A program made the position numbers and the translations under genes. The notes under the pieces are model-generated. The model was not told the DNA's origin. It did no database searches and was given only the letters and a program-made list of their open reading frames with translations. From Klenkia marina (GTDB lineage: Bacteria; Actinomycetota; Actinomycetes; Mycobacteriales; Geodermatophilaceae), in contig NZ_FMUH01000002.1 of assembly GCF_900101025.1 (NCBI RefSeq), forward strand, positions 62,001 through 126,000: 64,000 nucleotides of DNA, given 5' to 3'. Positions 1-64,000 of this stretch are shown here, one piece after another. The first letter of the stretch is position 1; the number at the start of each line of letters is the position of its first letter.

Positions 1-171
1 GGGGGCCACGCCGTCGTCTGCCTGCACACCGACGCCGCGGTCGACGGCGCCGAGGCGTTCTGGCGCTCGATGCCCGTGCGCGAGGTGCTCGACGAGCGCG
101 TGCCCGGCGAGGCCATGCAGACCATCCACTTCGAGGTGGACGTCGAGGCGGTGCTCACCTCGGGTCGCTGA
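1..171 (+). CDS. C-terminal fragment of an unidentified protein
   Basis: The window opens inside a reading frame that runs in frame 1 to a TGA at 169-171, giving the last 56 residues of a protein. The fragment has an A-E-A-F-W-R-S segment followed by a predicted beta strand (TIHFEVDVEAVL). This is loosely like the end of a GNAT acyltransferase, but the piece is too short for a family call. The rest of the gene lies upstream of the window. Confidence 0.5.
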   Translation, partial: GGHAVVCLHTDAAVDGAEAFWRSMPVREVLDERVPGEAMQTIHFEVDVEAVLTSGR

Positions 172-335
172 CGCTGCGTCAGGGGCCGGTCCTGCTGGGT
201 CGGCCCCGGCCGCGTGTCGCCGGCGCGGAGTACCGCGAACGGGGGAGTCCTCCTGCGCGCGCCGGGTGCGGCCCGCCGGCGGTGCGATCATGGGTTGATG
301 CGCAGGCGGGGGAAGACCATGTCGAGAGGGGGCTC

Positions 336-2219
336 GTGACCGACCGACCCGACCCCCGCGAGCCCGACGACCGCACGACCCGCATCCCCCGCGCCGACGC
401 GGCCCCGGTGCTGCCGCCGGTCCCCGGCGGTCCCGGATCGGCCGCCGAACCGCGCCGCCGCCGCCGTGCGGAGGGGGGCACGGACCCCGAGCTCGCCGCC
501 CGCGCGCGAGCCGCCGCCGGCCTGCCGCCGGTCGCTCCGACGCCGTCGACGCAGACCCGTCGTCCCTCCGCCGAGCAGGACGCGACGACCCGGCTGGCCC
601 CCGTCCCCGCCGCGAGCCGGGAGGAGGACGCCGCCCGCGGCGAGCAGGTCGCCGGCCGCCGCGAGGAAGCCTCCGCCCGCCGCGAGGACGCCGGCCCGGT
701 GGCCTCCGGGCCCGGGCGGGCGCGCAGCTTCCGCCGCGCTGCCGGGCTGACCGTCCTGGGCGCCGTCGTCCCCGGGGCCGGGCTGCTGGCCGCCGGTTGG
801 CGACGCACGGGTGTCGCCGTCCTCGCCGTGTTCGTCGTGCTGCTGGGCGGGCTGGTCTGGCTGGCCACGGCCGGGCAGCGCACGGCCGTGCGGGCCGCGG
901 TGTCCCCGCAGGTGCTGCTCGGCGTCATGGTCGGCGTCGGCGTGCTCGCGCTGCTGTGGATCGCCGTGGTGGTGCTCGGCTACCGGCTGCTGGTCCCCCG
1001 TCGGCTGTCCCCGCTGCAGCGGGGGGCCGGCGGCCTGCTCGTGCTGGCCCTCGTGGCCGGCGTCGCCACCCCGGCCGTGGCCGCCGTGCGGCTGGCCGAC
1101 GCGCAGCGCGACCTGGTCGACACCGTCTTCGCCGACGGCGAGAGCGCCACGGTGCAGGAGCCGGCCGACCCGGTGAACCCCTTCGGCGACAAGGAGCGGG
1201 TCAACGTCCTGCTGCTGGGCGGCGACGGCGGCGAGGGCCGCGACGGCGTGCGCACCGACACCGTGATCGTGGCCAGCATCGAGACCGCGACCGGCGCCAC
1301 CACCCTCTTCAGCCTGCCGCGCAACCTCGAGGACCTCCCCTTCCCGGCCGGCACCCGGCTGGCCGAGCTGTTCCCCGACGGCTTCGACGCCGGCGAGGAG
1401 AGCGAGAGCCTGCTCAACGCGGTCTACCGCAACGGCCCGGCCCTCTACCCCGACGCGCTCGGTGCCCCCAGCGACAACCCGGGTGCCGACTGGCTCAAGC
1501 TCGGCGTCGGCGAGGCCCTGGGCCTGCCCATCGACTACTACGTGCTGGTCAACCTCGACGGGTTCAGCCAGCTGGTGGACGCCCTCGGCGGCATCACGGT
1601 GAACGTCAACTACTACGTGCCGGTGGGCGGGGAGCCCTCGATCGGCACGCTGCCCGACGCATACATCGCACCCGGGCCGGACCAGGAGATGGACGGCGCC
1701 ACCGCGCTCGCCTTCGCCCGCGGCCGTTTCGGGCTGACCGACTACCAGCGCATGGACCGTCAGCGCTGCGTGCTCGACGCCATCGTCGCCGCGGCCGACC
1801 CGGTCACCCTGCTCACCCGGTACCAGCAACTGGCGGCCACCACCTCCGACATCGTCAGCACCGACGTGCCGCAGGCGGTGCTCGACGACTTCGTCGACCT
1901 CGCGTTCCTGGTCAAGGACGCCGGCATCCGCAGCGTCGTGTTCGACGACACCGTCATCACCCCGGCCTACCCGGACTACGACGCGGTGCGGGCACTGGTG
2001 CAGCAGGCCCTGGGCGCCGCCCCGGCCAGCGCGCCGGCCAGCGGTGCCCCGTCGTCCTCGGCGGCGCCCACCACGGCGGCCCCGACGACGACCGCCCCCA
2101 CCTCGGGTGCGCCGGCCAGCAGCAGCGCGCCGGTGGCCGACGTCGCCGACGCGTGCGCCTACGACCCGGTCGCCGCGCAGGCCGCAATCGACGCCGGGGA
2201 ACCCCCGACCAAGCGCTGA
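336..2219 (+). CDS. LytR-CpsA-Psr (LCP) family cell-wall ligase
   Basis: This is a 627-residue LCP protein. LCP enzymes transfer undecaprenyl-linked glycopolymers (arabinogalactan or teichoic-type polymers) onto peptidoglycan at the outer membrane face. The first 130 or so residues are Pro/Arg/Ala-rich and cytoplasmic. Several hydrophobic segments follow (about 145-255), then the LCP domain from about residue 290. It begins with NVLLLGGDGG and carries the hallmark RTDT and SLPRN motifs, whose Arg residues bind the pyrophosphate in this family. The tail (about 555-600) is an Ala/Ser/Thr/Pro-rich linker. I chose GTG 336 because a GAGAGGGGG Shine-Dalgarno sits just upstream; an in-frame GTG at 282 lacks one. 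The membrane region is longer than the single helix of classical LCP proteins. Confidence 0.9.
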   Translation: MTDRPDPREPDDRTTRIPRADAAPVLPPVPGGPGSAAEPRRRRRAEGGTDPELAARARAAAGLPPVAPTPSTQTRRPSAEQDATTRLAPVPAASREEDAARGEQVAGRREEASARREDAGPVASGPGRARSFRRAAGLTVLGAVVPGAGLLAAGWRRTGVAVLAVFVVLLGGLVWLATAGQRTAVRAAVSPQVLLGVMVGVGVLALLWIAVVVLGYRLLVPRRLSPLQRGAGGLLVLALVAGVATPAVAAVRLADAQRDLVDTVFADGESATVQEPADPVNPFGDKERVNVLLLGGDGGEGRDGVRTDTVIVASIETATGATTLFSLPRNLEDLPFPAGTRLAELFPDGFDAGEESESLLNAVYRNGPALYPDALGAPSDNPGADWLKLGVGEALGLPIDYYVLVNLDGFSQLVDALGGITVNVNYYVPVGGEPSIGTLPDAYIAPGPDQEMDGATALAFARGRFGLTDYQRMDRQRCVLDAIVAAADPVTLLTRYQQLAATTSDIVSTDVPQAVLDDFVDLAFLVKDAGIRSVVFDDTVITPAYPDYDAVRALVQQALGAAPASAPASGAPSSSAAPTTAAPTTTAPTSGAPASSSAPVADVADACAYDPVAAQAAIDAGEPPTKR

Positions 2220-2295
2220 GCAGCCGCTCTGCGGGGCGTGCCGCGAGGTCGTGTCGGCGGGCCGCCGGGCGTACGAGGTGCACCATGATCGGGCG

Positions 2296-3126
2296 GTGCA
2301 CTGGACGAGAACGTTCCGCTCGGCCCCGCCGTTCGTGGGAGCCCTCCTGCTCGGGGCCCTGGCCCTGCTCGACTTCGTGGCCCCGACCGGCCGGTGGTGG
2401 GCCGAGCACCCCATGTCCGCGGCCGGGCTCACGGCCCTCGTGGGCTTCGCTGCGGCCGGGTTCTTCCTCGACGGGTGGCTGCAGGAGCGCGAAGCCCGCC
2501 GGCTGAAGCGGGTGTCCACCGTCGCCTACCGCTCCCTGGCGCAGTTCGTGAACGACGCCGGCCGCCATGTCGTCGGCCCGGTGAGCGGAGCCGACCTGTC
2601 GGCGTTGGGCATACCCGGGGCTGCGCCCGAGGACGTCGTCCGGTTCAGGGGCCGCCTGCGCGATCACGGCCTCGCGGTCGAGTTCAGGGAGCTCAGCGGA
2701 TCGTGGTCGGCTTCGGCGGACGAGGTCGACGACCGGCTCGCGGTCCTCCTGGGCGACACCGGATTCGTGCAGGACCTGTTCCTCGCCGTCGCCAGGTCCC
2801 GCCGTCGGTTGCAGGAGGGCACCGCGCTGTGGGCCCCGGTCATGCTCACCTCGCGCAACTGCGCGGACGACCTCGGCCGACTCCAGGAGGTCACCGACGA
2901 GCTGGAGCTGTTGCAGGAACGCCTCCGTGCGAGCGGGCTGGTCGGTCTCGTCCCGCTCGTCGACCTGCGAACGGTCGAGTGGGCCCACGACGTCCGGGCC
3001 CAGTACCTCACGACGATCCGGTGCTACGAACGGCTGCGGGACGACTTCGCCCGGCTCTCCGCGCTGCCGAGCGATGCCGTCGTCCGGCGGCGGAGCAGGC
3101 TGCCGGTGGAGGTGCCAGCAGCCTGA
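2296..3126 (+). CDS. predicted membrane protein of unknown function
   Basis: A 276-residue protein with two N-terminal hydrophobic segments (about residues 10-30 and 38-58) and a long cytoplasmic part rich in charged helices (about 60-265). I recognise no enzyme motif. The region around LQEVTDELELLQERL (about 200-215) could form a short coiled coil. The GTG start at 2296 is supported by a CATGAT box at 2284-2289 exactly six bases upstream and no Shine-Dalgarno, so the mRNA is probably leaderless. It could be a membrane-anchored scaffold or sensor, but nothing in the sequence decides this. Confidence 0.6.
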   Translation: MHWTRTFRSAPPFVGALLLGALALLDFVAPTGRWWAEHPMSAAGLTALVGFAAAGFFLDGWLQEREARRLKRVSTVAYRSLAQFVNDAGRHVVGPVSGADLSALGIPGAAPEDVVRFRGRLRDHGLAVEFRELSGSWSASADEVDDRLAVLLGDTGFVQDLFLAVARSRRRLQEGTALWAPVMLTSRNCADDLGRLQEVTDELELLQERLRASGLVGLVPLVDLRTVEWAHDVRAQYLTTIRCYERLRDDFARLSALPSDAVVRRRSRLPVEVPAA

Positions 3127-3157
3127 CGGGACGCCGGGGGCTGGCCGCCCGGGGAGC

Positions 3158-3634
3158 TCAGGGCTCGTCGACGGCGGCCAGCACCACCGGGTCGGCGCAC
3201 CCGGCCGCGAAGCCCGCGATGCGCCGGCGGATGTCGCGGCCCAGCACGACCTGGCCGGTCCGCTCGACCAACGGCGCCGCCCAGCGGGGCCGGCAGCGGA
3301 ACACGTAGCGCCAGACCGCGCGGGTGCCACCGCCGGGCGCGGGGGTGAAGCGCCAGCTGCCGGCGAAGACCTCGAAGAACCACGGGCCCTCGGTCATCCG
3401 CATGCCGACGTGGGAGCCGGGGGACCAGCTCACGTACTCGCTGACCATGCGCAGGCGGTGCCGGGAGGTCGTCGCCGTCCGCACCCCCCTGCCCGGCGCG
3501 GTCGCGCCGTCGAGGAAGTGCTGTTCGCGGACGAACGGGTCCCACCGGTAGCGGGTGGCACCGGTGGTCTGGGAGACCGCGAAGGCGGTCCCCGGGTCGA
3601 GCGGGACGACCACCTCGGCGGTCACCTGCGCCAC
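3158..3634 (-). CDS. SRPBCC (START-like) family protein
   Basis: A 158-residue protein with the layout of a polyketide cyclase/START-like ligand-binding fold: an N-terminal strand (VTAEVVVPLDPGTAF), a WDPFV segment, then paired strands (EYVSWSPGSHVGMRM, WFFEVFAGSWRFTP) and a C-terminal amphipathic helix. Members bind hydrophobic ligands or act as small cyclases and dehydratases; no specific substrate can be read. It starts at a GTG three bases after the stop of the EIIB gene, so the two are probably translated from one mRNA even though their functions look unrelated. Confidence 0.75.
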   Translation of the reverse strand: MAQVTAEVVVPLDPGTAFAVSQTTGATRYRWDPFVREQHFLDGATAPGRGVRTATTSRHRLRMVSEYVSWSPGSHVGMRMTEGPWFFEVFAGSWRFTPAPGGGTRAVWRYVFRCRPRWAAPLVERTGQVVLGRDIRRRIAGFAAGCADPVVLAAVDEP

Positions 3635-3637
3635 GGG

Positions 3638-3940
3638 TCAGCCCTGGATCGGGGCCCCGGAGTTGATGGCCTCGACCAGGTCGGCGACGGCGGGGTCGCC
3701 GATCACGCGGTCGTAGGCGATGACCGGTCGGCCGCCGGCGGTCTCGCGCACCCGGTCGGCCAGCTTGTCGTGGGTGAGGACGACGTCGGCGTCGGCCGGG
3801 ATGGCGTCGACCGGGCTGTGCTCGACCACCACGCCGTCCAGGCGCTTGCGCAGCTGCACGCTCATCAGGACGCTGCTGGCCATCCCGGCGTCGCAGGCGA
3901 TGACGAGCTTGCGGACGGTGGTTCCCTCGATCGTGGGCAT
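3638..3940 (-). CDS. stand-alone PTS EIIB domain, mannitol-like
   Basis: A 100-residue single-domain EIIB of the phosphotransferase system. The N-terminus KLVIACDAGMASS carries the phosphorylatable Cys (about residue 15) followed by the phosphate loop, as in the EIIB domain of MtlA-type permeases. EIIB receives phosphate from EIIA and passes it to sugar in EIIC. No EIIA, EIIC or HPr gene occurs in this window, so its partners must lie elsewhere or it may act as a regulator. The ATG at 3940 is chosen because AGGAG lies about 12 bases upstream; an earlier in-frame start at 4012 would add 24 unrelated residues. It is transcribed away from the aldehyde dehydrogenase gene. Confidence 0.8.
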   Translation of the reverse strand: MPTIEGTTVRKLVIACDAGMASSVLMSVQLRKRLDGVVVEHSPVDAIPADADVVLTHDKLADRVRETAGGRPVIAYDRVIGDPAVADLVEAINSGAPIQG

Positions 3941-4011
3941 GGCGGTGCGAACTCCTAGTGGTGGATGAGGTCCCATTCTCCACCGCATCGGCAACTGTGA
4001 CGGTCTTCTCA

Positions 4012-4031
4012 ACCGTGATCGCGGTCACGGT
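4012..4031. promoter_or_regulatory. inverted repeat, likely operator between EIIB and aldehyde dehydrogenase genes
   Basis: ACCGTGA, six bases, then TCACGGT form a perfect 7-base inverted repeat. It lies in the divergent spacer, 32 bases before the dehydrogenase ATG at 4064 and 71 bases before the EIIB start, where a dimeric repressor could control one or both genes. No cognate regulator is adjacent. Confidence 0.4.
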
Positions 4032-4063
4032 GCAGGTCTGGACCAGGCTGGCAGAGTGCCGCC

Positions 4064-5617
4064 ATGACGACGACGTCGCTCCACGTGAAACCCGGCACCG
4101 AGTGGGCCGCGGTCCTGGGCCGGGCCGCGCACCGCACCCCCGAGGCCTTCGGCACCGACCGGTTGCACAACCTGGTCGACGGGTCGTGGCGGCCGATCGG
4201 GGATCCCGAGACCCTCGTCTCCCCGGTGGACGGCTCGAAGCTGATCGGGCTGCCCAAGGTGTCGGCCGGCGAGGCGCAGCACGCCGTCCTGGCCTCGGCC
4301 GCCGCCCACCGGGCCTGGGCGACCACTCCCGTGGCCGAGCGCAAGGCCAGGGTCACCGCCGCGGTCGACGCCATGGCCGACGCCCGCGACGACCTCGCGC
4401 TGCTGCTGGCCTGGGAGATCGGCAAGCCCTGGAAGCTGGCCTGCGCCGACGTCGACCGGGCGCTGGACGGGGTGCGCTGGTACGTCGAGGAGATCGACGG
4501 GATGCTGGGCGACCGCACCCCGCTCGACGGGCCGGTCTCCAACATCGCCAGCTGGAACTACCCCATGTCGGTGCTGGTGCACGCCGAGCTGGTGCAGCTG
4601 CTGGCCGGGAACGCCGTCATCGCCAAGACGCCGTCCCAGGGCGGGGCGACCTGCCTGACGCTCGCCCACGCGCTCATGGCGCGGGAGGGCCTGCCGGTCA
4701 CGCTGCTCTCGGGCGGCGGCGCGGAGCTCTCGAGCGTGCTGGTGCGCTCGCCCGAGGTGGGCGCACTGGCCTTCGTCGGCGGGCGGTCGAACGGCGGCAA
4801 GGTGGCCGCGGGCCTCCTGGACACCGGCAAGCGGCACATGCTCGAGCAGGAGGGCCTCAACGCCTGGGGCATCTGGGAGTTCTCCGACTGGGACGGCCTG
4901 GCCGCGCACCTGAAGAAGGGCTTCGAGTACGGCAAGCAGCGCTGCACCGCCTACCCGCGCTACGTGGTGCAGCGTGAGCTGGTCGACCAGTTCCTGGCCA
5001 CCTACCTGCCGGTGGTGCAGTCGCTGCGGTTCGGCCACCCCCTCGCGGTCGAGAGCGACGACGACGACCTGCCGGTGCTGGACTTCGGCCCGGTGATCAG
5101 CGCGGGCAAGGCCACCGAGCTGCGCGACCGGGTCGCGGACAGCATGCACCGGGGCGCGGTCCCGCTCTGGCGGGGCTCGCTGGCCGACGGCCGGTTCATC
5201 GCCGGCCAGGACACCTCGGCCTACGTCGCCCCGGCCGCCCTGCTCTCACCCGGCGGCGCCTCGGCGCTCATGCACTCCGAGCCGTTCGGGCCGGTGGACA
5301 CCATCGTGGTCGTCGACAGCGAGGCCGAGCTGCTGGCCCAGATGAACGCCTCCAACGGTGCGCTCGTGGCCTCGCTGGCCTGCGACGACGAGGACAAGGC
5401 ACACCGGCTGGCCCGCGAGGTGCAGGCGTTCAAGGTCGGCATCAACAAGCCCCGGTCGAGGGGTGACCGGGCCGAGCCCTTCGGCGGCCGCGGCGCCTCG
5501 TGGCTGGGCTGCTTCGTCGGTGGCGAGCTGCTGGTGCAGGCGGTCACCCAGGGCCCGGCGGGGGAGCTGCTGTACGGCAACTTCCCCGAGCACTCGCGCT
5601 ACCCGGCGTCCATCTGA
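4064..5617 (+). CDS. aldehyde dehydrogenase family protein
   Basis: A 517-residue NAD(P)-dependent aldehyde dehydrogenase. The Rossmann region carries NIASWNYPMSVLVH (about 163-176), the position of the usual cofactor/oxyanion Asn motif. The general base Glu is in LEQEGLNA (about 265) and the catalytic Cys is in YGKQRCTAYPR (about 293). These contexts differ from the textbook LELGGK and GQxC motifs, so this is a divergent subgroup and the aldehyde cannot be named. ATG 4064 is preceded by CAGAGT at 4052-4057 with six bases between, suggesting a leaderless start. A parS-like site overlaps codons 5-10. The gene ends eight bases from the convergent lacI-type gene. Confidence 0.85.
   Translation: MTTTSLHVKPGTEWAAVLGRAAHRTPEAFGTDRLHNLVDGSWRPIGDPETLVSPVDGSKLIGLPKVSAGEAQHAVLASAAAHRAWATTPVAERKARVTAAVDAMADARDDLALLLAWEIGKPWKLACADVDRALDGVRWYVEEIDGMLGDRTPLDGPVSNIASWNYPMSVLVHAELVQLLAGNAVIAKTPSQGGATCLTLAHALMAREGLPVTLLSGGGAELSSVLVRSPEVGALAFVGGRSNGGKVAAGLLDTGKRHMLEQEGLNAWGIWEFSDWDGLAAHLKKGFEYGKQRCTAYPRYVVQRELVDQFLATYLPVVQSLRFGHPLAVESDDDDLPVLDFGPVISAGKATELRDRVADSMHRGAVPLWRGSLADGRFIAGQDTSAYVAPAALLSPGGASALMHSEPFGPVDTIVVVDSEAELLAQMNASNGALVASLACDDEDKAHRLAREVQAFKVGINKPRSRGDRAEPFGGRGASWLGCFVGGELLVQAVTQGPAGELLYGNFPEHSRYPASI
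4078..4091. other. parS-like centromere site 1
   Basis: GCTCCACGTGAAAC differs from the ParB-binding consensus GTTYCACGTGAAAC only at position 2 (and uses C at the Y position). It lies in the start of the aldehyde dehydrogenase gene and uses the Lys codon AAA, which is rare in this GC-rich DNA, suggesting selection on DNA rather than protein. Similar sites lie at 25543 and 44486. Confidence 0.5.
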
Positions 5618-5624
5618 CCGGGGG

Positions 5625-6662
5625 TCAGTGCAGGGGGGCGGTGGACGAGCGGGTCACCAAGCGGCAGGGGTAGGACTCGACGCCGTGACCGGCCCGGCCC
5701 TCGATGGCCGAGGCCAGTCGCAGCGCGGCGACGCGGCCCAGGTTCTCCAGTGCGGGGTCGATGGTCGTGAGCGGCGGTCGTGATCCCGTGGCCAGCACCT
5801 CCCAGTTGTCGAACCCGATGACGGCGACCTCCTCGGGCACCCGCTTGCCCGCTTCGAGCAGGGCGTCGAGCACCCCGCGGGCGATCTGGTCGGATCCGGC
5901 GAACACCGCGTCGAGCGCCGGTTCGCGGTCGAGCAACAGCCGGGTGGCCCCGCGGCCCCAGGCCTCGCTCCAGCTGTCGTACATGACCTCGCCGCCGGCC
6001 AGGGTCAGCCCCTCCTCGGCCAGTCGCTCGACAGCACCGCGGGCCCGGTCGTGCGAGGCGCCGTACGTGGGGTCGCCGGTGACGTGCGCGATGGTGCGGC
6101 GGCCGCAGCGGATGAGGTGGTCGACGGCCAGGCGACCGCCGGCGACGTCGTCGGCCACCACCGACATGTCCTGCGGGTCGTCGGAGGGGGCGTAGGCGTA
6201 CACGACCGGCACCCCGAGGTCCTGGCCCAGCGACGGGCGCGGGTCGGGCTGGGCGCCCACGACGATCAGCCCGTCGACCCGGCGGGAGAGCAGGGCGCGC
6301 AGGTGGTGCTGCTGGCGGATGTGGTCGTCGCGGGCATCGGCCAGCAGCACCGACATCTTCTCCGAGCCGAAGGCGTCCTCGGCGCCGCGCAGCACCGGCA
6401 TGCTGAACCGGCCGACCAGGTCGGAGGTCAGCAACCCGACCGTGCCGCTGCGCTGGGCGACCATGCCCTGGGCCAGGGCGTTGGGCGAGAAGTTCAGGGC
6501 GTCGGCCGCCGACTGCACGCGCTGGCGGGTCGCGGCCCCCACGTGCTGGCGGTTGTTGAGCGCCTTGGACGCCGTCGCGATCGACACCCCGGCCATGGAG
6601 GCGACGTCCTTGAGGGTCGGCGGACGCCCACGGCGGTGCGGGGCGACCTCGTCGACGGACAT
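5625..6662 (-). CDS. LacI-family transcriptional repressor of the adjacent sugar operon
   Basis: A 345-residue LacI/GalR regulator. Residues 16-62 are the DNA-binding head (TLKDVASMAGVSIATASKAL, then a hinge helix near FSPNALAQGM). Residues about 70-340 form the periplasmic-binding-protein-like sensor (VGLLTSDLVGRFSMPVLRG onward). GGGAGGAG lies just upstream of the ATG. It is divergent from a sugar ABC importer and a GH127 arabinofuranosidase, and a canonical LacI-type operator sits on that operon's promoter. The inducer is therefore probably an arabinose-containing saccharide; this is inferred from context. Confidence 0.92.
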   Translation of the reverse strand: MSVDEVAPHRRGRPPTLKDVASMAGVSIATASKALNNRQHVGAATRQRVQSAADALNFSPNALAQGMVAQRSGTVGLLTSDLVGRFSMPVLRGAEDAFGSEKMSVLLADARDDHIRQQHHLRALLSRRVDGLIVVGAQPDPRPSLGQDLGVPVVYAYAPSDDPQDMSVVADDVAGGRLAVDHLIRCGRRTIAHVTGDPTYGASHDRARGAVERLAEEGLTLAGGEVMYDSWSEAWGRGATRLLLDREPALDAVFAGSDQIARGVLDALLEAGKRVPEEVAVIGFDNWEVLATGSRPPLTTIDPALENLGRVAALRLASAIEGRAGHGVESYPCRLVTRSSTAPLH

Positions 6663-6724
6663 CGCACTCCTCCCGGCTCCCCGGCGCGGCGTCGGGGACG
6701 CTGCGAAGACTAGCGCGAAGGTGC

Positions 6725-6753
6725 TTGACGTGGGTCGCGGACCGCACTACTTT
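6725..6753 (+). promoter_or_regulatory. sigma-70-type promoter of the arabinoside ABC/GH127 operon
   Basis: TTGACG (6725-6730), a 17-base spacer and TACTTT (6748-6753) form a good housekeeping promoter. Transcription should begin near 6760, inside the LacI-type operator, leaving a 5' leader of about 150 bases before the ATG at 6912. The leader holds a small hairpin (CCCCAG at 6800-6805 with CTGGGG at 6810-6815). Confidence 0.75.
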
Positions 6754-6756
6754 CCG

Positions 6757-6766
6757 AAAACGTTTT
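6757..6766. promoter_or_regulatory. LacI-family operator
   Basis: AAAACGTTTT is a perfect palindrome with the central CG typical of LacI/GalR operators and is AT-rich in otherwise GC-rich DNA. It sits directly after the -10 box, over the expected transcription start, so bound repressor would block initiation. The divergent LacI-type gene is the obvious ligand. Confidence 0.8.
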
Positions 6767-6911
6767 AGCGACGTGGATCACGACAGCGGCGACGGGCTTC
6801 CCCAGAAAGCTGGGGGAGTGCGACGCACGCGGCACCGGAGACCGGCGCTGGACCGAAACGGGTTTCTGATGTCGGAGCGGCGCTCGCCGCGAACAGGAAG
6901 GCACGACGACG

Positions 6912-8216
6912 ATGACGTGGACACCACGCCGCCGCACCGCCCGCTGGGGCGCGCTCCTCGCGGCCGCCAGCATGACCGCCGCACTCGCCGCATGCGGTGG
7001 GTCCGCCGAACCCGCCGCAGCCGGTGACCCGTCCAACGTCGAGGGCGTCGACGACGGCACCACCCTCACGCTGTGGACCCGGGCACCGTTGGAGTCCCAG
7101 GCCAAGGCGCTCGTGGATGCCTACAACTCCAGCCACGAGAACCAGGTCGAGCTGACCGTCGTGCCCAACGACGACTACGTCGCCAAGGTCGGTGCGGCCG
7201 CCGGCTCCGGCAGCCTGCCGGACCTCTTCGCCGCCGACGTCGTCTACCTGCCGAACTGGACCTCGCAGGGGCTGTTCAGCGACCTGACCGAGCGCATCGG
7301 CAACCTGGACTACGCCGACCAGATCAACCAGTCCGTGCTGGACGCCGGCACCTACGAGGACGAGCAGTACGTGCTGCCCTTCGTGCTGGACCTGTCGGTG
7401 ATGTTCTACAACAAGGACCTCTACCGCGAGGCCGGTCTGGACCCGGAGCAGGGCCCCACCACCCTGCAGGAGTTCCGCGACCAGGCCCTGGCGATCCAGG
7501 CGCTGAACAAGCCCGACACCTACGGCACCTACTTCGGCGGCAACTGCGGTGGCTGCGGGGTCTTCACCTGGTTCCCCATGATGTGGGCCAGCGGCGAGCA
7601 GGTGCTCGAGGACGACGGGACCACCGCCGACCTGGCCAGCGACACCGCCCAGCAGGTCTACGGCATCTGGCGTGACCTGGCCGACGCCGGGGCCATCGCC
7701 CCCGGTGCCGCCGACGAGACCGGGGCCACCTGGACCGCGGCCTTCCAGCAGGGCCAGGTCGGGGTCATGCCCTACCCGGCCACCCTGCTGCAGACCGCCA
7801 GCGAGACCGTCGACGTCGGCGTCACGGCGATCCCCGGTGTCGACGGGGGCGAGTCCACCTTCGTGGGCGGCGACGGACTGGGCATCAGCAAGGACTCCGA
7901 GCACCCCGACCAGGCGTGGAACTTCCAGCAGTGGCTGATGAGCGAGGCGGCCCAGGTCGACGTGCTGGCCAAGAACAACGTGACCCCGGCCCGCTCGGAC
8001 TTCCTGGACAACCAGTACGCCACCGACCCCCGGGTCCAGCTGATCAACCAGGTCTCCGCCGCACCGGACAGCCAGACCCCGATCGCGCTGAACTTCCAGC
8101 AGGCGTTCAACGCCGTCGGCAGCCCGTGGTCCACCTTGTTCCGCAACCAGGTCTTCGGGGACGCCTCGACGCTCGACGAGGACAACCAGGCCATCACCGA
8201 CGTGCTCCAGCAGTAG
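6912..8216 (+). CDS. sugar ABC transporter substrate-binding lipoprotein
   Basis: A 434-residue family 1 extracellular solute-binding protein. The signal peptide ends in a lipobox (ALAAC, Cys near residue 27), so the mature protein is lipid-anchored outside the membrane. The body has the usual TLTLWTRAPLESQAK opening, a DLFAADVVYLPNW segment and a C-terminal EHPDQAWNFQQWL motif typical of oligosaccharide binders. It is first in an operon with two permeases and a GH127 enzyme; no ATPase gene is present, so a shared MsmK-like ATPase encoded elsewhere must energise it. Substrate, by context, is a plant arabinoside or its oligosaccharide. Confidence 0.92.
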   Translation: MTWTPRRRTARWGALLAAASMTAALAACGGSAEPAAAGDPSNVEGVDDGTTLTLWTRAPLESQAKALVDAYNSSHENQVELTVVPNDDYVAKVGAAAGSGSLPDLFAADVVYLPNWTSQGLFSDLTERIGNLDYADQINQSVLDAGTYEDEQYVLPFVLDLSVMFYNKDLYREAGLDPEQGPTTLQEFRDQALAIQALNKPDTYGTYFGGNCGGCGVFTWFPMMWASGEQVLEDDGTTADLASDTAQQVYGIWRDLADAGAIAPGAADETGATWTAAFQQGQVGVMPYPATLLQTASETVDVGVTAIPGVDGGESTFVGGDGLGISKDSEHPDQAWNFQQWLMSEAAQVDVLAKNNVTPARSDFLDNQYATDPRVQLINQVSAAPDSQTPIALNFQQAFNAVGSPWSTLFRNQVFGDASTLDEDNQAITDVLQQ

Positions 8217-8223
8217 CTCGGCC

Positions 8224-8258
8224 GCGGTGCCGCCGGCCCCGCCGGCCGGCGGCACCGC
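8224..8258 (+). terminator. intra-operon hairpin after the substrate-binding protein gene
   Basis: A perfect 15-base stem (8224-8238 with 8244-8258) and a 5-base loop lie eight bases after the binding-protein stop and before the permease genes. There is no U tract. Such hairpins protect the upstream mRNA or attenuate transcription, giving more binding protein than permease. Confidence 0.7.
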
Positions 8259-8291
8259 ACCGTTCCACCCCCACCGACCAGGAGGACCCCC

Positions 8292-9254
8292 ATGGCGACG
8301 GTCACCACGCCCGACGCGCCACCGGCCAGCTCGCCGTCCCGGGCCCGCACCCGGGTGCCCCGGCGCCGTCCAGGCCAGCGGGTGCGCCAGCGGCGCCGGC
8401 TGGGCGCCCTGTACGCCTCCCCGACCGCCCTGTTCCTGCTGGTCTTCTTCGTGGTGCCGGTGATCCTGGTGCTGCGGATGTCGGCCTCGGACTGGAGCCT
8501 GTTCGTCGGCGACCGCGGGGCCAACTTCCCGACCAACTTCGGCGAGGCGGTCGACGACCGGCTGTTCTGGCCGGCCATCCGCTTCACCCTGACCTACACC
8601 GCGATCACCACCGTGATCCTGCTGGCGCTGGCCCTCGGGCTGGCCCTCGTGGTGCAGGAGTCCGGGCGCTGGTCGGCGTTCGTGCGGACGTCGTTCCTGG
8701 TGCCCAGCGCCCTGGGCCTGGCCTCGGCCTCCCTGCTGTTCTACGGGCTGTACTCCCCGCAGTCGAGCCCGATCAGCGCGTTCCTGGAGTGGATCGGGGT
8801 CATCGACACCCCGGTGTCCTTCCTCGGCACGCCCGGCGCCGCGCTGTGGTCCACCGTCGCGCTGGTGGTCTGGCGGTTCGCCGGCTTCTACATGCTGCTG
8901 CTCCTGGTCGGCCTGCAGGCCATCCCCGGCGACGTCTTCGAGGCCGCCCGGATGGACGGCGCGAGCCGGTTCCAGACCTTCCGGTCGATCACGCTGCCGC
9001 TGCTCAAGCCCTCGCTGGCACTGTCGACGATCCTCTGCGTCACCGGGTCGCTGCTGGCCTTCGACCAGTTCTACGTGCTGACCAAGGGCGGGCCGGACAA
9101 CAGCACCGTCACCATCGTCCAGCTCGTCTACAGCATGGCCTTCCAGGGCCAGAACGACCTGGGCCGCGCCGCGGCCCTGTCCATCATCGTGCTGGGCGGG
9201 CTGCTGGTGCTCAACGCACTGCAGTTCCTCGGCCTCCGCGGCGACCGGGACTGA
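8292..9254 (+). CDS. sugar ABC transporter permease (MalF/UgpA type)
   Basis: A 320-residue inner-membrane permease with six predicted helices after a basic N-terminal region. The first is YASPTALFLLVFFVVPVILVL, near residue 40. The cytoplasmic EAA-type loop (VFEAARMDGASRFQTFRSITLPLL, given here across about residues 217-240) contacts the ATPase. AGGAGG lies six bases before the ATG. It follows the binding-protein gene and is followed after five bases by the partner permease. It is membrane subunit one of the importer predicted to take up arabinose-containing sugars. Confidence 0.92.
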   Translation: MATVTTPDAPPASSPSRARTRVPRRRPGQRVRQRRRLGALYASPTALFLLVFFVVPVILVLRMSASDWSLFVGDRGANFPTNFGEAVDDRLFWPAIRFTLTYTAITTVILLALALGLALVVQESGRWSAFVRTSFLVPSALGLASASLLFYGLYSPQSSPISAFLEWIGVIDTPVSFLGTPGAALWSTVALVVWRFAGFYMLLLLVGLQAIPGDVFEAARMDGASRFQTFRSITLPLLKPSLALSTILCVTGSLLAFDQFYVLTKGGPDNSTVTIVQLVYSMAFQGQNDLGRAAALSIIVLGGLLVLNALQFLGLRGDRD

Positions 9255-9259
9255 GCCCC

Positions 9260-10177
9260 ATGACCACCACACCTGCCGCCCAGGCGGCGCCCCTGACCGC
9301 CGGCGCCGACCCGGCCACCACCCCCTCGGCCCGCACCCTGGGGCCGCGTCGCCGGCCCGGTCGGCGCGGGCTGGCCACCATGGGTCAGCGCACCTTCACC
9401 GGTGCCCTCGCCCTGCTGTTCCTGTTCCCGATGGTCTGGGCCGCGGTGGCCTCGGTGTCGCCGAAGGGCGGCACCAACCAGACCGACGGCATCGGGCTGG
9501 GCAACTACCGCACGCTGGTGGACTACCAGGCCGGCATCTGGCAGTACCTGGCCAACTCGGCCTTCGTCTCGCTGCTGACCGTGGTGCTGACCCTGACCGT
9601 CTCGTTGCTGGGCGGGTACGCCTTCGCCCGGTTCGACTTCCCCGGCAAGAACCTGCTGTTCCTGGGCACGCTGGCGATCCTCATGGTCCCGTACGCGACC
9701 CTGCTGATCCCGCTCTACGTGCTGCTCAACGACCTCGGGCTGCAGAACTCGTTGGTCGGGCTGGCGCTCGTGCTGACCATGTTCCAGCTGCCGTTCGCGA
9801 CCTTCATGATGCGCATCTCGTTCGAGGCCGTCCCGAAGGAGCTCGAGGAGGCGGCCATGGTCGACGGCTGCGGCACCTTCCGCGCCCTGGTCATGGTGCT
9901 GCTGCCCGCGGTGCGCGCCGGGCTGGTCACCGTCGGCCTCTTCGCGTTCCTGGCGGCCTGGAACGACTTCATCACCCCGCTGATCCTCATCAGCGACTCC
10001 TCGAAGGTCCCGCTGCCGCTGGCGGTGGCCAACCTGCGGGGCCAGACCCAGGGCATCGTCGACTTCGGCGCCACGGAGGCCGGCGTCGTCGTCCTCGCGC
10101 TGCCCTGCGTCCTCATCTTCCTCATGCTGCAGCGCCACTACGTGCGCGGCTTCATGTCCGGCGCACTCAAGGGATGA
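9260..10177 (+). CDS. carbohydrate ABC transporter permease (MalG/UgpE type)
   Basis: A 305-residue permease with a basic, proline-rich N-terminus and six helices. The EAA loop (VPKELEEAAMVDGCGTF, about residues 190-206) is the ATPase docking site, and the AAWNDFITPLILI segment is characteristic of CUT1 second permeases. The ATG at 9260 is five bases after the previous stop. Its 3' end overlaps the start of the GH127 gene by four bases, so uptake and hydrolysis are translationally coupled. Confidence 0.92.
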   Translation: MTTTPAAQAAPLTAGADPATTPSARTLGPRRRPGRRGLATMGQRTFTGALALLFLFPMVWAAVASVSPKGGTNQTDGIGLGNYRTLVDYQAGIWQYLANSAFVSLLTVVLTLTVSLLGGYAFARFDFPGKNLLFLGTLAILMVPYATLLIPLYVLLNDLGLQNSLVGLALVLTMFQLPFATFMMRISFEAVPKELEEAAMVDGCGTFRALVMVLLPAVRAGLVTVGLFAFLAAWNDFITPLILISDSSKVPLPLAVANLRGQTQGIVDFGATEAGVVVLALPCVLIFLMLQRHYVRGFMSGALKG

Positions 10178-12138
10178 CCGTGACCACCACGACCGACCGC
10201 ACCGCCCCCTCGTCCACCGGTGCCGCCGTGAACCCGCCGGCGGCACCGGTGGTCCCCAGCCTGTCGCGGCTGCGGCCCCTGGGCATAGGGGAGGTCACCA
10301 TCACCGGTGGCCCCTGGGCCACCCGGCAGGCCACCAACGCCGCCGCCACCCTGGGCCACGTCGAGCACTGGCTCGAGCGCGAGGGCTGGCTGGGCAACTT
10401 CGACGCCACCGCCGCGGGTGCCTCCGGCGCCGACCGGGCCGGCCGCGAGTTCTCCGACAGCGAGACCTACAAGCTGCTGGAGGCCATGGCCTGGGAGCAC
10501 GGTCGCAGCGGCGATCCCGAGCTCGACGCCCGGCTGCGGGCGATCGTGGCCCGGGTGGCCGCCGCCCAGCAGCCCGACGGGTACCTGAGCACCGCCTTCG
10601 GGCGCCCGGGGACCCCCGAGCGGTGGAGCGACCTGGAGTGGGGCCACGAGCTGTACTGCCTGGGCCACCTGTTCCAGGCCGGCGTCGCCCGGGCCCGCAC
10701 CGCGGGACCGGATGAGCTGCTGGAGGTGTGCACCCGGGCTGCGGACCTGGTCTGCGAGGTCTTCGGGCCGCAGGGCATCCCGTCGGTCTGCGGGCACCCG
10801 GAGATCGAGCCGGCCCTGGTCGAGCTGTACCGGGTCACCGGTCAGCGCCGCTACCTCGAGCAGGCCCGGCTGTTCCTGGAGCGCCGGGGGCACCAGGTGC
10901 TCGCCGAGGTCGAGTTCGGCCGCGCCTACTTCCAGGACGACGTCCCGATCCGCGAGGCCGACGTGCTGCGCGGGCACGCCGTGCGGGCCACCTACCTGTC
11001 CTCCGGCGCGGTCGACCTGGCCGCCGAGACCGGCGACGAGGAGCTGCTGGCCGCGGTCGTGCGCCAGTGGGAGGCCACCGTCGCCCGGCGCACCTACCTC
11101 ACCGGCGGCATGGGATCCCGGCACCAGGACGAGGCCTTCGGCGAGGACTTCGTGCTGCCCCCCGACCGCGCCTACTCCGAGACCTGCGCCGGCGTCGGGT
11201 CGGTCCAGCTCGCGTGGCGGTTGCTGCTGGCCCGCGGCGAGGCGCGGTACGCCGACCTGGTCGAGCGCACCCTCTACAACGTCGTGGACGCCGGCCCCTC
11301 GGCCTCGGGCACCGCGTTCTTCTACACCAACACCCTGCACCAGCGGGTGCTGGGCACCGTCCCCGACGCCGACCACGCCGTGCCGCGGGCGGCCTCCTCG
11401 CTGCGCGCGCCGTGGTTCGCCGTCTCCTGCTGCCCCACCAACGTCGCCCGCACCTTCGCCAGCCTGCAGACCCTGGTGGCCACGGCCGACGAGGACGGGG
11501 TGCAGGTGCACCAGTACGCCCCGGCCACGATCGCCACCGACCTGCCGGCCGGTCGGCTCGAGCTGCGGGTGGTCACCGACTACCCGCACACCGGGCGGGT
11601 CGAGGTCGTGGTCGAGCGGGCTCCGGCGGACCCGGTGGCGGTGACGCTGCGGGTGCCCGGCTGGGCGACCGGCGCCACGCTCACCGACGGCGAGGACGTC
11701 CGGGAGGCGGCGCCGGGGTCGGTCACCACCACCCGGGCGTTCACCACCGGCGAGGTACTCGTGCTCGACCTGCCGCTCCAGCCGCGGTTCACCGCCGCCG
11801 ACCCCCGGGTCGACGCGGTGCGCGGCACGCTGGCCGTGGAGCGCGGGCCCCAGGTGCTGTGCGTGGAGTCGGTGGACCTGCCGGGGGAGCGCCACGTCGA
11901 CGACCTGGTGCTCGACCCGACCCGGGCACCCGAGGACGTCGAGGGCGGGGTCCGGGTGCACGGCTGGCTGCGGCAGCAGGCCGACCCGGCCTGGCCCTAC
12001 GGCGAGCCGACGCCGGGTGGTGCCGCGGGCGAGCAGGTCTCCGTGCTGCTGCACCCCTACGCGGACTGGGCCGAGCGCGGCCCGTCGACGATGCGGGTCT
12101 TCCTCCCCGTGCCCGGCGCGCCCTCCGCCGCGTCGTGA
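10174..12138 (+). CDS. GH127 family glycoside hydrolase, probable beta-L-arabinofuranosidase
   Basis: A 654-residue enzyme of the GH127 (HypBA1) family, which removes beta-L-arabinofuranose from plant hydroxyproline-rich glycoproteins and related glycans. The family uses a Zn-bound cysteine nucleophile. Here the Zn ligands and catalytic pair are visible as ETC (Glu336, Cys338) and SCCPTN (Cys419, Cys420), matching the Glu338/Cys340/Cys417/Cys418 pattern of HypBA1. The N-terminal part has the HVEHWLEREGWLGNF segment and the (alpha/alpha)6 barrel, followed by beta domains. No signal peptide is present, so hydrolysis is cytoplasmic after import by the upstream transporter. Start and stop overlap both neighbours by four bases. 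Confidence 0.9.
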   Translation: MTVTTTTDRTAPSSTGAAVNPPAAPVVPSLSRLRPLGIGEVTITGGPWATRQATNAAATLGHVEHWLEREGWLGNFDATAAGASGADRAGREFSDSETYKLLEAMAWEHGRSGDPELDARLRAIVARVAAAQQPDGYLSTAFGRPGTPERWSDLEWGHELYCLGHLFQAGVARARTAGPDELLEVCTRAADLVCEVFGPQGIPSVCGHPEIEPALVELYRVTGQRRYLEQARLFLERRGHQVLAEVEFGRAYFQDDVPIREADVLRGHAVRATYLSSGAVDLAAETGDEELLAAVVRQWEATVARRTYLTGGMGSRHQDEAFGEDFVLPPDRAYSETCAGVGSVQLAWRLLLARGEARYADLVERTLYNVVDAGPSASGTAFFYTNTLHQRVLGTVPDADHAVPRAASSLRAPWFAVSCCPTNVARTFASLQTLVATADEDGVQVHQYAPATIATDLPAGRLELRVVTDYPHTGRVEVVVERAPADPVAVTLRVPGWATGATLTDGEDVREAAPGSVTTTRAFTTGEVLVLDLPLQPRFTAADPRVDAVRGTLAVERGPQVLCVESVDLPGERHVDDLVLDPTRAPEDVEGGVRVHGWLRQQADPAWPYGEPTPGGAAGEQVSVLLHPYADWAERGPSTMRVFLPVPGAPSAAS

Positions 12139-13286
12139 GCGCCGTGCCGCACGAGGACCCGCCGGTCATCTTCGACGTGGCCCGCCGCGCCGGCGTCTCG
12201 TACCAGACCGTCTCGCGGGTGGTGAACGGCTCGGGCCCGGTCCGGGAGAGCACCCGGGCCCGGGTCGAGGCCGCGATCGCCTCGCTGGGCTGGGTGCCCG
12301 ACGAGGCCGCGCAGCAGCTCAGCCGCAAGCGGGCGGCGGCGGCCGCCCGGCCCGAGGTCGCCGCACTGGTGGGCGGGTCCGCGTCCGGCAGCCCCTCCGG
12401 GGTCGCCCGGCGCGACGGTGTCCACCCTCCGGCCACCGTGCTCGTCACCGGGGGCAGCGGCAAGCTCGGCCGCGCGGTGGTGGACCACCTGGTGTCCGAC
12501 GGGTACCGGGTCGCGGTGGTCGACCTGCGGGCGCCCCACCGGGACGACGTCCCCTGGACCCGGGCCGACCTCACCGACCCCGGCCAGGCCCTCGAGGTGC
12601 TCTCGGGCATCGACGACCGCTGGTCGCGGCCCGACGCCCTCGTGCACCTGGCCGCGGTGCCGGCGCCGGGCCAGCTGCCCGACGCGACCCTGTTCGCCTC
12701 GAACATCACCACCACCTACAACGTGTTCGCCGCGGCCCGGCGGGTCGGCATCACCGACGTCGTGTGGGCCTCCAGCGAGACGGTGCTGGGGCTGCCGCTC
12801 GCCGTGCCGCCGCCGTCGTTCCCCCTCGACGAGGAGACCGGGCCCACCCCGACCACGTCGTACTCGCTGTCCAAGACGCTGGAGGAGGAGATGGCCCGGC
12901 AGTTCGCCGGCTGGATGCCCGGCTCCTCGTTCATCGGTCTGCGGCTGTCGAACGTGATGGCGGTGGAGGACTACGCCGCGTTCCCCGGCTTCGACGCCGA
13001 CCCGGCCCTGCGCCGCTGGAACGGGTGGAGCTACATCGACGCGCGGGACGCCGCCCGCGCCGTCGCCGCCGGGTTGACCCACCCGGTCGACGGTGCGGAG
13101 CTGTTCGTCGTCGCGAACGCCGACACGGTCATGGGCCGCAGCACCGCCGAGCTGGCCGAGCTCGAGTTCCCCGGCGTCCCGGTCCGGGTGCCGCTGGCCG
13201 AGCACACCGCGCTCATGAGCACCGCCAAGGCCGAGCGCCTGCTGGGCTGGCGCCCGGTGCACACCTGGCGCGACGAGGTCGGGTGA
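12135..13286 (+). CDS. fusion of a LacI-type DNA-binding head to an NAD-dependent epimerase/dehydratase
   Basis: One uninterrupted 383-residue frame begins at a GTG that overlaps the GH127 stop (GTGA). Residues about 9-60 are a full LacI head: IFDVARRAGVSYQTVSRVVN, then the recognition/hinge region ending in GWVPDEAAQQLSRK. A roughly 35-residue Ala/Gly/Arg linker leads to an extended short-chain dehydrogenase. That part has the NAD motif TGGSGKLG (about 104-111), HLAAVPAPG, and the catalytic YSLSK (Tyr-x-x-x-Lys, near 241). The substrate-binding half ends near LLGWRPVHTWRDE. The sensor domain normally attached to a LacI head is replaced by an enzyme. The SDR part resembles sugar epimerases or uronate dehydrogenases. 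It may be a repressor that reads NAD or a nucleotide sugar, or an enzyme with a leftover head. An internal GTG near the SDR start lacks a ribosome site. Confidence 0.85.
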   Translation: MSAVPHEDPPVIFDVARRAGVSYQTVSRVVNGSGPVRESTRARVEAAIASLGWVPDEAAQQLSRKRAAAAARPEVAALVGGSASGSPSGVARRDGVHPPATVLVTGGSGKLGRAVVDHLVSDGYRVAVVDLRAPHRDDVPWTRADLTDPGQALEVLSGIDDRWSRPDALVHLAAVPAPGQLPDATLFASNITTTYNVFAAARRVGITDVVWASSETVLGLPLAVPPPSFPLDEETGPTPTTSYSLSKTLEEEMARQFAGWMPGSSFIGLRLSNVMAVEDYAAFPGFDADPALRRWNGWSYIDARDAARAVAAGLTHPVDGAELFVVANADTVMGRSTAELAELEFPGVPVRVPLAEHTALMSTAKAERLLGWRPVHTWRDEVG

Positions 13287-13290
13287 GGCC

Positions 13291-14679
13291 TCACTGACCG
13301 TCGGTGCGGCCCCGGACCTCGGCGTAGCGCTCGCGGACGGCGGGCGTCGGGTCGGCCTCGACCGTGCGGGTGCCGGCGGCCGCCCACGAGGGCAGCTCGC
13401 CGCCCAGCACCCAGGCCGCCTGCCGGGCGGCGCCGCCGGCGACCGCCTCACCGGGCTCGGGGACGACGACCGGCCGGCCGAACACCGCCGGGGCGATCTC
13501 CTGCACCGCCCGCGACCGTGCGGCCCCGCCGACCAGCAGCACCCGCTCGACGACGGCGCCCTGGGCGAGGAGGGCGTCGATGCCGTCGGCCAGGCCGCAG
13601 AGCATGCCCTCCACGGCGGCCCGGGCCCAGTGCCCGGCGGTCGAGGTCCGCAGGGTGAGGCCGTGCACCGAGCCGGTGGCGTGCGGCAGGTCCGGCGTCC
13701 GCTCGCCCTCCAGGTAGGGCACGAGCACCAGCCCGTCGGCGCCGGCGGGGGCGCTGAGGGCCAGCTCGGCGAGCTCGTCCAGGGACACCCGCAGCATCGC
13801 GGCGGCGGCGTCGAGCACCCGGGCGGCGTTGAGGGTGCAGACCAGCGGCAGGAACCGTCCGGTGGCGTCGGCGAACCCCGCGACGGTGCCGGTGGGGTCG
13901 CCGGCCGGGACGTCGGACACCGCGGTGACCACGCCCGACGTCCCCAGCGACACGGCGACGTCGCCGGGCCCCGCCCCCAGCCCGAGTGCCGCGGCAGCGT
14001 TGTCGCCGGCGCCGGGGCCCAGCAGCACGTCACCGGCCCGGCCGACCACCTCGGCGGGCCCGGCCACCCGCGGGACGACCGGCGAGCGGCCGCGCAGCGC
14101 GAGCTCGAGCAGGTCGCGGCGGTACTCACCGGTGGGCGCCGACCAGTAGGCGGTGCCGCTGGCGTCGGACCGGTCCGTCACCAGGGATTCCAGGCCGCGC
14201 GACCCGGCCAGCCGCCAGGTCAGCCAGTCGTGCGGCAGGCACACGGCGGCGGTGCGGTCGGCGTGGTCGGGCTCGTGGTCGGCCAGCCAGCGCAGCTTCG
14301 ACGCGGTGAACGAGGCGACCGGGACGATGCCCACCGCGTCGGCCCAGGCCTGCCCGCCGCCCAGCTCGGTCACCAGGTCGGCGGCGGCCCCGGCCGAGCG
14401 GGTGTCGTTCCACAGCAGCGCCGGGCGCACGACCTCGCCGGCGTCGTCGAGGCAGACCATGCCGTGCTGCTGGCCGCCGACGCTCAGCGCGGCGACGTCG
14501 TCGAGCCCGCCGGCCGCGGCCACCGCCTCGTCGAGCGCGGCGCCCCAGGCGCGCGGGTGCACCTCGGTGCCCTCGGGGTGCGCGGCCCGGCCCTCGCGGA
14601 CCAGTGCCCCGGTCTCGGCGTCGCGGACGACGACCTTGCAGGACTGGGTCGAGCTGTCCACACCGGCGACGAACGGCAC
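13291..14679 (-). CDS. xylB: xylulokinase
   Basis: A 462-residue FGGY-family kinase that phosphorylates D-xylulose to xylulose 5-phosphate with ATP. The ATPase-fold start is [13 protein letters not shown] (residues 6-18), GGQQHG and LLWNDTR lie in the N-terminal half, and the second lobe carries SLGTSGVV and the adenosine region [16 protein letters not shown] lies before the GTG start. It is divergent from the ROK regulator xylR and xylose isomerase xylA across a 71-base spacer, so the three genes form a xylose regulon. Its 3' end faces the LacI-epimerase gene across four bases. Confidence 0.92.
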
Positions 14680-14691
14680 GGGGACCTCCTG

Positions 14692-14719
14692 TTGACGAGG
14701 GAGCGTGATCCAGACAATA
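14692..14719 (+). promoter_or_regulatory. candidate promoter of the ROK regulator and xylA
   Basis: TTGACG at 14692-14697 is a good -35 box; the best -10 options are GACAAT (14713-14718) or ACAATA (14714-14719), with a short spacer of 15-16 bases. The xylB Shine-Dalgarno lies in the same 71-base divergent spacer. A ROK operator should also be here, but I cannot assign it firmly. Confidence 0.4.
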
Positions 14720-14750
14720 GTGCAGAGACCGAACGAATGGGAGTGGTCGA

Positions 14751-15935
14751 GTGCAGACGCAGGGGCAGGTGCGCAGCGCGAACCTCGCCGCCGTCCTCGC
14801 CTGCCTGCGCGACGGCGGCCCCCGCAGCCGTGCCCGGCTGGCCGCAGACACCGGGTTGACCAAGGCCACGGTGTCCAGCCTGGTCGCCGAGCTGGTCGAG
14901 CGCGGGCTGGTGGTCGAGGGAGCCCTCGTGCGCCCGGGCTCGGTGGGTCGACCGAGCACCCTGGTCGAGCTGGACGGGCGGGGGTTCTGCGGCATCGGGG
15001 TCGAGGTCAACGTCGACTACCTGGCCGCGCTCGCCCTCGACCCCACCGGCACCGTGCGCCGGGAGACCCGCCTGGCCCTCGACGTCGCCGCCCTCGCCCC
15101 CGCCGAGGTGCTGGCCCGGGCCTCGGCCCTGGTCTCGGAGGTCCGCGCGGGCCAGGGCGCGGCGGCCGTCGGGCTGACCGTCGCGGTGCCCGGCCAGGTG
15201 CAGGGCGCCGTCGTCCGCACCGCCCCCAACCTGCCCCGCTGGGTCGGGACGGACGTCGCCGCCGGGTTCGCCGACCAGGGCCTGCCGGTCACGGTGGCCA
15301 ACGACGCCGACCTCTCGGCGCTGGCCGAGGTGTCCGCCGGTCCGCACGCGCACGTCGCCGACCTGGTCTACCTGACCGGAGAGGTCGGCGTCGGCGGCGG
15401 CGTGGTCACCGGCGGGCAGCTGCTGCGCGGCAGCACCGGGGTCGGCGGCGAGGTCGGGCACCTGGCGCTGACCCCCGGCGACGCCGTCTGCGGCTGCGGG
15501 CGCACGGGCTGCTGGGAGACCGTCGTCGGGCTGGCCGCGTTGCTGCGCGCCGCCGCGGACCCCGGGGACCCGCTGCGCGACCCCGGCCGCGACCTGGAGG
15601 ACCGCCTCGCCGAGGTGGTCGCCCGCGCCCGCGCCGGCGACGCCCGCACGCTGGAGGCCCTCGCCGGCATCGGCACCGGGCTGGGTGTCGGCGCCGCCGT
15701 CCTGGTCGCCCTGTTCGACCCCGCCGTCGTCGTCCTCGGTGGGTACTTCGCCGAGGTCGGCGAGTTCCTGCTCGACCCGCTGCGGGCCGCTCTGGCCCAG
15801 CGGGTCGAGGACGCCGACCGGGTGGTCCTGTCCACCCTCGGCTTCACCGCAGCCGTCCGGGGCGGCGCGCACGTCGCGCTGCAGCCGGTGTTCGACAACC
15901 CCACGTCCGTCCCCCTGCTGGAGGCTCCCGCATGA
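14751..15935 (+). CDS. xylR: ROK-family transcriptional regulator, probable xylose repressor
   Basis: A 394-residue NagC/XylR-type protein. Residues about 8-65 form a winged helix ([20 protein letters not shown]). The ROK sugar-binding/kinase-like fold follows, with the Zn motif [10 protein letters not shown] (about residues 245-254) that marks the repressor branch. It starts at a GTG after GGGAGTGG and its stop overlaps the xylA ATG by four bases. Placed between xylB and xylA, it is most likely the xylose-responsive repressor of both; that is inferred from context, since ROK repressors vary in ligand. Confidence 0.88.
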
Positions 15936-17077
15936 CCCGCACCCCCACCCCCGCCGACCGCTTCTCCTTCGGCCTGTGGACCGTCGGCTGGCAGGGCGTC
16001 GACGTGTTCGGCGGCGCCGTGCGCGAGCCGATGGACCCGGTCGAGGCCGTGCACCGCCTCGCCGAGCTGGGCGCCGCCGCCGTCACCTTCCACGACGACG
16101 ACCTCGTGCCCGACGACAGCACCCGCGACGCCGTCCTCGAGCGCTTCAAGGGCGCGCTGACCGAGACCGGCATGGGGGTCGAGATGGCCACGACCAACCT
16201 GTTCGGGCACGCCGTGTTCAAGGACGGCGCGTTCACCGCCAACGACCGCGACGTGCGCCGGTACGCGCTGGCCAAGGCCGCCCGCAACATCGACCTGGCC
16301 GCCGAGCTGGGCGCCACCACCTACGTGTTCTGGGGCGGTCGCGAGGGCGCGGAGTCCGGCGGCGCGAAGGACATCGGCGCCGCGCTCGAGCGCTACAAGG
16401 AGGGCATGGACACCCTCTGCTCCTACGTGAAGGAGCAGGGCTACGACATGCGGTTCGCCATCGAGCCCAAGCCGAACGAGCCCCGCGGCGACATCCTGCT
16501 GCCCACCATCGGGCACGCCCTGGCGCTGATCTCCGAGCTCGAGCACAGCGAGATGGTCGGCCTGAACCCCGAGGTCGGGCACGAGGAGATGGCCGGGCTG
16601 AACTTCGCCGCCGGCATCGCCCAGGCGCTGTGGCACGGCAAGTTGTTCCACGTGGACCTGAACGGCCAGCACGGTCCGCGCTACGACCAGGACCTCCGCT
16701 TCGGCGCCGGCAACCTGCGCGGGGCCTTCTGGACCGTCGACACCCTCGAGACCATGGGCTACGACGGCTACCTGCACTTCGACTACAAGCCCCCGCGCAC
16801 CGAGGACGTCGACGGCGTCTGGGAGTCGGCGCGGGCGTGCATGGCCAACTACCTGGTGCTGAAGGAGAAGGCCGCCGCGTTCCGGGCCGACCCCGAGGTG
16901 CAGGAGGCCCTGGCCGCCTCCCGGGTGGCCGAGCTCTCCCAGCCGACGATCGGTGCGGGCGAGACCCTGGCCGACGTGCGCGCCGAGAGCTTCGACGTCG
17001 AGGCGATGGCCCGCCGCGGCATGGCCTTCGAGCGCCTGGACCAGCTGGCGATGGACCACCTGCTCGGCGTCCGCTGA
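15932..17077 (+). CDS. xylA: xylose isomerase, class I
   Basis: A 381-residue TIM-barrel enzyme converting D-xylose to D-xylulose, of the short actinobacterial class I type. The ring-opening His54 and Asp57 are in TFHDDD, and the metal ligand and catalytic residues Glu178 and Lys180 are in [11 protein letters not shown]. The metal-site region FHVDLNGQ is also intact. Length matches Streptomyces enzymes (about 385-390). It is coupled to xylR by an ATGA overlap and followed by a strong terminator. The product feeds xylulokinase xylB. Confidence 0.96.
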
Positions 17078-17091
17078 CCCGTTCCCCCACC

Positions 17092-17152
17092 AGGCGAGGG
17101 AGCCCCTCCACCACGCGCAGGCCGCGATCGTGGTGGAAGGGCTCCCTCGCCT
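17092..17152 (+). terminator. strong terminator after xylA
   Basis: A 24-base stem (17092-17115 with 17129-17152) with a single mismatch and a 13-base loop begins 15 bases after the xylA stop. There is no U tract, as is common in GC-rich actinobacteria. Confidence 0.8.
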
Positions 17153-17172
17153 CGGCGAGGTGGGCGGGCTCC

Positions 17173-17178
17173 TAGGCT
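17173..17178 (+). promoter_or_regulatory. -10 box of a leaderless promoter
   Basis: TAGGCT lies six bases before ATG 17185, so transcription should start at the A of the start codon. No Shine-Dalgarno is present. Confidence 0.5.
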
Positions 17179-17184
17179 GGGCGC

Positions 17185-17385
17185 ATGGCCGAGCCCCGCA
17201 CCCGCAACGCCCGCCGCGAGCGCCTGGTCGGGCTCCTGCTGCTCGGCGTCGCCGTCGTGCTGCTGATCTCCAGCCCCACCTGGTTCTCCCGCGACGAGTC
17301 CGCGGTCGCGATCGCCCAGATCTCCGTCGCGCTGGTGCTCGGCGCGGTCGGCGGGTTCCTGGTCAAGCGCGCCCAGACGCCCTGA
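17185..17385 (+). CDS. small two-helix membrane protein
   Basis: A 66-residue protein with a basic head (RTRNARRERL) and two hydrophobic segments (about 14-30 and 42-58) joined by a short polar loop (SPTWFSRDESA). The C-terminus is short and basic. I do not recognise a family. It sits alone between the xylA terminator and a convergent acyl-CoA dehydrogenase gene, and its start is supported by the TAGGCT box six bases upstream. Confidence 0.6.
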   Translation: MAEPRTRNARRERLVGLLLLGVAVVLLISSPTWFSRDESAVAIAQISVALVLGAVGGFLVKRAQTP

Positions 17386-17395
17386 CCCGGCGGCG

Positions 17396-18607
17396 TCACC
17401 CCGCGTAGGGGCGCTCGCGGGCGAGCTCCTCCTTGGCGACCGAGCGGATGTGCACGGCGTCGGGGCCGTCGACGATGCGCAGGGTGCGGGCGTGCGCCCA
17501 GAACTCGGCCAGCGGGGTGTCGTCGCTGACGCCGGCGCCGCCGTGCACCTGGATGGCCCGGTCGATGACGTCGAGGCAGACCTTCGGCGCGGCCACCTTG
17601 ATCGCGGCGATCTCGGTGCGCGCGCCCTTGGCGCCGTACTTGTCGATGAGGTCGGCGGTCTTGAGCACCAGCAGCCGGGCCTGGTCGATCTCGATGCGCG
17701 ACAGCGCGATCTGCTCGCGCACGGTGCCCTGCTCGGCCAGCGGCCGGCCGAAGGCGACCCGGTCCTGGGTGCGCCTGACCATCAGCGCCAGCGCCCGCTC
17801 GGCCATGCCGATCGCCCGCATGCAGTGGTGGATGCGACCCGGGCCGAGCCGGGCCTGGGCGATCATGAAGCCGTCGCCCTCACCGGCGAGCATGTTGCGT
17901 GCGGGCACCCGGACGTCGGTGAACCGCAGCTCGGAGTGCCCGTGCTGGTCCTGGTACCCGAAGACGGGCAGGTGCCGCACGATCTCCAGGCCCGGGGTGT
18001 CGCGCGGCACAAGGATCATCGACTGCTGCCGGTGCGCCGGGCCGTCGGGGTCGGTCTTGCCCATGACGATGAAGATCGCGCAGCGCTCGTCGGCCGAACC
18101 CGTGATCCACCACTTGCGGCCGTTGATCACGTAGTCGTCGCCGTCGCGCACGATCGAGGTCGAGATGTTGCGGGCGTCGGACGACGCGACGTCGGGCTCG
18201 GTCATCGCGAAGCCCGACCGGATCTCCCCGGCCAGCAACGGCTCGAGCCACTGCTGCTTCTGTTCGGGGGTGCCGAACAGCATCAGCGTCTCCATGTTGC
18301 CGGTGTCCGGCGCCCCGCAGTTGATCACCTCGGGCGCGATGACCGGCGACCAGCCGGTGATCTCGGCGACCGAGGCGTACTCGAGGTTCGACAGCCCCGC
18401 GAGCTCGTGGTGGAACAGGTTCCACAGCCCGCGCGAGCGCGCCTCGGCCTTGAGCTCCTCGACCACCGGCGGCAACGAGTGGTCGTCGTGGCCGCGCTCG
18501 TGCCGCCAGGCGTGGTAGGCCGCCTCGGCCGGGAAGACGTGCTCCCGCATGAAGTCCCACAGGCGGCCGGTGACGTCCTCGGCCTTGGCCGACAGCGCGA
18601 AGTCCAT
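17396..18607 (-). CDS. acyl-CoA dehydrogenase family protein
   Basis: A 403-residue flavoprotein of the acyl-CoA dehydrogenase fold, close to the ACAD10/11-like group by its [16 protein letters not shown] start. [16 protein letters not shown] (about 136-151) and [11 protein letters not shown] line the FAD/substrate site. The [26 protein letters not shown] stretch (split here at about 352-377) is the family C-terminal signature. It introduces a trans-2 double bond into an acyl-CoA with electrons passing to ETF; the acyl group is unknown. No beta-oxidation partner lies nearby. TACGGT six bases before the ATG and no Shine-Dalgarno suggest a leaderless mRNA. Confidence 0.9.
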
Positions 18608-18613
18608 GCCGCG

Positions 18614-18619
18614 ACCGTA
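18614..18619 (-). promoter_or_regulatory. -10 box of a leaderless promoter
   Basis: TACGGT on the minus strand ends six bases before ATG 18607 of the acyl-CoA dehydrogenase gene. Confidence 0.5.
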
Positions 18620-18662
18620 GCCGGGATCACACCAGCGCGGCCGACCGGCCCATCCCGCCGTT

Positions 18663-18729
18663 GATCATGCAGAACGGCAACGCCGGTACACCGGTACGCG
18701 GCGCGGCGCCGTGGCCGATCTGCATGATC
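18663..18729. repeat. spaced inverted repeat between recQ-like and acyl-CoA dehydrogenase genes
   Basis: GATCATGCAG (18663-18672) and CTGCATGATC (18720-18729) are perfect 10-base complements separated by 47 bases. The inner part is itself repetitive (CCGGTAC twice, GCGGCGCGGCGCCG). The left arm also sits in a small hairpin, CCGTT at 18658-18662 with AACGG at 18673-18677. The element lies just past the helicase stop and could be its terminator, an operator pair, or a dispersed intergenic repeat. Confidence 0.5.
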
Positions 18730-18742
18730 GACATGTGCCGGG

Positions 18743-20476
18743 TCAGGCGGCGCGGGGGCGGAGCAGGTCGTGCTCGCGGACGGCGGCCAGGGCCAGCGTG
18801 CGGTACCCGGCCTGGTCGAAGAGCACCACGATGCGGTCGCCCTCGGTCCGCATGACCACGCCCGGGCCCCACTCGCTGTGCTCGACGGCCGTGTCGACCG
18901 CGAACTCCCCGTCGGCGGGCGCCGCGGCGCACGCGGTGCCGGCCGAGCAGGTGTCGCAGTTGCCGCAGGGCTCGGCGAGCTCCTCGCCGAAGTAGCCCAG
19001 CAGGTACTGCCGCCGGCACCCGGTGGTGTCGGCCAGGCCACGCATCATCTCCACCCGGCTGGCGTCGACCCGCTGCCGGTGCTCGGCCAGCTCGCGGGCG
19101 GCGGTGGCTGCCGGGCCCGGCGCCGGGCCGTCGGGGGCCGGGGTGACCGTGCCGTCGTCGTCCAGCTGGACCGCACCGACCTGGTCGAGCAGGTTGAGGT
19201 CCTTGGTGATGGGGCTGGCGCCCTTGCCGGTCTCCTCGCGCAGCGCGGCGACGTCGACCCGGGCGCCGGCGGCGGCCCCGGCGCGCACGAGCCCGGCGAT
19301 CTGCTGCAGGTCCTCCTCGGCCGGCACCCCGGCGGCGAAGAACTTGCGCAGCCCGAGGTCCTCCTGCCGGAAGAACAGGACGGCGACCGCCGGCTCGCCG
19401 TCCCGACCGGCGCGGCCGATCTCCTGGTACCAGCTGTCGACGGAGTCGGCGGGCTCGGCGTGCAGCACGAAGCGGACGTCGGGCTTGTCGATGCCCATGC
19501 CGAAGGCGGTGGTCGCGACGACGACGTCGAGCTCGTCGGCCATGAAGGCCCGCTGCACGTCCTCACGCTCCTTCTTCGCCAGCCCCGCGTGGTAGGGCCG
19601 GCTGCGCAGGCCCCGCGCCACCAGGGCGTCGGCCAGCTCGACGGTGCCCTTGCGGGTGGCGCTGTAGACGATGCCGGTGCCGTGCGCGGCCTCGGCGACG
19701 GCGCGGTCGAGCAAGGCGGCGGTCTTGTGGTCGGCGTCGGCGTGGTGCTCGACCTCGATGCGGATCTCGGGCCGGTCGAAGCCGGCGACGACGACGGCGG
19801 GGTCGGACATGCGCAGCCGCTCGGTGATCTCGGCGCGCACCGGCGGGGCGGCGGTCGCGGTGAGCGCCAGCACGGTGGGGGAGCCCAGCTGCTCGACCAC
19901 GGCCCCCAGTCGCAGGTAGTCGGGGCGGAAGTCGTGGCCCCAGGCCGAGACGCAGTGCGCCTCGTCGACGACGAACAGGGCCGGCACGGTGGCCCGCAGC
20001 GCGGCGACCACCTCGGCGCGGGCGAGCTGCTCGGGGGCGAGGAAGAGGAAGCGGACCGATCCGTCACGCAGGCCGTCGAGGGCGGCCTGCTGGTCGGTGG
20101 CCGACTCCGCGGAGTTCAGCAGCGCCGCGCTGAGACCAAGGTCGGTCAGTCGCTGCACCTGGTCGTGCTGCAGAGCGATGAGCGGCGAGACGACCACCAC
20201 CGGTCCGTCGAGCAGCTCGCCCGCGACGGTGTAGACCAGCGACTTGCCGGCCCCGCTGGGCAGCACCGCGAGGGTGTCCTGCCCGGCGCAGACCGCCTGC
20301 AGCGCGGCCTCCTGGCCGGGCCGGAAAGCGGCGTCGGCGACCCCGAGCAGCTCGCGCGAGCGCTCGCGGATCCGGCGGGTGCGCACCCCGGCGGTCGCCC
20401 CGGCCGTGGGCCGGCGACCGGCGACGTCCGGCAATGGCTCCGACGGGGCGCGGGAAATGGTGCTGGCGCTGGTCAC
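18743..20476 (-). CDS. RecQ-like ATP-dependent DNA helicase
   Basis: A 577-residue superfamily 2 helicase. Motif I is GAGKSLVY, motif II is [17 protein letters not shown], and the second RecA lobe carries [13 protein letters not shown] and the [10 protein letters not shown] motif VI. A four-Cys zinc site ([10 protein letters not shown], then CGNCDTC) follows, as in the RecQ C-terminal region. There is no HRDC domain. The C-terminus ([19 protein letters not shown], then GYRTL) instead looks like the small DUF3553-type beta domain found at the end of some helicases. It unwinds DNA during repair. I chose GTG 20476 as the nearest start before the conserved region; an open frame continues upstream but overlaps the divergent PIG-L gene. 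Confidence 0.88.
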
Positions 20477-20581
20477 GAGGCCCTGCCGGAGTCGGTCACG
20501 AGCACCTGCTGCCCCGGCTCGAACCACCCTCAAACGACGCCCAGGTGAAGGGCCGATCGGGTTCCGGCCACACTGTGCGGC

Positions 20582-21403
20582 GTGACCCGACCGCTCGTGC
20601 TCATGGCCGTCCACGCCCACCCCGACGACGAGGCGACGTCCACCGGCGGTGTGCTGGCCAAGTACGCCGCCGAGGGCGTCACCACCGTGCTCGTGACCTG
20701 CACCGACGGCGCGCTCGGCGACAGCGGCACCGTCAAGCCGGGCGAGGAGGGCCACTCCACCGCCGAGGTCGTCGCGCTGCGGGAGGCCGAGCTGGCCGAG
20801 AGCTGCCGCATCCTCGGCATCACCCACGCCCACCAGCTGGGCTACCACGACAGCGGCATGATGGGCTGGCCGCAGAACGACGCCGAGGGCGCCTTCTGGA
20901 CGACGCCCCTCGACGAGCCGGTCGCGCGGTTGGCCGAGCTGATCCGCCAGCACCGCCCGGACGTCGTCCTCACCTACGACGAGAACGGCTTCTACGGCCA
21001 CCCGGACCACATCCAGGCCCACCGGATCACCGTCGCCGCCCTCGACGCCGCGGGCTCGGACGCCCGGTTCTACTACAGCACCGTGCGCCGCTCGGACTTC
21101 GCCCGCTTCGGCGAGCTGATGCGCGAGGCGGGCGAGGAGTTCCCCGAGCCCGCGGCGGGCGAGGAGATGCCGGCGATGGGCGTCGAGGACGACGAGGTGG
21201 CCGTCGAGGTCGACGTCACCGCGTTCGCGCAGGCCAAGCGGGGCGCGCTGGCCGCGCACGCCAGCCAGGCCGAGAACATCTTCTTCCTCAAGCTGCCGCC
21301 CGAGGTGTTCACCGCGGCGATGGGGCACGAGGCGTTCGTGCAGGCCCGGCCGGCCCGGACGTCCGCCGACGTGCACGACGACCTCTTCCACGGCCTCCGC
21401 TAG
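20582..21403 (+). CDS. PIG-L family deacetylase, probable mycothiol conjugate amidase or related
   Basis: A 273-residue Zn-dependent PIG-L fold enzyme. The metal and catalytic residues are in HAHPDDEAT (about residues 10-18) and the second metal His in GHPDHIQAH (about 139-147). In actinobacteria the family includes MshB and Mca, which act on mycothiol precursors or cleave mycothiol-toxin conjugates. The length fits, but PIG-L specificity cannot be read from motifs alone. CACACT (20569-20574) lies seven bases before GTG 20582, suggesting a leaderless start. It is divergent from the helicase. Confidence 0.85.
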
Positions 21404-21446
21404 CCGCACTCGCGGGCCTCAGGGTCCGCAGGACCCGCGGGTGCGG
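21404..21446 (+). terminator. terminator or attenuator before the HTH-TOBE/modABC genes
   Basis: CCGCACTCGCGGG (21404-21416) pairs with CCCGCGGGTGCGG (21434-21446) with one wobble. An alternative small hairpin, GGGTCC (21422-21427) with GGACCC (21431-21436), shares bases with the right arm, so the two folds exclude each other. The structure ends just before the next gene's -10 box. Confidence 0.55.
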
Positions 21447-21447
21447 A

Positions 21448-21453
21448 TAGGGT
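21448..21453 (+). promoter_or_regulatory. -10 box of a leaderless promoter for the molybdate operon
   Basis: TAGGGT lies seven bases before GTG 21461, which favours that start over the GTG at 21452 that would overlap the box. Confidence 0.5.
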
Positions 21454-21460
21454 GCGCGTC

Positions 21461-21856
21461 GTGAGCGCCACCTACCGCATCGCTGAGGCCGCCCAGCTGC
21501 TCGGCGTCAGCGACGACACCGTCCGCCGCTGGATCGACGGCGACCGGCTCGGGGCCTCCCGGGGCACCGGCGGGCCGGCGCAGGTCGACGGCGCCGACCT
21601 CGCCCGGGTGGCCCAGGAGCTGCACGAGGCGCCCGCCCCCGGCACCACCAGCGGGTCCAGCGCCCGCAACCGGCTGACCGGCATCGTCACCCGGGTCGTG
21701 CGCGACACCGTGATGGCGCAGGTCGAGATCCAGTGCGGGCCCTACCGCATGGTCTCGCTGATGAGCCGCGAGGCCGCCGACGAGCTGGGGCTCGAGATCG
21801 GCGTCCGCGCCGTCGCCACCGTCAAGGCCACCCAGGTCAGCGTCGACGTCCCGTGA
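21461..21856 (+). CDS. HTH-TOBE (Mop) molybdate-binding regulator
   Basis: A 131-residue two-domain protein. Residues about 4-50 form a MerR/excisionase-like helix-turn-helix (YRIAEAAQLLGVSDDTVRRW). Residues about 68-131 form a single TOBE/Mop domain (NRLTGIVTRVVRDTVMAQVEI) that binds molybdate or tungstate. This short architecture differs from classical ModE, which has a LysR-like head and two Mop domains. The gene stands 20 bases before modA in the same direction, so it is probably a molybdate-sensing regulator of its own operon, or a molybdate-storage protein with a DNA-binding head. Confidence 0.88.
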   Translation: MSATYRIAEAAQLLGVSDDTVRRWIDGDRLGASRGTGGPAQVDGADLARVAQELHEAPAPGTTSGSSARNRLTGIVTRVVRDTVMAQVEIQCGPYRMVSLMSREAADELGLEIGVRAVATVKATQVSVDVP

Positions 21857-21876
21857 GCCCTCGAAGGAGCACCCCC

Positions 21877-22683
21877 GTGCGGCTGCGCGCCCTCCCCGCC
21901 CTGGCCGTCGCCGGCCTGCTCGCCCTCACCGCGTGCGGCGGGGGGTCCTCCGACACCGCATCGACGTCGTCGGCCGCCTCGTCCAGCGGCGGCGGGGAGC
22001 TGACCGGCACGCTCACCGTCTTCGCCGCTGCGTCGCTCACCGACGTCTTCACCGAGCTCGGCGACCAGCTGATGGCCGAGAACCCCGACCTGCAGGTCAC
22101 GTTCAACTTCGCCGGCAGCTCGGCGCTGGCCACCCAGATCACCCAGGGCGCGCCGGCCGACGTGTTCGCCAGCGCCAACCGGGAGCAGATGACCGTGGTC
22201 ACCGACGCCTCGCTGGACGGCAGCGACCCGACCGTGTTCACCGAGAACGTGCTGGAGATCGCCGTCCCGCCGGGCAACCCGGGCGGCATCACGGGGCTGG
22301 CCGACTTCGGCGACGCCGACCGGACCATCGCGATCTGCGCGCCCGACGTGCCGTGCGGCGCGGCCGCCGAGCAGGTGTTCACCGCCGCCGGCATCACCGC
22401 CCAGCCCGACACCCTGGAGGAGGACGTGCGGGCCGCGCTCACGAAGGTCGAGCTCGGCGAGGTCGACGCGGCGCTGGTCTACGCCTCCGACGTGCAGGGC
22501 GCCGGCGACGGTGTGGAGGGCATCGAGTTCCCCGAGGCCGAGGACGCGGTGAACGAGTACCCGATCTGCACGCTCACCGGGTCGCAGAACCCGGCGGCGG
22601 CGCAGGCGTTCGTCGACCTCGTGGAGTCCGACGCCGGCCAGCAGGCGCTCACCGACGCCGGGTTCCGGAGCCCGTCGTCCTGA
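21877..22683 (+). CDS. modA: molybdate ABC transporter substrate-binding lipoprotein
   Basis: A 268-residue periplasmic-type binding protein anchored by a lipid at the Cys of LALTAC (about residue 22), followed by a Ser/Ala linker. The ModA start LTVFAAASLTDVFTEL and the FAGSSALATQI and GAPADVFASAN segments line the oxyanion site. AAGGAG lies eight bases before GTG 21877. It delivers molybdate to ModB/ModC, feeding the molybdenum cofactor enzymes whose synthesis genes (moaA, moaD, moaE, mobA-like) lie 17-23 kb away. Confidence 0.95.
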   Translation: MRLRALPALAVAGLLALTACGGGSSDTASTSSAASSSGGGELTGTLTVFAAASLTDVFTELGDQLMAENPDLQVTFNFAGSSALATQITQGAPADVFASANREQMTVVTDASLDGSDPTVFTENVLEIAVPPGNPGGITGLADFGDADRTIAICAPDVPCGAAAEQVFTAAGITAQPDTLEEDVRAALTKVELGEVDAALVYASDVQGAGDGVEGIEFPEAEDAVNEYPICTLTGSQNPAAAQAFVDLVESDAGQQALTDAGFRSPSS

Positions 22684-22721
22684 ACCGCACCCGTCGCCGC
22701 GGCCGCCACGGCGGGCCCGGT

Positions 22722-23504
22722 GTGCCCCTGCCGCTGCTGGTCCCGGCGCTGCTGGGCACTGCGTTCCTGGTGCTGCCGCTCCTCGGCCTGCTCGTCCGGG
22801 CACCGTGGTCGAACCTGTGGCCGCAGCTGACCCAGCCCGCGGTCGGCCAGGCGCTGCGGTTGTCGCTGCTCAGCGCCACCCTGGCCACCCTCGTGTCGCT
22901 GGTGCTCGGGGTGCCGATCGCCTGGGTGCTGGCCCGCTCGACCATCCGAGGCCGCTCGGTGCTGCGCGCGCTGGTCACGGTGCCGCTGGTGCTGCCGCCG
23001 GTCGTGGGCGGTGTCGCCCTGTTCCTGGTGCTGGGCCGGCAGGGCATCCTCGGCCGCTGGCTGTACGAGACCTTCGACTACACCATCCCGTTCACCACCA
23101 CGGCGGTCGTGATCGCCGAGACGTTCGTGGCGATGCCGTTCCTGGTCATCAGCGTCGAGGGTGCGCTGCGCGCCGCCGACGCCCGCTTCGAGGACGCCGC
23201 CGCGACGTTGGGCGCCGACCGCTGGACGACGTTCCGCCGCGTCACCCTGCCCCTGGTCGCTCCCGGTGTGGCCGCCGGGGCGGTGCTCTGCTGGGCGCGG
23301 GCGCTGGGCGAGTTCGGCGCCACCATCACCTTCGCCGGCAACTTCCCCGGCACGACCCAGACGATGCCGCTGGCGGTGTACCTGGCGCTGCAGAGCAACC
23401 CGGAGGGCGCGATCGTGCTGTCGCTGGTGCTGCTGTTCGTCTCCCTGGCCACGCTGCTGCTGCTGCGCGACCGCTGGCTGGGCCGGTCGGCGGTGCCGTC
23501 GTGA
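22722..23504 (+). CDS. modB: molybdate ABC transporter permease
   Basis: A membrane subunit with six predicted helices, 260 residues from GTG 22722. The ModB signatures are visible: RSTIRGRSVLRALVTVPLVL, and the EDAAATLGADRWTTFRRVTL loop that docks with ModC, then GEFGATITFAGNFPGTTQT. The frame is open back to the modA stop, and the natural N-terminus may be 14 residues longer, starting at a CTG at 22680 that overlaps the modA TGA. That would add the basic NRTRRRGRHGG head usual for this family. Its stop overlaps modC by four bases. Confidence 0.93.
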   Translation: MPLPLLVPALLGTAFLVLPLLGLLVRAPWSNLWPQLTQPAVGQALRLSLLSATLATLVSLVLGVPIAWVLARSTIRGRSVLRALVTVPLVLPPVVGGVALFLVLGRQGILGRWLYETFDYTIPFTTTAVVIAETFVAMPFLVISVEGALRAADARFEDAAATLGADRWTTFRRVTLPLVAPGVAAGAVLCWARALGEFGATITFAGNFPGTTQTMPLAVYLALQSNPEGAIVLSLVLLFVSLATLLLLRDRWLGRSAVPS

Positions 23505-24547
23505 CGCTGCGGGCGCACGTCGTCGTCCGGCGGGGGACCCTGCTCGTCGACGTCGACCTCGCGGTGGCACCGGGCGAGGTGCTGGCCGTGCTGGGTCCGA
23601 ACGGAGCCGGCAAGTCGACCGTGCTGCGCGTGCTGGCCGGTCTGCTGGTCCCCGACGGCGGCCGGGTGACCATCGGCGACGACCTCTGGGACTCCCCGGA
23701 GCAGCACGTGCCCGCGCACGAGCGCCCGCTCGGCATGGTGTTCCAGGACCACCTGCTCTTCCCGCACCTGTCCACCACCGACAACGTGGCCTTCGGCCTG
23801 CGCACCCGCGGCGTCGCGAAGGCGCAGGCCCGCCGCACGGCCGACGAGTGGCTGCAGCGGGTCGGGCTCGAGGGGTTCGGCGACCGGCGGCCCACCCAGC
23901 TGTCCGGTGGCCAGGCGCAGCGGGCGGCGCTGGCCCGGGCGCTGGTGGGGGAGCCCCGGCTGCTGCTGCTCGACGAGCCGCTGAGCGCGCTGGACGCCCG
24001 CACCCGGCTGACCGTGCGCGCCGAGCTGCGGCGGCACCTGGCGGCGTTCGCCGGCTGCACCGTGCTGGTCAGCCACGACCCCGTCGACGCGATGGCGCTG
24101 GCCGACCGCGTGGTGGTGGTCGAGGACGGCCGGGTCGTGCAGGAGGGCACCCCGGCCGAGGTCGCCCGCACCCCGCGCACCGACTACGTGGCCCGGCTGG
24201 TCGGGCTGTCGCTGCTGCCCGGCACGGCGACCGGCACGGTCGTCGAGCTGGACGGCGGTGGCCGGGTGGCGACGGGGGAGGACGCCACCGGACCGGTGTT
24301 CGTCGCCGTCCGGCCCGGGACCGTGTCCCTGTACCTGGCGCGTCCCGACGGCAGCCCGCGCAACGTCTGGCCGGCCACGCTGGTCGCCGCGACCCCGCAC
24401 GGGTCGACCGTGCGCTGTGACCTGGACGGCGAGGTGCCGCTCACCGCCGACGTCACGGCCACGGCGTTCGCCGAGCTGGGGTTGCTGCCCGGTGCGCCGG
24501 TCTGGGCGTCGGTCAAGGCCTCCGAGGTCGCCGTCTACCCCCGCTGA
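23501..24547 (+). CDS. modC: molybdate ABC transporter ATP-binding protein
   Basis: A 348-residue ATPase. Walker A is GPNGAGKST, the signature is LSGGQAQRAAL, Walker B is LLLLDEPLSALD and the switch His is in LVSHDP. The C-terminal third (from about residue 230) is a TOBE-like domain that senses oxyanion and inhibits transport in ModC homologues. The GTG overlaps the modB stop (GTGA). The operon ends in a strong hairpin. Confidence 0.95.
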   Translation: MTLRAHVVVRRGTLLVDVDLAVAPGEVLAVLGPNGAGKSTVLRVLAGLLVPDGGRVTIGDDLWDSPEQHVPAHERPLGMVFQDHLLFPHLSTTDNVAFGLRTRGVAKAQARRTADEWLQRVGLEGFGDRRPTQLSGGQAQRAALARALVGEPRLLLLDEPLSALDARTRLTVRAELRRHLAAFAGCTVLVSHDPVDAMALADRVVVVEDGRVVQEGTPAEVARTPRTDYVARLVGLSLLPGTATGTVVELDGGGRVATGEDATGPVFVAVRPGTVSLYLARPDGSPRNVWPATLVAATPHGSTVRCDLDGEVPLTADVTATAFAELGLLPGAPVWASVKASEVAVYPR

Positions 24548-24568
24548 CCCGTCACGGACGATCGACTC

Positions 24569-24614
24569 CGGGGTTCTCGCCCTCTGGGGGGTGCCGGAGA
24601 GGGCGAGAACCCCG
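24569..24614. terminator. bidirectional terminator between modC and the TSUP gene
   Basis: A perfect 16-base stem (24569-24584 with 24599-24614) and a 14-base loop sit between two convergent genes, 22 bases after modC and 30 bases after the opposing gene. Confidence 0.85.
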
Positions 24615-24643
24615 TAACCTGCGTGCGTCGTCGCCCCGGATGG

Positions 24644-25441
24644 TCACCCGTGGTGGTCGGACCAGACGTCGTAGGACAGCCGGACGACGAGCAGGGACGC
24701 GACCACCAGGAAGACGACCCGGATGAACCGGTTGCCCGCAGCGATCGCCATGCGGGCGCCCAGGTAGGCCCCGGCGACGTTGGCGAGCCCCATGAGCAGG
24801 CCCAGCCCCACCAGCACCGCGCCGGTGGGCAGGAAGAACGCCAGCGCACCCAGGTTGGTGGCCACGTTGACCACCTTGGCGGTGGCGCTGGCCCGCAGGA
24901 AGTCGTAGCCGACCACCGCGATCAGCCCGATGACCAGGAACGTGCCGGTGCCCGGGCCCAGCACGCCGTCGTAGAAGCCGATGGCCGCGGCCAGCACCAT
25001 GGCCAGTCCGTAGTGCGCCAGCGCCTCGCGCCGCGGCCGGGGCAGGTCGCCCATCGACGGTCGCAGCGCGGTCACCGCCGCGACCACCACCAGCGCCACC
25101 ACGATGACCGGCTTGATCGCCGCCGCGGGCAGCCGGGCGGCCACCGACGCCCCGAGCAGACTGAGCACGAAGGCGACGGCGGCCATCGGTGCGGCAGTGC
25201 GCAGGTCGGTGCCGGTGCGCCGCAGGTAGGTGAGCGCGCTGGTCGTCGTCCCGGCGACCGAGGCCAGCTTGTTGGTGGCCAGGGCCTGCAGCGGCGAGAG
25301 GCCGCCGACCAGCAACAGCGCGGGCAGCTGCACCAGCCCGCCGCCGCCCACGACGGCATCGACCCAGCCGGCGGCGAAGGCGGCCAGCAGCAGCACCAGC
25401 AGGGCCGTGCCCGACCCGTCGGGCGGCAGGAGGTCGATCAC
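24644..25441 (-). CDS. TSUP (TauE/SafE) family sulfite/anion exporter
   Basis: A 265-residue membrane protein with about eight helices in two repeats. The family motif GWVDAVVGGGGLVQLPALLL (about 25-44) and the second-repeat counterpart GFYDGVLGPGTGTF (about 155-168) are present. TSUP proteins move sulfite, sulfoacetate or other organosulfur anions; the substrate cannot be read here. It follows the peptide/metal ABC operon in the same direction after an 84-base gap and ends at the terminator shared with modC. Confidence 0.88.
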   Translation of the reverse strand: MIDLLPPDGSGTALLVLLLAAFAAGWVDAVVGGGGLVQLPALLLVGGLSPLQALATNKLASVAGTTTSALTYLRRTGTDLRTAAPMAAVAFVLSLLGASVAARLPAAAIKPVIVVALVVVAAVTALRPSMGDLPRPRREALAHYGLAMVLAAAIGFYDGVLGPGTGTFLVIGLIAVVGYDFLRASATAKVVNVATNLGALAFFLPTGAVLVGLGLLMGLANVAGAYLGARMAIAAGNRFIRVVFLVVASLLVVRLSYDVWSDHHG

Positions 25442-25525
25442 CGGTGGGGGAGGCCGACCTGCTCGGAGGTGCGCAGCGCGGGGTCGGAGCGGGGCACGCG
25501 GGTCATTCTGCGGGTGCGTCGGCCA

Positions 25526-27280
25526 TCACACCGCCGGGGCAGGTTCCACGTGGAACGGGTCGCTGACCCGGCGCGACCGCGTCCAGCCCGAGAGCGAGAC
25601 GGCCAGCACCGACATGAGCACCAGGGCCGCGGTGGGGGCCAGCACCGCCCAGGGTGCACGCTCGACGTAGGGCATGCCCTCGGCCAGCAGCAACCCCCAC
25701 TCCGGGGTGGGCGGGGTCGGCCCCAGCCCCAGGAAGCCGAGCGCGGCCAGCGCCAGCGCGATGCCCGGCAGCCGGAGCACCGCGTTGCGGGTGACCGGGC
25801 CCAGGACGGCGGGGACGACGTGCCGCCAGGTCGCCGCGATCGGCCCCACGCCGAGCACCGGCAGCAGGCGCACGTGCGCCGACGCCCGCACCTCCGTGGT
25901 CGCGGCCGCGACGTGCGCGGCGACCGGCGCCCAGCTGACCAGTGCGACGGCCACCGCCGCACCCGCCAGCGAGGACCCGGCCACCGCCGCGACCAGCACG
26001 CCGACGATCACCGGCGGCGCGGCGTTGGCCACCTCCACCGGCCCGACCGACGCCCGGGGCGCCAGCCCGACGAGCAGCCCGACCAGCAGGCTGGCCGCGG
26101 TCACCAGGACGGCGGTGCCCACGGTGTCGACCGCGCCGTGCGCCACCCGGGCCAGCAGGTCGCGGCCGCTGGCGTCGGCGCCGAACGGCAGTGCCCAGCT
26201 CGGCGGGGCCAGGCGGGCGTGTGCCGACGTCAGCGGATCCCGGCCGACGCCGGCCACCACGGTGCCGGCCAGCAGGGCCAGGCAGGCCGCGGGCAGCACC
26301 CGGTCCCGCCGCCCCCAGGTGCGCACGGGCTCGGCGACCGGCACGGTGCCGGTGCGCACGGCCCGGCCGAGCAGCAGCACGCGCAGCGCGCCTGCCGCGG
26401 TGCCGAGCACCGCCGAGATGCCGAGCAGCACCAGCACCGCGGCCTGCAGGGCCGGCAGGTCCTGGGACTCGGCGGCCCCGAGCGTGAGCCTGCCGAGCCC
26501 GGGGACGGCGAACACCTGCTCGACGGCGACGGCGCCCCCGGTCAGCCCGACCAGCACCAGGGCCACCTGGGTGGTGAGCGCGGGCAGGGTGCGCCGCAGC
26601 AGGGCGCGCACCAGCTGGGCCGGCGAGGCCCCGGACACCTGCCAGGCCAGCACCCACCGCTCGGTGGCCGCCGCGGTGACCGCGTCGGCCAGCAGCCTGC
26701 CGACCAGCCCGCCGGCCGGCAGGCCGAGGGCCAGGGCGGGCAGCACGGCCGAGGGGAGGCCGGTCCAGCCGTAGGGCGGGAACCAGCCCAGCCAGACCGC
26801 GCCGACCACCAGCAGCACCGACGCCAGCAGGAACTCCGGCAGGGCCACCAGGGCGGCCCCGCCGACACCGGAGGGCCGGCCCGGTTCGCCGCGCACCGCC
26901 CGGCGGAGCGCGGGCGCGCACAGCACCGCGGTGACCGGCACCGCCACCACGAGCGCGAGGCCCATGAGGGTCAGCGAGACGCCCAGCGCGGCGAGGACCC
27001 CCGGGCCGACCGGTGTCCCCGAGACCCACGACGTCCCGAGGTCGCCCCGCAGCACCCCGCCCAGCCACGACCGCAGCAGGGCCGACGGGCCCTGGTCGAG
27101 CCCGAGGTCGGCGCGGATCGCGGCCAGCGCCTCCGGGGTGGCCTCCTGCTCGGCCGACCGGGCGCGCAGCACCGACAGCTCGGGGCTGCGCCCGGACAGC
27201 CAGGGCAGGACGCCGATCAGCGCCACCACCCCGGCCAGCGAGAGCAGTCGCGACGCGGTCACGCCCAGCCGGCCGGCCAC
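25526..27280 (-). CDS. fused ABC transporter permease (DppB-DppC type in one chain)
   Basis: A 584-residue protein joining two dipeptide/nickel-type permease domains. The N-terminal half (about 1-300) has the DppB features: an N-terminal helix, then DLGLDQGPSALLRSWLGGVLRGDLG, split here across about 64-88, and an LPALTTQVALVL membrane stretch. The C-terminal half (about 330-575) has the DppC features FGADASGRDLLARVAHGA and the VLGVGPIAATWRHVVP ATPase loop. One chain therefore supplies both membrane subunits. GTG 27280 is one base after the binding-protein stop. A perfect parS-like site lies in its last codons. Confidence 0.85.
   Translation of the reverse strand: MAGRLGVTASRLLSLAGVVALIGVLPWLSGRSPELSVLRARSAEQEATPEALAAIRADLGLDQGPSALLRSWLGGVLRGDLGTSWVSGTPVGPGVLAALGVSLTLMGLALVVAVPVTAVLCAPALRRAVRGEPGRPSGVGGAALVALPEFLLASVLLVVGAVWLGWFPPYGWTGLPSAVLPALALGLPAGGLVGRLLADAVTAAATERWVLAWQVSGASPAQLVRALLRRTLPALTTQVALVLVGLTGGAVAVEQVFAVPGLGRLTLGAAESQDLPALQAAVLVLLGISAVLGTAAGALRVLLLGRAVRTGTVPVAEPVRTWGRRDRVLPAACLALLAGTVVAGVGRDPLTSAHARLAPPSWALPFGADASGRDLLARVAHGAVDTVGTAVLVTAASLLVGLLVGLAPRASVGPVEVANAAPPVIVGVLVAAVAGSSLAGAAVAVALVSWAPVAAHVAAATTEVRASAHVRLLPVLGVGPIAATWRHVVPAVLGPVTRNAVLRLPGIALALAALGFLGLGPTPPTPEWGLLLAEGMPYVERAPWAVLAPTAALVLMSVLAVSLSGWTRSRRVSDPFHVEPAPAV
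25543..25556. other. parS-like centromere site 2 (perfect palindrome)
   Basis: GTTCCACGTGGAAC is a perfect 14-base palindrome equal to a known ParB-site variant. It lies in the 3' end of the fused permease gene (codons for FHVE) and uses the Glu codon GAA, rare in this DNA. Confidence 0.6.
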
Positions 27281-27281
27281 C

Positions 27282-28799
27282 TCAGTCCTCGACCGAGGTC
27301 TCGGCGGTGATGAGGACGCGCTCGCGGGGGTCGCGGGCGGCGCCGCCGACGCCGGCCTGCTCGCCCTGGACGACGCGCTCGTGCAGCATCGGCACCGCGG
27401 CCCCCGTGGCCAGCACCGCCGCCTCGGCCTCGAGCACCAGCGCACGGCGCTCGGGGCCGGCCGGGGCCGCAGCCGCCGCCTGCAGCGCGGCGTCGACGGC
27501 CGGGTCGCAGAGCTGGCTGATGTTGAACGACCCGGCGCAGGAGAAGTCGCTGGTCAGGTAGGCGACCGGGTCGCCGGAGTCGAGCACGGTCGCCCGGGAC
27601 AGGATGAACGCGTCGAAGGCGCCGGCCAGGGCGTCGGCCTCGATGAAGGAGTACTCGCGGACGTCCTGGGTGACCGTGAACCCGACGGCCTCCAGCTGCT
27701 GCTGCACCAGCACGGCGACCTCGGGCAGCTCGGCCCGGTCGGTGAAGGTGCCCAGCGTGATCGGGGTGCCCGCGGGCACGGTGCCGGCGGCGGGCAGGTC
27801 GAGCTCGCCGCGGCCCTCGGCCGCCCAGGGCAGCGCCGGCCCGAGCAGCCCCTCGGCGACGTCGGCCCGGCCCTCGTAGACGTTCTCCACGACGGTGGCG
27901 CGGGCGATGGCGTCGCGGGCGGCGGCACGGATCGCCGGGTCGGCGAAGGGACCGCTCGCGGTGTTCAGGTACAGGGTGTTGGTGCGCGGCATGGGCACCT
28001 CGTGGATCAGCTCGGGGTCCAGCAGCGCAGCCTGGGAGACCGGGATGGCCTCGACGACGTCCGCCGTCCCGGTGCGCAGGGCCGCCCCGCGGGCCGTGCC
28101 GTCGGGCACGAAGTCGACGTCGATGCCGCTGGCCGCGGCCGGCTCGCCCCAGTAGCCGTCGAAGCGGTCGAGGGTGGCGCCGGACGTGCCGTCGACGTCG
28201 ACCAGCTCGAAGGGGCCCGTGCCGGTGCCGATCGGGCTCACCGTGCCGTCCTCGGCGTAGGCGGACGCGGCGAGGACGGCCAGCTGCGGGCTGGACAGGC
28301 GCTGCGGCACCAGCGGGTCGGCCACGGCGGTGGTGACCACCACCTCGTCGCCCTCGGCGACCGCGGTCAGCTCGACGCCGTCGAGGATGCGCGGCTTCGG
28401 CGAGGCCTGGGTGGCCGCGGTCAGCGAGGCGGCGGCCTGCTCGGCGGTGAGGTCGGTGCCGTCGTGGAACCGGACGTCGGGCCGGACCGTGAAGCGCCAG
28501 GTGAGGTCGCCGGCCCGGGTCCACCCGGTGGCCAGCGCGGGCTGGGCCTCGCCGTCCTCGTCGAGCACGACCAGGGTCTCGGCGGTGCTCCAGCGCGACA
28601 GCTTGAACGCGTCGTCCGACAGCGGCGAGAGGCCTGACCGCGGCGGCTGCAGCATGGCCAGCGAGATCCGGCCGTCGTCGGCGGCGGCCGGGTCGGCGGC
28701 GGTGCTGAAGCAGCCGCTCAGCAGCAGTGCGGCGGTGGTGCCCAGCACGCCGGCGCGCAGCAGCGGACGGCGGGTGGGGGTGGTGCGGACGGCCTTCAT
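27282..28799 (-). CDS. ABC transporter family 5 substrate-binding lipoprotein (peptide/nickel type)
   Basis: A 505-residue SBP_bac_5 protein. The Arg-rich signal peptide (TRRPLLRAGVLGTTAALLL) ends in the lipobox LSGC. The family pattern W-R-F-T-V-R-P-D-V-R-F-H-D-G-T-D-L-T-A lies near residues 95-113. The class binds peptides, nickel chelates, metallophores or glycosides. I prefer ATG 28799, which has GAGGAG nine bases upstream, over GTG 28805, which is only three bases from it. Genes for two ATPases precede it and the fused permease follows after one base. Confidence 0.9.
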   Translation of the reverse strand: MKAVRTTPTRRPLLRAGVLGTTAALLLSGCFSTAADPAAADDGRISLAMLQPPRSGLSPLSDDAFKLSRWSTAETLVVLDEDGEAQPALATGWTRAGDLTWRFTVRPDVRFHDGTDLTAEQAAASLTAATQASPKPRILDGVELTAVAEGDEVVVTTAVADPLVPQRLSSPQLAVLAASAYAEDGTVSPIGTGTGPFELVDVDGTSGATLDRFDGYWGEPAAASGIDVDFVPDGTARGAALRTGTADVVEAIPVSQAALLDPELIHEVPMPRTNTLYLNTASGPFADPAIRAAARDAIARATVVENVYEGRADVAEGLLGPALPWAAEGRGELDLPAAGTVPAGTPITLGTFTDRAELPEVAVLVQQQLEAVGFTVTQDVREYSFIEADALAGAFDAFILSRATVLDSGDPVAYLTSDFSCAGSFNISQLCDPAVDAALQAAAAAPAGPERRALVLEAEAAVLATGAAVPMLHERVVQGEQAGVGGAARDPRERVLITAETSVED

Positions 28800-28831
28800 C
28801 GACACGTGCTCCTCGGGTTGGTGGCGGGGGA

Positions 28832-29617
28832 TCAGGCCGGCAGGCGCGGGACCGCGGCGACGAGGGCGCGCGTGGCCGGGTGGTGCGGGTCGGCGAGCAG
28901 CGCGTCGGTGGCGCGGTCCTCGACGACGGCGCCGTCGTCGAGCACCACCGTGCGCGGGCAGAGCCGGGCGACGACCGACAGGTCGTGCGAGACCAGGAGG
29001 AGCGCGAGCCCGCCGTCGGCGGACAGCTCGCCGAGCAGCTCGACGACCTGCCGGCGGACGGCGAGGTCGAGGCCGCTGACCGGCTCGTCGGCCAGCAGCA
29101 CCTCGGGTGCCGGGGCGAGGGCACGGGCCAGGGCGACCCGCTGGGCCTGCCCGCCGGACAGCTCACCGGGTCGTCGGTCGGTGAGCCCGGGGTCCAGCCG
29201 CACGCGCTGCAGCGCGGTGGCGACGGCCGCGCGGTGGTCACCGGGGACGGCGAGGGCCCGCAGGGGCTCGGCGACCAGCGCGCCGACGGTCATGCGGGGG
29301 TCGAGGGTGCTGGCCGGGTCCTGCGGCACGTACTGCACGCGCCGGCGGAACCAGCGCAGCCCGGCCGGGCGGCCGTGTCGCACGGGGCGCCCGTCGCAGT
29401 GCACCGTGCCGGCGTCGGGGGTGTCGAGGGCGAGCAGGCAGCGCAGCAGCGTCGACTTGCCCGACCCCGAGCTGCCGACCAGGGCCAGCCGCTCCCCGGG
29501 GGCCAGCTGCAGGTCGACGCCGCGCAGCGCCCGGTGTCGCTCCCGCCGGGCCCACGGGTGGGGCCGGGTCCCGGCGTAGGTGCGCTCGAGACCGGTCGCC
29601 GCCAGGACCGCGCTCAC
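28832..29617 (-). CDS. ABC transporter ATP-binding protein (DppF type)
   Basis: A 261-residue ATPase. Walker A is GSSGSGKST, the Q loop is in YVPQDPASTLDP, the signature is LSGGQAQRVAL, Walker B is VLLADEPVSGLD and the switch His is in LVSHDLS. The RRERHRALRGVDL opening is typical of the second ATPase of peptide importers. Its GTG overlaps the preceding ATPase stop by four bases, so the two ATPases are coupled and probably form a heterodimer. Confidence 0.9.
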   Translation of the reverse strand: MSAVLAATGLERTYAGTRPHPWARRERHRALRGVDLQLAPGERLALVGSSGSGKSTLLRCLLALDTPDAGTVHCDGRPVRHGRPAGLRWFRRRVQYVPQDPASTLDPRMTVGALVAEPLRALAVPGDHRAAVATALQRVRLDPGLTDRRPGELSGGQAQRVALARALAPAPEVLLADEPVSGLDLAVRRQVVELLGELSADGGLALLLVSHDLSVVARLCPRTVVLDDGAVVEDRATDALLADPHHPATRALVAAVPRLPA

Positions 29618-30396
29618 GCGGCGGCCCGGGCGGCGGTGACCAGCTCGCGCAGGTGGTCCGACGACGGCGCGCCGATCAGCTCCTCGACCGGGCCCTGCTC
29701 GACGACCCGGCCCCCGCACAGCACCACGACCCGGTCGCAGAGCGCCGCGGACACCGCGATGTCGTGGGTGACGAACAGCAGGGCTGTGCCGCGGGTGTGC
29801 TCGCGGAGCACGTCGACGACCTGCGCCTGCGTGACCAGGTCGAGCGCGGTGGTCGGCTCGTCGGCGACCAGCAGGCCGGCACGGGCGGCCAGCGCGATCG
29901 CGGTGCAGACCCGTTGCCGTTGCCCGCCGGAGAGCTCGCCGGGCACGCTGCGCAGCACCCGCTCGGCGTCGGCGAGGCCCACCGCCTCGAGCAGCTCGAC
30001 CGCCCGCGCCCGGACGGCGGACCCCCGCAGGCCGGCGCGCCGGCGCAGCGGGGTGGCCAGCTGGGCGCCCACGGTGACCAGCGGGTTGAGCGCGGCCAGC
30101 GGGTCCTGGGCGATCGCGGCGACCCGGGTGGCCGGGGTCCGCCGGGCGGCCGGGACGCCGAGCACCTCCTCGCCGGCCACCCGCACCGACCCGGTGGCGA
30201 CGGCCCCGGCGGGCAGGCGGCCGAGCACGGCGCCGGCGGTGAGCGACTTGCCCGACCCGGAGGCGCCGACCAGGGCGGTGCGTGACCCGGCCGGGACGAC
30301 GAGGTCGACGCCGCGCAGCAGCCGGGTGCCGCCCACCGACACGGCGAGGTCCTCGACCTCCAGCGCGGACGCCGCCGTATCGCTACCGGTAATCAT
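29614..30396 (-). CDS. ABC transporter ATP-binding protein (DppD type), first gene of the importer operon
   Basis: A 260-residue ATPase with Walker A GASGSGKS, Q loop IAQDPLAALNP, signature LSGGQRQRV, Walker B LLVADEPTTALD and switch FVTHDI. ATG 30396 has no Shine-Dalgarno but has TAGTTT seven bases upstream, so the mRNA is probably leaderless. The frame is open far upstream but loses homology there. A palindrome-like, AT-rich metal-box candidate covers the start codon. Order in the operon is ATPase, ATPase, binding protein, fused permease. Confidence 0.9.
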   Translation of the reverse strand: MITGSDTAASALEVEDLAVSVGGTRLLRGVDLVVPAGSRTALVGASGSGKSLTAGAVLGRLPAGAVATGSVRVAGEEVLGVPAARRTPATRVAAIAQDPLAALNPLVTVGAQLATPLRRRAGLRGSAVRARAVELLEAVGLADAERVLRSVPGELSGGQRQRVCTAIALAARAGLLVADEPTTALDLVTQAQVVDVLREHTRGTALLFVTHDIAVSAALCDRVVVLCGGRVVEQGPVEELIGAPSSDHLRELVTAARAAA

Positions 30397-30409
30397 TGTC
30401 AAGAAACTA
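30379..30409 (-). promoter_or_regulatory. leaderless promoter with possible metalloregulator box
   Basis: On the minus strand TAGTTT (30409-30404) is the -10 box. TTGACAATGATTACCGGTA follows over the start codon: TGACAATGATT resembles one half of Fur/Zur-type boxes, and TACCGGTA is a perfect 8-base palindrome within a wider, 7-of-9 matched repeat. Such AT-rich sequence is unusual here. The regulator identity is a guess. Confidence 0.35.
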
Positions 30410-30505
30410 GAGGACGGGCCGACCCAGCTCGCACGCGGGGTCCGGGCCGGCCCGGGTGGGACGGCTCTCGTTGCTGCACCCACCCGGGCAGGGCACCATC
30501 GGGCC

Positions 30506-32347
30506 GTGCCTGGTGACGGAGGACCGCCGCCGGGCGACCCGGCCGCGCAGCGGGCGCTCCGGTCGGTGCTCGGGCCCGGATCCCTCACGCCGGTCCGGCA
30601 GCTGTTCGTCGAGACCGACTGGGCGGCCACGGCGATCGGCGCCCCCGACACCTGGGCGCCCACCCTGCGCGCGGCGATCAGCACCGCGATGAACAGCCGG
30701 TTCGCCATGCTGGTCATGGCCGGGCCCGAGCTGGTGATGGTCTACAACGACGCCTACGCCCCGCTCATGGGCGGGCTGCACCCGGCCCTCGGCCGCCCGC
30801 TGCCCGAGGTCTGGGCCGACGAGTGGCCGCTGCTCGCCCCGCTCGTCGACGCGGTGCGCGACGACCGCGTGGCCAACCGGTTCAGCGATTTCTTCCTCGT
30901 CACCACGCGCAACGGCTTCCCCGAGGAGGCCTACTTCACCTACTCCTACAGCCCGTTGCTGGATCCCGACGACCAGGTCGTCGGGGTGCTGAACACCGTC
31001 ATCGAGACCACCGAGCAGGTGCTGGCCACCCGGCGGCTGCACCTCGCCCAGCGCCTGGGCCAGGTAGGTGCCGGGCGGCACGCCGACCTCGGTGCGGCCG
31101 CCGCCGCGGCGGTCGACGTCCTGGCCGACCACCGGGCCGACGTCCCGTTCGCCGGGGTGTTCCTGCTCGCCGACCCCGACGACCCGACCAGCCCCCTGGT
31201 GGCGGCCGCCGGTTACGGCCTGGGTGCCCTGCTCGGCGCGGAGACCACCCCCGCCGCCCAGCAGTGGCTGCGCCGCGCCCTGGACGACCGGGTGCGGCGC
31301 ACCCACGACGTCGACGGCACCTGGGGCCCGGTCGACGACGCCCCGGTCGGCGTCGGTGGCGGCCGGGTGCGCACGGCGGTCACCCTGCCCCTCGCCCCCG
31401 TCGGCCGGTCGGCGCCGGTCGGCGTCCTCGTGCTGGGGCTCAGCCCGCACCTGCCCGGCCAGGTCGACGACCCCTTCCACGACCTGGTCGCGCACCAGGT
31501 CGTGGTGGTGCTGGGCGCCACGCTCACCCACCTCGCCGACCTGGCGGCGTCGGCGGCCAGTCGGTCGCTGGCGGAGGCGCTGCAGCGCAGCCTGCTCACC
31601 GACCCGGTCGAGCCCGACCACCTCGAGATCGTCACCCGCTACCGCCCGGCGACCACCGAGGCGGCCATCGGCGGCGACTGGTACGACGCCTTCCTGTGCG
31701 CCGACGGCAGCACCTGGCTGGTCGTGGGCGACGTCGCCGGGCACGACCAGACGGCCGCGGCCACGATGGCCCAGGTGCGCAACCTGCTGCGCGGCATCGC
31801 CTACGGCGAGCCGGCCTCGCCGGCGCAGGTGCTCACGCGGCTGGACCGGGCCATGACCGGTCTGGGCGTGGGCACCCTGACCTCGGTGGTGGCCATCCGG
31901 GTGGAGCAGGACGCCGAGCAGGCCCGCGCCGGTCTCCGCCGGCTCCGGTGGTCCAACGCCGGCCACCCGCCGCTCGTGCTGCTGCCCCGCGGCGGTGCCC
32001 GCGCGCGGGTGCTGTCGGCCCCCGTGGACCGCATCCTCGGCGCCGACCCGACCGCGGCCCGGCACGACCACGAGGTCGACCTGGACCCCGGCGACGGCGT
32101 GCTGCTCTACACCGACGGCTTGGTCGAGCGGCGCTCGGCCGACCTCGACGAGGGCGTCGAGTGGCTGCTCGGCGCGGTCTCGGACCTGGCCGACCGCCCG
32201 GTGGCCCACCTGTGCGACCGGCTGCTCGAGCTGGTCTCCCACCACGCCGAGGACGACGTCGCGATGCTGGCCCTGCGCGCGCACCCCGAGGACCGCCCGC
32301 GCCCGCCCGAGGCCGGGCAGGAGGACGTGCCCGCCCTCCTGCCCTGA
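30506..32347 (+). CDS. PAS-GAF-PP2C (SpoIIE/RsbU-type) serine phosphatase
   Basis: A 613-residue soluble signalling phosphatase. A PAS-like domain (about 35-170, with MVYNDAYAPLMGG and FTYSYSPLLDPDDQVVGVL) is followed by a GAF-like sensor (about 190-345). The PP2C domain (about 365-600) keeps the metal Asp residues in GGDWYDAF, GDVAGHD and EDDVAML, so it should be active. Such enzymes dephosphorylate anti-sigma-factor antagonists in partner-switching stress control. CACCAT lies six bases before GTG 30506 and no Shine-Dalgarno is seen, favouring this start. It converges on an anti-sigma kinase gene ten bases away. Confidence 0.9.
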   Translation: MPGDGGPPPGDPAAQRALRSVLGPGSLTPVRQLFVETDWAATAIGAPDTWAPTLRAAISTAMNSRFAMLVMAGPELVMVYNDAYAPLMGGLHPALGRPLPEVWADEWPLLAPLVDAVRDDRVANRFSDFFLVTTRNGFPEEAYFTYSYSPLLDPDDQVVGVLNTVIETTEQVLATRRLHLAQRLGQVGAGRHADLGAAAAAAVDVLADHRADVPFAGVFLLADPDDPTSPLVAAAGYGLGALLGAETTPAAQQWLRRALDDRVRRTHDVDGTWGPVDDAPVGVGGGRVRTAVTLPLAPVGRSAPVGVLVLGLSPHLPGQVDDPFHDLVAHQVVVVLGATLTHLADLAASAASRSLAEALQRSLLTDPVEPDHLEIVTRYRPATTEAAIGGDWYDAFLCADGSTWLVVGDVAGHDQTAAATMAQVRNLLRGIAYGEPASPAQVLTRLDRAMTGLGVGTLTSVVAIRVEQDAEQARAGLRRLRWSNAGHPPLVLLPRGGARARVLSAPVDRILGADPTAARHDHEVDLDPGDGVLLYTDGLVERRSADLDEGVEWLLGAVSDLADRPVAHLCDRLLELVSHHAEDDVAMLALRAHPEDRPRPPEAGQEDVPALLP

Positions 32348-32356
32348 CCCGGGCGG

Positions 32357-32821
32357 TCAGGCCTGCAGGGGGAGCAGGGCCCAGACCCGCTTCGTGCCGC
32401 CGTCGGGCCACCAGCCGTGCGCGCTGGCGTACGTCGCGATGATGATCAGGCCCAGGCCGCCGTCGACCGGGTCGCGGGTCGGGTCAGGGGTGGGCGCCCG
32501 CTCGGCCGCCCGGTCGGTGACCATCAGCAGGTAGGTGCCCGGGGTGCCGGTCGTGGCCAGCGCCAGGGCCACCGGTGGGTTGCCGTGCCGCACGCCGTTG
32601 GAGGTCAGCTCGTCGGCGGCCAGCAGGATGCGCTCGGCGACCTCGTCGAGGGCGCCGCCGCCCTCGGTGTGCCCGGCCGCACGCAGGTGGTCGCGCAGGT
32701 CGGTGCGGGCCGGCGCGAGGTCGCGGATGCCGGTGAGGTCGTGCGACCAGACCACGGTGTGCTCGGGCGGCGGCAGCACGGGCCAGCTGGGGCCGTGGGC
32801 GGGGGGCGGGGAGCTGCTCAT
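32357..32821 (-). CDS. anti-sigma-type ATP-binding protein (HATPase, RsbW-like)
   Basis: A 154-residue GHKL ATPase fold protein. The N box is AADELTSNGVRHG (about 67-79), with the Mg-binding Asn, and the G box is DGGLGLIII (about 121-129). RsbW/SpoIIAB-type kinases bind a sigma factor and phosphorylate a STAS antagonist. It lies between two PP2C phosphatase genes, one with a STAS domain, which makes it the natural kinase of this partner-switching set. The client sigma factor gene is not in the window. Confidence 0.85.
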   Translation of the reverse strand: MSSSPPPAHGPSWPVLPPPEHTVVWSHDLTGIRDLAPARTDLRDHLRAAGHTEGGGALDEVAERILLAADELTSNGVRHGNPPVALALATTGTPGTYLLMVTDRAAERAPTPDPTRDPVDGGLGLIIIATYASAHGWWPDGGTKRVWALLPLQA

Positions 32822-32939
32822 GCCGCCGGCTGCTCGACGACTGCAGGTGTGGGCACGAGGGGGACTTCCAGACGACGGGGGCGGGCGACCTGGGGGGACT
32901 GCCCGGCGGCGCGCTCGCTCAATCCTGGCACCGGGGTGA

Positions 32940-35582
32940 TCAGGGGGTGATGTCCATCAAGGCGTCGGCCCCCATGACCTCCAGGGGCCGACGGGCCGGC
33001 CTGCTCGGGGACCGCAGCACGAGGCGCTCGGGCGCGGCTGCGGCCAGCCGCAGCAGGAAGGCGATGCCGGCGCTGCCCAGGAAGGTCACCTGGGCGGCGT
33101 CGACCGCGGAGACCTGGTGCGGGCCGGGGTTGACGGCCTGCCACGCGGTCACGAGCGCGTAGTCGATGTCGCCGACCAGGGTCAGCGTGCCGTCGGCGAC
33201 GGTCATGCTGCCGGTGTCGATCTGGGCCAGGTCGGGCACGTCGTCGGCGGGCCGCGGGGGTGTCATGTGGTCGTGGTCCCTCTCGTCGCCGGGGTGGATC
33301 GCTGCGTCCGCCGGGCGGGTGCCCAGCTGGATGACCAGGACGGCGATGTCGTCGAGGTGCTCGACGACCATCCCGTCGATGGCCCGGCAGACGCCGTCGG
33401 CGTCCAGCTCCGCGGGCAAGGATCGCAGGAGCCCGGTCAGTCGCTCGATGCCGGCGTCGATGTCGCGCTCGCCGCTGCCGGGCAGCGGCTGCTCGACCAG
33501 GCCGTCGGTGTAGAGCACCAGCTGCGTGCCGGCCGGCAGGGTGCGGGTGGTGGTCGTGCGGGGGGTCGGGGTGAACCCCGTGCCCAGCAGCAGACCGTGG
33601 TCGTCGCAGAACGTCTCGACCTCCCCGGCGGGGGTGCGCAGCAGCACGGGTGGGTGACCGGCGTTGCCGCAGTCGACCGGCCAGTCGCCGCCCGGCTCCT
33701 CGGGTCGGGTGGCCCGCAGCAGGGCCGCGGTGGCCAGGACGGGGAGCTGCAGCACGTCGAGCAGGCGGTCGACCCGGGTGAGGACGACCTCGGGCCCCGG
33801 TGCGTCGAGCCCCCACGCCTCGCTGCGGATGAGGCCACGGAGCTGGCCCATGGCCGAGGCGGCGGTGATGTCGTGGCCCACGACGTCGCCGATGACGATG
33901 CCCACGGCCCCACCGGGCAGGGTGAGCAGGTCGTAGAAGTCGCCGCCGACGGCCGACGTCGCGGTGGCCGCCGTGTAGTGCGCCGCCGCGTCGACGTCGG
34001 GGATCTCGGGGATCTCGGGCAGCAGGGCGTGCTGCAGGGCCTCGGCGACGGACGCCTCGCGGGTGTAGCTGCGGGCGTTGTCGAGGGCCTGGCCGGCCCG
34101 CCGGCCGAGGTCGCGGACGACGTCGAGGTCGTCGGCGGTGAAGCCGTGCGGCTGGCGGCGACCGAGCAGCAGCGCCCCCCAGGTGCGGGTGGCCGACGTG
34201 AGCGGCATGGCCAGCAGGGAGCCCATGCCGAGCGCGTCGGCGGCGCCCGGGGCCAGGCCGCGGCCGAACCGGCGCAGCTGGTCGGGGGTGAGCTCGTCGA
34301 CGGTCACCGGCTGCCCGGTGGTCATCGCGACCGCGATCGGCAGGTCGGCGGGCAGCGGGCGCCCCAGGTACTGACGGCGCACGTCGGCCACGTGCCCGGC
34401 GACGGCGTCGCCGTCGCGGTGCTCGACGACGAGCGAGCTGACCGAGCCGTCGTCGTCGACCCCGGCCAGGAACACCCAGTCGCCCAGCAGCGGGACGCTC
34501 AACCGGGCCAGGCGTTGCTGCAGCTCCTCGACGTCGAGGCTCCCGGTGAGCTCGGTGGTCGCCCCGGCGAGCAGGGCGAGCCGGGCCCGGGCGGCCTCGG
34601 CGCCGGCCTGCGCGGCCTCGGCCGCCTCCTGGGCGGCCTCGGCGGCCTCGCGGGCGGTCCGCTCGGCGGCGAGGGCGGCGTCGCGGTCGGCGTCGGCAGC
34701 CATCCGGACCGTGACGTCGGACTGGACGCCGACGAACGCGACGAGCTGGCCCTCGCCGTCACGGACCGGTGAGACGGACAGGTGGTTCCAGAAGGCGGTG
34801 CCGTCGGCCCGGTAGTTGAGCAGCGTGACCTCGCTGGACCGCTCGGCGGCGAGGTCGGCACTCAGCTGGGCCACGGCGGCGGGGTCGGTGGCCGGCCCCT
34901 GCAGGAAGCGGCAGTTGTGCCCGATCGCGTCCTCGGCCGCGTACCCGGTGACCCGGGTGAATGCGGGGTTGACCCAGACCAGCGGGTTGTCCGGCCGACG
35001 GGGGTCGGAGATGGCGAAGCAGATGTCGGTGGCGAGCACGGCCCGGTTGCGCAGGGCCTGCAGCAGCTGCTCGGGGTCCGCACCGGCCGCGGGCTGCTCG
35101 ACCGGCAGGAAGACCAGCAGCGACAGCGCGGGGTCACCGGCCCCCGGCCCGAGCGGGAACCCGGTGGCCCACACCACCGGGCCCAGCTCACCGTCCGCGC
35201 GGCCGTCGGCGCGGGCGGACTCGGCGGTGCCGCCGATGCGGACCGGCTCGCCGGACACGGGCTCGCCCGCCGCCACCCGGGACAGCGGCTCGGCGGTCGC
35301 GGCCAGCGGGGCGCCGTCGAGGTCGGTGACCCCGGCCGCCTCGGCCCAGCGGTCGATCGCCACCGGCAGCCGCACGGCGCCGGCCAGCTCGAGGGCGGCT
35401 GCGTTGGCGAAGGTGACCTGTCCCGACTCGCGGTCGACGAGGAGGACGGCGACCGGGGAGTCGCCCAGCACCCGGGGCAGGCCGTCGGCCGGGTGGGCGC
35501 CGGAGTCGGCGATCACCTGCTCGGCCGCCTCCACGACGGCGTCCTGCAGCTGCCCGCCGCGCTGCCCCTCATCTGGTCGCAC
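32940..35582 (-). CDS. LOV photoreceptor phosphatase: PAS-LOV-coiled coil-GAF-PP2C-STAS
   Basis: An 880-residue multidomain protein. A PAS domain (about 30-150) is followed by a LOV domain (about 185-295). Its flavin-adduct motif GHNCRFLQG has Cys224, and the FMN-contact motifs FWNHLSVSPV and FVGVQSDVT are intact, so blue-light sensing is expected. An Ala/Glu-rich coiled coil (about 300-335) leads to GAF (about 340-500), a PP2C phosphatase (about 510-745, GGDFYD, GDVVGHD, HLDDIAVLV) and a C-terminal STAS domain (about 785-880, GDIDYALVTAW, VTFLGSAGIAFLL). It thus carries both the phosphatase and an antagonist-like domain of a stress partner switch. GTG 35582 has TACAGT seven bases upstream. 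Confidence 0.88.
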   Translation of the reverse strand: MRPDEGQRGGQLQDAVVEAAEQVIADSGAHPADGLPRVLGDSPVAVLLVDRESGQVTFANAAALELAGAVRLPVAIDRWAEAAGVTDLDGAPLAATAEPLSRVAAGEPVSGEPVRIGGTAESARADGRADGELGPVVWATGFPLGPGAGDPALSLLVFLPVEQPAAGADPEQLLQALRNRAVLATDICFAISDPRRPDNPLVWVNPAFTRVTGYAAEDAIGHNCRFLQGPATDPAAVAQLSADLAAERSSEVTLLNYRADGTAFWNHLSVSPVRDGEGQLVAFVGVQSDVTVRMAADADRDAALAAERTAREAAEAAQEAAEAAQAGAEAARARLALLAGATTELTGSLDVEELQQRLARLSVPLLGDWVFLAGVDDDGSVSSLVVEHRDGDAVAGHVADVRRQYLGRPLPADLPIAVAMTTGQPVTVDELTPDQLRRFGRGLAPGAADALGMGSLLAMPLTSATRTWGALLLGRRQPHGFTADDLDVVRDLGRRAGQALDNARSYTREASVAEALQHALLPEIPEIPDVDAAAHYTAATATSAVGGDFYDLLTLPGGAVGIVIGDVVGHDITAASAMGQLRGLIRSEAWGLDAPGPEVVLTRVDRLLDVLQLPVLATAALLRATRPEEPGGDWPVDCGNAGHPPVLLRTPAGEVETFCDDHGLLLGTGFTPTPRTTTTRTLPAGTQLVLYTDGLVEQPLPGSGERDIDAGIERLTGLLRSLPAELDADGVCRAIDGMVVEHLDDIAVLVIQLGTRPADAAIHPGDERDHDHMTPPRPADDVPDLAQIDTGSMTVADGTLTLVGDIDYALVTAWQAVNPGPHQVSAVDAAQVTFLGSAGIAFLLRLAAAAPERLVLRSPSRPARRPLEVMGADALMDITP

Positions 35583-35589
35583 GCGACAG

Positions 35590-35595
35590 ACTGTA
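35590..35595 (-). promoter_or_regulatory. -10 box of a leaderless promoter for the LOV protein
   Basis: TACAGT on the minus strand ends seven bases before GTG 35582, and no Shine-Dalgarno precedes that start. Confidence 0.5.
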
Positions 35596-35755
35596 GGTGC
35601 CCTGTGCCTCGACGGCCCCGCGTGCTGCCGGGACCCGTCGGCGAGCGGGGACCGGCTGTGGGGGGCACGATCGGGGCGTGCCGGTGCACGCGCCGGCGCG
35701 CGACGCTCCAGAGACGTGGGCGGAACCATCCCCAGCCCCCGACGGAGGTCCCATC

Positions 35756-35941
35756 GTGCCCACGGTCATCCACCAGGGCGGTCCGCGCCACGGCCAGGTC
35801 GACGAGATCGACCCCGCCGAGCTGCGCGGGGCCCTGGTCTACGACGGCCCCCGCTGGCTGGGGGTCTACCGCCCGGCCGACCCGCCGCGCACCTACCCGA
35901 CCGACCTCGGCGACGCACAGGTGTGGGTGGCCGTCGAGTAG
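35756..35941 (+). CDS. small conserved-looking hypothetical protein
   Basis: A 61-residue acidic protein (VIHQGGPRHGQVDEID, then YDGPRWLGVYRPADPPRTY and DAQVWVAVE) with alternating strands and no membrane segment. GGAGG seven bases before GTG 35756 supports the start. I do not recognise a family. It is read divergently from the LOV protein and ends one base from the stop of the next gene on the other strand. Confidence 0.55.
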   Translation: MPTVIHQGGPRHGQVDEIDPAELRGALVYDGPRWLGVYRPADPPRTYPTDLGDAQVWVAVE

Positions 35942-35942
35942 G

Positions 35943-36233
35943 TCAGCGCACCCGCACCGGCACGTCCTCGTCGGCGAGCACGGCCTCCAGCGCCTCGAGC
36001 ACGACCTCGTGCTCCGCGGCCGCCGGATCGGGCTGCTGCAGGTGGGCGCGGAAGCGCTCGAGGTCGGCCGTGCCGCCCAGGGTCAGGTACTCGACCCACA
36101 GCAGCTTGTCCGACACCGAGGTGAGCTCGGCGGCGAGGGCCAGCGGGACCACCGGCGTGCTGCGCACCGGCAGCGGCACCACCTCGGCCAGGTGCTCTCG
36201 GTGGACCTCGTGGGCGGGCAGCGGTGCGGTCAC
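35943..36233 (-). CDS. hypothetical protein
   Basis: A 96-residue, mostly helical soluble protein without a recognised domain. The middle (STPVVPLALAAELTSVSDKL) and the acidic C-terminal helix (HEVVLEALEAVLADE) are the notable parts. GTG 36233 follows an AGGGAG ribosome site; the frame remains open upstream to 36308. No neighbour gives a clear functional hint beyond the surrounding stress-signalling genes. Confidence 0.5.
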   Translation of the reverse strand: MTAPLPAHEVHREHLAEVVPLPVRSTPVVPLALAAELTSVSDKLLWVEYLTLGGTADLERFRAHLQQPDPAAAEHEVVLEALEAVLADEDVPVRVR

Positions 36234-36651
36234 GGACGGGCTCCCTGTGCTCGGGTGGGCGTCCGACGACCGTAGGCGGAACCGGTCGTGCGCAACCAGG
36301 ACGGACATCGCCAGTGTCCGGACACGGGAGTCGTGACTTTATGGTGTAAGCACGTTTCGGAACGACATCGAGCAATCCGTCGGCGTACCGGATCCTGAGT
36401 TGCCGCTGGCCCCGGGGTGCGAGAAGGTCAGGGCGCTGCCCGACCACCCGGGCGGCGCCCCACCGCCCTGTGTCCGCGGTGACCTCCATGGTCGACGACG
36501 GACGGAGCAAGGTGTGCACCACCGACGCACCTCCACGCAGCCCGGCAGCCACCCCTCTCGCGCCGCGGTCACCGCGACGTGCTGCACGGGGACCGGCCGT
36601 CGCTCTCCTTCCTGCCGCCGACCGGCCGGCCCACCTCGAGGGATCCCCACC
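36234..36651. other. 418-base non-coding stretch before the GAF-ANTAR pair
   Basis: No convincing gene is present. It contains a perfect 12-base palindrome, GTGTCCGGACAC at 36314-36325, and a relatively AT-rich patch near 36335-36375 that probably holds a promoter. Transcription from there would give a long leader of about 280 bases before GTG 36652. I could not assign a clear -35/-10 pair. Confidence 0.4.
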
Positions 36652-37398
36652 GTGACCGCCATCGACGCCGCCACGCTCGCCCGCACCCTCCGCGAGCTCG
36701 GCGCCGACGCCCCGGTGGAGGGCGAGGAGCTGCTCGACGTCGCCCTGCAGCGGGTCGTCGATGCCTGCGCCGGGCTGTTCGACGTCGCCGGTTGCGGGCT
36801 GATGCTGGCCGACGAGCAGGGGCACCTGCAGTACGTGGCGGCCACCGACGCCGCCAGCGCGGCCATGGAGGACGCCCAGCTGCGCACCGGCGAGGGCCCC
36901 TGCGTCGACGCGTTCCGGCAGGGGGAGACCGTCACCACCGACGACGCGGCGGGCGACCCCCGGTGGCCGGGGTTCGCCGACGCGCTGTCCCGGGCCACGG
37001 ACTCCGCCTCCGTCGGGTCCGTGGGGGCGGTGCTGGGGACGCCGCTGCGACTGCGCGGAGCCGTCGTCGGCAGCCTGGACGTGCACCACGCCGCCCCGCA
37101 CGCCTGGCGCGACGACGAGACCGCGGCGCTGGTGCGGTTCGGGCGGGTCGCCGAGACCCTGCTCGACGTGGGCGTGCAGGCCCACCAGTCCGGCCGGCTG
37201 GCCGCCCAGCTGGACTACGCCATCGGCCACCGCGCCCCCATCGAGCGCGGCGTGGGCTACCTGATGGCCCGCGACGGGTTGGGCCAGGAGGAGGCGTTCC
37301 AGCGTCTGCGGTCGGCCGCCCGCGCCGCCCGCCGTCCGATCGGCGACGTCGCCCGGGCCCTCACCACGTCGGGCCGCTTGCCGGGGGAGCACCGGTGA
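36652..37398 (+). CDS. GAF-ANTAR domain protein 1
   Basis: A 248-residue cytoplasmic protein. The GAF domain (about 15-165; CGLMLADEQGHLQYVAATD, TGEGPCVDAFRQGE) may bind a small ligand. The C-terminal ANTAR domain (about 185-240; LDYAIGHRAPIERGVGYLMA, EEAFQRLRSAARAA) binds paired RNA hairpins to prevent transcription termination. GAGGGA precedes GTG 36652. It overlaps the next GAF-ANTAR gene by four bases. Several Cys residues in the GAF part could sense redox state, but this is speculative. Confidence 0.9.
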   Translation: MTAIDAATLARTLRELGADAPVEGEELLDVALQRVVDACAGLFDVAGCGLMLADEQGHLQYVAATDAASAAMEDAQLRTGEGPCVDAFRQGETVTTDDAAGDPRWPGFADALSRATDSASVGSVGAVLGTPLRLRGAVVGSLDVHHAAPHAWRDDETAALVRFGRVAETLLDVGVQAHQSGRLAAQLDYAIGHRAPIERGVGYLMARDGLGQEEAFQRLRSAARAARRPIGDVARALTTSGRLPGEHR

Positions 37399-38123
37399 CC
37401 GCCATCGCCGTCCCGGTGCCCGCCGCCGTCCGGGCCGCCACCTGCGCCGCCGACCAGCTGCCCCAGCTGGCCCGCGCGCTGCTGGTCGAGCTGGTCGAGG
37501 CCGTCCCCCCGGCGCAGTCGGCCAGCGTGGTGACGCTGGCCGGCCCCCGGCTGCGGCCGTGGGCGAGCAGCGGTGCGCCCGCCGACGAGCTGGACCAGCT
37601 GCAGGCCGCCGTCGGGGACGGGCCGGTCTTCCTGGCCGCCGCCGACGACGAGCTCGTGGTGTCCGACGACCTCGCGCGCGACCCGCGCTGGGGGTTGGCT
37701 GCCCGACCCGGCACCTCGCTGGTCGCCGTGGCGCTGCCCGGGGCGGCGACGGCCCGCGCCGTGCTGACCGTCCTGGGGGACGGGCCCGGGCTCGTGGACC
37801 CTGCGGTGGTCGCCTCGGTGACCGGCGCCGTGCCCGACCTGGCGGCGGCCGTGGCCGTGGTGCAGGCCCGGTTGGAGGCGGCCAACCTGCAGCTCGCGCT
37901 GGCCAGCAACCGCACCATCGGCGCAGCGATCGGTGTGGCGATGGCCGCCCACAAGCTGCCCTACGACGAGGCGGCCGCGCTCCTGCGCTCGCTGAGCAAC
38001 CACACCAACACCCGGCTGATCGACCTGGCCGAGCAGGTGCTGCTCACCGGCGAGGTGCCCGACCCGCCGCAGTCGGCGGCGCCGCGGCCCAGGCGCCCCG
38101 GCGGAGCAACCGGAGGCCGTTGA
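37395..38123 (+). CDS. GAF-ANTAR domain protein 2
   Basis: A 242-residue paralogue of the preceding protein. A GAF domain (about 15-160; VGDGPVFLAAADDELVVSDD) leads to an ANTAR domain (about 170-225; SNRTIGAAIGVAMAAHKLPY, EAAALLRSLSNHTN), followed by a Pro/Arg-rich tail. The GTG overlaps the previous stop (GTGA), which suggests equal synthesis and possible heterodimers of the two RNA-binding proteins. Its last 80 bases overlap the 3' end of the metal ATPase gene on the other strand. Confidence 0.88.
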   Translation: MTAIAVPVPAAVRAATCAADQLPQLARALLVELVEAVPPAQSASVVTLAGPRLRPWASSGAPADELDQLQAAVGDGPVFLAAADDELVVSDDLARDPRWGLAARPGTSLVAVALPGAATARAVLTVLGDGPGLVDPAVVASVTGAVPDLAAAVAVVQARLEAANLQLALASNRTIGAAIGVAMAAHKLPYDEAAALLRSLSNHTNTRLIDLAEQVLLTGEVPDPPQSAAPRPRRPGGATGGR

Positions 38124-39996
38124 GGGCGACCAGGATCGTCGAGCCCTCGTGGCCGGCGACGCCCAGCGGCAGCGGCAGGTGCCACACGAGGTCCCAGGTC
38201 ACCAGCGCCACGATGACCGTGCTGGCGACGACCAGGTTCTGCACCACCAGGCGCCGGGCCCGCCGCGAGAGCCCGACCAGCGCGGGCAGGGTGGCCAGGT
38301 CGTCGCGCACCACCACGACGTCGGCGCTGGAGACGGTGAGGTCCGACCCCACGCCGCCCATCGCCACCCCGACGTCGGCCGCGGCCAGCGCCGGGGCGTC
38401 GTTGACGCCGTCACCGACGACCATCACCCGGTGCCCCTGCGCCTGCAGCTCGCGCACCGCGGCCACCTTGTCCTCGGGCAGCAGGCCGGCCCGCACGTCG
38501 GTGATGCCCAGCTCGGCGGCCAGCGAACGCGCGACCCGCTCGTCGTCGCCGGTGAGCAGCAGCGGTGACCGGCCCAGCGCGTGGCGCAGCGCCGTCACGG
38601 TCGCCGCGGCCGAGGGGCGCAGCCGGTCGGACAGGGCGAGCCACCCGGCCGGGACGCCGTCCACGGTGACCTCGACCAGCGTGCGACCGCGGGCCTCCTC
38701 CTCGCCCGCCCCCGGCAGCGGCCCGGTCGCCCGGCCGACGGCGACCACCCGGCCCTCGACGGTCCCGCTGACCCCCTGGCCGACCCGGGCCCGGAACCCC
38801 GCGACCGCGGGCACCGAGAGCCCCCGGTCGCGGGCCGCCGCGACGACGGCCCGACCGACGGGGTGCTCGCTGGGCGCCTCGACGCCGGCGGCGAGCGCGA
38901 GCAGCTCGTCCGGGGTGCGGCCGGCGGTGGGGGAGACGGCGACGACGGCGGGCGTCCCGTCGGTGAGGGTGCCGGTCTTGTCCACCACGACGGCGGTGAC
39001 GCTGCCCAGCCCCTCCATCGCCACGGCCGAGGTGACCAGCACGCCGTGCCGACCCGACGTGGCGATGGCCGACAGCAGCGGGGGCATGGTCGCCAGCACC
39101 AGCGCGCACGGTGAGGCGACGATCATGAAGGTCATCGCGCGCAGCAGGGCGTCCTGCAGCTGCGACCCCAGCAGCAGCGGCACGGCGAAGACGGCGAGCG
39201 TGGCGACCACGACACCGACCGAGTAGCGCTGCTCGACCTTCTCGATGAACAGCTGGGTGCCGGCCTTGGTCTCCGACGCCTGCTCGACCAGGGCCCCGAT
39301 CCGGGCCACCACGCTGTCGTGCGGGGCGGTGCCCACCCGCACGGTGAGCGTGCCCGTGCCGTTGGCGGTGCCGGCGAAGACCTCGTCGCCGACCTGCTTG
39401 TCCACCGGCATCGGTTCACCCGTGATCGACGCCTGGTCGACCTCCGATGCGCCCGACTCGACGGTGCCGTCGGCGGCCAACCGGTCCCCGGGGCGCACCA
39501 GCACGAGGTCGCCGACCTGCAGGTCGGCCGCGGGCACGACCGTCTCGCGGTCGCCGTCGAGCCGGCAGGCCTGCTCGGGAGCCAGGTCGGTGAGGGCTCG
39601 GACGGCGTCGCGCGTGCGCCGGGTGGCGAAGGCCTCGAGCGCACCGGACGTCGCGAAGATGACGATGAGCAGCGCCGCGTCGAACACCTGGCCGATGGCC
39701 ACCGCGCCGCCGGCCGCGACCACCATCAGCAGGTCGACGTCCAGGGTGCGCTCGCGCAGCGCCTGCACCCCGGCGGCGGCCGGCTCCCAGCCGCCGGTCG
39801 CGCAGCAGGCCAGGTAGGCGGTCCACCACAGCGGCGCCGGCGCGCCGGACAGGTGCAGCACGACCCCGACGGCGAACAGGGCCAGGGACAGGCCGGCCCA
39901 GCGGACCTCCGGCAGCGTCAGGGCCGTGCGCAGCGTCGCCGACAGCCGGGGCGGCGGCACGGATCGGGTGGGCCGGTCGAGCACGGGAGCCGTCAC
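38044..39996 (-). CDS. P1B-4-type heavy-metal exporting ATPase
   Basis: A 650-residue P-type ATPase without an N-terminal metal-binding domain. The membrane metal site is SPC (in IVASPCALVLA), and the last helix carries HEGST. This pair defines the P1B-4 group (CtpD/CtpJ/CoaT/PfeT-like), which exports Co, Fe or Zn. The catalytic core has TGEPMPV, DKTGTLT and GDGVNDAPAL. GTG 39996 has TACGTT six bases upstream; an ATG at 40017 is the alternative but falls inside an inverted repeat that looks like the operator. The 3' end overlaps the second GAF-ANTAR gene. Confidence 0.9.
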   Translation of the reverse strand: MTAPVLDRPTRSVPPPRLSATLRTALTLPEVRWAGLSLALFAVGVVLHLSGAPAPLWWTAYLACCATGGWEPAAAGVQALRERTLDVDLLMVVAAGGAVAIGQVFDAALLIVIFATSGALEAFATRRTRDAVRALTDLAPEQACRLDGDRETVVPAADLQVGDLVLVRPGDRLAADGTVESGASEVDQASITGEPMPVDKQVGDEVFAGTANGTGTLTVRVGTAPHDSVVARIGALVEQASETKAGTQLFIEKVEQRYSVGVVVATLAVFAVPLLLGSQLQDALLRAMTFMIVASPCALVLATMPPLLSAIATSGRHGVLVTSAVAMEGLGSVTAVVVDKTGTLTDGTPAVVAVSPTAGRTPDELLALAAGVEAPSEHPVGRAVVAAARDRGLSVPAVAGFRARVGQGVSGTVEGRVVAVGRATGPLPGAGEEEARGRTLVEVTVDGVPAGWLALSDRLRPSAAATVTALRHALGRSPLLLTGDDERVARSLAAELGITDVRAGLLPEDKVAAVRELQAQGHRVMVVGDGVNDAPALAAADVGVAMGGVGSDLTVSSADVVVVRDDLATLPALVGLSRRARRLVVQNLVVASTVIVALVTWDLVWHLPLPLGVAGHEGSTILVALNGLRLLRRGAWAAAPPTAAGRAPRR

Positions 39997-40002
39997 CAGG
40001 GG

Positions 40003-40008
40003 AACGTA
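40003..40008 (-). promoter_or_regulatory. -10 box of the metal ATPase gene
   Basis: TACGTT on the minus strand ends six bases before GTG 39996. The operator-like repeat at 40011-40032 lies in the spacer and -35 region. Confidence 0.45.
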
Positions 40009-40010
40009 CC

Positions 40011-40032
40011 TGCGCATACGCGAAGATGCGCA
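40011..40032. promoter_or_regulatory. operator-like inverted repeat of the metal ATPase gene
   Basis: TGCGCAT (40011-40017), eight bases, then ATGCGCA (40026-40032) make a perfect 7-base inverted repeat. Its position between the -10 box and the -35 region is where ArsR/SmtB or MerR metal sensors bind. No sensor gene is adjacent. Confidence 0.5.
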
Positions 40033-40067
40033 ACTGGGTGAGCCGCGGCAGGTGGCAGGGTGGGGCC

Positions 40068-40631
40068 GTGTCCGTCGCCGCGCTCGTCCTGGCCGCCGGG
40101 GGCGGCTCCCGCTACGGCATGCCCAAGGCCCTCGCGCCGCTGCCCGACGGCGAGCTCTTCGTCGAGCGGGCCGTGCGCACCGCCCGCACGGCCTGCGACC
40201 CCGTGCTCGTCGTGCTCGGCGCGGCGATGGTCGAGGTCTGGCAGCGCGCCGACCTCGAGGGCGCCACCGTGGTGGGCAACCGCGACTGGGAGACCGGCAT
40301 GGCCTCCTCGCTGCGCACCGGCATCCAGGGCCTGCAGGCGCTCGGTGCGGGCATCGAGGCCGCGGCGGTGATGCTCGTCGACGTCCCGGGCACCACCCCC
40401 GAGGTGCTGGCCCGGCTGCTGCCGCACGCCGCCCCCGACGCCCTCGTCGTCCCCACCTTCGACGGCGTGCCCGGCCACCCGGTGCTGCTGGGCCGCGACC
40501 ACTGGGCCGGGGTGGCCGACTCCGCGACCGGCGACGAGGGCGCGCGCGCCTACCTGCGGGCGCACGAGGTCACCGAGGTCGACTGCACCGGTCTGGGCGA
40601 CCCCACCGACCACGACACCCCGCGCGGGTAG
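40068..40631 (+). CDS. MobA-like nucleotidyltransferase (molybdenum cofactor maturation)
   Basis: A 187-residue NTP-transferase. The signature LAAGGGSRYGMPKALAPL (about residues 7-24) binds the nucleotide phosphate, and VMLVDVPGTTPEVL gives the metal-binding Asp. The family includes MobA and MocA, which add GMP or CMP to molybdopterin; which nucleotide is used cannot be told. CAGGGT lies six bases before GTG 40068. moaE follows ten bases downstream, which supports a role in molybdenum cofactor synthesis. Confidence 0.85.
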   Translation: MSVAALVLAAGGGSRYGMPKALAPLPDGELFVERAVRTARTACDPVLVVLGAAMVEVWQRADLEGATVVGNRDWETGMASSLRTGIQGLQALGAGIEAAAVMLVDVPGTTPEVLARLLPHAAPDALVVPTFDGVPGHPVLLGRDHWAGVADSATGDEGARAYLRAHEVTEVDCTGLGDPTDHDTPRG

Positions 40632-40641
40632 CGTCGCGGGT

Positions 40642-41052
40642 GTGATCGCCGCCATCAGCGACCAGCCGCTGGACGTCGCCGCCCACGAGGCCGCCGTCGT
40701 CCACCCCGCCGCGGGTGCGACCGTGAGCTTCGCGGGCGTGGTGCGCGACCACGACGGCGGCAGGTCGGTCACCGAGCTCGAGTACGTCGGGCACCCCACC
40801 GCGCAGGCGCTGGTTGAGGAGATCGCGGCCGAGTTCGCCGCCCGGCCCGAGGTGCACGCGGTGGCGATCAGCCACCGGGTGGGGCTGCTGGCCATCGGCG
40901 ACGTCGCGCTGGCCTGCGCGGTCTCGACCAGCCACCGCGGTCAGGCCTTCGCCGCGTGCGCCGAGCTGGTCGACGAGGTCAAGGCCCGGCTGCCGATCTG
41001 GAAGCGCCAGGTGTTCACCGACGGGGCCGAGGAATGGGTGGCCTGCCCCTAG
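40642..41052 (+). CDS. moaE: molybdopterin synthase large subunit
   Basis: A 136-residue MoaE protein. It forms molybdopterin synthase with thiocarboxylated MoaD, converting cyclic pyranopterin to molybdopterin. The family segment GATVSFAGVVRDHDGG (about 27-42) and the catalytic Lys region VKARLPIWKRQVFTDG (about 114-129) are present. TAGCGT lies seven bases before GTG 40642. moaD is about 4.3 kb away beside moaA, so the complex is encoded in two places. Confidence 0.94.
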   Translation: MIAAISDQPLDVAAHEAAVVHPAAGATVSFAGVVRDHDGGRSVTELEYVGHPTAQALVEEIAAEFAARPEVHAVAISHRVGLLAIGDVALACAVSTSHRGQAFAACAELVDEVKARLPIWKRQVFTDGAEEWVACP

Positions 41053-41078
41053 GCTGTGCACAGCTGAGGGGGGGTCGG

Positions 41079-42653
41079 GTGGTCGCGGAAGCAGGCACCA
41101 GCGTGCTCGAGGGCATGCCCATGGGTTTCCTGCAGCTGTCCGCCGACTGGCGGGTCACCTACGTCAACGCCTCCGCCGAGCGCATGTTCGGCCGGGCTCG
41201 TGCCCAGCTGCTGGGCCGGGACGCGTGGGAGGCCTTCCCCGGCAACGAGGACAGCGTGTTCGGCCGCACCTACCGCCAGGTCGCCGAGACCCGTCAGCCC
41301 CAGGTCGTCGAGGGCTGGTCCCCGGCGCTCGGCGCCTGGTTCGAGGCGCGCACCGTGCCGGCCCCCGACGGCGGCATCAACGTCTTCTTCACCGACACGA
41401 CCGCTCGGCACCGGGCCCAGGAGCGGCTGGCGGTGCTGGCCCGGGTGGGCGCCGAGGTGGCTGGCTCGCCCGACGCCGTGCAGAGCATGAGCCGCATCCC
41501 GCGGCTGCTCGTGCCGGTGCTGGCCGACTGGGCCGTGGTCACCGTGCTCGAGGACGACGGCCGGCCGGTCGACGTCGGGTGCTGGCACGCCGACCCCGAG
41601 CTGCGACCGGTGCTGACCCGCTACGTCGAGCTGCGACTGGGCGAGCTGCCGGCCACCGCGCCGCTCATCCGGTCCATGCACACCCAGGAGGCCACGCCGG
41701 TCACCGCCGAGGAGGTCTACGACAGCCTGCTGCCCGGCGAGGCCCGCGACCTGCAGCGCCGGCTGGCCACCGGCCCCGGTTTCTACCTGCCGCTGCTCGG
41801 CCGCGGCCGGGCACTCGGGGTGATCACCCTGTGGTGGTCGGGGGGCCGCACGCCCGAGCCCGAGGACCTCGCCGCGGCCCGCGAGACCGCCGACCGCATC
41901 GGGCTGGCGCTGGACAACGGGCGGCTCTACCGGCAGCAGGCCGCGCTGGCCGAGGAGCTGCAGCGCAGCCTGCTCACCCAGCCGTTCCAGCCGGCCGGCG
42001 CCCAGGTCGCCGTCCGGTACACCCCGGCCGCCGAGGCGGCGCGGGTCGGCGGAGACTGGTACGACGCCTTCCGGACGCCCAGCGGCGCGATGACCCTGGT
42101 GATCGGTGACGTCGTCGGGCACGACACCGCCGCGGCCGCGGCCATGGGCCAGCTGCGCGGCCTGCTGCGCGGCATCGCCACCTACTCCGACGCGGGGCCG
42201 GGTGAGGTGCTGCGGGGCCTGGACGCCGCGATGACCCACCTGGAGCTGCCCACGCTGGCCACCGCCGCGGTCGCCCGGCTCGAGGAGCACCCCGGCGGCA
42301 CCCGCATGGTGTGGGCCAGCGCCGGCCACCTCGCCCCGGTCGTCGTCCACCCCGACGGCACCCTCGGCGAGCCCGGCAGGTGGCAGGGCGACCTCCTGCT
42401 CGGCGTCGACGACCTGGTGCGCCGCGAGGAGCACGTGGTCGACCTGCAGCCCGGTTCGACGGTGCTGCTGTTCACCGACGGCCTGGTCGAGCGCCGCCAC
42501 GAGGACCTCGACACCGGCCTGGCCCGGCTGCGCGACGCGGTGGCCGAGCTCGTCGACCGCCCGCTCGACGAGCTGTGCGACCAGGTGGTGCAGCGGCTGG
42601 TCGACGGCCGGCCCGAGGACGACGTCGCGTTGGTCGCCGTCCGCCTGGGCTGA
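41079..42653 (+). CDS. PAS-GAF-PP2C (SpoIIE/RsbU-type) serine phosphatase
   Basis: A 524-residue phosphatase, third of its kind in the window. A PAS domain (about 5-115; GFLQLSADWRVTYVNASAER) precedes a GAF-like domain (about 120-285) and a PP2C domain (about 295-520). The metal residues are kept in GGDWYDAF, GDVVGHD and EDDVALV. A GAGGGGGGG ribosome site lies five bases before GTG 41079. It follows moaE in the same direction but is functionally part of the stress-signalling set. Confidence 0.9.
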   Translation: MVAEAGTSVLEGMPMGFLQLSADWRVTYVNASAERMFGRARAQLLGRDAWEAFPGNEDSVFGRTYRQVAETRQPQVVEGWSPALGAWFEARTVPAPDGGINVFFTDTTARHRAQERLAVLARVGAEVAGSPDAVQSMSRIPRLLVPVLADWAVVTVLEDDGRPVDVGCWHADPELRPVLTRYVELRLGELPATAPLIRSMHTQEATPVTAEEVYDSLLPGEARDLQRRLATGPGFYLPLLGRGRALGVITLWWSGGRTPEPEDLAAARETADRIGLALDNGRLYRQQAALAEELQRSLLTQPFQPAGAQVAVRYTPAAEAARVGGDWYDAFRTPSGAMTLVIGDVVGHDTAAAAAMGQLRGLLRGIATYSDAGPGEVLRGLDAAMTHLELPTLATAAVARLEEHPGGTRMVWASAGHLAPVVVHPDGTLGEPGRWQGDLLLGVDDLVRREEHVVDLQPGSTVLLFTDGLVERRHEDLDTGLARLRDAVAELVDRPLDELCDQVVQRLVDGRPEDDVALVAVRLG

Positions 42654-42665
42654 CCGCCGCCGACC

Positions 42666-42878
42666 TCAGCGGGCGCCGGCGAGCCCGTCGTCGTCGCCGT
42701 GCCGGTGGTCGGGGGCGCGCTCCTCGCGCTCCAGGGCCTCCTCCTCGGCCTCGCCCTCCAGCCGGCGGGCCTCGCCGGCGGCCTCGGCGGCCGCGTCGCC
42801 GTGGGACTCGCCGTAGACCTCGGTGGCCCGGCCCAGCAGCTCCTCGGCCTTCGCCTTCGCCTTGTCGAACACGCTCAT
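42666..42878 (-). CDS. small CsbD-like stress protein
   Basis: A 70-residue, highly charged helical protein (MSVFDKAKAKAEELLGRATE, then AAGEARRLEGEAEEEALERE). The pattern resembles CsbD-family general-stress proteins, whose function is unknown. GAGGAGG precedes ATG 42878; an upstream in-frame start at 42905 is less likely. It sits between a PP2C regulator and the CBS/CorC pair, which fits a stress-induced role. Confidence 0.65.
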   Translation of the reverse strand: MSVFDKAKAKAEELLGRATEVYGESHGDAAAEAAGEARRLEGEAEEEALEREERAPDHRHGDDDGLAGAR

Positions 42879-42891
42879 CGCCTCGTCCTCC

Positions 42892-43917
42892 TCATCGGTG
42901 CACACCGTCCCTGATCTCGCCGACCAGCTCCTCCAGGATGTCCTCCAGCGCCACGACGCCCACCACCCGGCCGGCGTCGACCACCGCGGCGAGCTGGGCG
43001 CGGTCGGCCTGCATGGTCTGCAGCGTGCTGCGCAGGTCGGCCGCGGCGTCGACCCGGGGCAGCGGGCGCACGATGTCGGCCACCCGCACGTCGGGCTCGC
43101 CCTCGGCCACCAGCACGTCCTTGACGTGCACGTACCCGCTCAGCTCTCCGCCGGTGACCACGGGGAAGCGGGAGAAGCCGGTGCGGGCGGCCAGCTGCTC
43201 GACGGCCAGCGAGTCGTCGGCGGGCCCGAGCACCGTGAGCTCGGCCCGGGGGATGAGCACGGTGCGGGTGTCGCGCTCGTCGAGGGTCAGCGCGCCGGTG
43301 AGCAGGTCGTGGTCGGCGGCGTCGAGCATGCCCCCGGCGCGGGACTCGTCGATGAGCCCCACCACCTCGTCGCGGGTGAACGAGCTGGTCACCTCGTCCT
43401 TGGGCTCGACCCCGACCAGCCTCAGCACCGCGTTGGCGATCGCGTTCATGAGCAGCAGGAACGGCTTGAGCACGGTGGCCACCAGCTTCAGCGGCGGGGC
43501 CAGGGCCAGCGCGGCCCGGTCGGGCCCGGCCAGCGCCAGGTTCTTGGGCACCATCTCGCCGATCACCACGTGCAGCGCCACGACCACCGACAGGGCGATG
43601 GCGAAGGAGATCGGGTACACCGCGGCCTCGGGCACGCGCAGCAGCTCGAAGACCGGTTCCAGCAGGTGCGCCACCGCCGGTTCCCCGATCGCGCCGAGCC
43701 CCAGCGAGCAGACGGTGATGCCCAGCTGCGCCGCGGCCATCATCAACGACACCTGCTCCATGGCGGCCAGCGTCGTGCGGGCACGACGCGACCCGGCCTC
43801 GGCCAACGGCTCCACCGACGAGCGGCGCGCCGAGATGAGCGCGAACTCCGCACCCACGAAGAACGCGTTGAGGCCCAGCAGCACGACGGCGACGAGCACC
43901 CCCACCCAGTCGCTCAT
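42892..43917 (-). CDS. CNNM/CorC-family membrane protein 2 (hemolysin-type, CBS)
   Basis: A 341-residue protein with an N-terminal DUF21/CNNM transmembrane domain (about 1-190; LNAFFVGAEFALISARRSSV, VIGEMVPKNLALAGPDRAAL) and a tandem CBS pair (about 205-335; VLIPRAELTVL, VVGVVALEDILEELVGEI). The family is linked to Mg/Co transport and is often misnamed hemolysin. It lacks the C-terminal CorC domain present in its upstream paralogue. The start overlaps that gene's stop by four bases. Confidence 0.9.
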   Translation of the reverse strand: MSDWVGVLVAVVLLGLNAFFVGAEFALISARRSSVEPLAEAGSRRARTTLAAMEQVSLMMAAAQLGITVCSLGLGAIGEPAVAHLLEPVFELLRVPEAAVYPISFAIALSVVVALHVVIGEMVPKNLALAGPDRAALALAPPLKLVATVLKPFLLLMNAIANAVLRLVGVEPKDEVTSSFTRDEVVGLIDESRAGGMLDAADHDLLTGALTLDERDTRTVLIPRAELTVLGPADDSLAVEQLAARTGFSRFPVVTGGELSGYVHVKDVLVAEGEPDVRVADIVRPLPRVDAAADLRSTLQTMQADRAQLAAVVDAGRVVGVVALEDILEELVGEIRDGVHR

Positions 43918-45293
43918 GAGTCCTCCTCCCCGGCGCTGGGCGGGATCTCGCCCACCAGCACGCGGTCGACCCGGCTGCCCTCCAGGGCGGCGACCTCGAG
44001 CCACACCCCGCCGAGCCCGGTCTCGTCGTCCACGTCGTCGGCCAGCTCGGGCGGCAGCTCGCGCTGCACCTCGACCCGGTCGCCGACCTCGGGCATGCGG
44101 CCCAGGTGCCGCAGCACCAGCCCGCCGAGGGTCTCGTAGCTGTGGTCGTCGGGCACCTGCAGCCCGGTGGCGTCGCGCACCTCGTCGGGGCGCAGCAGGC
44201 CGCTGGCCGACCAGCTGCCGTCGCCGCGGTCGGTCAGGCCGGGCACCTCGGGCTCGTCGTGCTCGTCGGCGACCTCGCCCACCAGCTCCTCGACGAGGTC
44301 CTCCACGGTCACCACGCCGTCGGTGCCGCCGTACTCGTCGACCAGCACCGCCATCTGCAGGCTGCCCTGGCGCAGGTCGGTGAGCAGGTCGTCCAGCCGG
44401 CGGCTGGTGGGCACGTACAGGGCGGGCACCATCACCGCGGCGACGGCCACGGTGCCCCGGTCGGCCCGCGGCACGGTCAGGGCGTGTTTCACGTGGACCA
44501 GCCCCACCACGTCGTCGACGCCCTCACCGGTCACCGGGAAGCGCGAGTGCCCGGACGCCCGGGCCGACGCCAGCACGGCGGCGACCGGTGCGTCGACGGG
44601 CACGGTGGTCATCTGCAGCCGGCGGGTGGCGACGTCGGAGGCCCGCAGCTCGCCGAACGCCAGGCCGCGGGTGAGCATCTGCGCGGTGGCCGCCTCGAGC
44701 GTGCCCTGGCTGCCCGAGCGGCGGACCAACGAGGTCAGCTCCTCGGCCGAGCGGGCCGAGGCGAGCTCCTCCTGCGGCTCGACCGAGAACACCCGCCGCA
44801 GGACGGCGTTGGCCCAGCCGTTGAGCAGCCGGATCACCAGCGCGGTGCCCCGGGTGAACGCGCGCTGGAAGCCGGTGACCGCACGGGCGGTGCGCAGCGG
44901 CTCGGACAGCGCGATGTTCTTGGGCACCAGCTCGCCGAAGACCATCGTGAGCGCGGTGGCCAGCACCAGGGCCAGGGTGATCGACACCGAGCGCGCTGCG
45001 CCGTCCCCGAGACCGAGGGCCCCCAGCGGCCCGCGCAGCAGGGCCGCGATGGAGGGCTCGGCGACGAAGCCGATGGCCAGGTTGGTGACGGTGATGCCCA
45101 GCTGGGCACCCGACAGCTGGGTGGACAGCGTGCGCAGTGCGGTCAGCACGCCCTCGGACCCGGCGTCGCCCTCGGCGGCCCGCCGCTCGACGGTGGCGCG
45201 GTCGACGGTGACGAGGGAGAACTCGAAGGCCACGAAGCACGCGCAGGCGGCCACCAGGGCCAGGCCGACCAGGACGAGCAACCACTCGATCAC
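43914..45293 (-). CDS. CNNM/CorC-family membrane protein 1 (hemolysin-type, CBS, CorC)
   Basis: A 459-residue protein with a DUF21/CNNM domain (about 1-195; FVAFEFSLVTVDRATVERRA, MVFGELVPKNIALSEP), two CBS repeats (about 210-335; VDEYGGTDGVVTVEDLVEEL) and a C-terminal CorC/HlyC domain (about 350-440; DEVRDATGLQVPDDHSYETL). GTG 45293 is preceded by a GAGGGG ribosome site. It forms an operon with a shorter paralogue; the two may act as a heteromer in cation transport or efflux. A parS-like site lies inside it. Confidence 0.92.
   Translation of the reverse strand: MIEWLLVLVGLALVAACACFVAFEFSLVTVDRATVERRAAEGDAGSEGVLTALRTLSTQLSGAQLGITVTNLAIGFVAEPSIAALLRGPLGALGLGDGAARSVSITLALVLATALTMVFGELVPKNIALSEPLRTARAVTGFQRAFTRGTALVIRLLNGWANAVLRRVFSVEPQEELASARSAEELTSLVRRSGSQGTLEAATAQMLTRGLAFGELRASDVATRRLQMTTVPVDAPVAAVLASARASGHSRFPVTGEGVDDVVGLVHVKHALTVPRADRGTVAVAAVMVPALYVPTSRRLDDLLTDLRQGSLQMAVLVDEYGGTDGVVTVEDLVEELVGEVADEHDEPEVPGLTDRGDGSWSASGLLRPDEVRDATGLQVPDDHSYETLGGLVLRHLGRMPEVGDRVEVQRELPPELADDVDDETGLGGVWLEVAALEGSRVDRVLVGEIPPSAGEEDS
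44486..44499. other. parS-like centromere site 3
   Basis: GTTTCACGTGGACC has a perfect left half of the ParB site and one mismatch in the right half relative to GTTTCACGTGGAAC. It lies in the first CorC gene and again uses a rare Lys codon AAA on the coding strand. Confidence 0.45.
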
Positions 45294-45373
45294 GGCTGGC
45301 CGGTCCCCTCGGGGACGGTGCGGGAAACGCGGTGGTCGGGTCTGTGAGGCAGGGAGCTCACGGGGTGGGTGGA

Positions 45374-45616
45374 TCAGCCTCCGGCGAAGGGGGGCAGCAC
45401 GTCGACGACCGCCCCGGGGTGGAGTGCCACCGCGCGGTCCCGCGTCGACGTGCCGTCGACGAGGAAGGAGCACGCGGTCAGCACGCGCTCCAGTCTCGCA
45501 CCGTGGTCGTCCACGATCTGCCCCACCAGATCCGCCAGCGTGGTGGCGTCGCGCACCTCGGTGTCGGTGCCGACCGCCGCGCGGGCCCCGGCGAAGTAGC
45601 GCACGGTCACCGCCAC
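45374..45616 (-). CDS. moaD: molybdopterin synthase small subunit (MoaD/ThiS fold)
   Basis: An 80-residue ubiquitin-fold protein ending in the required Gly-Gly (PPFAGG), which is adenylated and thiocarboxylated to donate sulfur to molybdopterin. The start VTVRYFAGARAAVG and the middle ACSFLVDGTST fit MoaD. It begins two bases after the moaA stop, so the two are co-translated. A huge open frame runs through this gene on the same strand but is an artefact of GC-rich DNA. Confidence 0.9.
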   Translation of the reverse strand: MAVTVRYFAGARAAVGTDTEVRDATTLADLVGQIVDDHGARLERVLTACSFLVDGTSTRDRAVALHPGAVVDVLPPFAGG

Positions 45617-45618
45617 CG

Positions 45619-46680
45619 TCAGCCCCCGATGGCCGACATCGGCCGGCTGGGCTGCAGGAACGACGGGTCGTCGATGCCGTGGCCGGGCAGCTTGGTCAGC
45701 GTCGCGATGCGCCAGCGGTCGGCCAGCTCCTGGTCGGTGGCGCCCTCGCGCATCGCGGTGCGCAGGTCGGACTCCTCGCGGGCGAACAGGCAGTTGCGGA
45801 TCTGGCCGTCGGCGGTGAGCCGGGTGCGGTCGCAGGCCCCGCAGAAGCTGCGGGTGACCGAGGCGATGACCCCGACGGTGAGGTCGGTGCCGTCGACCAG
45901 CCAGCGCTCGGCCGGCGCGGCACCACGCTCCTCGACGTCGGGGACGAGGGTGTGCGCGGCGGTCAGCTGGGCGAGGATGTCCTCGGCGGTGACCATCTCG
46001 CCGCGGGTCCAGGCGTGGTGGGCGTCCAGCGGCATCTGCTCGATGAACCGCAGCTCGTAGCCGTTGTCCAGGCAGTACTCGAGCAGGGGCACGGCGTCGT
46101 GCTCGTTGATGCCGCGCAGCAGCACCGCGTTGACCTTGACCGGGGTGAGCCCGGCGTCCTTGGCCGCCTTGAGCCCGGCCAGCACGTCGGCGAGCCGGTC
46201 GCGGTGGGTCAGCTGCTTGAACCGGTCGCGGTCGAGGGTGTCCAGGCTGACGTTGAGCCGGTCCAGGCCGGCCGCCGCGAGCGCCGGGGCCATGCGCGAG
46301 AGGCCGATGGCGTTGGTGGTGAGGCTGACCTCGGGTCGCGGGGAGAGCGCGGTGGTGGCCGCGACGATGCCGGTGAGGCCCGGGCGCAGCAGCGGCTCGC
46401 CCCCGGTGAACCTGACCTCCTCGATGCCCAGGTGCTCGACGCCGATGCGCACCAACCGCACGACCTCGTCGTCGGTGAGCTGCTCGACCTTGGGCAGCCA
46501 GTCCAGGCCCTCGGGCGGCATGCAGTAGGTGCAGCGCAGGTTGCAGCGGTCGGTCAGCGAGACCCGCAGGTCGGTCGCGGTGCGCCCGTGCCGGTCGACC
46601 AGCCCGCCGCTGCCGGGTGCCCCCGGCGCCGGCGCGGGCACGCGGACCACCGGGTCGGGGAGCGGGCTCGGCGTCGTCAC
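45619..46680 (-). CDS. moaA: GTP 3',8-cyclase
   Basis: A 353-residue radical SAM enzyme that starts molybdenum cofactor synthesis from GTP. The radical SAM cluster is CNLRCTYC (about 47-54), the SAM site is RFTGGEPLLRP, the second iron-sulfur cluster is in FCGACDRTRL and later NC, and the C-terminus ends in the required Gly-Gly (PMSAIGG). TACAGT lies seven bases before GTG 46680, favouring it over the longer frame to 46782. moaD follows two bases downstream. Confidence 0.95.
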   Translation of the reverse strand: MTTPSPLPDPVVRVPAPAPGAPGSGGLVDRHGRTATDLRVSLTDRCNLRCTYCMPPEGLDWLPKVEQLTDDEVVRLVRIGVEHLGIEEVRFTGGEPLLRPGLTGIVAATTALSPRPEVSLTTNAIGLSRMAPALAAAGLDRLNVSLDTLDRDRFKQLTHRDRLADVLAGLKAAKDAGLTPVKVNAVLLRGINEHDAVPLLEYCLDNGYELRFIEQMPLDAHHAWTRGEMVTAEDILAQLTAAHTLVPDVEERGAAPAERWLVDGTDLTVGVIASVTRSFCGACDRTRLTADGQIRNCLFAREESDLRTAMREGATDQELADRWRIATLTKLPGHGIDDPSFLQPSRPMSAIGG

Positions 46681-46687
46681 CCGCCCG

Positions 46688-46693
46688 ACTGTA
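46688..46693 (-). promoter_or_regulatory. -10 box of a leaderless promoter for moaA-moaD
   Basis: TACAGT on the minus strand ends seven bases before GTG 46680; there is no Shine-Dalgarno. Confidence 0.5.
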
Positions 46694-46809
46694 GAGCCGC
46701 TGTGCTCGACGCCCGCGGGGGACGTGCGCCCGGTCACACCGCTCTCCGCACCTGCGGACCAGGAGATGGGCAGGTGCCGCACGGGCGGGTTGCACGCCGT
46801 TGCGTGGCC

Positions 46810-47334
46810 TCAGTGCGTGAGGGCGAGCTTGAGGACGACGACCAGCAGCGCCACCGCCGCGGCCACTGCACCCACCAGCACCGCACGCCCGAACGGGACG
46901 TCGGCCTGCAGGCGGCGGTACACCACCCCGATGCCGGCCACGCGCACCAGCCCGACCAGCGCGGCCAGCGACTGGCCCCACACCTCGGTCAGCGCGCCGT
47001 CGGCGGCCAGCAGGAGCAGCACGGCCGGCAGCACCCCGGAGCTCAGGATCGGGATCGCGTCGCGGACGGCGTCGCCCAGCTGCCGGTGCTGCCCGCCGGT
47101 GACCAGCTCGCCGACCGAGTGGGCCAGCACGTGCGCCACGAACGTGGAGAGCACGGTGCCGACCACGACCAGCACGCCTGCCCCGGAGCCGACCGCCTCC
47201 GGGGACACGCCGACCACGGCGGCGAGCACCAGCACGGTGCCGTAGACGTAGGCCGACACCCGGCTGGCGGCCCGGTGCGGGTCGACGTCGAGGCGGCGGC
47301 GGGTCAACGGGACGACCACGCGGGGGCTCGGCAC
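46810..47334 (-). CDS. predicted integral membrane protein
   Basis: A 174-residue protein with four to five predicted helices (VSAYVYGTVLVLAAVVGVS, GAGVLVVVGTVLSTFVAHVL, AIPILSSGVLPAVLLLLA and a C-terminal AVLVGAVAAAVALLVVVL). HxxxHSxGE within the second helix (HVLAHSVGE) is a possible metal- or proton-binding cluster. I recognise no family. CAGAAT lies six bases before GTG 47334. It is divergent from an MFS gene. Confidence 0.65.
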   Translation of the reverse strand: MPSPRVVVPLTRRRLDVDPHRAASRVSAYVYGTVLVLAAVVGVSPEAVGSGAGVLVVVGTVLSTFVAHVLAHSVGELVTGGQHRQLGDAVRDAIPILSSGVLPAVLLLLAADGALTEVWGQSLAALVGLVRVAGIGVVYRRLQADVPFGRAVLVGAVAAAVALLVVVLKLALTH

Positions 47335-47437
47335 GGGCCCATTCTGCGTGGACGGACTCGTTAGCATCGGATCGCCACCCGGACACACGGCAGGCCCCCC
47401 TGTCTCCGCCTGTGGCCAGGAAGTCGAGACCGATCCC

Positions 47438-48700
47438 GTGCGCAACCCCTTCGCCCCCTACGGCCGCATCTTCGCGGTGCCGGGTGCCCGTTCCTTCTCC
47501 TTCGCCGGCTGGCTGGCCCGCGTCCCGATGTCGAGCATGGGCCTCGGCTCGGTGCTGATGGTGGCCGGCGAGACCGGCAGCTACGGCCTGGCCGGGGCGG
47601 TCGCCGGCACGCTCGCGCTGGCCTTCGCCGTCGGCAGCCCGCAGTGGGCCCGCGGCATGGACCGCCTCGGCCAGGGCCGCGTGCTGGCCTGGTCGGCGGC
47701 GGTCTACCTCGTGCTGGGCGTCTCGTTCGCCGCCGCCGTGGTGCTCGGGGCGCCGCGGTGGTCGTGGTTCGTGCTGGCCGCGCTCGCCGGGGCCTCCGCG
47801 GCCAACGTCGGCGCCGCCGTCCGGGCGCGGTGGGCGCACGCGCTGCCCGGGGCCGACGAGCGGCAGACCGCGTTCGCGTTCGAGTCGGTGGTCGACGAGG
47901 TCGTCTTCGTCGTCGGCCCGCCGACCATCACCTTCCTGGCCGCGCTCATCGCCCCGCCCGCCGGCTTCCTGGTCGGCCTGCTGGTCGGCGTCCTGGGCTC
48001 GGTCTGGCTCTCGCGGCAGACCGCCACCCAGCCCCCGGTGCACCGCCGCGCCGAGGGGACCGCACGCTCGGCCACCTCGGTGCTGAGCCCGACGCTGCTC
48101 GTCGTCGCGGTCGCCTACCTCGCCGTCGGGGTGGTGTTCGGCGCGATGGACGTGGTGGTCGTCGGGTTCGCGCAGGAGCAGGGCCAGCCGGTCATGGCCG
48201 GCGTCGCGCTGGCCGCCTACGCCGGCGGCAGCCTGGTCTCGGGCCTGCTCTACGGCATCGTGCGGTTGCCCGGCACCCTGCTGGCCCGCTTCGTGGGCTG
48301 CGGGCTGCTCTTCGGCCTGGCCACGCAGAGCCTGCTGCTGGTCGGCTCGTTGCCGTGGCTGGTGGTCGCGGTGTTCCTGGCCGGCCTGACCATCGCCCCG
48401 GTGCTCGTGGCCGGCATGTCGCTGGTCGAGTCGCGGGTCGAGCGCACGTCCCTCAACGAGGGGCTCACCTGGACCTCGACCGGCCTGACCCTCGGCGTGA
48501 CCGCCGGTGCGGCGGTGGCCGGGGCCGCCGTGGACGCCTGGGGTGCCGAGGGCGCCTTCCTGGTGCCGGCCGCCGGTGCGGCGCTCGCCGGGCTGCTGGC
48601 CCTCGCCGGCGGCCTCCTGGTCCGCCGCCCTGACCGGCTCCCCCGCGACCCCGGACCCGCCCCCACGACGCGCCTCGACGAGGTGGCGCCCACTCCCTGA
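47438..48700 (+). CDS. MFS transporter
   Basis: A 420-residue major facilitator protein with 12 predicted helices. Helix 1 is around AGWLARVPMSSMGLGSVLMV, the helix 2-3 loop holds ARGMDRLGQGRVL, and the family is that of sugar/drug exporters of the MFS_1 group. The substrate is unknown. The cytoplasmic tail is Pro/Arg-rich. GTG 47438 is the first start near the conserved region; the open frame upstream encodes no helix. It is divergent from a small membrane protein gene. Confidence 0.88.
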   Translation: MRNPFAPYGRIFAVPGARSFSFAGWLARVPMSSMGLGSVLMVAGETGSYGLAGAVAGTLALAFAVGSPQWARGMDRLGQGRVLAWSAAVYLVLGVSFAAAVVLGAPRWSWFVLAALAGASAANVGAAVRARWAHALPGADERQTAFAFESVVDEVVFVVGPPTITFLAALIAPPAGFLVGLLVGVLGSVWLSRQTATQPPVHRRAEGTARSATSVLSPTLLVVAVAYLAVGVVFGAMDVVVVGFAQEQGQPVMAGVALAAYAGGSLVSGLLYGIVRLPGTLLARFVGCGLLFGLATQSLLLVGSLPWLVVAVFLAGLTIAPVLVAGMSLVESRVERTSLNEGLTWTSTGLTLGVTAGAAVAGAAVDAWGAEGAFLVPAAGAALAGLLALAGGLLVRRPDRLPRDPGPAPTTRLDEVAPTP

Positions 48701-48763
48701 TCGTCCCCCCGCTGCCCCGGCTGTCCCCGACACGGGCCGGGCCGCTCTGGCAGGGTGCGCGGC

Positions 48764-49954
48764 GTGTCGGTGACCGTGCGCCTGCTGTCCGAGGACGACC
48801 TGGCCGAGGCGTGGACGCTGGGCCGCTGGGCCTTCGGCGGGCCGGCCGAGGCCCCGGCCCGGGCGCTGTCGACCATCCCCGAGATCCACCGGTGGGGCGC
48901 CTACGACGACGCGACCGGTCGGCTCGTCGGCAAGGTCACCGACCACGAGGAGCACTCCTGGTGGGGCGGCCGGGCCGTGCCCGCCGCCGACGTCAGCGGT
49001 GTGGCCGTGGCCCCCGAGGTGCGCCGCGGCGGGGTGGCCCGCCAGCTGCTGACCACCGCGCTGGCCGCCGCCAGGGACCGCGGGGCGGCGGTGAGCGCGC
49101 TGTACCCGACCGTGTCGGCGGCCTACCGGTCGCTGGGCTGGGCGGTCACGGGGCTGCTCGGGTCGGCGGTGCTGGACACCGCCGCCCTGCCCGCAGCCCG
49201 GGAGGACGGCGTCGTGCTGCGGCCGGGGACCGTCGCCGACCGGCCGCTGGTGGTCGACCTCTACGAGCAGGTGGCCCGCGGGTTCGACGGGCCGCTCACC
49301 CGCCGGGGCGGACGGTGGGAGCTGGCCCCGCGCGACGAGCAACCCCTGGGCGACGGCGTCGACCTGCTGACCGTCGCCGAGGAGGACGGCGAGGTCACCG
49401 GCGTGCTGGGCTACGAGCGGGGTCGCGGCTACGGCGCCGAGGCCGCCCTCGACGTCAGCGACCTGCTGGCCACCACCCCGGCCGCCGCCCGGGCGCTGGT
49501 CGACGTCCTGGCCGGGTGGCGCACCGTCACGCGCACCGTCGACGTCCCGGTGCTGCTCGGCGACGCCGTCTCGCAGGTGCTGCCGCTCGAGCGGGCCACC
49601 CGCCCGGGCACGCACGTGTTCATGCACCGCCTGGTCGACGTCGAACGGGCGGTGGCCGCCCGCGGCTGGCCCCCGCACGTGCGCGGTGCGGTGCGGCTGG
49701 CGGTGGTCGACGAGGTCGCACCGTGGAACACCGGCACCTGGCAGGTGGAGCTCGACGGCGGCGAGGGGCGCGCGACCCGGGTCGGCGGGGGCGGCGACCT
49801 CGTCGTCCGGCCGGGCGGCCTGGCCCTGCTGTGGACCGGCGCGGCCGGCGGGCGGGCGGCCGCGGCGGCCGGGCTGGTCAGCGGCGTCGGGGACCCCGCC
49901 GTGCTGGACCTGCTGAGCTGCGGTCGCGCTCCGCAGTTGCTCGACTACTTCTGA
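48764..49954 (+). CDS. Eis-like GNAT N-acetyltransferase
   Basis: A 396-residue protein with the Eis layout: an N-terminal GNAT domain with the acetyl-CoA motif VAPEVRRGGVARQLL (about 84-98), a second, degenerate GNAT domain, and an SCP2-like C-terminal domain. It ends in LLDYF, whose terminal carboxylate acts as catalytic base in Eis. Eis enzymes acetylate several amines of aminoglycosides and lysines of proteins; the natural substrate here is unknown. CAGGGT lies seven bases before GTG 48764, favouring it over GTG 48755. Confidence 0.88.
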   Translation: MSVTVRLLSEDDLAEAWTLGRWAFGGPAEAPARALSTIPEIHRWGAYDDATGRLVGKVTDHEEHSWWGGRAVPAADVSGVAVAPEVRRGGVARQLLTTALAAARDRGAAVSALYPTVSAAYRSLGWAVTGLLGSAVLDTAALPAAREDGVVLRPGTVADRPLVVDLYEQVARGFDGPLTRRGGRWELAPRDEQPLGDGVDLLTVAEEDGEVTGVLGYERGRGYGAEAALDVSDLLATTPAAARALVDVLAGWRTVTRTVDVPVLLGDAVSQVLPLERATRPGTHVFMHRLVDVERAVAARGWPPHVRGAVRLAVVDEVAPWNTGTWQVELDGGEGRATRVGGGGDLVVRPGGLALLWTGAAGGRAAAAAGLVSGVGDPAVLDLLSCGRAPQLLDYF

Positions 49955-49984
49955 TCCCACGAATACCGGTTGTGGGCGATGGGC

Positions 49985-50836
49985 ATGGACGACACCATGG
50001 CTTCCGTACCCACCGTGACCCTGAACAACGGCGTCGAGATCCCCCAGCTGGGCTTCGGCACCTACCAGATCGAGCCCGAGAACACGCGTGAGGCCGTGCG
50101 CACCGCCCTCGAGGTCGGCTACCGGCACATCGACACCGCCGAGATGTACGGCAACGAGAAGGAGGTCGGCGAGGGCCTCCGCGACTCCGGGCTGGACCGC
50201 GACGACGTCTTCATCACCTCGAAGCTCAACAACGGCTTCCACGCCCACGACGACGCCCTGCGCGCGATGGACCAGACGCTGGCCGACCTGCAGGTCGAGC
50301 GCCTCGACCTGTTCCTCGTGCACTGGCCGCTGCCGGGCATCGACGTCGACTTCGTCGAGACCTGGAAGGCGATGGAGCAGATCTACCGCGACGGCAAGGC
50401 CCGCGCGATCGGCGTCTCCAACTTCCAGAGCAACCACCTCAACCGGCTGCGCGACCAGACCGACATCACCCCGGCGGTCAACCAGATCGAGGTGCACCCC
50501 TACCTGACCCAGGACGAGCTGCGCGCCTTCGGCGCCGAGCGCGGCATCGCCACCGAGGCCTGGTCGCCGATCGCGCAGGGCAAGGTGCTCGACGACCCCG
50601 CCATCGTGCGCGTCGCCGAGCGCGTGGGCCGCACGCCGGCCCAGGTCACCCTGCGCTGGGCCATCCAGCGGGGCGACATCGTGTTCCCGAAGTCGGTCAC
50701 CCGCAGCCGCGTCGAGGAGAACTTCGCCCTCTTCGACTTCGAGCTCAGCGAGGACGACATCACCGCCATCAGCGCGCTGAACCGCGACGAGCGGACGGGC
50801 CCGGACCCGGACACCTTCAACTACATCCCGGGCTGA
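49985..50836 (+). CDS. aldo/keto reductase
   Basis: A 283-residue NADPH-dependent reductase of the AKR3/AKR5-like group. The catalytic tetrad is visible as Asp and Tyr in HIDTAEMYGNE, Lys in TSKLNN and His in LVHWPLPG. The NADP site includes FPKSVTRSRVEEN near residue 235. It reduces small aldehydes, ketones or 2,5-diketogluconate-type sugars; no substrate is evident. Start choice is uncertain among 49979, 49985 and 49997. Two hairpins follow the gene. Confidence 0.9.
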   Translation: MDDTMASVPTVTLNNGVEIPQLGFGTYQIEPENTREAVRTALEVGYRHIDTAEMYGNEKEVGEGLRDSGLDRDDVFITSKLNNGFHAHDDALRAMDQTLADLQVERLDLFLVHWPLPGIDVDFVETWKAMEQIYRDGKARAIGVSNFQSNHLNRLRDQTDITPAVNQIEVHPYLTQDELRAFGAERGIATEAWSPIAQGKVLDDPAIVRVAERVGRTPAQVTLRWAIQRGDIVFPKSVTRSRVEENFALFDFELSEDDITAISALNRDERTGPDPDTFNYIPG

Positions 50837-50843
50837 GCAGATC

Positions 50844-50860
50844 GCGATCCTCCGGATCGC
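50844..50860 (+). terminator. small hairpin after the aldo/keto reductase gene
   Basis: GCGATCC and GGATCGC, perfect 7-base arms around a 3-base loop, begin seven bases after the stop codon. It precedes the larger hairpin at 50902. Confidence 0.45.
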
Positions 50861-50901
50861 ACCGCGGCCAACGGCCGTACCCCCGTTGAGCTGAGCACCA
50901 C

Positions 50902-50947
50902 GACGTCCCCGGTCGGGAGGCCTCCGGCCCCCGCGACCGGGGACGTC
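50902..50947. terminator. main terminator between aldo/keto reductase and DUF3097 genes
   Basis: A perfect 14-base stem (50902-50915 with 50934-50947) extends after a small internal loop by AGCAC/GTGCT. The loop holds GGAGGCCTCC, itself self-complementary. It lies between convergent genes and can serve both. Confidence 0.75.
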
Positions 50948-51021
50948 CGTGCTCTGTCGCGTCCCGGCTCCGCGCGGGTGGGTCCGTGCTCCGTCGGGTC
51001 CCCGCTCCGCGGGGGCGGCTG

Positions 51022-51831
51022 CTAGCTCTCCGTGACGAAGTCGATGAGCTCTTCGACCCGGCCGATGAGCTGCGGCTCCAGGTCGGTCCAGGTGCGGACC
51101 CTTGCCAGGATGCGCTGGGCCCAGACGTAGCCGGTGTCGTCCTCCCAGCCCAGGCGGCGGCAGACGCCGGTCTTCCAGTCCTCGCCCCTCGGCACGGTCG
51201 GCCAGGCCGGGATGCCGACGACCGAGGGCTTCACGGCCTGCCAGATGTCGATGAACGGGTGGCCCACCACCAGCGCGTGCGACCCGGTGACCTGCGCGGC
51301 GATCCGCGACTCCTTGGACCCGGTCACCAGGTGGTCGACCAGCACGCCCAGCCGGCGTCCGGACGACGGCCGGAACTCGCGCACGATGCCCGGCAGGTCG
51401 TCGACCCCGTGCAGCGGCTCGACGACGACGCCCTCGATGCGCAGGTCGTGGCCCCAGACCTTCTCCACCAGCTCGGCGTCGTGCTTGCCCTCGACGTAGA
51501 TGCGGCCCTCGCGGGCGACCCGGGCGCGGGCACCGGCGACGTAGGTCGAGCCCGAGGCGCTGCGGGTGGGGGCCGCGGCGACGGCGGCCTTCGGGCGGAC
51601 GAGCGTCACCGGCCGGCCGTCGACCCAGAAGCCCGGACCCAGCGGGTAGCCCTTCACCCGGCCGAAGCGGTCCTCGAGGTGGACGACGTCCTTCTCGCAG
51701 CGCACCACGGCGCCGACGAAGCCCGAGCTGGGGTCCTCCACGACGAGGTCCTTCTCGGCCTCGACCTGCACGGGAGGCTTCTTGACCGTGCGCGGGTGCA
51801 CCAGGTTGTCGTACTGCGAGCGGGGAGGCAC
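51022..51831 (-). CDS. DUF3097 family protein with a TOPRIM-like motif
   Basis: A 269-residue soluble protein of the actinobacterial DUF3097 family. After an N-terminal beta region (VQVEAEKDLVVEDPSSGFVG) comes IYVEGKHDAELVEKVWG (about 111-127). This looks like the first conserved Glu of a TOPRIM fold (compare VEGKxD in RNase M5-type proteins); VLVDHLVTGSKES (about 162-174) could supply the acidic residues of the second strand. A nuclease or nucleotide-linked role is therefore possible but unproven. TAGCGT lies six bases before GTG 51831 and overlaps the stop of the upstream gene. Confidence 0.8.
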   Translation of the reverse strand: MPPRSQYDNLVHPRTVKKPPVQVEAEKDLVVEDPSSGFVGAVVRCEKDVVHLEDRFGRVKGYPLGPGFWVDGRPVTLVRPKAAVAAAPTRSASGSTYVAGARARVAREGRIYVEGKHDAELVEKVWGHDLRIEGVVVEPLHGVDDLPGIVREFRPSSGRRLGVLVDHLVTGSKESRIAAQVTGSHALVVGHPFIDIWQAVKPSVVGIPAWPTVPRGEDWKTGVCRRLGWEDDTGYVWAQRILARVRTWTDLEPQLIGRVEELIDFVTES

Positions 51832-51837
51832 CCGGCC

Positions 51838-51843
51838 ACGCTA
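51838..51843 (-). promoter_or_regulatory. -10 box of a leaderless promoter for the DUF3097 gene
   Basis: TAGCGT on the minus strand ends six bases before GTG 51831 and includes the TAG stop codon of the upstream gene. Confidence 0.45.
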
Positions 51844-52635
51844 GGCAGGCGCCGCGCCACCCCGGGCGCGCCACGCCGCACCCACCCGTGACGGACCGGT
51901 CCACAGCCGGCCGGCGTGCAGGTCGGCGACGCACGCCGCCCACGGGTTGGCCGGGTCCTTCGGACGACGGGTGTGGCCGCGCAGCGGGGCGGGCCGGCCG
52001 CGGCGCCCGGCGCGCCCGCGCCACCAGTCGGCCAGCAGCTGGGCCTGCTGCTCCAGCCCGTAGGCGGCCAGCGGGCGCACCGGCAGGTCGTAGGCGTAGG
52101 CGTCGCGGCCCAGGGTGTGCCGCACCTGCTCGACCACGGCCCGGCTGGTGAAGGCCCGGGCGCCCGCCGTGCGCAGCTGGCAGGTGTGCACCAGCTCGTG
52201 CAGGAAGGTGTGCGGGTCGGTGCCGACCGGGTCGTCGTAGAGCTCGGGGCCCAGGTTGACGGTGATCGCACCGTCCCAGCGGGGGAAGACGAAGGGACGG
52301 CGTCCGGCGCCCACCGTGTCGGTCAGCAGCAGCCGGTGCCGGGGTGGCAGCGCGTCGCCGAGCAGCTCGTCGGCGGCCCAGGCGTGCTCGTCCGCGGTCA
52401 TCGGGCGCTCGCGCACCCCGAGCGAGGCGACCCCGGCGGCCAGCACAGCGAGCACGGAGTTCTCCGGCCCGGCCCCCCACAGCAGCCCGCCGGCGACCCG
52501 GGCCCCGGCCGACGGGGACCCGGTGGTGACCACGGAGCCGACGGCCAGGCCGGCGCCGAGCACCGCGCCGGCCGGGTGCAGCGCCGTCCCGACCAGCCAG
52601 GCGGCGGCGCCGGGCAGCTGGGTCCGGGGCTCCAC
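51841..52635 (-). CDS. membrane-associated protein with an HExxH metallopeptidase-like motif
   Basis: A 264-residue protein. Two hydrophobic N-terminal segments (about 8-35 and 45-75; PGAAAWLVGTALHPAGAVL, VLAVLAAGVASLGV) are followed by a soluble domain with DPHTFLHELVHTCQL (about 138-152). HELVH fits the HExxH zinc-protease motif, and the downstream helix resembles those of DUF4157-type or peptidase-like domains. No third zinc ligand can be assigned. CAGGCT lies six bases before GTG 52635. The function is unknown. Confidence 0.65.
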   Translation of the reverse strand: MEPRTQLPGAAAWLVGTALHPAGAVLGAGLAVGSVVTTGSPSAGARVAGGLLWGAGPENSVLAVLAAGVASLGVRERPMTADEHAWAADELLGDALPPRHRLLLTDTVGAGRRPFVFPRWDGAITVNLGPELYDDPVGTDPHTFLHELVHTCQLRTAGARAFTSRAVVEQVRHTLGRDAYAYDLPVRPLAAYGLEQQAQLLADWWRGRAGRRGRPAPLRGHTRRPKDPANPWAACVADLHAGRLWTGPSRVGAAWRARGGAAPA

Positions 52636-52759
52636 CGGACCAGCCTGGCACGGACCGGCTCGGGCGAGCACTCGTGGCGGAGGTGCGTGGCGGGACGTGT
52701 TCTCGAGCTGCACGGCAGGTGCGGGCGCGCACCCGCGGTGCAGGGGCGCACGGGCGACT

Positions 52760-52783
52760 GCGCGGAAGGCCGCAGTTCCGCGC
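52760..52783. promoter_or_regulatory. inverted repeat upstream of mftD
   Basis: GCGCGGAA (52760-52767) and TTCCGCGC (52776-52783) are perfect 8-base arms around 8 bases in the divergent spacer. It may be an operator or part of a short hairpin. Confidence 0.35.
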
Positions 52784-52791
52784 CAGGAGGG

Positions 52792-52808
52792 GTGGCACTC
52801 AGTGCCAC
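52792..52808. promoter_or_regulatory. palindromic operator candidate upstream of mftD
   Basis: GTGGCACTCAGTGCCAC is a perfect 8-1-8 palindrome 54 bases before the mftD ATG. A possible -10 box, CATGCT at 52816-52821, would place the palindrome over the -35 region. TetR-type repressors, including the one in mycofactocin clusters, bind such sites, but no TetR gene is present here. Confidence 0.5.
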
Positions 52809-52862
52809 GAGCGGGCATGCTGTGGTCTGCAGCACAGTCGCTGGCCGTTGGAGGGCACACGC

Positions 52863-54059
52863 ATGGGCAACCCCTGGTTCGAGACCGTCGCCGAGGCGCA
52901 GCGCAGGGCCAAGCGCCGGCTGCCGAATTCGGTCTACGGCGCGCTGATCGCCGGCTCCGAGCGCGGCTGGACCGTCGAGGACAACACCCGGGCCTACGCC
53001 GAGCTGGGGTTCGCCCCGCACGTGGCCGGGCTGCAGGGCGAGCGCGACCTGTCGACGACGGTGATGGGCCAGCCGCTGTCGATGCCGGTGATGATCTCCC
53101 CGACCGGGGTGCAGGCCGTGCACCCCGACGGCGAGGTCGCCGTCGCCCGGGCCGCGGCCGCCCGTGGCATCACGATGGGGCTGAGCTCCTTCGCCTCCAA
53201 GCCGGTAGAGGAGGTCGCCGCGGCCAGCCCGCAGACGTTCTTCCAGATGTACTGGGTGGGCTCGCGCGACGTGCTGGTGCAGCGCATGGAGCGCGCCCGC
53301 GCCGCCGGCTGCGTCGGGCTGATCATGACCCTGGACTGGTCGTTCTCCATGGGCCGCGACTGGGGGTCGCCGTCGATCCCGGAGAAGATCGACCTCAAGA
53401 CCGCGGTCAGGTTCGCCCCCGAGGTCGCCCTCAAGCCGCAGTGGCTCTACACGTTCGCCAAGACCGGGAAGATCCCGGACCTGAAGACCCCGAACCTGGC
53501 CCCGCCCGGCGGCGGGGACGCGCCCACCTTCTTCGGCGCCTACGGCGAGTGGATGGGCACCCCCCTGCCGACCTGGGACGACGTCGCCTGGCTGCGCGAG
53601 CAGTGGGGCGGGCCGTTCATGCTCAAGGGCGTCATGCGGGTCGACGACGCCAAGCGCGCGGTCGACGCCGGCTGCACCGCCATCTCGGTGTCCAACCACG
53701 GCGGCAACAACCTCGACGGCACCCCCGCCCCGATCCGGGCGCTGCCGGCGATCGCCAAGGCGGTGGGTGACGAGGTCGAGGTGGTCACCGACGGCGGGAT
53801 CCGCCGCGGTTCCGACGTCGTCAAGGCCCTCGCGCTGGGCGCCAAGGCCGCGATGATCGGCCGCGCCTACCTGTGGGGCCTCGCGGCCAACGGCCAGGCC
53901 GGCGTGGAGAACGTGCTGGACATCCTGCGCAGCGGCATCGACTCCGCCGTCCTCGGCCTCGGCCACCGCGACGTCAAGGACCTGCGCCCCGAGGACGTCG
54001 TCGTCCCCGCCGGCTGGCCCCGGGTGCTCGGCACGCCCGACCAGCAGCACGTCGTCTGA
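52863..54059 (+). CDS. mftD: pre-mycofactocin synthase-like FMN oxidase (MftD)
   Basis: A 398-residue alpha-hydroxy-acid-oxidase-fold flavoprotein. It matches MftD closely in its WFETVAEAQRRAKRRLP start, ELGFAPHV, DLSTTVMGQ, GLSSFASKP and SNHGGNNLDGTPA. MftD oxidatively deaminates the MftC-made peptide product to give pre-mycofactocin. TGGAGG lies about ten bases before the ATG. None of the partner genes mftA, mftB, mftC, mftE or mftF is in the window, so the pathway is split or this is an orphan paralogue. Two palindromes lie upstream and a hairpin follows. Confidence 0.85.
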   Translation: MGNPWFETVAEAQRRAKRRLPNSVYGALIAGSERGWTVEDNTRAYAELGFAPHVAGLQGERDLSTTVMGQPLSMPVMISPTGVQAVHPDGEVAVARAAAARGITMGLSSFASKPVEEVAAASPQTFFQMYWVGSRDVLVQRMERARAAGCVGLIMTLDWSFSMGRDWGSPSIPEKIDLKTAVRFAPEVALKPQWLYTFAKTGKIPDLKTPNLAPPGGGDAPTFFGAYGEWMGTPLPTWDDVAWLREQWGGPFMLKGVMRVDDAKRAVDAGCTAISVSNHGGNNLDGTPAPIRALPAIAKAVGDEVEVVTDGGIRRGSDVVKALALGAKAAMIGRAYLWGLAANGQAGVENVLDILRSGIDSAVLGLGHRDVKDLRPEDVVVPAGWPRVLGTPDQQHVV

Positions 54060-54066
54060 CGGGGCG

Positions 54067-54094
54067 TCCCGGGTGTCGACATGGGCACCCGGGA
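54067..54094 (+). terminator. terminator after mftD
   Basis: TCCCGGGTG (54067-54075) pairs perfectly with CACCCGGGA (54086-54094) around a 10-base loop, eight bases after the mftD stop. Confidence 0.6.
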
Positions 54095-54230
54095 TGTCTC
54101 ATCACTGAAGTATTTTCCCGGTTCCGGTCCGCCCGGGTTCAGTGCGCACGGGCCACGACCGAGGACTCCTCCGACACCGGTCCGCCCCGGTGGTCCACCC
54201 AGGACCACGCGGACTCGGGGAGGAGCACCG

Positions 54231-55856
54231 TTGCCCGTCACCCGAACGTCGCCCGGCCGCTGGTGGGCCGACCGCGGCATCGCCACCAAGATCGCTGCCC
54301 TGGTGGTGACCAGCAGCGTCGGGCTGGTCGCCGTCAGCGGCCTCGCCCTGCGCGGCCAGGCCGTCTCCGACGACATCAACAGCCGCATGCAGGCCGCCGT
54401 CGAGGTCCAGGACCAGGTGCAGACCGCCAAGTACGACCTGCTCTGGGCCACCAACTGGCAGAACATCACCGCCTGGAAGTCCCGGGTCGACGGCGGCGCG
54501 GTCGCCGCCGCCCCGGACGGCGACAACGTCACCACCTACCGCCAGGCGGTGACCGACTTCGAGCGCGTCTTCGACCTCGACCGCGCCGAGCTCACCGCCG
54601 ACGGCCGGACCGCCCTCGACGTCGTCGAGGACAACTGGACGGCGATGTCGCAGTACAACGACCAGATCTTCGACCTGTGGGCCGCCGGGCAGCTCGACGA
54701 GGGCGACGCGGTCTCCGCCGGGCCCAAGTGGGACATCTACTACGTCCTCGCCGGCGGGATGGACGACCTGGTCGCCGCCGTCGACACCCGGGTGGCCGAC
54801 CTGGCCGCCGAGCGCGCCGACGTCGCCGCGACGACCCGGCTGACCTCGCTGCTGGCCGCCGCCGCGGCGCTGCTGGTCACCGTCCTCATCGGTGGGGCGA
54901 TCGCCCGCAGCATCACCCGCGGGGTGCGCGAGGTGCGCGACGGGTTGCAGCGCATCGCCGACAAGGACCTCTCGGTGCGGGTGCCGGTGCGCGGCGCCGA
55001 CGAGGCCGGCCAGATGGCGCAGGCCCTGAACGGGGTGGCCGGCGTCCTCGGTGTGGTGCTGGCCGGTGCCCGCGACGCAGCCGAGGCCGTGGCGACGTCC
55101 AGCCGCCAGCTCGAGTCGTCGGCCGGTGCGATGGCCGACTCCGCCCGGGCGACGTCGGCGCAGACCGACCTGGTGTCGGGGGCGGCGTCGGAGGTCTCGC
55201 GGTCGGTGGCCACCGTGGCCGCGGGTGCCGAGGAGATGAGTGCCTCGATCCGGGAGATCGCGCAGAACGCCAACGAGGCCGCGCGGGTCGCCGCCGGCGC
55301 GGTGAGCGAGGCCGAGGCCACCAACGCCACGATCACCAAGCTGGGCCTGTCGTCGAAGGAGATCGGCGACGTCGTCAAGGTGATCACCTCCATCGCCGAG
55401 CAGACCAACCTGCTCGCGCTCAATGCCACGATCGAGGCCGCGCGTGCCGGTGAGGCGGGCAAGGGCTTCGCGGTGGTGGCCAACGAGGTGAAGGAGCTGG
55501 CGCAGGAGACCGCCCGGGCGACCGAGGACATCGCCCGCCGGGTGGAGGCCATCCAGAACGACACCGGGCAGGCCGTCACCGCGATCGGGCGCATCGGCGA
55601 GGTCATCGGGCAGATCAACGACTTCCAGCTGACCATCGCCTCGGCGGTCGAGGAGCAGACCGCGACCACCAACGAGATGTCGCGCAACATCGCCGAGGCC
55701 GCCGGCGGCTCGGAGGAGATCGCGGCGAACGTCTCGTCGGTGTCCTCGGCCTCGGCGCAGACCACGCACACCCTGGCCGGCACCCGCGAGGAGGTGGGCA
55801 AGCTGGCGCTGATGGCCGCCGACCTGCGCAGCACCGTCGGTCAGTTCACCTACTGA
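54231..55856 (+). CDS. methyl-accepting chemotaxis protein
   Basis: A 541-residue chemoreceptor. Two membrane helices (about 20-40 and 205-225) flank an extracytoplasmic four-helix-type sensor of about 160 residues. HAMP follows (about 225-280), then the signalling coiled coil with the conserved tip [20 protein letters not shown] (about 400-419). TTG 54231 is chosen because GGAGGAG lies just upstream; the open frame to 54081 adds only low-complexity sequence. No che or flagellar gene is in the window. It ends exactly where the opposing gene ends. Confidence 0.9.
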
Positions 55857-56408
55857 TCAGCTGCGCAGCAGGTCCACGCGCCAGTCGGCCTCGGGGTGCC
55901 GGCCACCCCGGGCCCACGGGCGCACGAGCTCCAACCGGGTGAGGGCGCCCTCCCGGTCGGCCCACAGCAGGGCGAGGTGGTTGCCGACCGGGGGCGCGCC
56001 GTCCAGGGAGAGCTGGGACGTCGGCGTCTGCGCGTAGAACGTGCGCAGCGCCGACGTGTCGCCCGGCGGCAGCTCGCCGTCCTCGGAGTGCCACACCCGG
56101 ACGACGTCGGTCTCGGTGGTGATGATCAGCCCGCTCATGGGCAGGCCGAGGTTCTCGCCGCCGGTGTCGCCGACGTCGAAGGTGAGCTGCTCGCCGATCG
56201 ACGCCGCCCAGGGGCGCAGCTGCTCCATGGCGTGCCGGCGCACGAGCTGGCGGTCGAGGTGCGGGTCGGCGGCGGTCTGCCAGCCGTGCTGGCGGTGGAT
56301 CTGCCGGCTCACCGCGACACCGGCGACCAGCGCCTCGTGCACCGCGCGCAGCAGGGGCCGCAACCGGGCCAGCGACGCCTCCCTCGACCCGTCCGCAGCA
56401 CCGTCCAC
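55857..56408 (-). CDS. hypothetical protein
   Basis: A 183-residue soluble protein. The N-terminal third is helical (LRPLLRAVHEALVAGVAVSR); the rest alternates strands (LTFDVGDTGGENLGLPMSGL, VVRVWHSEDGELPPG, LALLWADREGALTRLEL). I do not recognise a family. CATGAT lies six bases before GTG 56408, supporting that start over an open extension to 56537. It shares its upstream region with the metNIQ operon and abuts the chemoreceptor gene with no gap. Confidence 0.55.
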   Translation of the reverse strand: MDGAADGSREASLARLRPLLRAVHEALVAGVAVSRQIHRQHGWQTAADPHLDRQLVRRHAMEQLRPWAASIGEQLTFDVGDTGGENLGLPMSGLIITTETDVVRVWHSEDGELPPGDTSALRTFYAQTPTSQLSLDGAPPVGNHLALLWADREGALTRLELVRPWARGGRHPEADWRVDLLRS

Positions 56409-56498
56409 CGGGCGATCATGCCCGCCGGCACCGACATCGGCACGCGGCCCACGACGCGGGATCGAGGGCGGGAGCGGCCTGAGCCCTTGGTCACAAAT

Positions 56499-56517
56499 TG
56501 TCCACCGGAGTTGTAGG
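56499..56517 (-). promoter_or_regulatory. 19-base element shared with the first SAM riboswitch promoter
   Basis: On the minus strand CCTACAACTCCGGTGGACA matches 59212-59230 at 16 of 19 positions; only the three bases after CCTAC differ. It lies in the spacer between the hypothetical gene and metN. At the other site it contains the probable -35 box, so it may be a shared operator of sulfur genes. Confidence 0.4.
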
Positions 56518-56674
56518 AATTGCGCCCGGGTGGGCACGATCGCCGGCGTGCCCCGGCTGCTCCTGACGCGCGACCGCGCCGTCGACCACGCCGGTGTGGC
56601 CAGTTCCCTCTGTCGCTGACGACGCCGTCCTGCGGGGGAACGCCCCTGCCTCCGTCGCCTGTCCGAGGAACTCC

Positions 56675-57670
56675 GTGATCGAACTGAACCGCGTCCGCAA
56701 GGTCTTCCCCGGCCGCCGCGACGCCGCCGAGGTCGTCGCCCTCGACGGCGTCGACCTGACCGTCCCGGCCGGTGACTTCGCCGGCGTGGTGGGCCCCTCG
56801 GGTTCGGGCAAGAGCACCCTGATCCGGCTGGTCAACCTGCTGGAGCGGCCCACCTCCGGGTCGGTCGCCGTGGCGGGCCGCGTGCTCACCGACCTGCCGG
56901 CCGACCAGGTACGGCAGGCCCGCAGCTCGATCGGCATGGTGTTCCAGCACTTCGAGCTCATGGACTCCCGCACCGCGGCCGAGAACGTCGAGCACCCGCT
57001 GGAGCTGACCGGGGTGGGTCGCGCCGAGCGCCGCCGCCGGTCGGCCGAGCTGCTGGACCTGGTCGGGCTGGCCGAGCGGGCCGGCGCCCGCCCGCGGCAG
57101 CTCTCGGGCGGGCAGAAGCAGCGCGTGGCGATCGCCCGCGCGCTGGCCGCCCGGCCGCAGGTGCTGCTCTGCGACGAGGCCACCTCGGCGCTGGACCAGG
57201 CCAGCACCACCGGCGTGCTGGAGCTGCTGCGCCGGGTGCGGGACGAGCTGGGCCTCACCGTGCTGCTCATCACCCACGAGATGGCCGTGGTCAAGGCGGT
57301 CTGCGACTCCGCCGTGCTGCTGGAGGCCGGCCGGGTCGTCGACGGCGGCCGGCTGGACGACGTCCTCACCCGCGACGACTCCCCGCTGGCCGCCGCGCTG
57401 CTGCCGGCGCCGATCGCCGACGACCGCGTCGCCGGCACCCTGCTGCGGGTCACCGTCACCGAGACCGCTCCCGAGGCCGCCGTGCTGCGGGTGCTCGTCG
57501 GTCAGCTGGGCCTCGCGGTCGAGGTGGCCGGCGGGTCGGTGGAGACCGTGGCCGGTGGGCGGCACGGCCGGTTGCTGCTGCGGATCACCGACGGTGACCT
57601 GTCCGGCCTGGACACCGCGCTGCAGCAGCTGCGCGCCGAGGGCTCGAAGGTCGAGCGGGTGGCGGCATGA
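56675..57670 (+). CDS. metN: methionine ABC transporter ATP-binding protein
   Basis: A 331-residue MetN-type ATPase. Walker A is GPSGSGKST, Q loop VFQHFELMDSRT, signature LSGGQKQRVAI, Walker B LLCDEATSALD and switch LITHEM. The C-terminal NIL/ACT-like domain (about 255-331; VTETAPEAAVLRVLVGQL) binds methionine and inhibits transport in MetN homologues. GAGGAAC precedes GTG 56675. It overlaps metI by four bases. No riboswitch is seen before this operon, unlike the next two. Confidence 0.93.
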   Translation: MIELNRVRKVFPGRRDAAEVVALDGVDLTVPAGDFAGVVGPSGSGKSTLIRLVNLLERPTSGSVAVAGRVLTDLPADQVRQARSSIGMVFQHFELMDSRTAAENVEHPLELTGVGRAERRRRSAELLDLVGLAERAGARPRQLSGGQKQRVAIARALAARPQVLLCDEATSALDQASTTGVLELLRRVRDELGLTVLLITHEMAVVKAVCDSAVLLEAGRVVDGGRLDDVLTRDDSPLAAALLPAPIADDRVAGTLLRVTVTETAPEAAVLRVLVGQLGLAVEVAGGSVETVAGGRHGRLLLRITDGDLSGLDTALQQLRAEGSKVERVAA

Positions 57671-58326
57671 GCGACTGGTCGCGCATCGCCCCGCAGCTGG
57701 CCGACGCCACCGGGGAGACCCTCTACATGGTGGCGGTCTCGGCCGCGCTGACCGTGCTGCTGGGCATCCCGCTCGGCGTCCTGCTGACCGTCACCGCCCC
57801 CGACGGGCTGGCCCCGCGCCGCTGGACCAACCGGGTGCTCGGCCTGCTGGTCAACCTGGGCCGGTCGCTGCCGTTCATCATCCTGCTGGTCCTGGTCGCG
57901 CCGGTCACCCGCGGCCTGGTGGGCACCACCATCGGCTCCACCGCGGCGATCGTGCCGCTCACCATCGGCGCCGTCCCGTTCCTGGCCCGGCTGGTCGAGA
58001 CCTCGCTGCGCGAGGTGTCGCACGGCAAGGTCGAGGCCGCGCTGGCCATGGGCGCCCGCCGCCGGCAGGTGGTGCGCACCGTGCTCCTGCCCGAGGCGCT
58101 GCCCTCCCTGGTCGCCGGCGTCACCGTCACCGTCGTCGCGCTCATCAGCTACTCCGCCATGGCCGGCGCGATCGGCGGCGGCGGGCTCGGCGACTTCGCC
58201 ATCCGGTTCGGCTACCAGCAGTTCCGCACCGACATCACCCTGCTCACCGTCGTCCTGCTGCTCGTCGTCGTCCAGGCGTTGCAGTTCGGCGGCGACACCT
58301 GGGCGCGCCGCCTGGCGCGCCGATGA
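57667..58326 (+). CDS. metI: methionine ABC transporter permease
   Basis: A 219-residue permease with five predicted helices (ETLYMVAVSAALTVLLGIPL first) and the MetI-type loop HGKVEAALAMGARRRQVVRT (about 119-138) that docks with MetN. The segment YSAMAGAIGGGGLGDFAIRF is the family signature. ATG 57667 overlaps the metN stop and the stop overlaps metQ, so the operon is translationally coupled. Confidence 0.93.
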   Translation: MSDWSRIAPQLADATGETLYMVAVSAALTVLLGIPLGVLLTVTAPDGLAPRRWTNRVLGLLVNLGRSLPFIILLVLVAPVTRGLVGTTIGSTAAIVPLTIGAVPFLARLVETSLREVSHGKVEAALAMGARRRQVVRTVLLPEALPSLVAGVTVTVVALISYSAMAGAIGGGGLGDFAIRFGYQQFRTDITLLTVVLLLVVVQALQFGGDTWARRLARR

Positions 58327-59162
58327 CGACCCTGGAGAACACGCTCGTGCGACGCCTTGCCCTGACCCTGTCCGCGCTCACCGCCACCGCGGTCCTGGCC
58401 GCCTGCGGCGGCGGGGAGGCCGAGATCTCGGCCCCCGACGAGCCGCTGCGCGTCGGCGCCTCGCCCGTGCCGCACGCCGAGATCCTGCGGTACATCGACG
58501 AGAACCTGGCCGAGGAGGCCGGGCTCGACCTCGACGTCGTGGAGTTCACCGACTACGTGCAGCCCAACGTGGCCCTGGACGACGGCTCGCTGGACGCCAA
58601 CTTCTTCCAGACCATCCCCTACCTGGAGGAGCAGGAGGCCAGCGCCGGCTACGACTTCACCGCGCTCGAGCCGGTGCACATCGAGCCGCTGGGCATCTAC
58701 TCCGGCAGCCTCACCGACCTCGCCGAGCTGCCCGACGGCGGCACCGTGGCCATCCCGAACGACCCGACCAACGCCGCCCGCGCGCTGCGGCTGCTCGAGG
58801 CCAACGACCTGATCACCCTCGCCGACACCGGCGACGCCGCGCCCACCTCGCTGGACGTCGAGGAGAACCCGAAGGACCTCGACATCTCCGAGGTCGAGGC
58901 CGCGCAGGTGCCGCGGTCGCTGGCCGACGTCGACATCGCGGTGATCAACGGCAACTACGCCATCGACGCCGACCTCTCGCCGGCCGAGGACGCGCTCGCG
59001 CTGGAGGAGGCCGAGGGCAACCCCAACGCCAACCTGCTGGTGGTGCGCGCCGGTGACGAGGACGACGAGCGCATCCAGACCCTGGAGCGGCTGCTGCACA
59101 GCGACGAGGTGCGCCAGTTCATCGAGGACGAGTACGACGGCGCCGTCCTGCCGGCGTTCTGA
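58323..59162 (+). CDS. metQ: methionine ABC transporter substrate-binding lipoprotein
   Basis: A 279-residue NlpA/MetQ-family binding protein. The lipobox AVLAAC follows an Arg-Arg signal peptide, then comes RVGASPVPHAEIL and the ligand-site region VQPNVALDDGSLDANFFQTI. ATG 58323 overlaps the metI stop; GTG 58347 with GGAG upstream would give a more typical signal peptide and may be the real start. It ends seven bases before a strong hairpin. Confidence 0.93.
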   Translation: MTTLENTLVRRLALTLSALTATAVLAACGGGEAEISAPDEPLRVGASPVPHAEILRYIDENLAEEAGLDLDVVEFTDYVQPNVALDDGSLDANFFQTIPYLEEQEASAGYDFTALEPVHIEPLGIYSGSLTDLAELPDGGTVAIPNDPTNAARALRLLEANDLITLADTGDAAPTSLDVEENPKDLDISEVEAAQVPRSLADVDIAVINGNYAIDADLSPAEDALALEEAEGNPNANLLVVRAGDEDDERIQTLERLLHSDEVRQFIEDEYDGAVLPAF

Positions 59163-59168
59163 CCCCGC

Positions 59169-59195
59169 ACCCGCCCGGCCGCCGGCCGGGCGGGT
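59169..59195 (+). terminator. terminator after metQ
   Basis: A perfect 12-base stem (59169-59180 with 59184-59195) and a 3-base loop start seven bases after the metQ stop and separate the metNIQ operon from the riboswitch-controlled genes. Confidence 0.85.
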
Positions 59196-59224
59196 GACCC
59201 CGACCGTAATCCCTACTGTTCCGG

Positions 59225-59254
59225 TGGACATTCATCGACGGCGGGGGCTACGGT
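59225..59254 (+). promoter_or_regulatory. promoter of the first SAM riboswitch operon
   Basis: TGGACA (59225-59230), 18 bases, then TACGGT (59249-59254) predict a start near 59261, one base before the riboswitch. The -35 box is the end of the 19-base shared element at 59212-59230. An alternative -10 box, TACTGT, lies at 59214-59219. Confidence 0.55.
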
Positions 59255-59261
59255 CGGAGCA

Positions 59262-59371
59262 GGTCATGAGTGGCAGCGGCAAGCCCTGGCTCGCTGTCCG
59301 GCAACCCTCCTCCGCGGCGGGGTGCCCCAGGTGATGACCCGGCGAGCCGCATCCGCGGCCCGCAAGCGCGG
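59262..59371 (+). promoter_or_regulatory. SAM-IV-type riboswitch 1, upstream of two flavin monooxygenases
   Basis: The 110-base leader has the SAM-I/SAM-IV core: GGTCAT (59262-59267) closes with ATGACC (59334-59339). GGCAGCG pairs with CGCTGTC and is followed by CCGGCAACCC, then GGGGTGCCCCAGGTGATGACC-type sequence and the SAM-IV downstream arm ending GCAAGCGCGG. SAM binding should lower expression. TCCTCCG at 59308-59314 inside the aptamer is exactly complementary to the Shine-Dalgarno CGGAGGA at 59412-59418, a possible expression platform. Confidence 0.88.
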
Positions 59372-59422
59372 TAGCTGGCCCCGCCCCGTGGGCCCGTGCC
59401 GCCGAGCCGCCCGGAGGAGCAC

Positions 59423-60613
59423 GTGCCCCACCCCCCGATCCACCTCGTCGCCGCGCTGGACGGCGCCGGCTGGCACCCCGCCGCCTGGCGTGAGCCCGGC
59501 GCCCGCCCGGCCGAGCTGCTGACGGCCGGCTACTGGACCGACCTGGCGCAGGAGGCCGAGCGCGGGCTGCTGGACGCCGTCACGATCGAGGACGCGCTGC
59601 AGCTGCAGTCCGACGACCCGTTCGTCGCCGACGACCGCACCGACCGGGTCCGCGGCCGGCTCGACGCGGTGCTCGTCGCCTCCCGCGTGGCACCGACCAC
59701 CCGGCACCTCGGCTTCCTGCCGACGGCCGTGGTCACCCACACCGAGCCGTTCCACCTGTCCAAGGCCGTCGCCACGCTGGACTTCGTGAGCACCGGCCGG
59801 GCCGGCGTCCGCGTGCAGGTGGCCGCCCGGGCCGACACCGCCGTGCACTTCGGACGACGCGACCTGCCGCCGCTCGACCCGGCCGCCGTCGCCGACGGGC
59901 CGCTGGCCCACGAGCTGTTCGACGAGGCGGCCGAGTACGTCGAGGTGCTCCGCCGGCTCTGGGACAGCTGGGAGGACGACGCCGAGATCCGCGACGCCGC
60001 GACCGGGCGGTTCGTCGACGTGGACAAGCTGCACTACGTCGACTTCGCGGGCCGGCACTTCTCGGTCCGCGGCCCCTCGATCACCCCGCGGCCCCCGCAG
60101 GGCCAGCCGCTCGTCGCCGCCCTCGGCCACGCCGAGGTGCCCTGGCGGCTGATCGGGCGCTCGGCCGACCTGGGCTTCGTGACGCCCACCGACGCCGCGG
60201 ACGCCGCCCGCCTGGTCGCCGCCGTCCGCACCGAGCAGGCCGCGGCCGGCCGGGAGGCCGAGACCGTGCACGTGTTCGGCGACGTGCTCGTCGTGCTCGA
60301 CGACGACGCGACCGCGGCGGCCGACCGGCTGGCCCGGCTCGACGACGTCGCCGGGTCGCCGCTGCGCAGCGACGCCCACGTGTTCACCGGGACCCCGGGC
60401 CAGCTCGCCGACCTGCTGCTGGAGTGGCAGGGGGCCGGCCTGACCGGTTTCCGGCTGCGGCCCGCCGTCCTGCCCGACGACCTGGAGCAGATCACCCGCG
60501 GCCTGGTGCCCGAGCTGCAGCGCCGCGGCGCCTTCCGCGCCGCCTACGAGGCGGGCACCCTGCGCGGGCTGCTCGGCCTGGGCTGCCCCGCCAACCGCTA
60601 CGCGAACGCCTGA
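59423..60613 (+). CDS. LLM-class flavin-dependent monooxygenase
   Basis: A 396-residue luciferase-like (beta/alpha)8 protein using reduced flavin. The start IHLVAALDGAGWHP, VTIEDALQLQSDDP and HLGFLPTAVVTHTEPFHLSK are typical of the family branch that includes nitrilotriacetate, alkanesulfonate and sulfone monooxygenases. GGAGGAG precedes GTG 59423. It is cotranscribed with a second, larger LLM enzyme under a SAM riboswitch, so organosulfur desulfurisation during methionine limitation is the likely role. The flavin reductase partner is not in the window. Confidence 0.85.
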   Translation: MPHPPIHLVAALDGAGWHPAAWREPGARPAELLTAGYWTDLAQEAERGLLDAVTIEDALQLQSDDPFVADDRTDRVRGRLDAVLVASRVAPTTRHLGFLPTAVVTHTEPFHLSKAVATLDFVSTGRAGVRVQVAARADTAVHFGRRDLPPLDPAAVADGPLAHELFDEAAEYVEVLRRLWDSWEDDAEIRDAATGRFVDVDKLHYVDFAGRHFSVRGPSITPRPPQGQPLVAALGHAEVPWRLIGRSADLGFVTPTDAADAARLVAAVRTEQAAAGREAETVHVFGDVLVVLDDDATAAADRLARLDDVAGSPLRSDAHVFTGTPGQLADLLLEWQGAGLTGFRLRPAVLPDDLEQITRGLVPELQRRGAFRAAYEAGTLRGLLGLGCPANRYANA

Positions 60614-60623
60614 GGAGCCCGCC

Positions 60624-61988
60624 GTGCCCAAGCAGATCCATCTCGCCGCGCACTTCCCCGGCGTCAACAACACCACCGTGTGGAGCGACCCCGCCTCGGG
60701 CAGCCACATCGAGTTCGACTCGTTCCACGAGTTCGCCCAGGTCGCCGAGCGCGGCAAGCTCGACTTCATCTTCCTGGCCGAGGGCCTGCGGCTCCGTGAG
60801 CAGAACGACCGCATCTACGACCTCGACGTCGTCGGCCGGCCGGACACGTTCACGGTGCTGGCGGCGCTGGCCGCGGTCACCGAGCGCATCGGGCTGACCG
60901 GCACCATCAACTCCACGTTCAACGAGCCCTACGAGGTGGCCCGGCAGTTCGCCAGCCTGGACCACCTCTCCGCCGGCCGGGCGGCCTGGAACGTCGTCAC
61001 CTCCTGGGACGCCTTCACCGGCGAGAACTTCCGCCGCGGCGGGTTCCTCGCCCAGGACGACCGGTACGACCGGGCCCGGTCGTTCCTGCAGACGGCCACC
61101 GAGCTGTTCGACTCCTGGCGCGGCGACGAGGTCGTCGCGGACAAGGAGAGCGGGACCTTCCTCGTCGACCCGCACCCGGGGTCCTTCGCCCACCGCGACC
61201 GGTTCTTCGACATCGCGGGCCAGTTCGACGTGCCGCGCAGCCCGCAGGGCCGGCCGGTCATCTTCCAGGCCGGTGACTCCGACGAGGGCCGGGACTTCGC
61301 CGCGGCCTCGGCCGACGCCATCTTCTCCCGGCACAGCACGCTGGAGGCCGGGCAGGCGTTCTACGCCGACGTGAAGGGCCGACTGCCGAAGTTCGGTCGC
61401 ACCCGCGACGAGCTGCTGATCCTGCCCGCCGCCACCTTCGTGCTCGGCGACACCGAGGCCGAGGCCGCCGAGCTCGCCCAGCAGATCCGGCTGGCCCAGG
61501 TGTCGCCGGCGACGGCGATCAAGTTCCTCGAGCAGCTGTGGAACCGCGACCTGTCCGACCACGACCCCGACGGCCCGCTGCCCACCGTCGACCCGGTGGT
61601 CGGGGAGAACACCATCGCCCGCGGCCGGGCCAGCGTGCGCATGCACCGCGACCCGGTCGCCACCGCGCAGGAGTGGCGGGCCAAGGCCGAGGCCGAGGGC
61701 CTCACCACCCGTGAGCTGATCGTCGAGGTGACCGGCCGGCAGTCGTTCATCGGCACGCCGCAGACGGTGGCCGACACCATCGACCGGTACGTGCAGGCCG
61801 ACGCCAGCGACGGCTTCATCCTGGTCCCGCACGTGACCCCGGGCGGCATGGCGCCCTTCGTCGACCGGGTGGTGCCGCTGCTGCAGGAGCGCGGGGTCTT
61901 CCGGGCCGACTACGAGGGCACCACGCTGCGCGACCACCTCGGCCTCCCGCTGCGCACCACCGACCGGGCGGCCGCGGCCGCGTCCTGA
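60624..61988 (+). CDS. NtaA/SnaA/DszA-family FMN-dependent monooxygenase
   Basis: A 454-residue member of the larger LLM subgroup (NtaA, SnaA, DszA, DmoA). Family features are FPGVNNTTVWSDP, ERGKLDFIFLAEGLRLREQ, GTINSTFNEPYEVARQFASL (about 93-112), GRAAWNVVTSWD and PVIFQAGDSDEGRDFAA. DszA and DmoA oxidise sulfones or dimethyl sulfide to release sulfur; the substrate here is unknown. AGGAG lies before GTG 60624, ten bases after the previous stop. A long palindromic terminator follows. Confidence 0.88.
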   Translation: MPKQIHLAAHFPGVNNTTVWSDPASGSHIEFDSFHEFAQVAERGKLDFIFLAEGLRLREQNDRIYDLDVVGRPDTFTVLAALAAVTERIGLTGTINSTFNEPYEVARQFASLDHLSAGRAAWNVVTSWDAFTGENFRRGGFLAQDDRYDRARSFLQTATELFDSWRGDEVVADKESGTFLVDPHPGSFAHRDRFFDIAGQFDVPRSPQGRPVIFQAGDSDEGRDFAAASADAIFSRHSTLEAGQAFYADVKGRLPKFGRTRDELLILPAATFVLGDTEAEAAELAQQIRLAQVSPATAIKFLEQLWNRDLSDHDPDGPLPTVDPVVGENTIARGRASVRMHRDPVATAQEWRAKAEAEGLTTRELIVEVTGRQSFIGTPQTVADTIDRYVQADASDGFILVPHVTPGGMAPFVDRVVPLLQERGVFRADYEGTTLRDHLGLPLRTTDRAAAAAS

Positions 61989-61992
61989 GCCG

Positions 61993-62023
61993 ACCCCGGG
62001 CGCGGTCGACCGCGCCCGGTGGT
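61993..62023 (+). terminator. terminator after the monooxygenase pair
   Basis: A 24-base perfect palindrome (61996-62019, arms of 12) with a 3-base extension after a bulge starts five bases past the stop codon. Confidence 0.8.
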
Positions 62024-62086
62024 CGGGGGCGGGCGCGCGGCGCCGTCGCACCGTCGAAGTGCACCATGCCGATCGGGATTGTCTGC

Positions 62087-62092
62087 TACTGT
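62087..62092 (+). promoter_or_regulatory. -10 box before the second SAM riboswitch
   Basis: TACTGT predicts a transcription start near 62099, two bases before the riboswitch. No clear -35 box is seen. CTACTGT also occurs upstream of the first riboswitch. Confidence 0.5.
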
Positions 62093-62100
62093 GCTCGGCA

Positions 62101-62210
62101 GGTCACGAGTGCCAGCGCGAAGCCCCGGCTCGCTGGCCGGCAACCCTTCCACCGCGATGGGGTGCTCCGGGTGACGACCTGGCGGCTGCGCAGCGCAGCC
62201 GCAAGCGCGG
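62101..62210 (+). promoter_or_regulatory. SAM-IV-type riboswitch 2, upstream of the cysteine desulfurase-like gene
   Basis: This 110-base leader matches riboswitch 1 in length and motif order: GGTCACGAGTG, CCAGCG pairing with CGCTGG, GAAGCCCCGGCTCGC, CCGGCAACCC, GGGGTGCTCCGGGTGACGACC-type sequence, a variable stem (GCGGCTGCGCAGCGCAGCCGC) and GCAAGCGCGG. The desulfurase ATG lies 42 bases downstream. Two copies 2.8 kb apart put both gene sets in one SAM regulon. Confidence 0.9.
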
Positions 62211-62252
62211 GCCCGGCCTCCGGGCGGGCCCCTGGACCGCCAGGAGCACCCC

Positions 62253-63608
62253 ATGTCCCTCGCCCTCGACTGCCGTCCCACCGCCGCCCTGCTGCCCACC
62301 GCCGGCGCCCGGGTCCCGCTGGTCACCGGCGGCACGGTCGACTACGCCAACCTCGACGTCGCCGCCAGCTCCCCGGCCCTGGCCTCGGTCGCGGCGAGGG
62401 TGGCGGAGGCGCTGCCGCTCTACGCCAGCGTGCACCGCGGCGCCGGCTACCTCTCGCAGGTCTCCACCGCGCTGTACGAGTCCGCCCGCGACACCGTGGC
62501 CGCGTTCGTCGGCGCCCGCGACGACGACGTCTGCGTGTTCACCCGCAACACCACCGACAGCCTGTCGCTGCTGGCCGGGTGCCTGCCCGCCGACGGCGCC
62601 GTCCTGGTCCTGGACGTCGAGCACCACGCCGACCTGCTGCCCTGGCAGCAGCGCTCGCGCGACCTGTGCGACGTGCTCACCGCTGCGCCCACCGTCGCAG
62701 GCACGCTCCAGCTCCTGGCCGACGCGTTGGCCGCCCGCCGCTACGTGCTGGTCGCAGTGACCGGCGCCTCCAACGTGACGGGGGAGTCGCTGCCGCTGCG
62801 CCGGGTGGCCGACCTCGCGCACGACCACGGCGCCCTGCTGCTCGTCGACGGCGCCCAGCTGGTACCGCACCGCCGGTTCTCCCTGGCCGAGTCCGGCGCC
62901 GACTGGGTGGCCTTCTCCGGGCACAAGCTCTACGCCCCCTTCGGCACCGGTGCGCTGGTCGGCCGCCGCGACTGGCTGGACACCGGCCGGCCCTACCTGC
63001 CCGGCGGCGGCGCGGTCGCCCAGGTCGACGTCGGGGCCACCACCTGGGTCGCCGCCCCGCACCGGCACGAGGGCGGCTCGCCCAACGTGCTGGGTGCGGT
63101 CGCGCTGGCCGCCGCCTGCGACGCCCTGTCCGCGGTGGCTCCCGGGGCCCTCGAGCAGCACGAGCGGGAGCTGCGCGGTCGTCTGGTCGAGGGGCTGGAC
63201 GACGTCGCGGGCGTGCGGCTGCTGCGCATCTGGTCGGACTCGGTCGACCCCACCGGCGTCGTCTCCTTCACCGTCGACGGGGCCGACCCGGGCCTGGTGG
63301 CCGCCTACCTGTCGGCCGAGCACGGCATCGGCGTCCGCGACGGCCGGTTCTGCGCCCACCCGCTGCTCGCCCGGCTGGGCGTCGCCGGCGGCGCGCTGCG
63401 GGCCAGCGTCGGCGTCGGCACGACCTCGGACGACGTCGACCGCCTCGTGGCCGCGGTCGCCCGGTTCGTCACCGAGGGCCCGTCCGTCGAGTACGCGGTG
63501 GTCGACGGCCGGCACCAGCCGGTGGCCGACCCCCGCCCGGTCGCCGGACTGGCGGGGGCCGATCTGTCCGCGGTGGCCCGAGGTGCCGGGTGCGGCCCGA
63601 CCCGGTGA
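62253..63608 (+). CDS. SufS-like cysteine desulfurase / class V aminotransferase
   Basis: A 451-residue PLP enzyme. The PLP Lys is in FSGHKLYAPFGTGALVG (about 210-226), the PLP-contact Asp in LLLVDGAQLVPH, and an active-site Cys equivalent in DGRFCAHPLL (about 367). These fit the SufS/CsdA branch, which takes sulfur from cysteine or selenium from selenocysteine. Control by a SAM riboswitch suggests a role in cysteine/methionine sulfur supply rather than housekeeping iron-sulfur assembly. AGGAG precedes ATG 62253. The OsmC-family gene follows after 66 bases. Confidence 0.88.
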   Translation: MSLALDCRPTAALLPTAGARVPLVTGGTVDYANLDVAASSPALASVAARVAEALPLYASVHRGAGYLSQVSTALYESARDTVAAFVGARDDDVCVFTRNTTDSLSLLAGCLPADGAVLVLDVEHHADLLPWQQRSRDLCDVLTAAPTVAGTLQLLADALAARRYVLVAVTGASNVTGESLPLRRVADLAHDHGALLLVDGAQLVPHRRFSLAESGADWVAFSGHKLYAPFGTGALVGRRDWLDTGRPYLPGGGAVAQVDVGATTWVAAPHRHEGGSPNVLGAVALAAACDALSAVAPGALEQHERELRGRLVEGLDDVAGVRLLRIWSDSVDPTGVVSFTVDGADPGLVAAYLSAEHGIGVRDGRFCAHPLLARLGVAGGALRASVGVGTTSDDVDRLVAAVARFVTEGPSVEYAVVDGRHQPVADPRPVAGLAGADLSAVARGAGCGPTR

Positions 63609-63674
63609 ACTGACCCACGCACTCCCGCCGAACCCCGGCGGAGCACCGACCTTCCGACCCGAGGAGATTCATCC

Positions 63675-64000
63675 ATGGCCACCCGGCCCAAGGCGAGCGT
63701 CGTCCCCTTCACCAACCACGCGGAGGGCACCGGCGTCGCGCAGACCGTCACCGTCGGCGGCGACGCCGGCCACGTCTTCGACGTCGACACCTACCCGGCC
63801 TTCGGCGGCGCGGACGCGCAGCCCAGCCCGCTGTCCTACGTGCTGGGCGCGTTGACCTCCTGCAACCAGATCACCGCCTCGATCGTGGCCAAGGAGCTCG
63901 GGGTGACCCTCGGCGCCTGGACCTTCGACGTGCAGGGCGACCTCGACACCGCCGTGATGGTCGGCGGCGAGCAGGGCAACGCGAACTTCGACGCGGTCAC
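63675..64000 (+). CDS. OsmC-family protein, 3' end beyond the window
   Basis: The first 108 residues of an OsmC/YhfA-type protein are visible (AGHVFDVDTYPAFGGADAQP, then SPLSYVLGALTSCNQITASI). The Cys in TSCNQ is the first redox-active Cys of this peroxidase-like family; the second would lie past 64000. GAGGAG precedes ATG 63675. Its place after the desulfurase suggests it handles organic hydroperoxides or reactive sulfur species in the same SAM-controlled unit. Confidence 0.85.
   Translation, partial: MATRPKASVVPFTNHAEGTGVAQTVTVGGDAGHVFDVDTYPAFGGADAQPSPLSYVLGALTSCNQITASIVAKELGVTLGAWTFDVQGDLDTAVMVGGEQGNANFDAV

Follow-up and report, generated by a model that had tools for sequence, protein, structure and literature searches.

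The gene at positions 12135-13286 of the window (the whole stretch of DNA analysed, 64,000 nucleotides) encodes, in a single open forward-strand frame of 383 amino acids, a complete LacI-type DNA-binding head fused to an extended short-chain dehydrogenase/reductase (SDR), which stands where a LacI protein has its sensor. The product may be a natural one-chain DNA-binding sugar dehydrogenase in which the SDR replaces the sensor as both dimeriser and ligand binder, a proposal to which we give slightly less than an even chance. Since the LacI family has been described as rigid in its domain structure, with two characteristic domains (Ravcheev et al. 2014, PMC4052901), this architecture is unusual for it. 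The frame is uninterrupted from a GTG that overlaps the stop codon of the preceding GH127 gene (GTGA) to a TGA stop, as the preliminary description had it, and the domains named there are confirmed: Pfam matches LacI (PF00356) at residues 12-56 (E 4.3e-17, with a bit score of 62.1 where the cut-off is 27) and Epimerase (PF01370), above its cut-off, at residues 102-284 (E 4.5e-25), and IFDVARRAGVSYQTVSRVVN, TGGSGKLG and YSLSK are all present. No periplasmic-binding-protein effector domain (PF00532, PF13377 or PF13407) was matched by Pfam in the fusion or its two orthologues, so an enzyme does stand in place of the sensor. The protein consequently falls outside the strict LacI regulator family on its sensor domain, and it has the PF01370 domain, TGxxGxxG loop, YxxxK and upstream Ser of the extended SDRs. 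Among solved chains, the E. coli lac repressor head comes nearest to the N-terminal part, and SDRs of the GalE/uronate-dehydrogenase type come nearest to the remainder. A search of a defence-system library gave no match.

Table 1. Features of the operon and of the fusion gene, in window coordinates.
Feature	Position	Strand	Basis or remark
Ordinary full-length LacI repressor of the operon (head and PBP sensor)	5625..6662	-	Pfam PF00356 and PF13377
Predicted operator CCGAAAACGTTTTAG	6754..6768	+	most likely of LacI 5625-6662, not of the fusion
Second LacI-like site CCGAAACGGGTTTCTGA; counterpart CCGAAACTGTTTTCTGA in Leaf380	6853..6869	+	sequence
Sugar ABC solute-binding protein (SBP)	6912..8216	+	Pfam PF01547
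Sugar ABC permease A	8292..9254	+	Pfam PF00528
Sugar ABC permease B	9260..10177	+	gene call; 84% orthologue in Leaf380
GH127 beta-L-arabinofuranosidase family gene, overlapping the fusion start	10174..12138	+	Pfam PF07944, E 4.9e-87
lacI-head/SDR fusion gene	12135..13286	+	frame, Pfam, orthologues
LacI-type DNA-binding head with hinge helix, residues 11-66	12165..12332	+	Pfam PF00356; AlphaFold2; LacI alignment
Recognition helix YQTVSRVVN	12201..12227	+	sequence and LacI alignment
Flexible linker of low complexity, length differing among orthologues	12333..12431	+	predicted; pLDDT <50 at residues 66-96
Extended SDR domain, residues 100-383	12432..13283	+	Pfam PF01370; AlphaFold2; Foldseek
NAD-binding glycine loop TGGSGKLG	12447..12470	+	T105, G106, G109, K110 and G112 invariant, n=16 sequences
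Predicted catalytic Ser pair S213/S214	12771..12776	+	invariant, n=16 sequences
Predicted catalytic Y243-x3-K247	12861..12875	+	invariant, n=16 sequences

Within the genus set of nine genomes, taken as Modestobacter, the fusion occurs in three: that of the window, Modestobacter sp. Leaf380 (G004, NZ_LMQC01000019.1; 77% identity) and G002 (67%). Each is one frame with both domains, PF00356 reaching E-values of 9.3e-17 and 2.9e-16 in the two orthologues. GH127 is present in exactly these three genomes (by count, 1 in 84 if the two were independent), and in all of them the fusion adjoins a sugar ABC transporter and GH127. The window operon runs LacI (reverse strand), SBP, two permeases, GH127, fusion, and this order agrees with the earlier placement of the gene in an arabinoside operon equipped with a LacI and an operator of its own. 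The Leaf380 operon is closely similar (LacI 80%, SBP 88%, permeases 83-84% and GH127 80% identical) with an extra ABC ATPase gene separating GH127 from the fusion. G002 has a transporter of a different type (25-33%) and an inverted GH127, yet its fusion still lies beside the permeases. A contig search with the fusion protein returned just Leaf380 and one weak LacI-head match. The 2058 matching records of a plasmid collection include none covering 80% of the fusion, and among the matches listed it is the SDR part alone that is matched. That two genes were joined by a sequencing or assembly error, or by a wrong start codon, is exceedingly improbable. The GTG has no clear ribosome site, albeit coupled to the GH127 stop, and nothing else was found in favour of an error, which the preliminary description had named as a possible undoing of the fusion; the same single-frame fusion recurs in three separately assembled genomes, and because their linkers differ, a shared sequencing error is excluded and this explanation refuted.

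The head aligns without gaps to residues 3-60 of E. coli LacI, and AlphaFold2 predicts helices at residues 12-19, 23-31, 38-51 and 55-70, that is, a three-helix head followed by a hinge helix, whose region is present at residues 55-66. Its base-reading residues are those of E. coli LacI (Y17, Q18 and R22), and in the alignment the match extends to S16, S21, N25, A53, Q54 and L56. No difference separates the window from Leaf380 at S22, Y23, Q24, S27, R28 and N31 of the fusion or at A59, Q60 and L62 of its hinge, while G002 retains Q24, R28, A59 and L62. The interdomain YPAL-type hinge motif, reported to be critical for binding operators with lacO-like half-site spacing (PMC13056197), reads W53-P55-A59-L62 in the window and Y/W-P-A-L in all three fusions. 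A lack of conserved DNA-contact residues across orthologues had been named as what would speak against the idea; the main contact residues and the hinge motif are kept. The fusion thus shares with the LacI/GalR factors a complete head, the base-reading residues S16, Y17, Q18, S21 and R22 and the YPAL positions of the hinge, whereas in place of their periplasmic-binding-protein sensor (PF00532/PF13377/PF13407) it has an SDR.

Between the folded head and the folded SDR, the AlphaFold2 model shows a linker with pLDDT below 50, which is about 33 amino acids long in the window, 60 in G004 and 25 in G002 and has only 32% amino acid identity between window and Leaf380. For this pair, Nei-Gojobori-type counts give dN/dS values of 0.25 for the head, 0.24 for the SDR and 0.64 for the linker, so that the head is constrained as strongly as the enzyme. 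The G002 head is far diverged (53% identity; dN/dS 0.84-0.92 against it), and over this distance the constraint appears weak or unmeasurable.

Modelled alone, the SDR reaches a pLDDT of 81 and a pTM of 0.86, and Foldseek places it among extended SDRs of GalE type, the nearest folds being about 20-27% identical; its length is about 285 amino acids, against up to about 345 in the GalE-type structures matched. Glycine loop, S-Y-K active site and fold are common to the fusion and to extended SDRs such as uronate dehydrogenase, Azf glucose-6-phosphate dehydrogenase and GalE-like enzymes; the extended SDR relatives examined have no DNA-binding head, whereas the fusion has one. The domain reaches none of the NCBIfam equivalog cut-offs, and its subfamily is annotated merely as NAD(P)-dependent oxidoreductase. 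Because an SDR-type L-arabinose dehydrogenase is known from Haloferax volcanii (PMC9795676), L-arabinose, or a close derivative that GH127 sets free, is by analogy the leading candidate substrate; the assignment is tentative, since rhizobial relatives of the SDR adjoin sugar transporters and 3-oxo-tetronate enzymes. For the sensing of nucleotide sugars, raised in the preliminary description, nothing was found in support.

Orthologues of the SDR, with identities of roughly 46-73%, occur widely among Actinomycetes, and wherever the DNA close upstream of them was read it showed no head. In four genomes (G327, G148, G282 and G536) SDR matches that seemed to extend towards a head were rejected, the sequences proving headless when read. 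In another family of the class (f51), three genomes (G536, G734 and G656) have an operon of the window type near a headless SDR orthologue, with identities to the window of 62% for LacI, 62-63% for SBP, 61-72% for the permeases and 57-60% for GH127. The headless SDR adjoins the GH127 operon at loci L158 and L159 and lies within about 10 kb of it at L160. At L158, L159 and L168 (two of the f51 operon genomes and G574), it is divergent from a full-length AraR-type LacI with ara genes. This LacI is 43-50% identical to the one at the Modestobacter araBDA locus (here called AraR), and after it come L-arabinose isomerase, a sugar kinase and, in most cases, L-ribulose-5-phosphate 4-epimerase. These neighbourhoods therefore tie the SDR repeatedly to GH127, LacI regulators and L-arabinose use. 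As for joint conservation of both domains in homologous GH127 operons, it holds within the genus, in three genomes, and breaks down outside it, where some headless orthologues stand beside the same operon; homologues lacking the head in related genomes, which had been named as an argument against the fusion, are to that extent a reality, being common in Actinomycetes.

In a tree of 49 LacI heads, whose 58 columns limit its power, the three fusion heads and two short LacI proteins that stand alone form a group (91/96) to which no full-length head belongs. A family-wide search with one head of this clade (E <= 1e-14) recovered nothing but short proteins and fusions, among them a third short protein, from G092. 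These mini-LacI proteins of the Geodermatophilaceae are sensor-less and 133-138 amino acids long, consisting of the head and a short tail that, judging from its sequence, resembles a shortened sensor remnant. G092 has an operon of the window type, ordered LacI, SBP, two permeases, GH127, mini-LacI; there the mini-LacI follows GH127 directly and occupies the end of the operon, as the fusion does in the window. On this evidence, the fusion head belongs to a lineage of sensor-less LacI heads. AraR was rejected as the direct head donor: its heads are among the nearest full-length ones, but the tree puts the fusion heads with mini-LacI. Profile searches across the order and class, covering several hundred genomes with the best 10 candidates scored in each, found no other full match and ordinary LacI heads alone. 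As to whether the fusion arose once or twice, in the SDR tree the G002 enzyme is grouped with headless relatives (95/96), and in the AU test a single fusion clade is not rejected in either the SDR tree (p 0.13) or the head tree (p 0.38).

The site CCGAAAACGTTTTAG recurs unchanged in G004, and degenerate counterparts (e.g. CCGATAACGTTTGAG) precede the orthologues of LacI 5625 in three f51 genomes; no copy was found in G002, whose locus is without that orthologue. Because the site is conserved with the orthologues of the ordinary LacI and not found in G002, it most likely belongs to that repressor rather than to the fusion. The base-reading residues also differ (IA..K in the ordinary LacI, YQ..R in the fusion), which makes positions 6757-6766, cited in the preliminary description, a doubtful target for the latter. 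A search of the three fusion operons for LacI-type (GTGAGCGCTCAC) or AraR-type (TGTKANCGNTMACA) palindromes gave nothing above chance, and no operator assignable to the fusion, of the palindromic kind with central CG that LacI/GalR regulators have near their regulons, was found in them. The perfect palindrome GTGAGGCCTCAC at 13283-13294 was rejected, having 2 mismatches to the LacI core, with about 9 chance matches expected, and being formed by two convergent stop codons. In Modestobacter, AraR probably has TGTTAGCGCTAACA as its operator, with f51 counterparts TGTTACCGGTAACA and TGTGACCGGTCACA, and no site of the TGTTAGCGCTAACA type was found in the fusion operons.

On the reading that we prefer, a sensor-less LacI head from the sugar-uptake operon lineage of the Geodermatophilaceae would have been joined to an SDR of the arabinose or arabinoside pathway. 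Extended SDRs commonly form dimers, and the head needs a dimer; on the simplest reading the SDR would have taken the place of the lost sensor, its homodimer pairing the heads and hinge helices of two chains on a palindromic operator of LacI type, much as the periplasmic-binding-protein sensor does in an ordinary LacI. The SDR would keep its activity as an NAD-dependent oxidoreductase, acting on a small sugar, most likely L-arabinose or a close GH127-released derivative, and would also bind the sugar and NAD(H) that an operon regulator would want to sense. With substrate and NAD+ or NADH in its active site, the protein would bind DNA more weakly or more strongly, the enzyme itself reporting pathway flux to a promoter. 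The trigger-enzyme idea of the preliminary description is in this sense plausible. That the dehydrogenase took over the sensor role in this fully coupled form, from heads that were already small stand-alone regulators of sugar operons, we propose only tentatively. Against the preferred reading count the long and variable linker, a poor fit for LacI-style allostery, the lack of a palindrome above chance in the fusion operons, the high head dN/dS against G002, the low identity of the nearest SDR folds, and the fact that related SDRs work headless nearly everywhere.

Because the linker is long and predicted to be disordered, the two halves may instead be independent. The head would then bind DNA constitutively, as an accessory repressor, in competition with the ordinary LacI or AraR, or as a nucleoid tether for the enzyme, and the SDR would be an enzyme that also gives the dimer contact. 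This is possible, if far from assured: a predicted disordered linker of about 25 to 60 amino acids suits it, the occurrence of mini-LacI heads alone in similar operons indicates that a sensor-less head is evidently tolerated or useful, and the operon already has an ordinary LacI. Constitutive repression of its own sugar operon is, however, hard to square with need, the three fusion operons yielded no operator for the fusion, and all three GH127 genomes have kept the fusion. We consider it unlikely that the head is vestigial, a decaying mini-LacI gene joined in frame whose product folds and regulates nothing, the enzyme alone being of consequence. The remnant-like mini-LacI tails, the divergence of the G002 head (53% identity, dN/dS about 0.9) and the fact that headless orthologues are the rule all fit such decay, but head and enzyme have the same dN/dS in the comparison of window with Leaf380, and contact and hinge residues have been kept while the linker drifted.

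The proposed regulator has natural parallels in PutA and BtAraR. Rex combines a winged helix with a Rossmann NADH sensor and so resembles the fusion in having a DNA-binding head on an NAD-binding Rossmann domain, but it is not an SDR, is not known to have a metabolic substrate and has another head. In PutA the head is a ribbon-helix-helix, unlike the LacI head of the fusion. PutA, a trigger enzyme that is both dehydrogenase and DNA-binding repressor (PMC6978683), likewise unites a metabolic oxidoreductase with a DNA-binding head in one chain; the enzymes differ, and in the fusion a coupling of the two is a proposal. BtAraR of the NrtR family, in which a winged helix is joined to a Nudix-hydrolase-like domain that senses L-arabinose (PMC4666351), shares with the fusion the use of an enzyme-origin fold, rather than a sugar-binding-protein fold, in an arabinose setting, where the fusion may sense as well. 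It differs in its Nudix fold, winged helix-turn-helix and hydrolase-like sensor, whereas the fusion has an SDR with intact catalytic residues and a LacI head. We found no paper in the open literature on a natural LacI-head/enzyme fusion, and one may exist elsewhere.

LacI proteins are the textbook sugar-sensing repressors, with one head on one kind of sensor. If the proposal is true, the swap of the sensor for an intact enzyme, together with the stand-alone heads, would show that the modularity of the LacI head seen in engineered chimeras extends to nature, and the fusion would offer a small, testable case of a metabolic enzyme serving as its own transcriptional sensor.

Directly behind the fusion gene, in which a LacI-type head precedes an SDR, lie xylB, a gene for a ROK-type regulator and xylA (window 13291-17077), and genome G002 has this block behind its fusion locus too (L043). 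The convergent stop codons of the fusion and xylB make up a 12-base perfect palindrome, GTGAGGCCTCAC, at window 13283-13294. The promoter region of the operon contains a second LacI-like site (window 6853-6869), which has a counterpart in Leaf380. The further full-length LacI that adjoins the fusion in the two other fusion genomes (Table) was not seen beside the fusion of the window. A second, headless SDR paralogue, ~43% identical, is present in 8 of the 9 Modestobacter genomes (L002, L011-L017).

A LacI head also occurs in stand-alone mini-LacI proteins of 133-138 amino acids (L152, L153, L203), in which Pfam placed the head alone above the cut-off and no second domain; the gene directly upstream encodes an ABC ATPase in two of the three cases and GH127 in the other.

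Table. Features at the compared loci
Feature	Position	Strand	Remarks
Mini-LacI, stand-alone	L152:6397-6798	-	LacI head, short tail, no sensor
Mini-LacI, stand-alone	L153:7374-7790	-	LacI head, short tail, no sensor
Mini-LacI, stand-alone	L203:9141-9557	-	LacI head, short tail, no sensor
Headless SDR paralogue	L002 = G000:C10:330618-331520		
Further full-length LacI adjoining fusion	L052:9309-10298	+	~52% identical to LacI 5625, the operon's ordinary repressor
Further full-length LacI adjoining fusion	L043:10825-11832	-	~52% identical to LacI 5625

The araB promoter region of Modestobacter carries the perfect palindrome TGTTAGCGCTAACA (L190:8856-8869; araR-araB gaps of L191 and L192), and in the other family, where a headless SDR is divergent from an AraR-type LacI, the gaps downstream of LacI2 contain the perfect palindromes TGTTACCGGTAACA / TGTGACCGGTCACA (L158, L159, L168). 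These three palindromes are likely to be AraR operators, AraR being the name used here for the LacI of the Modestobacter araBDA locus.
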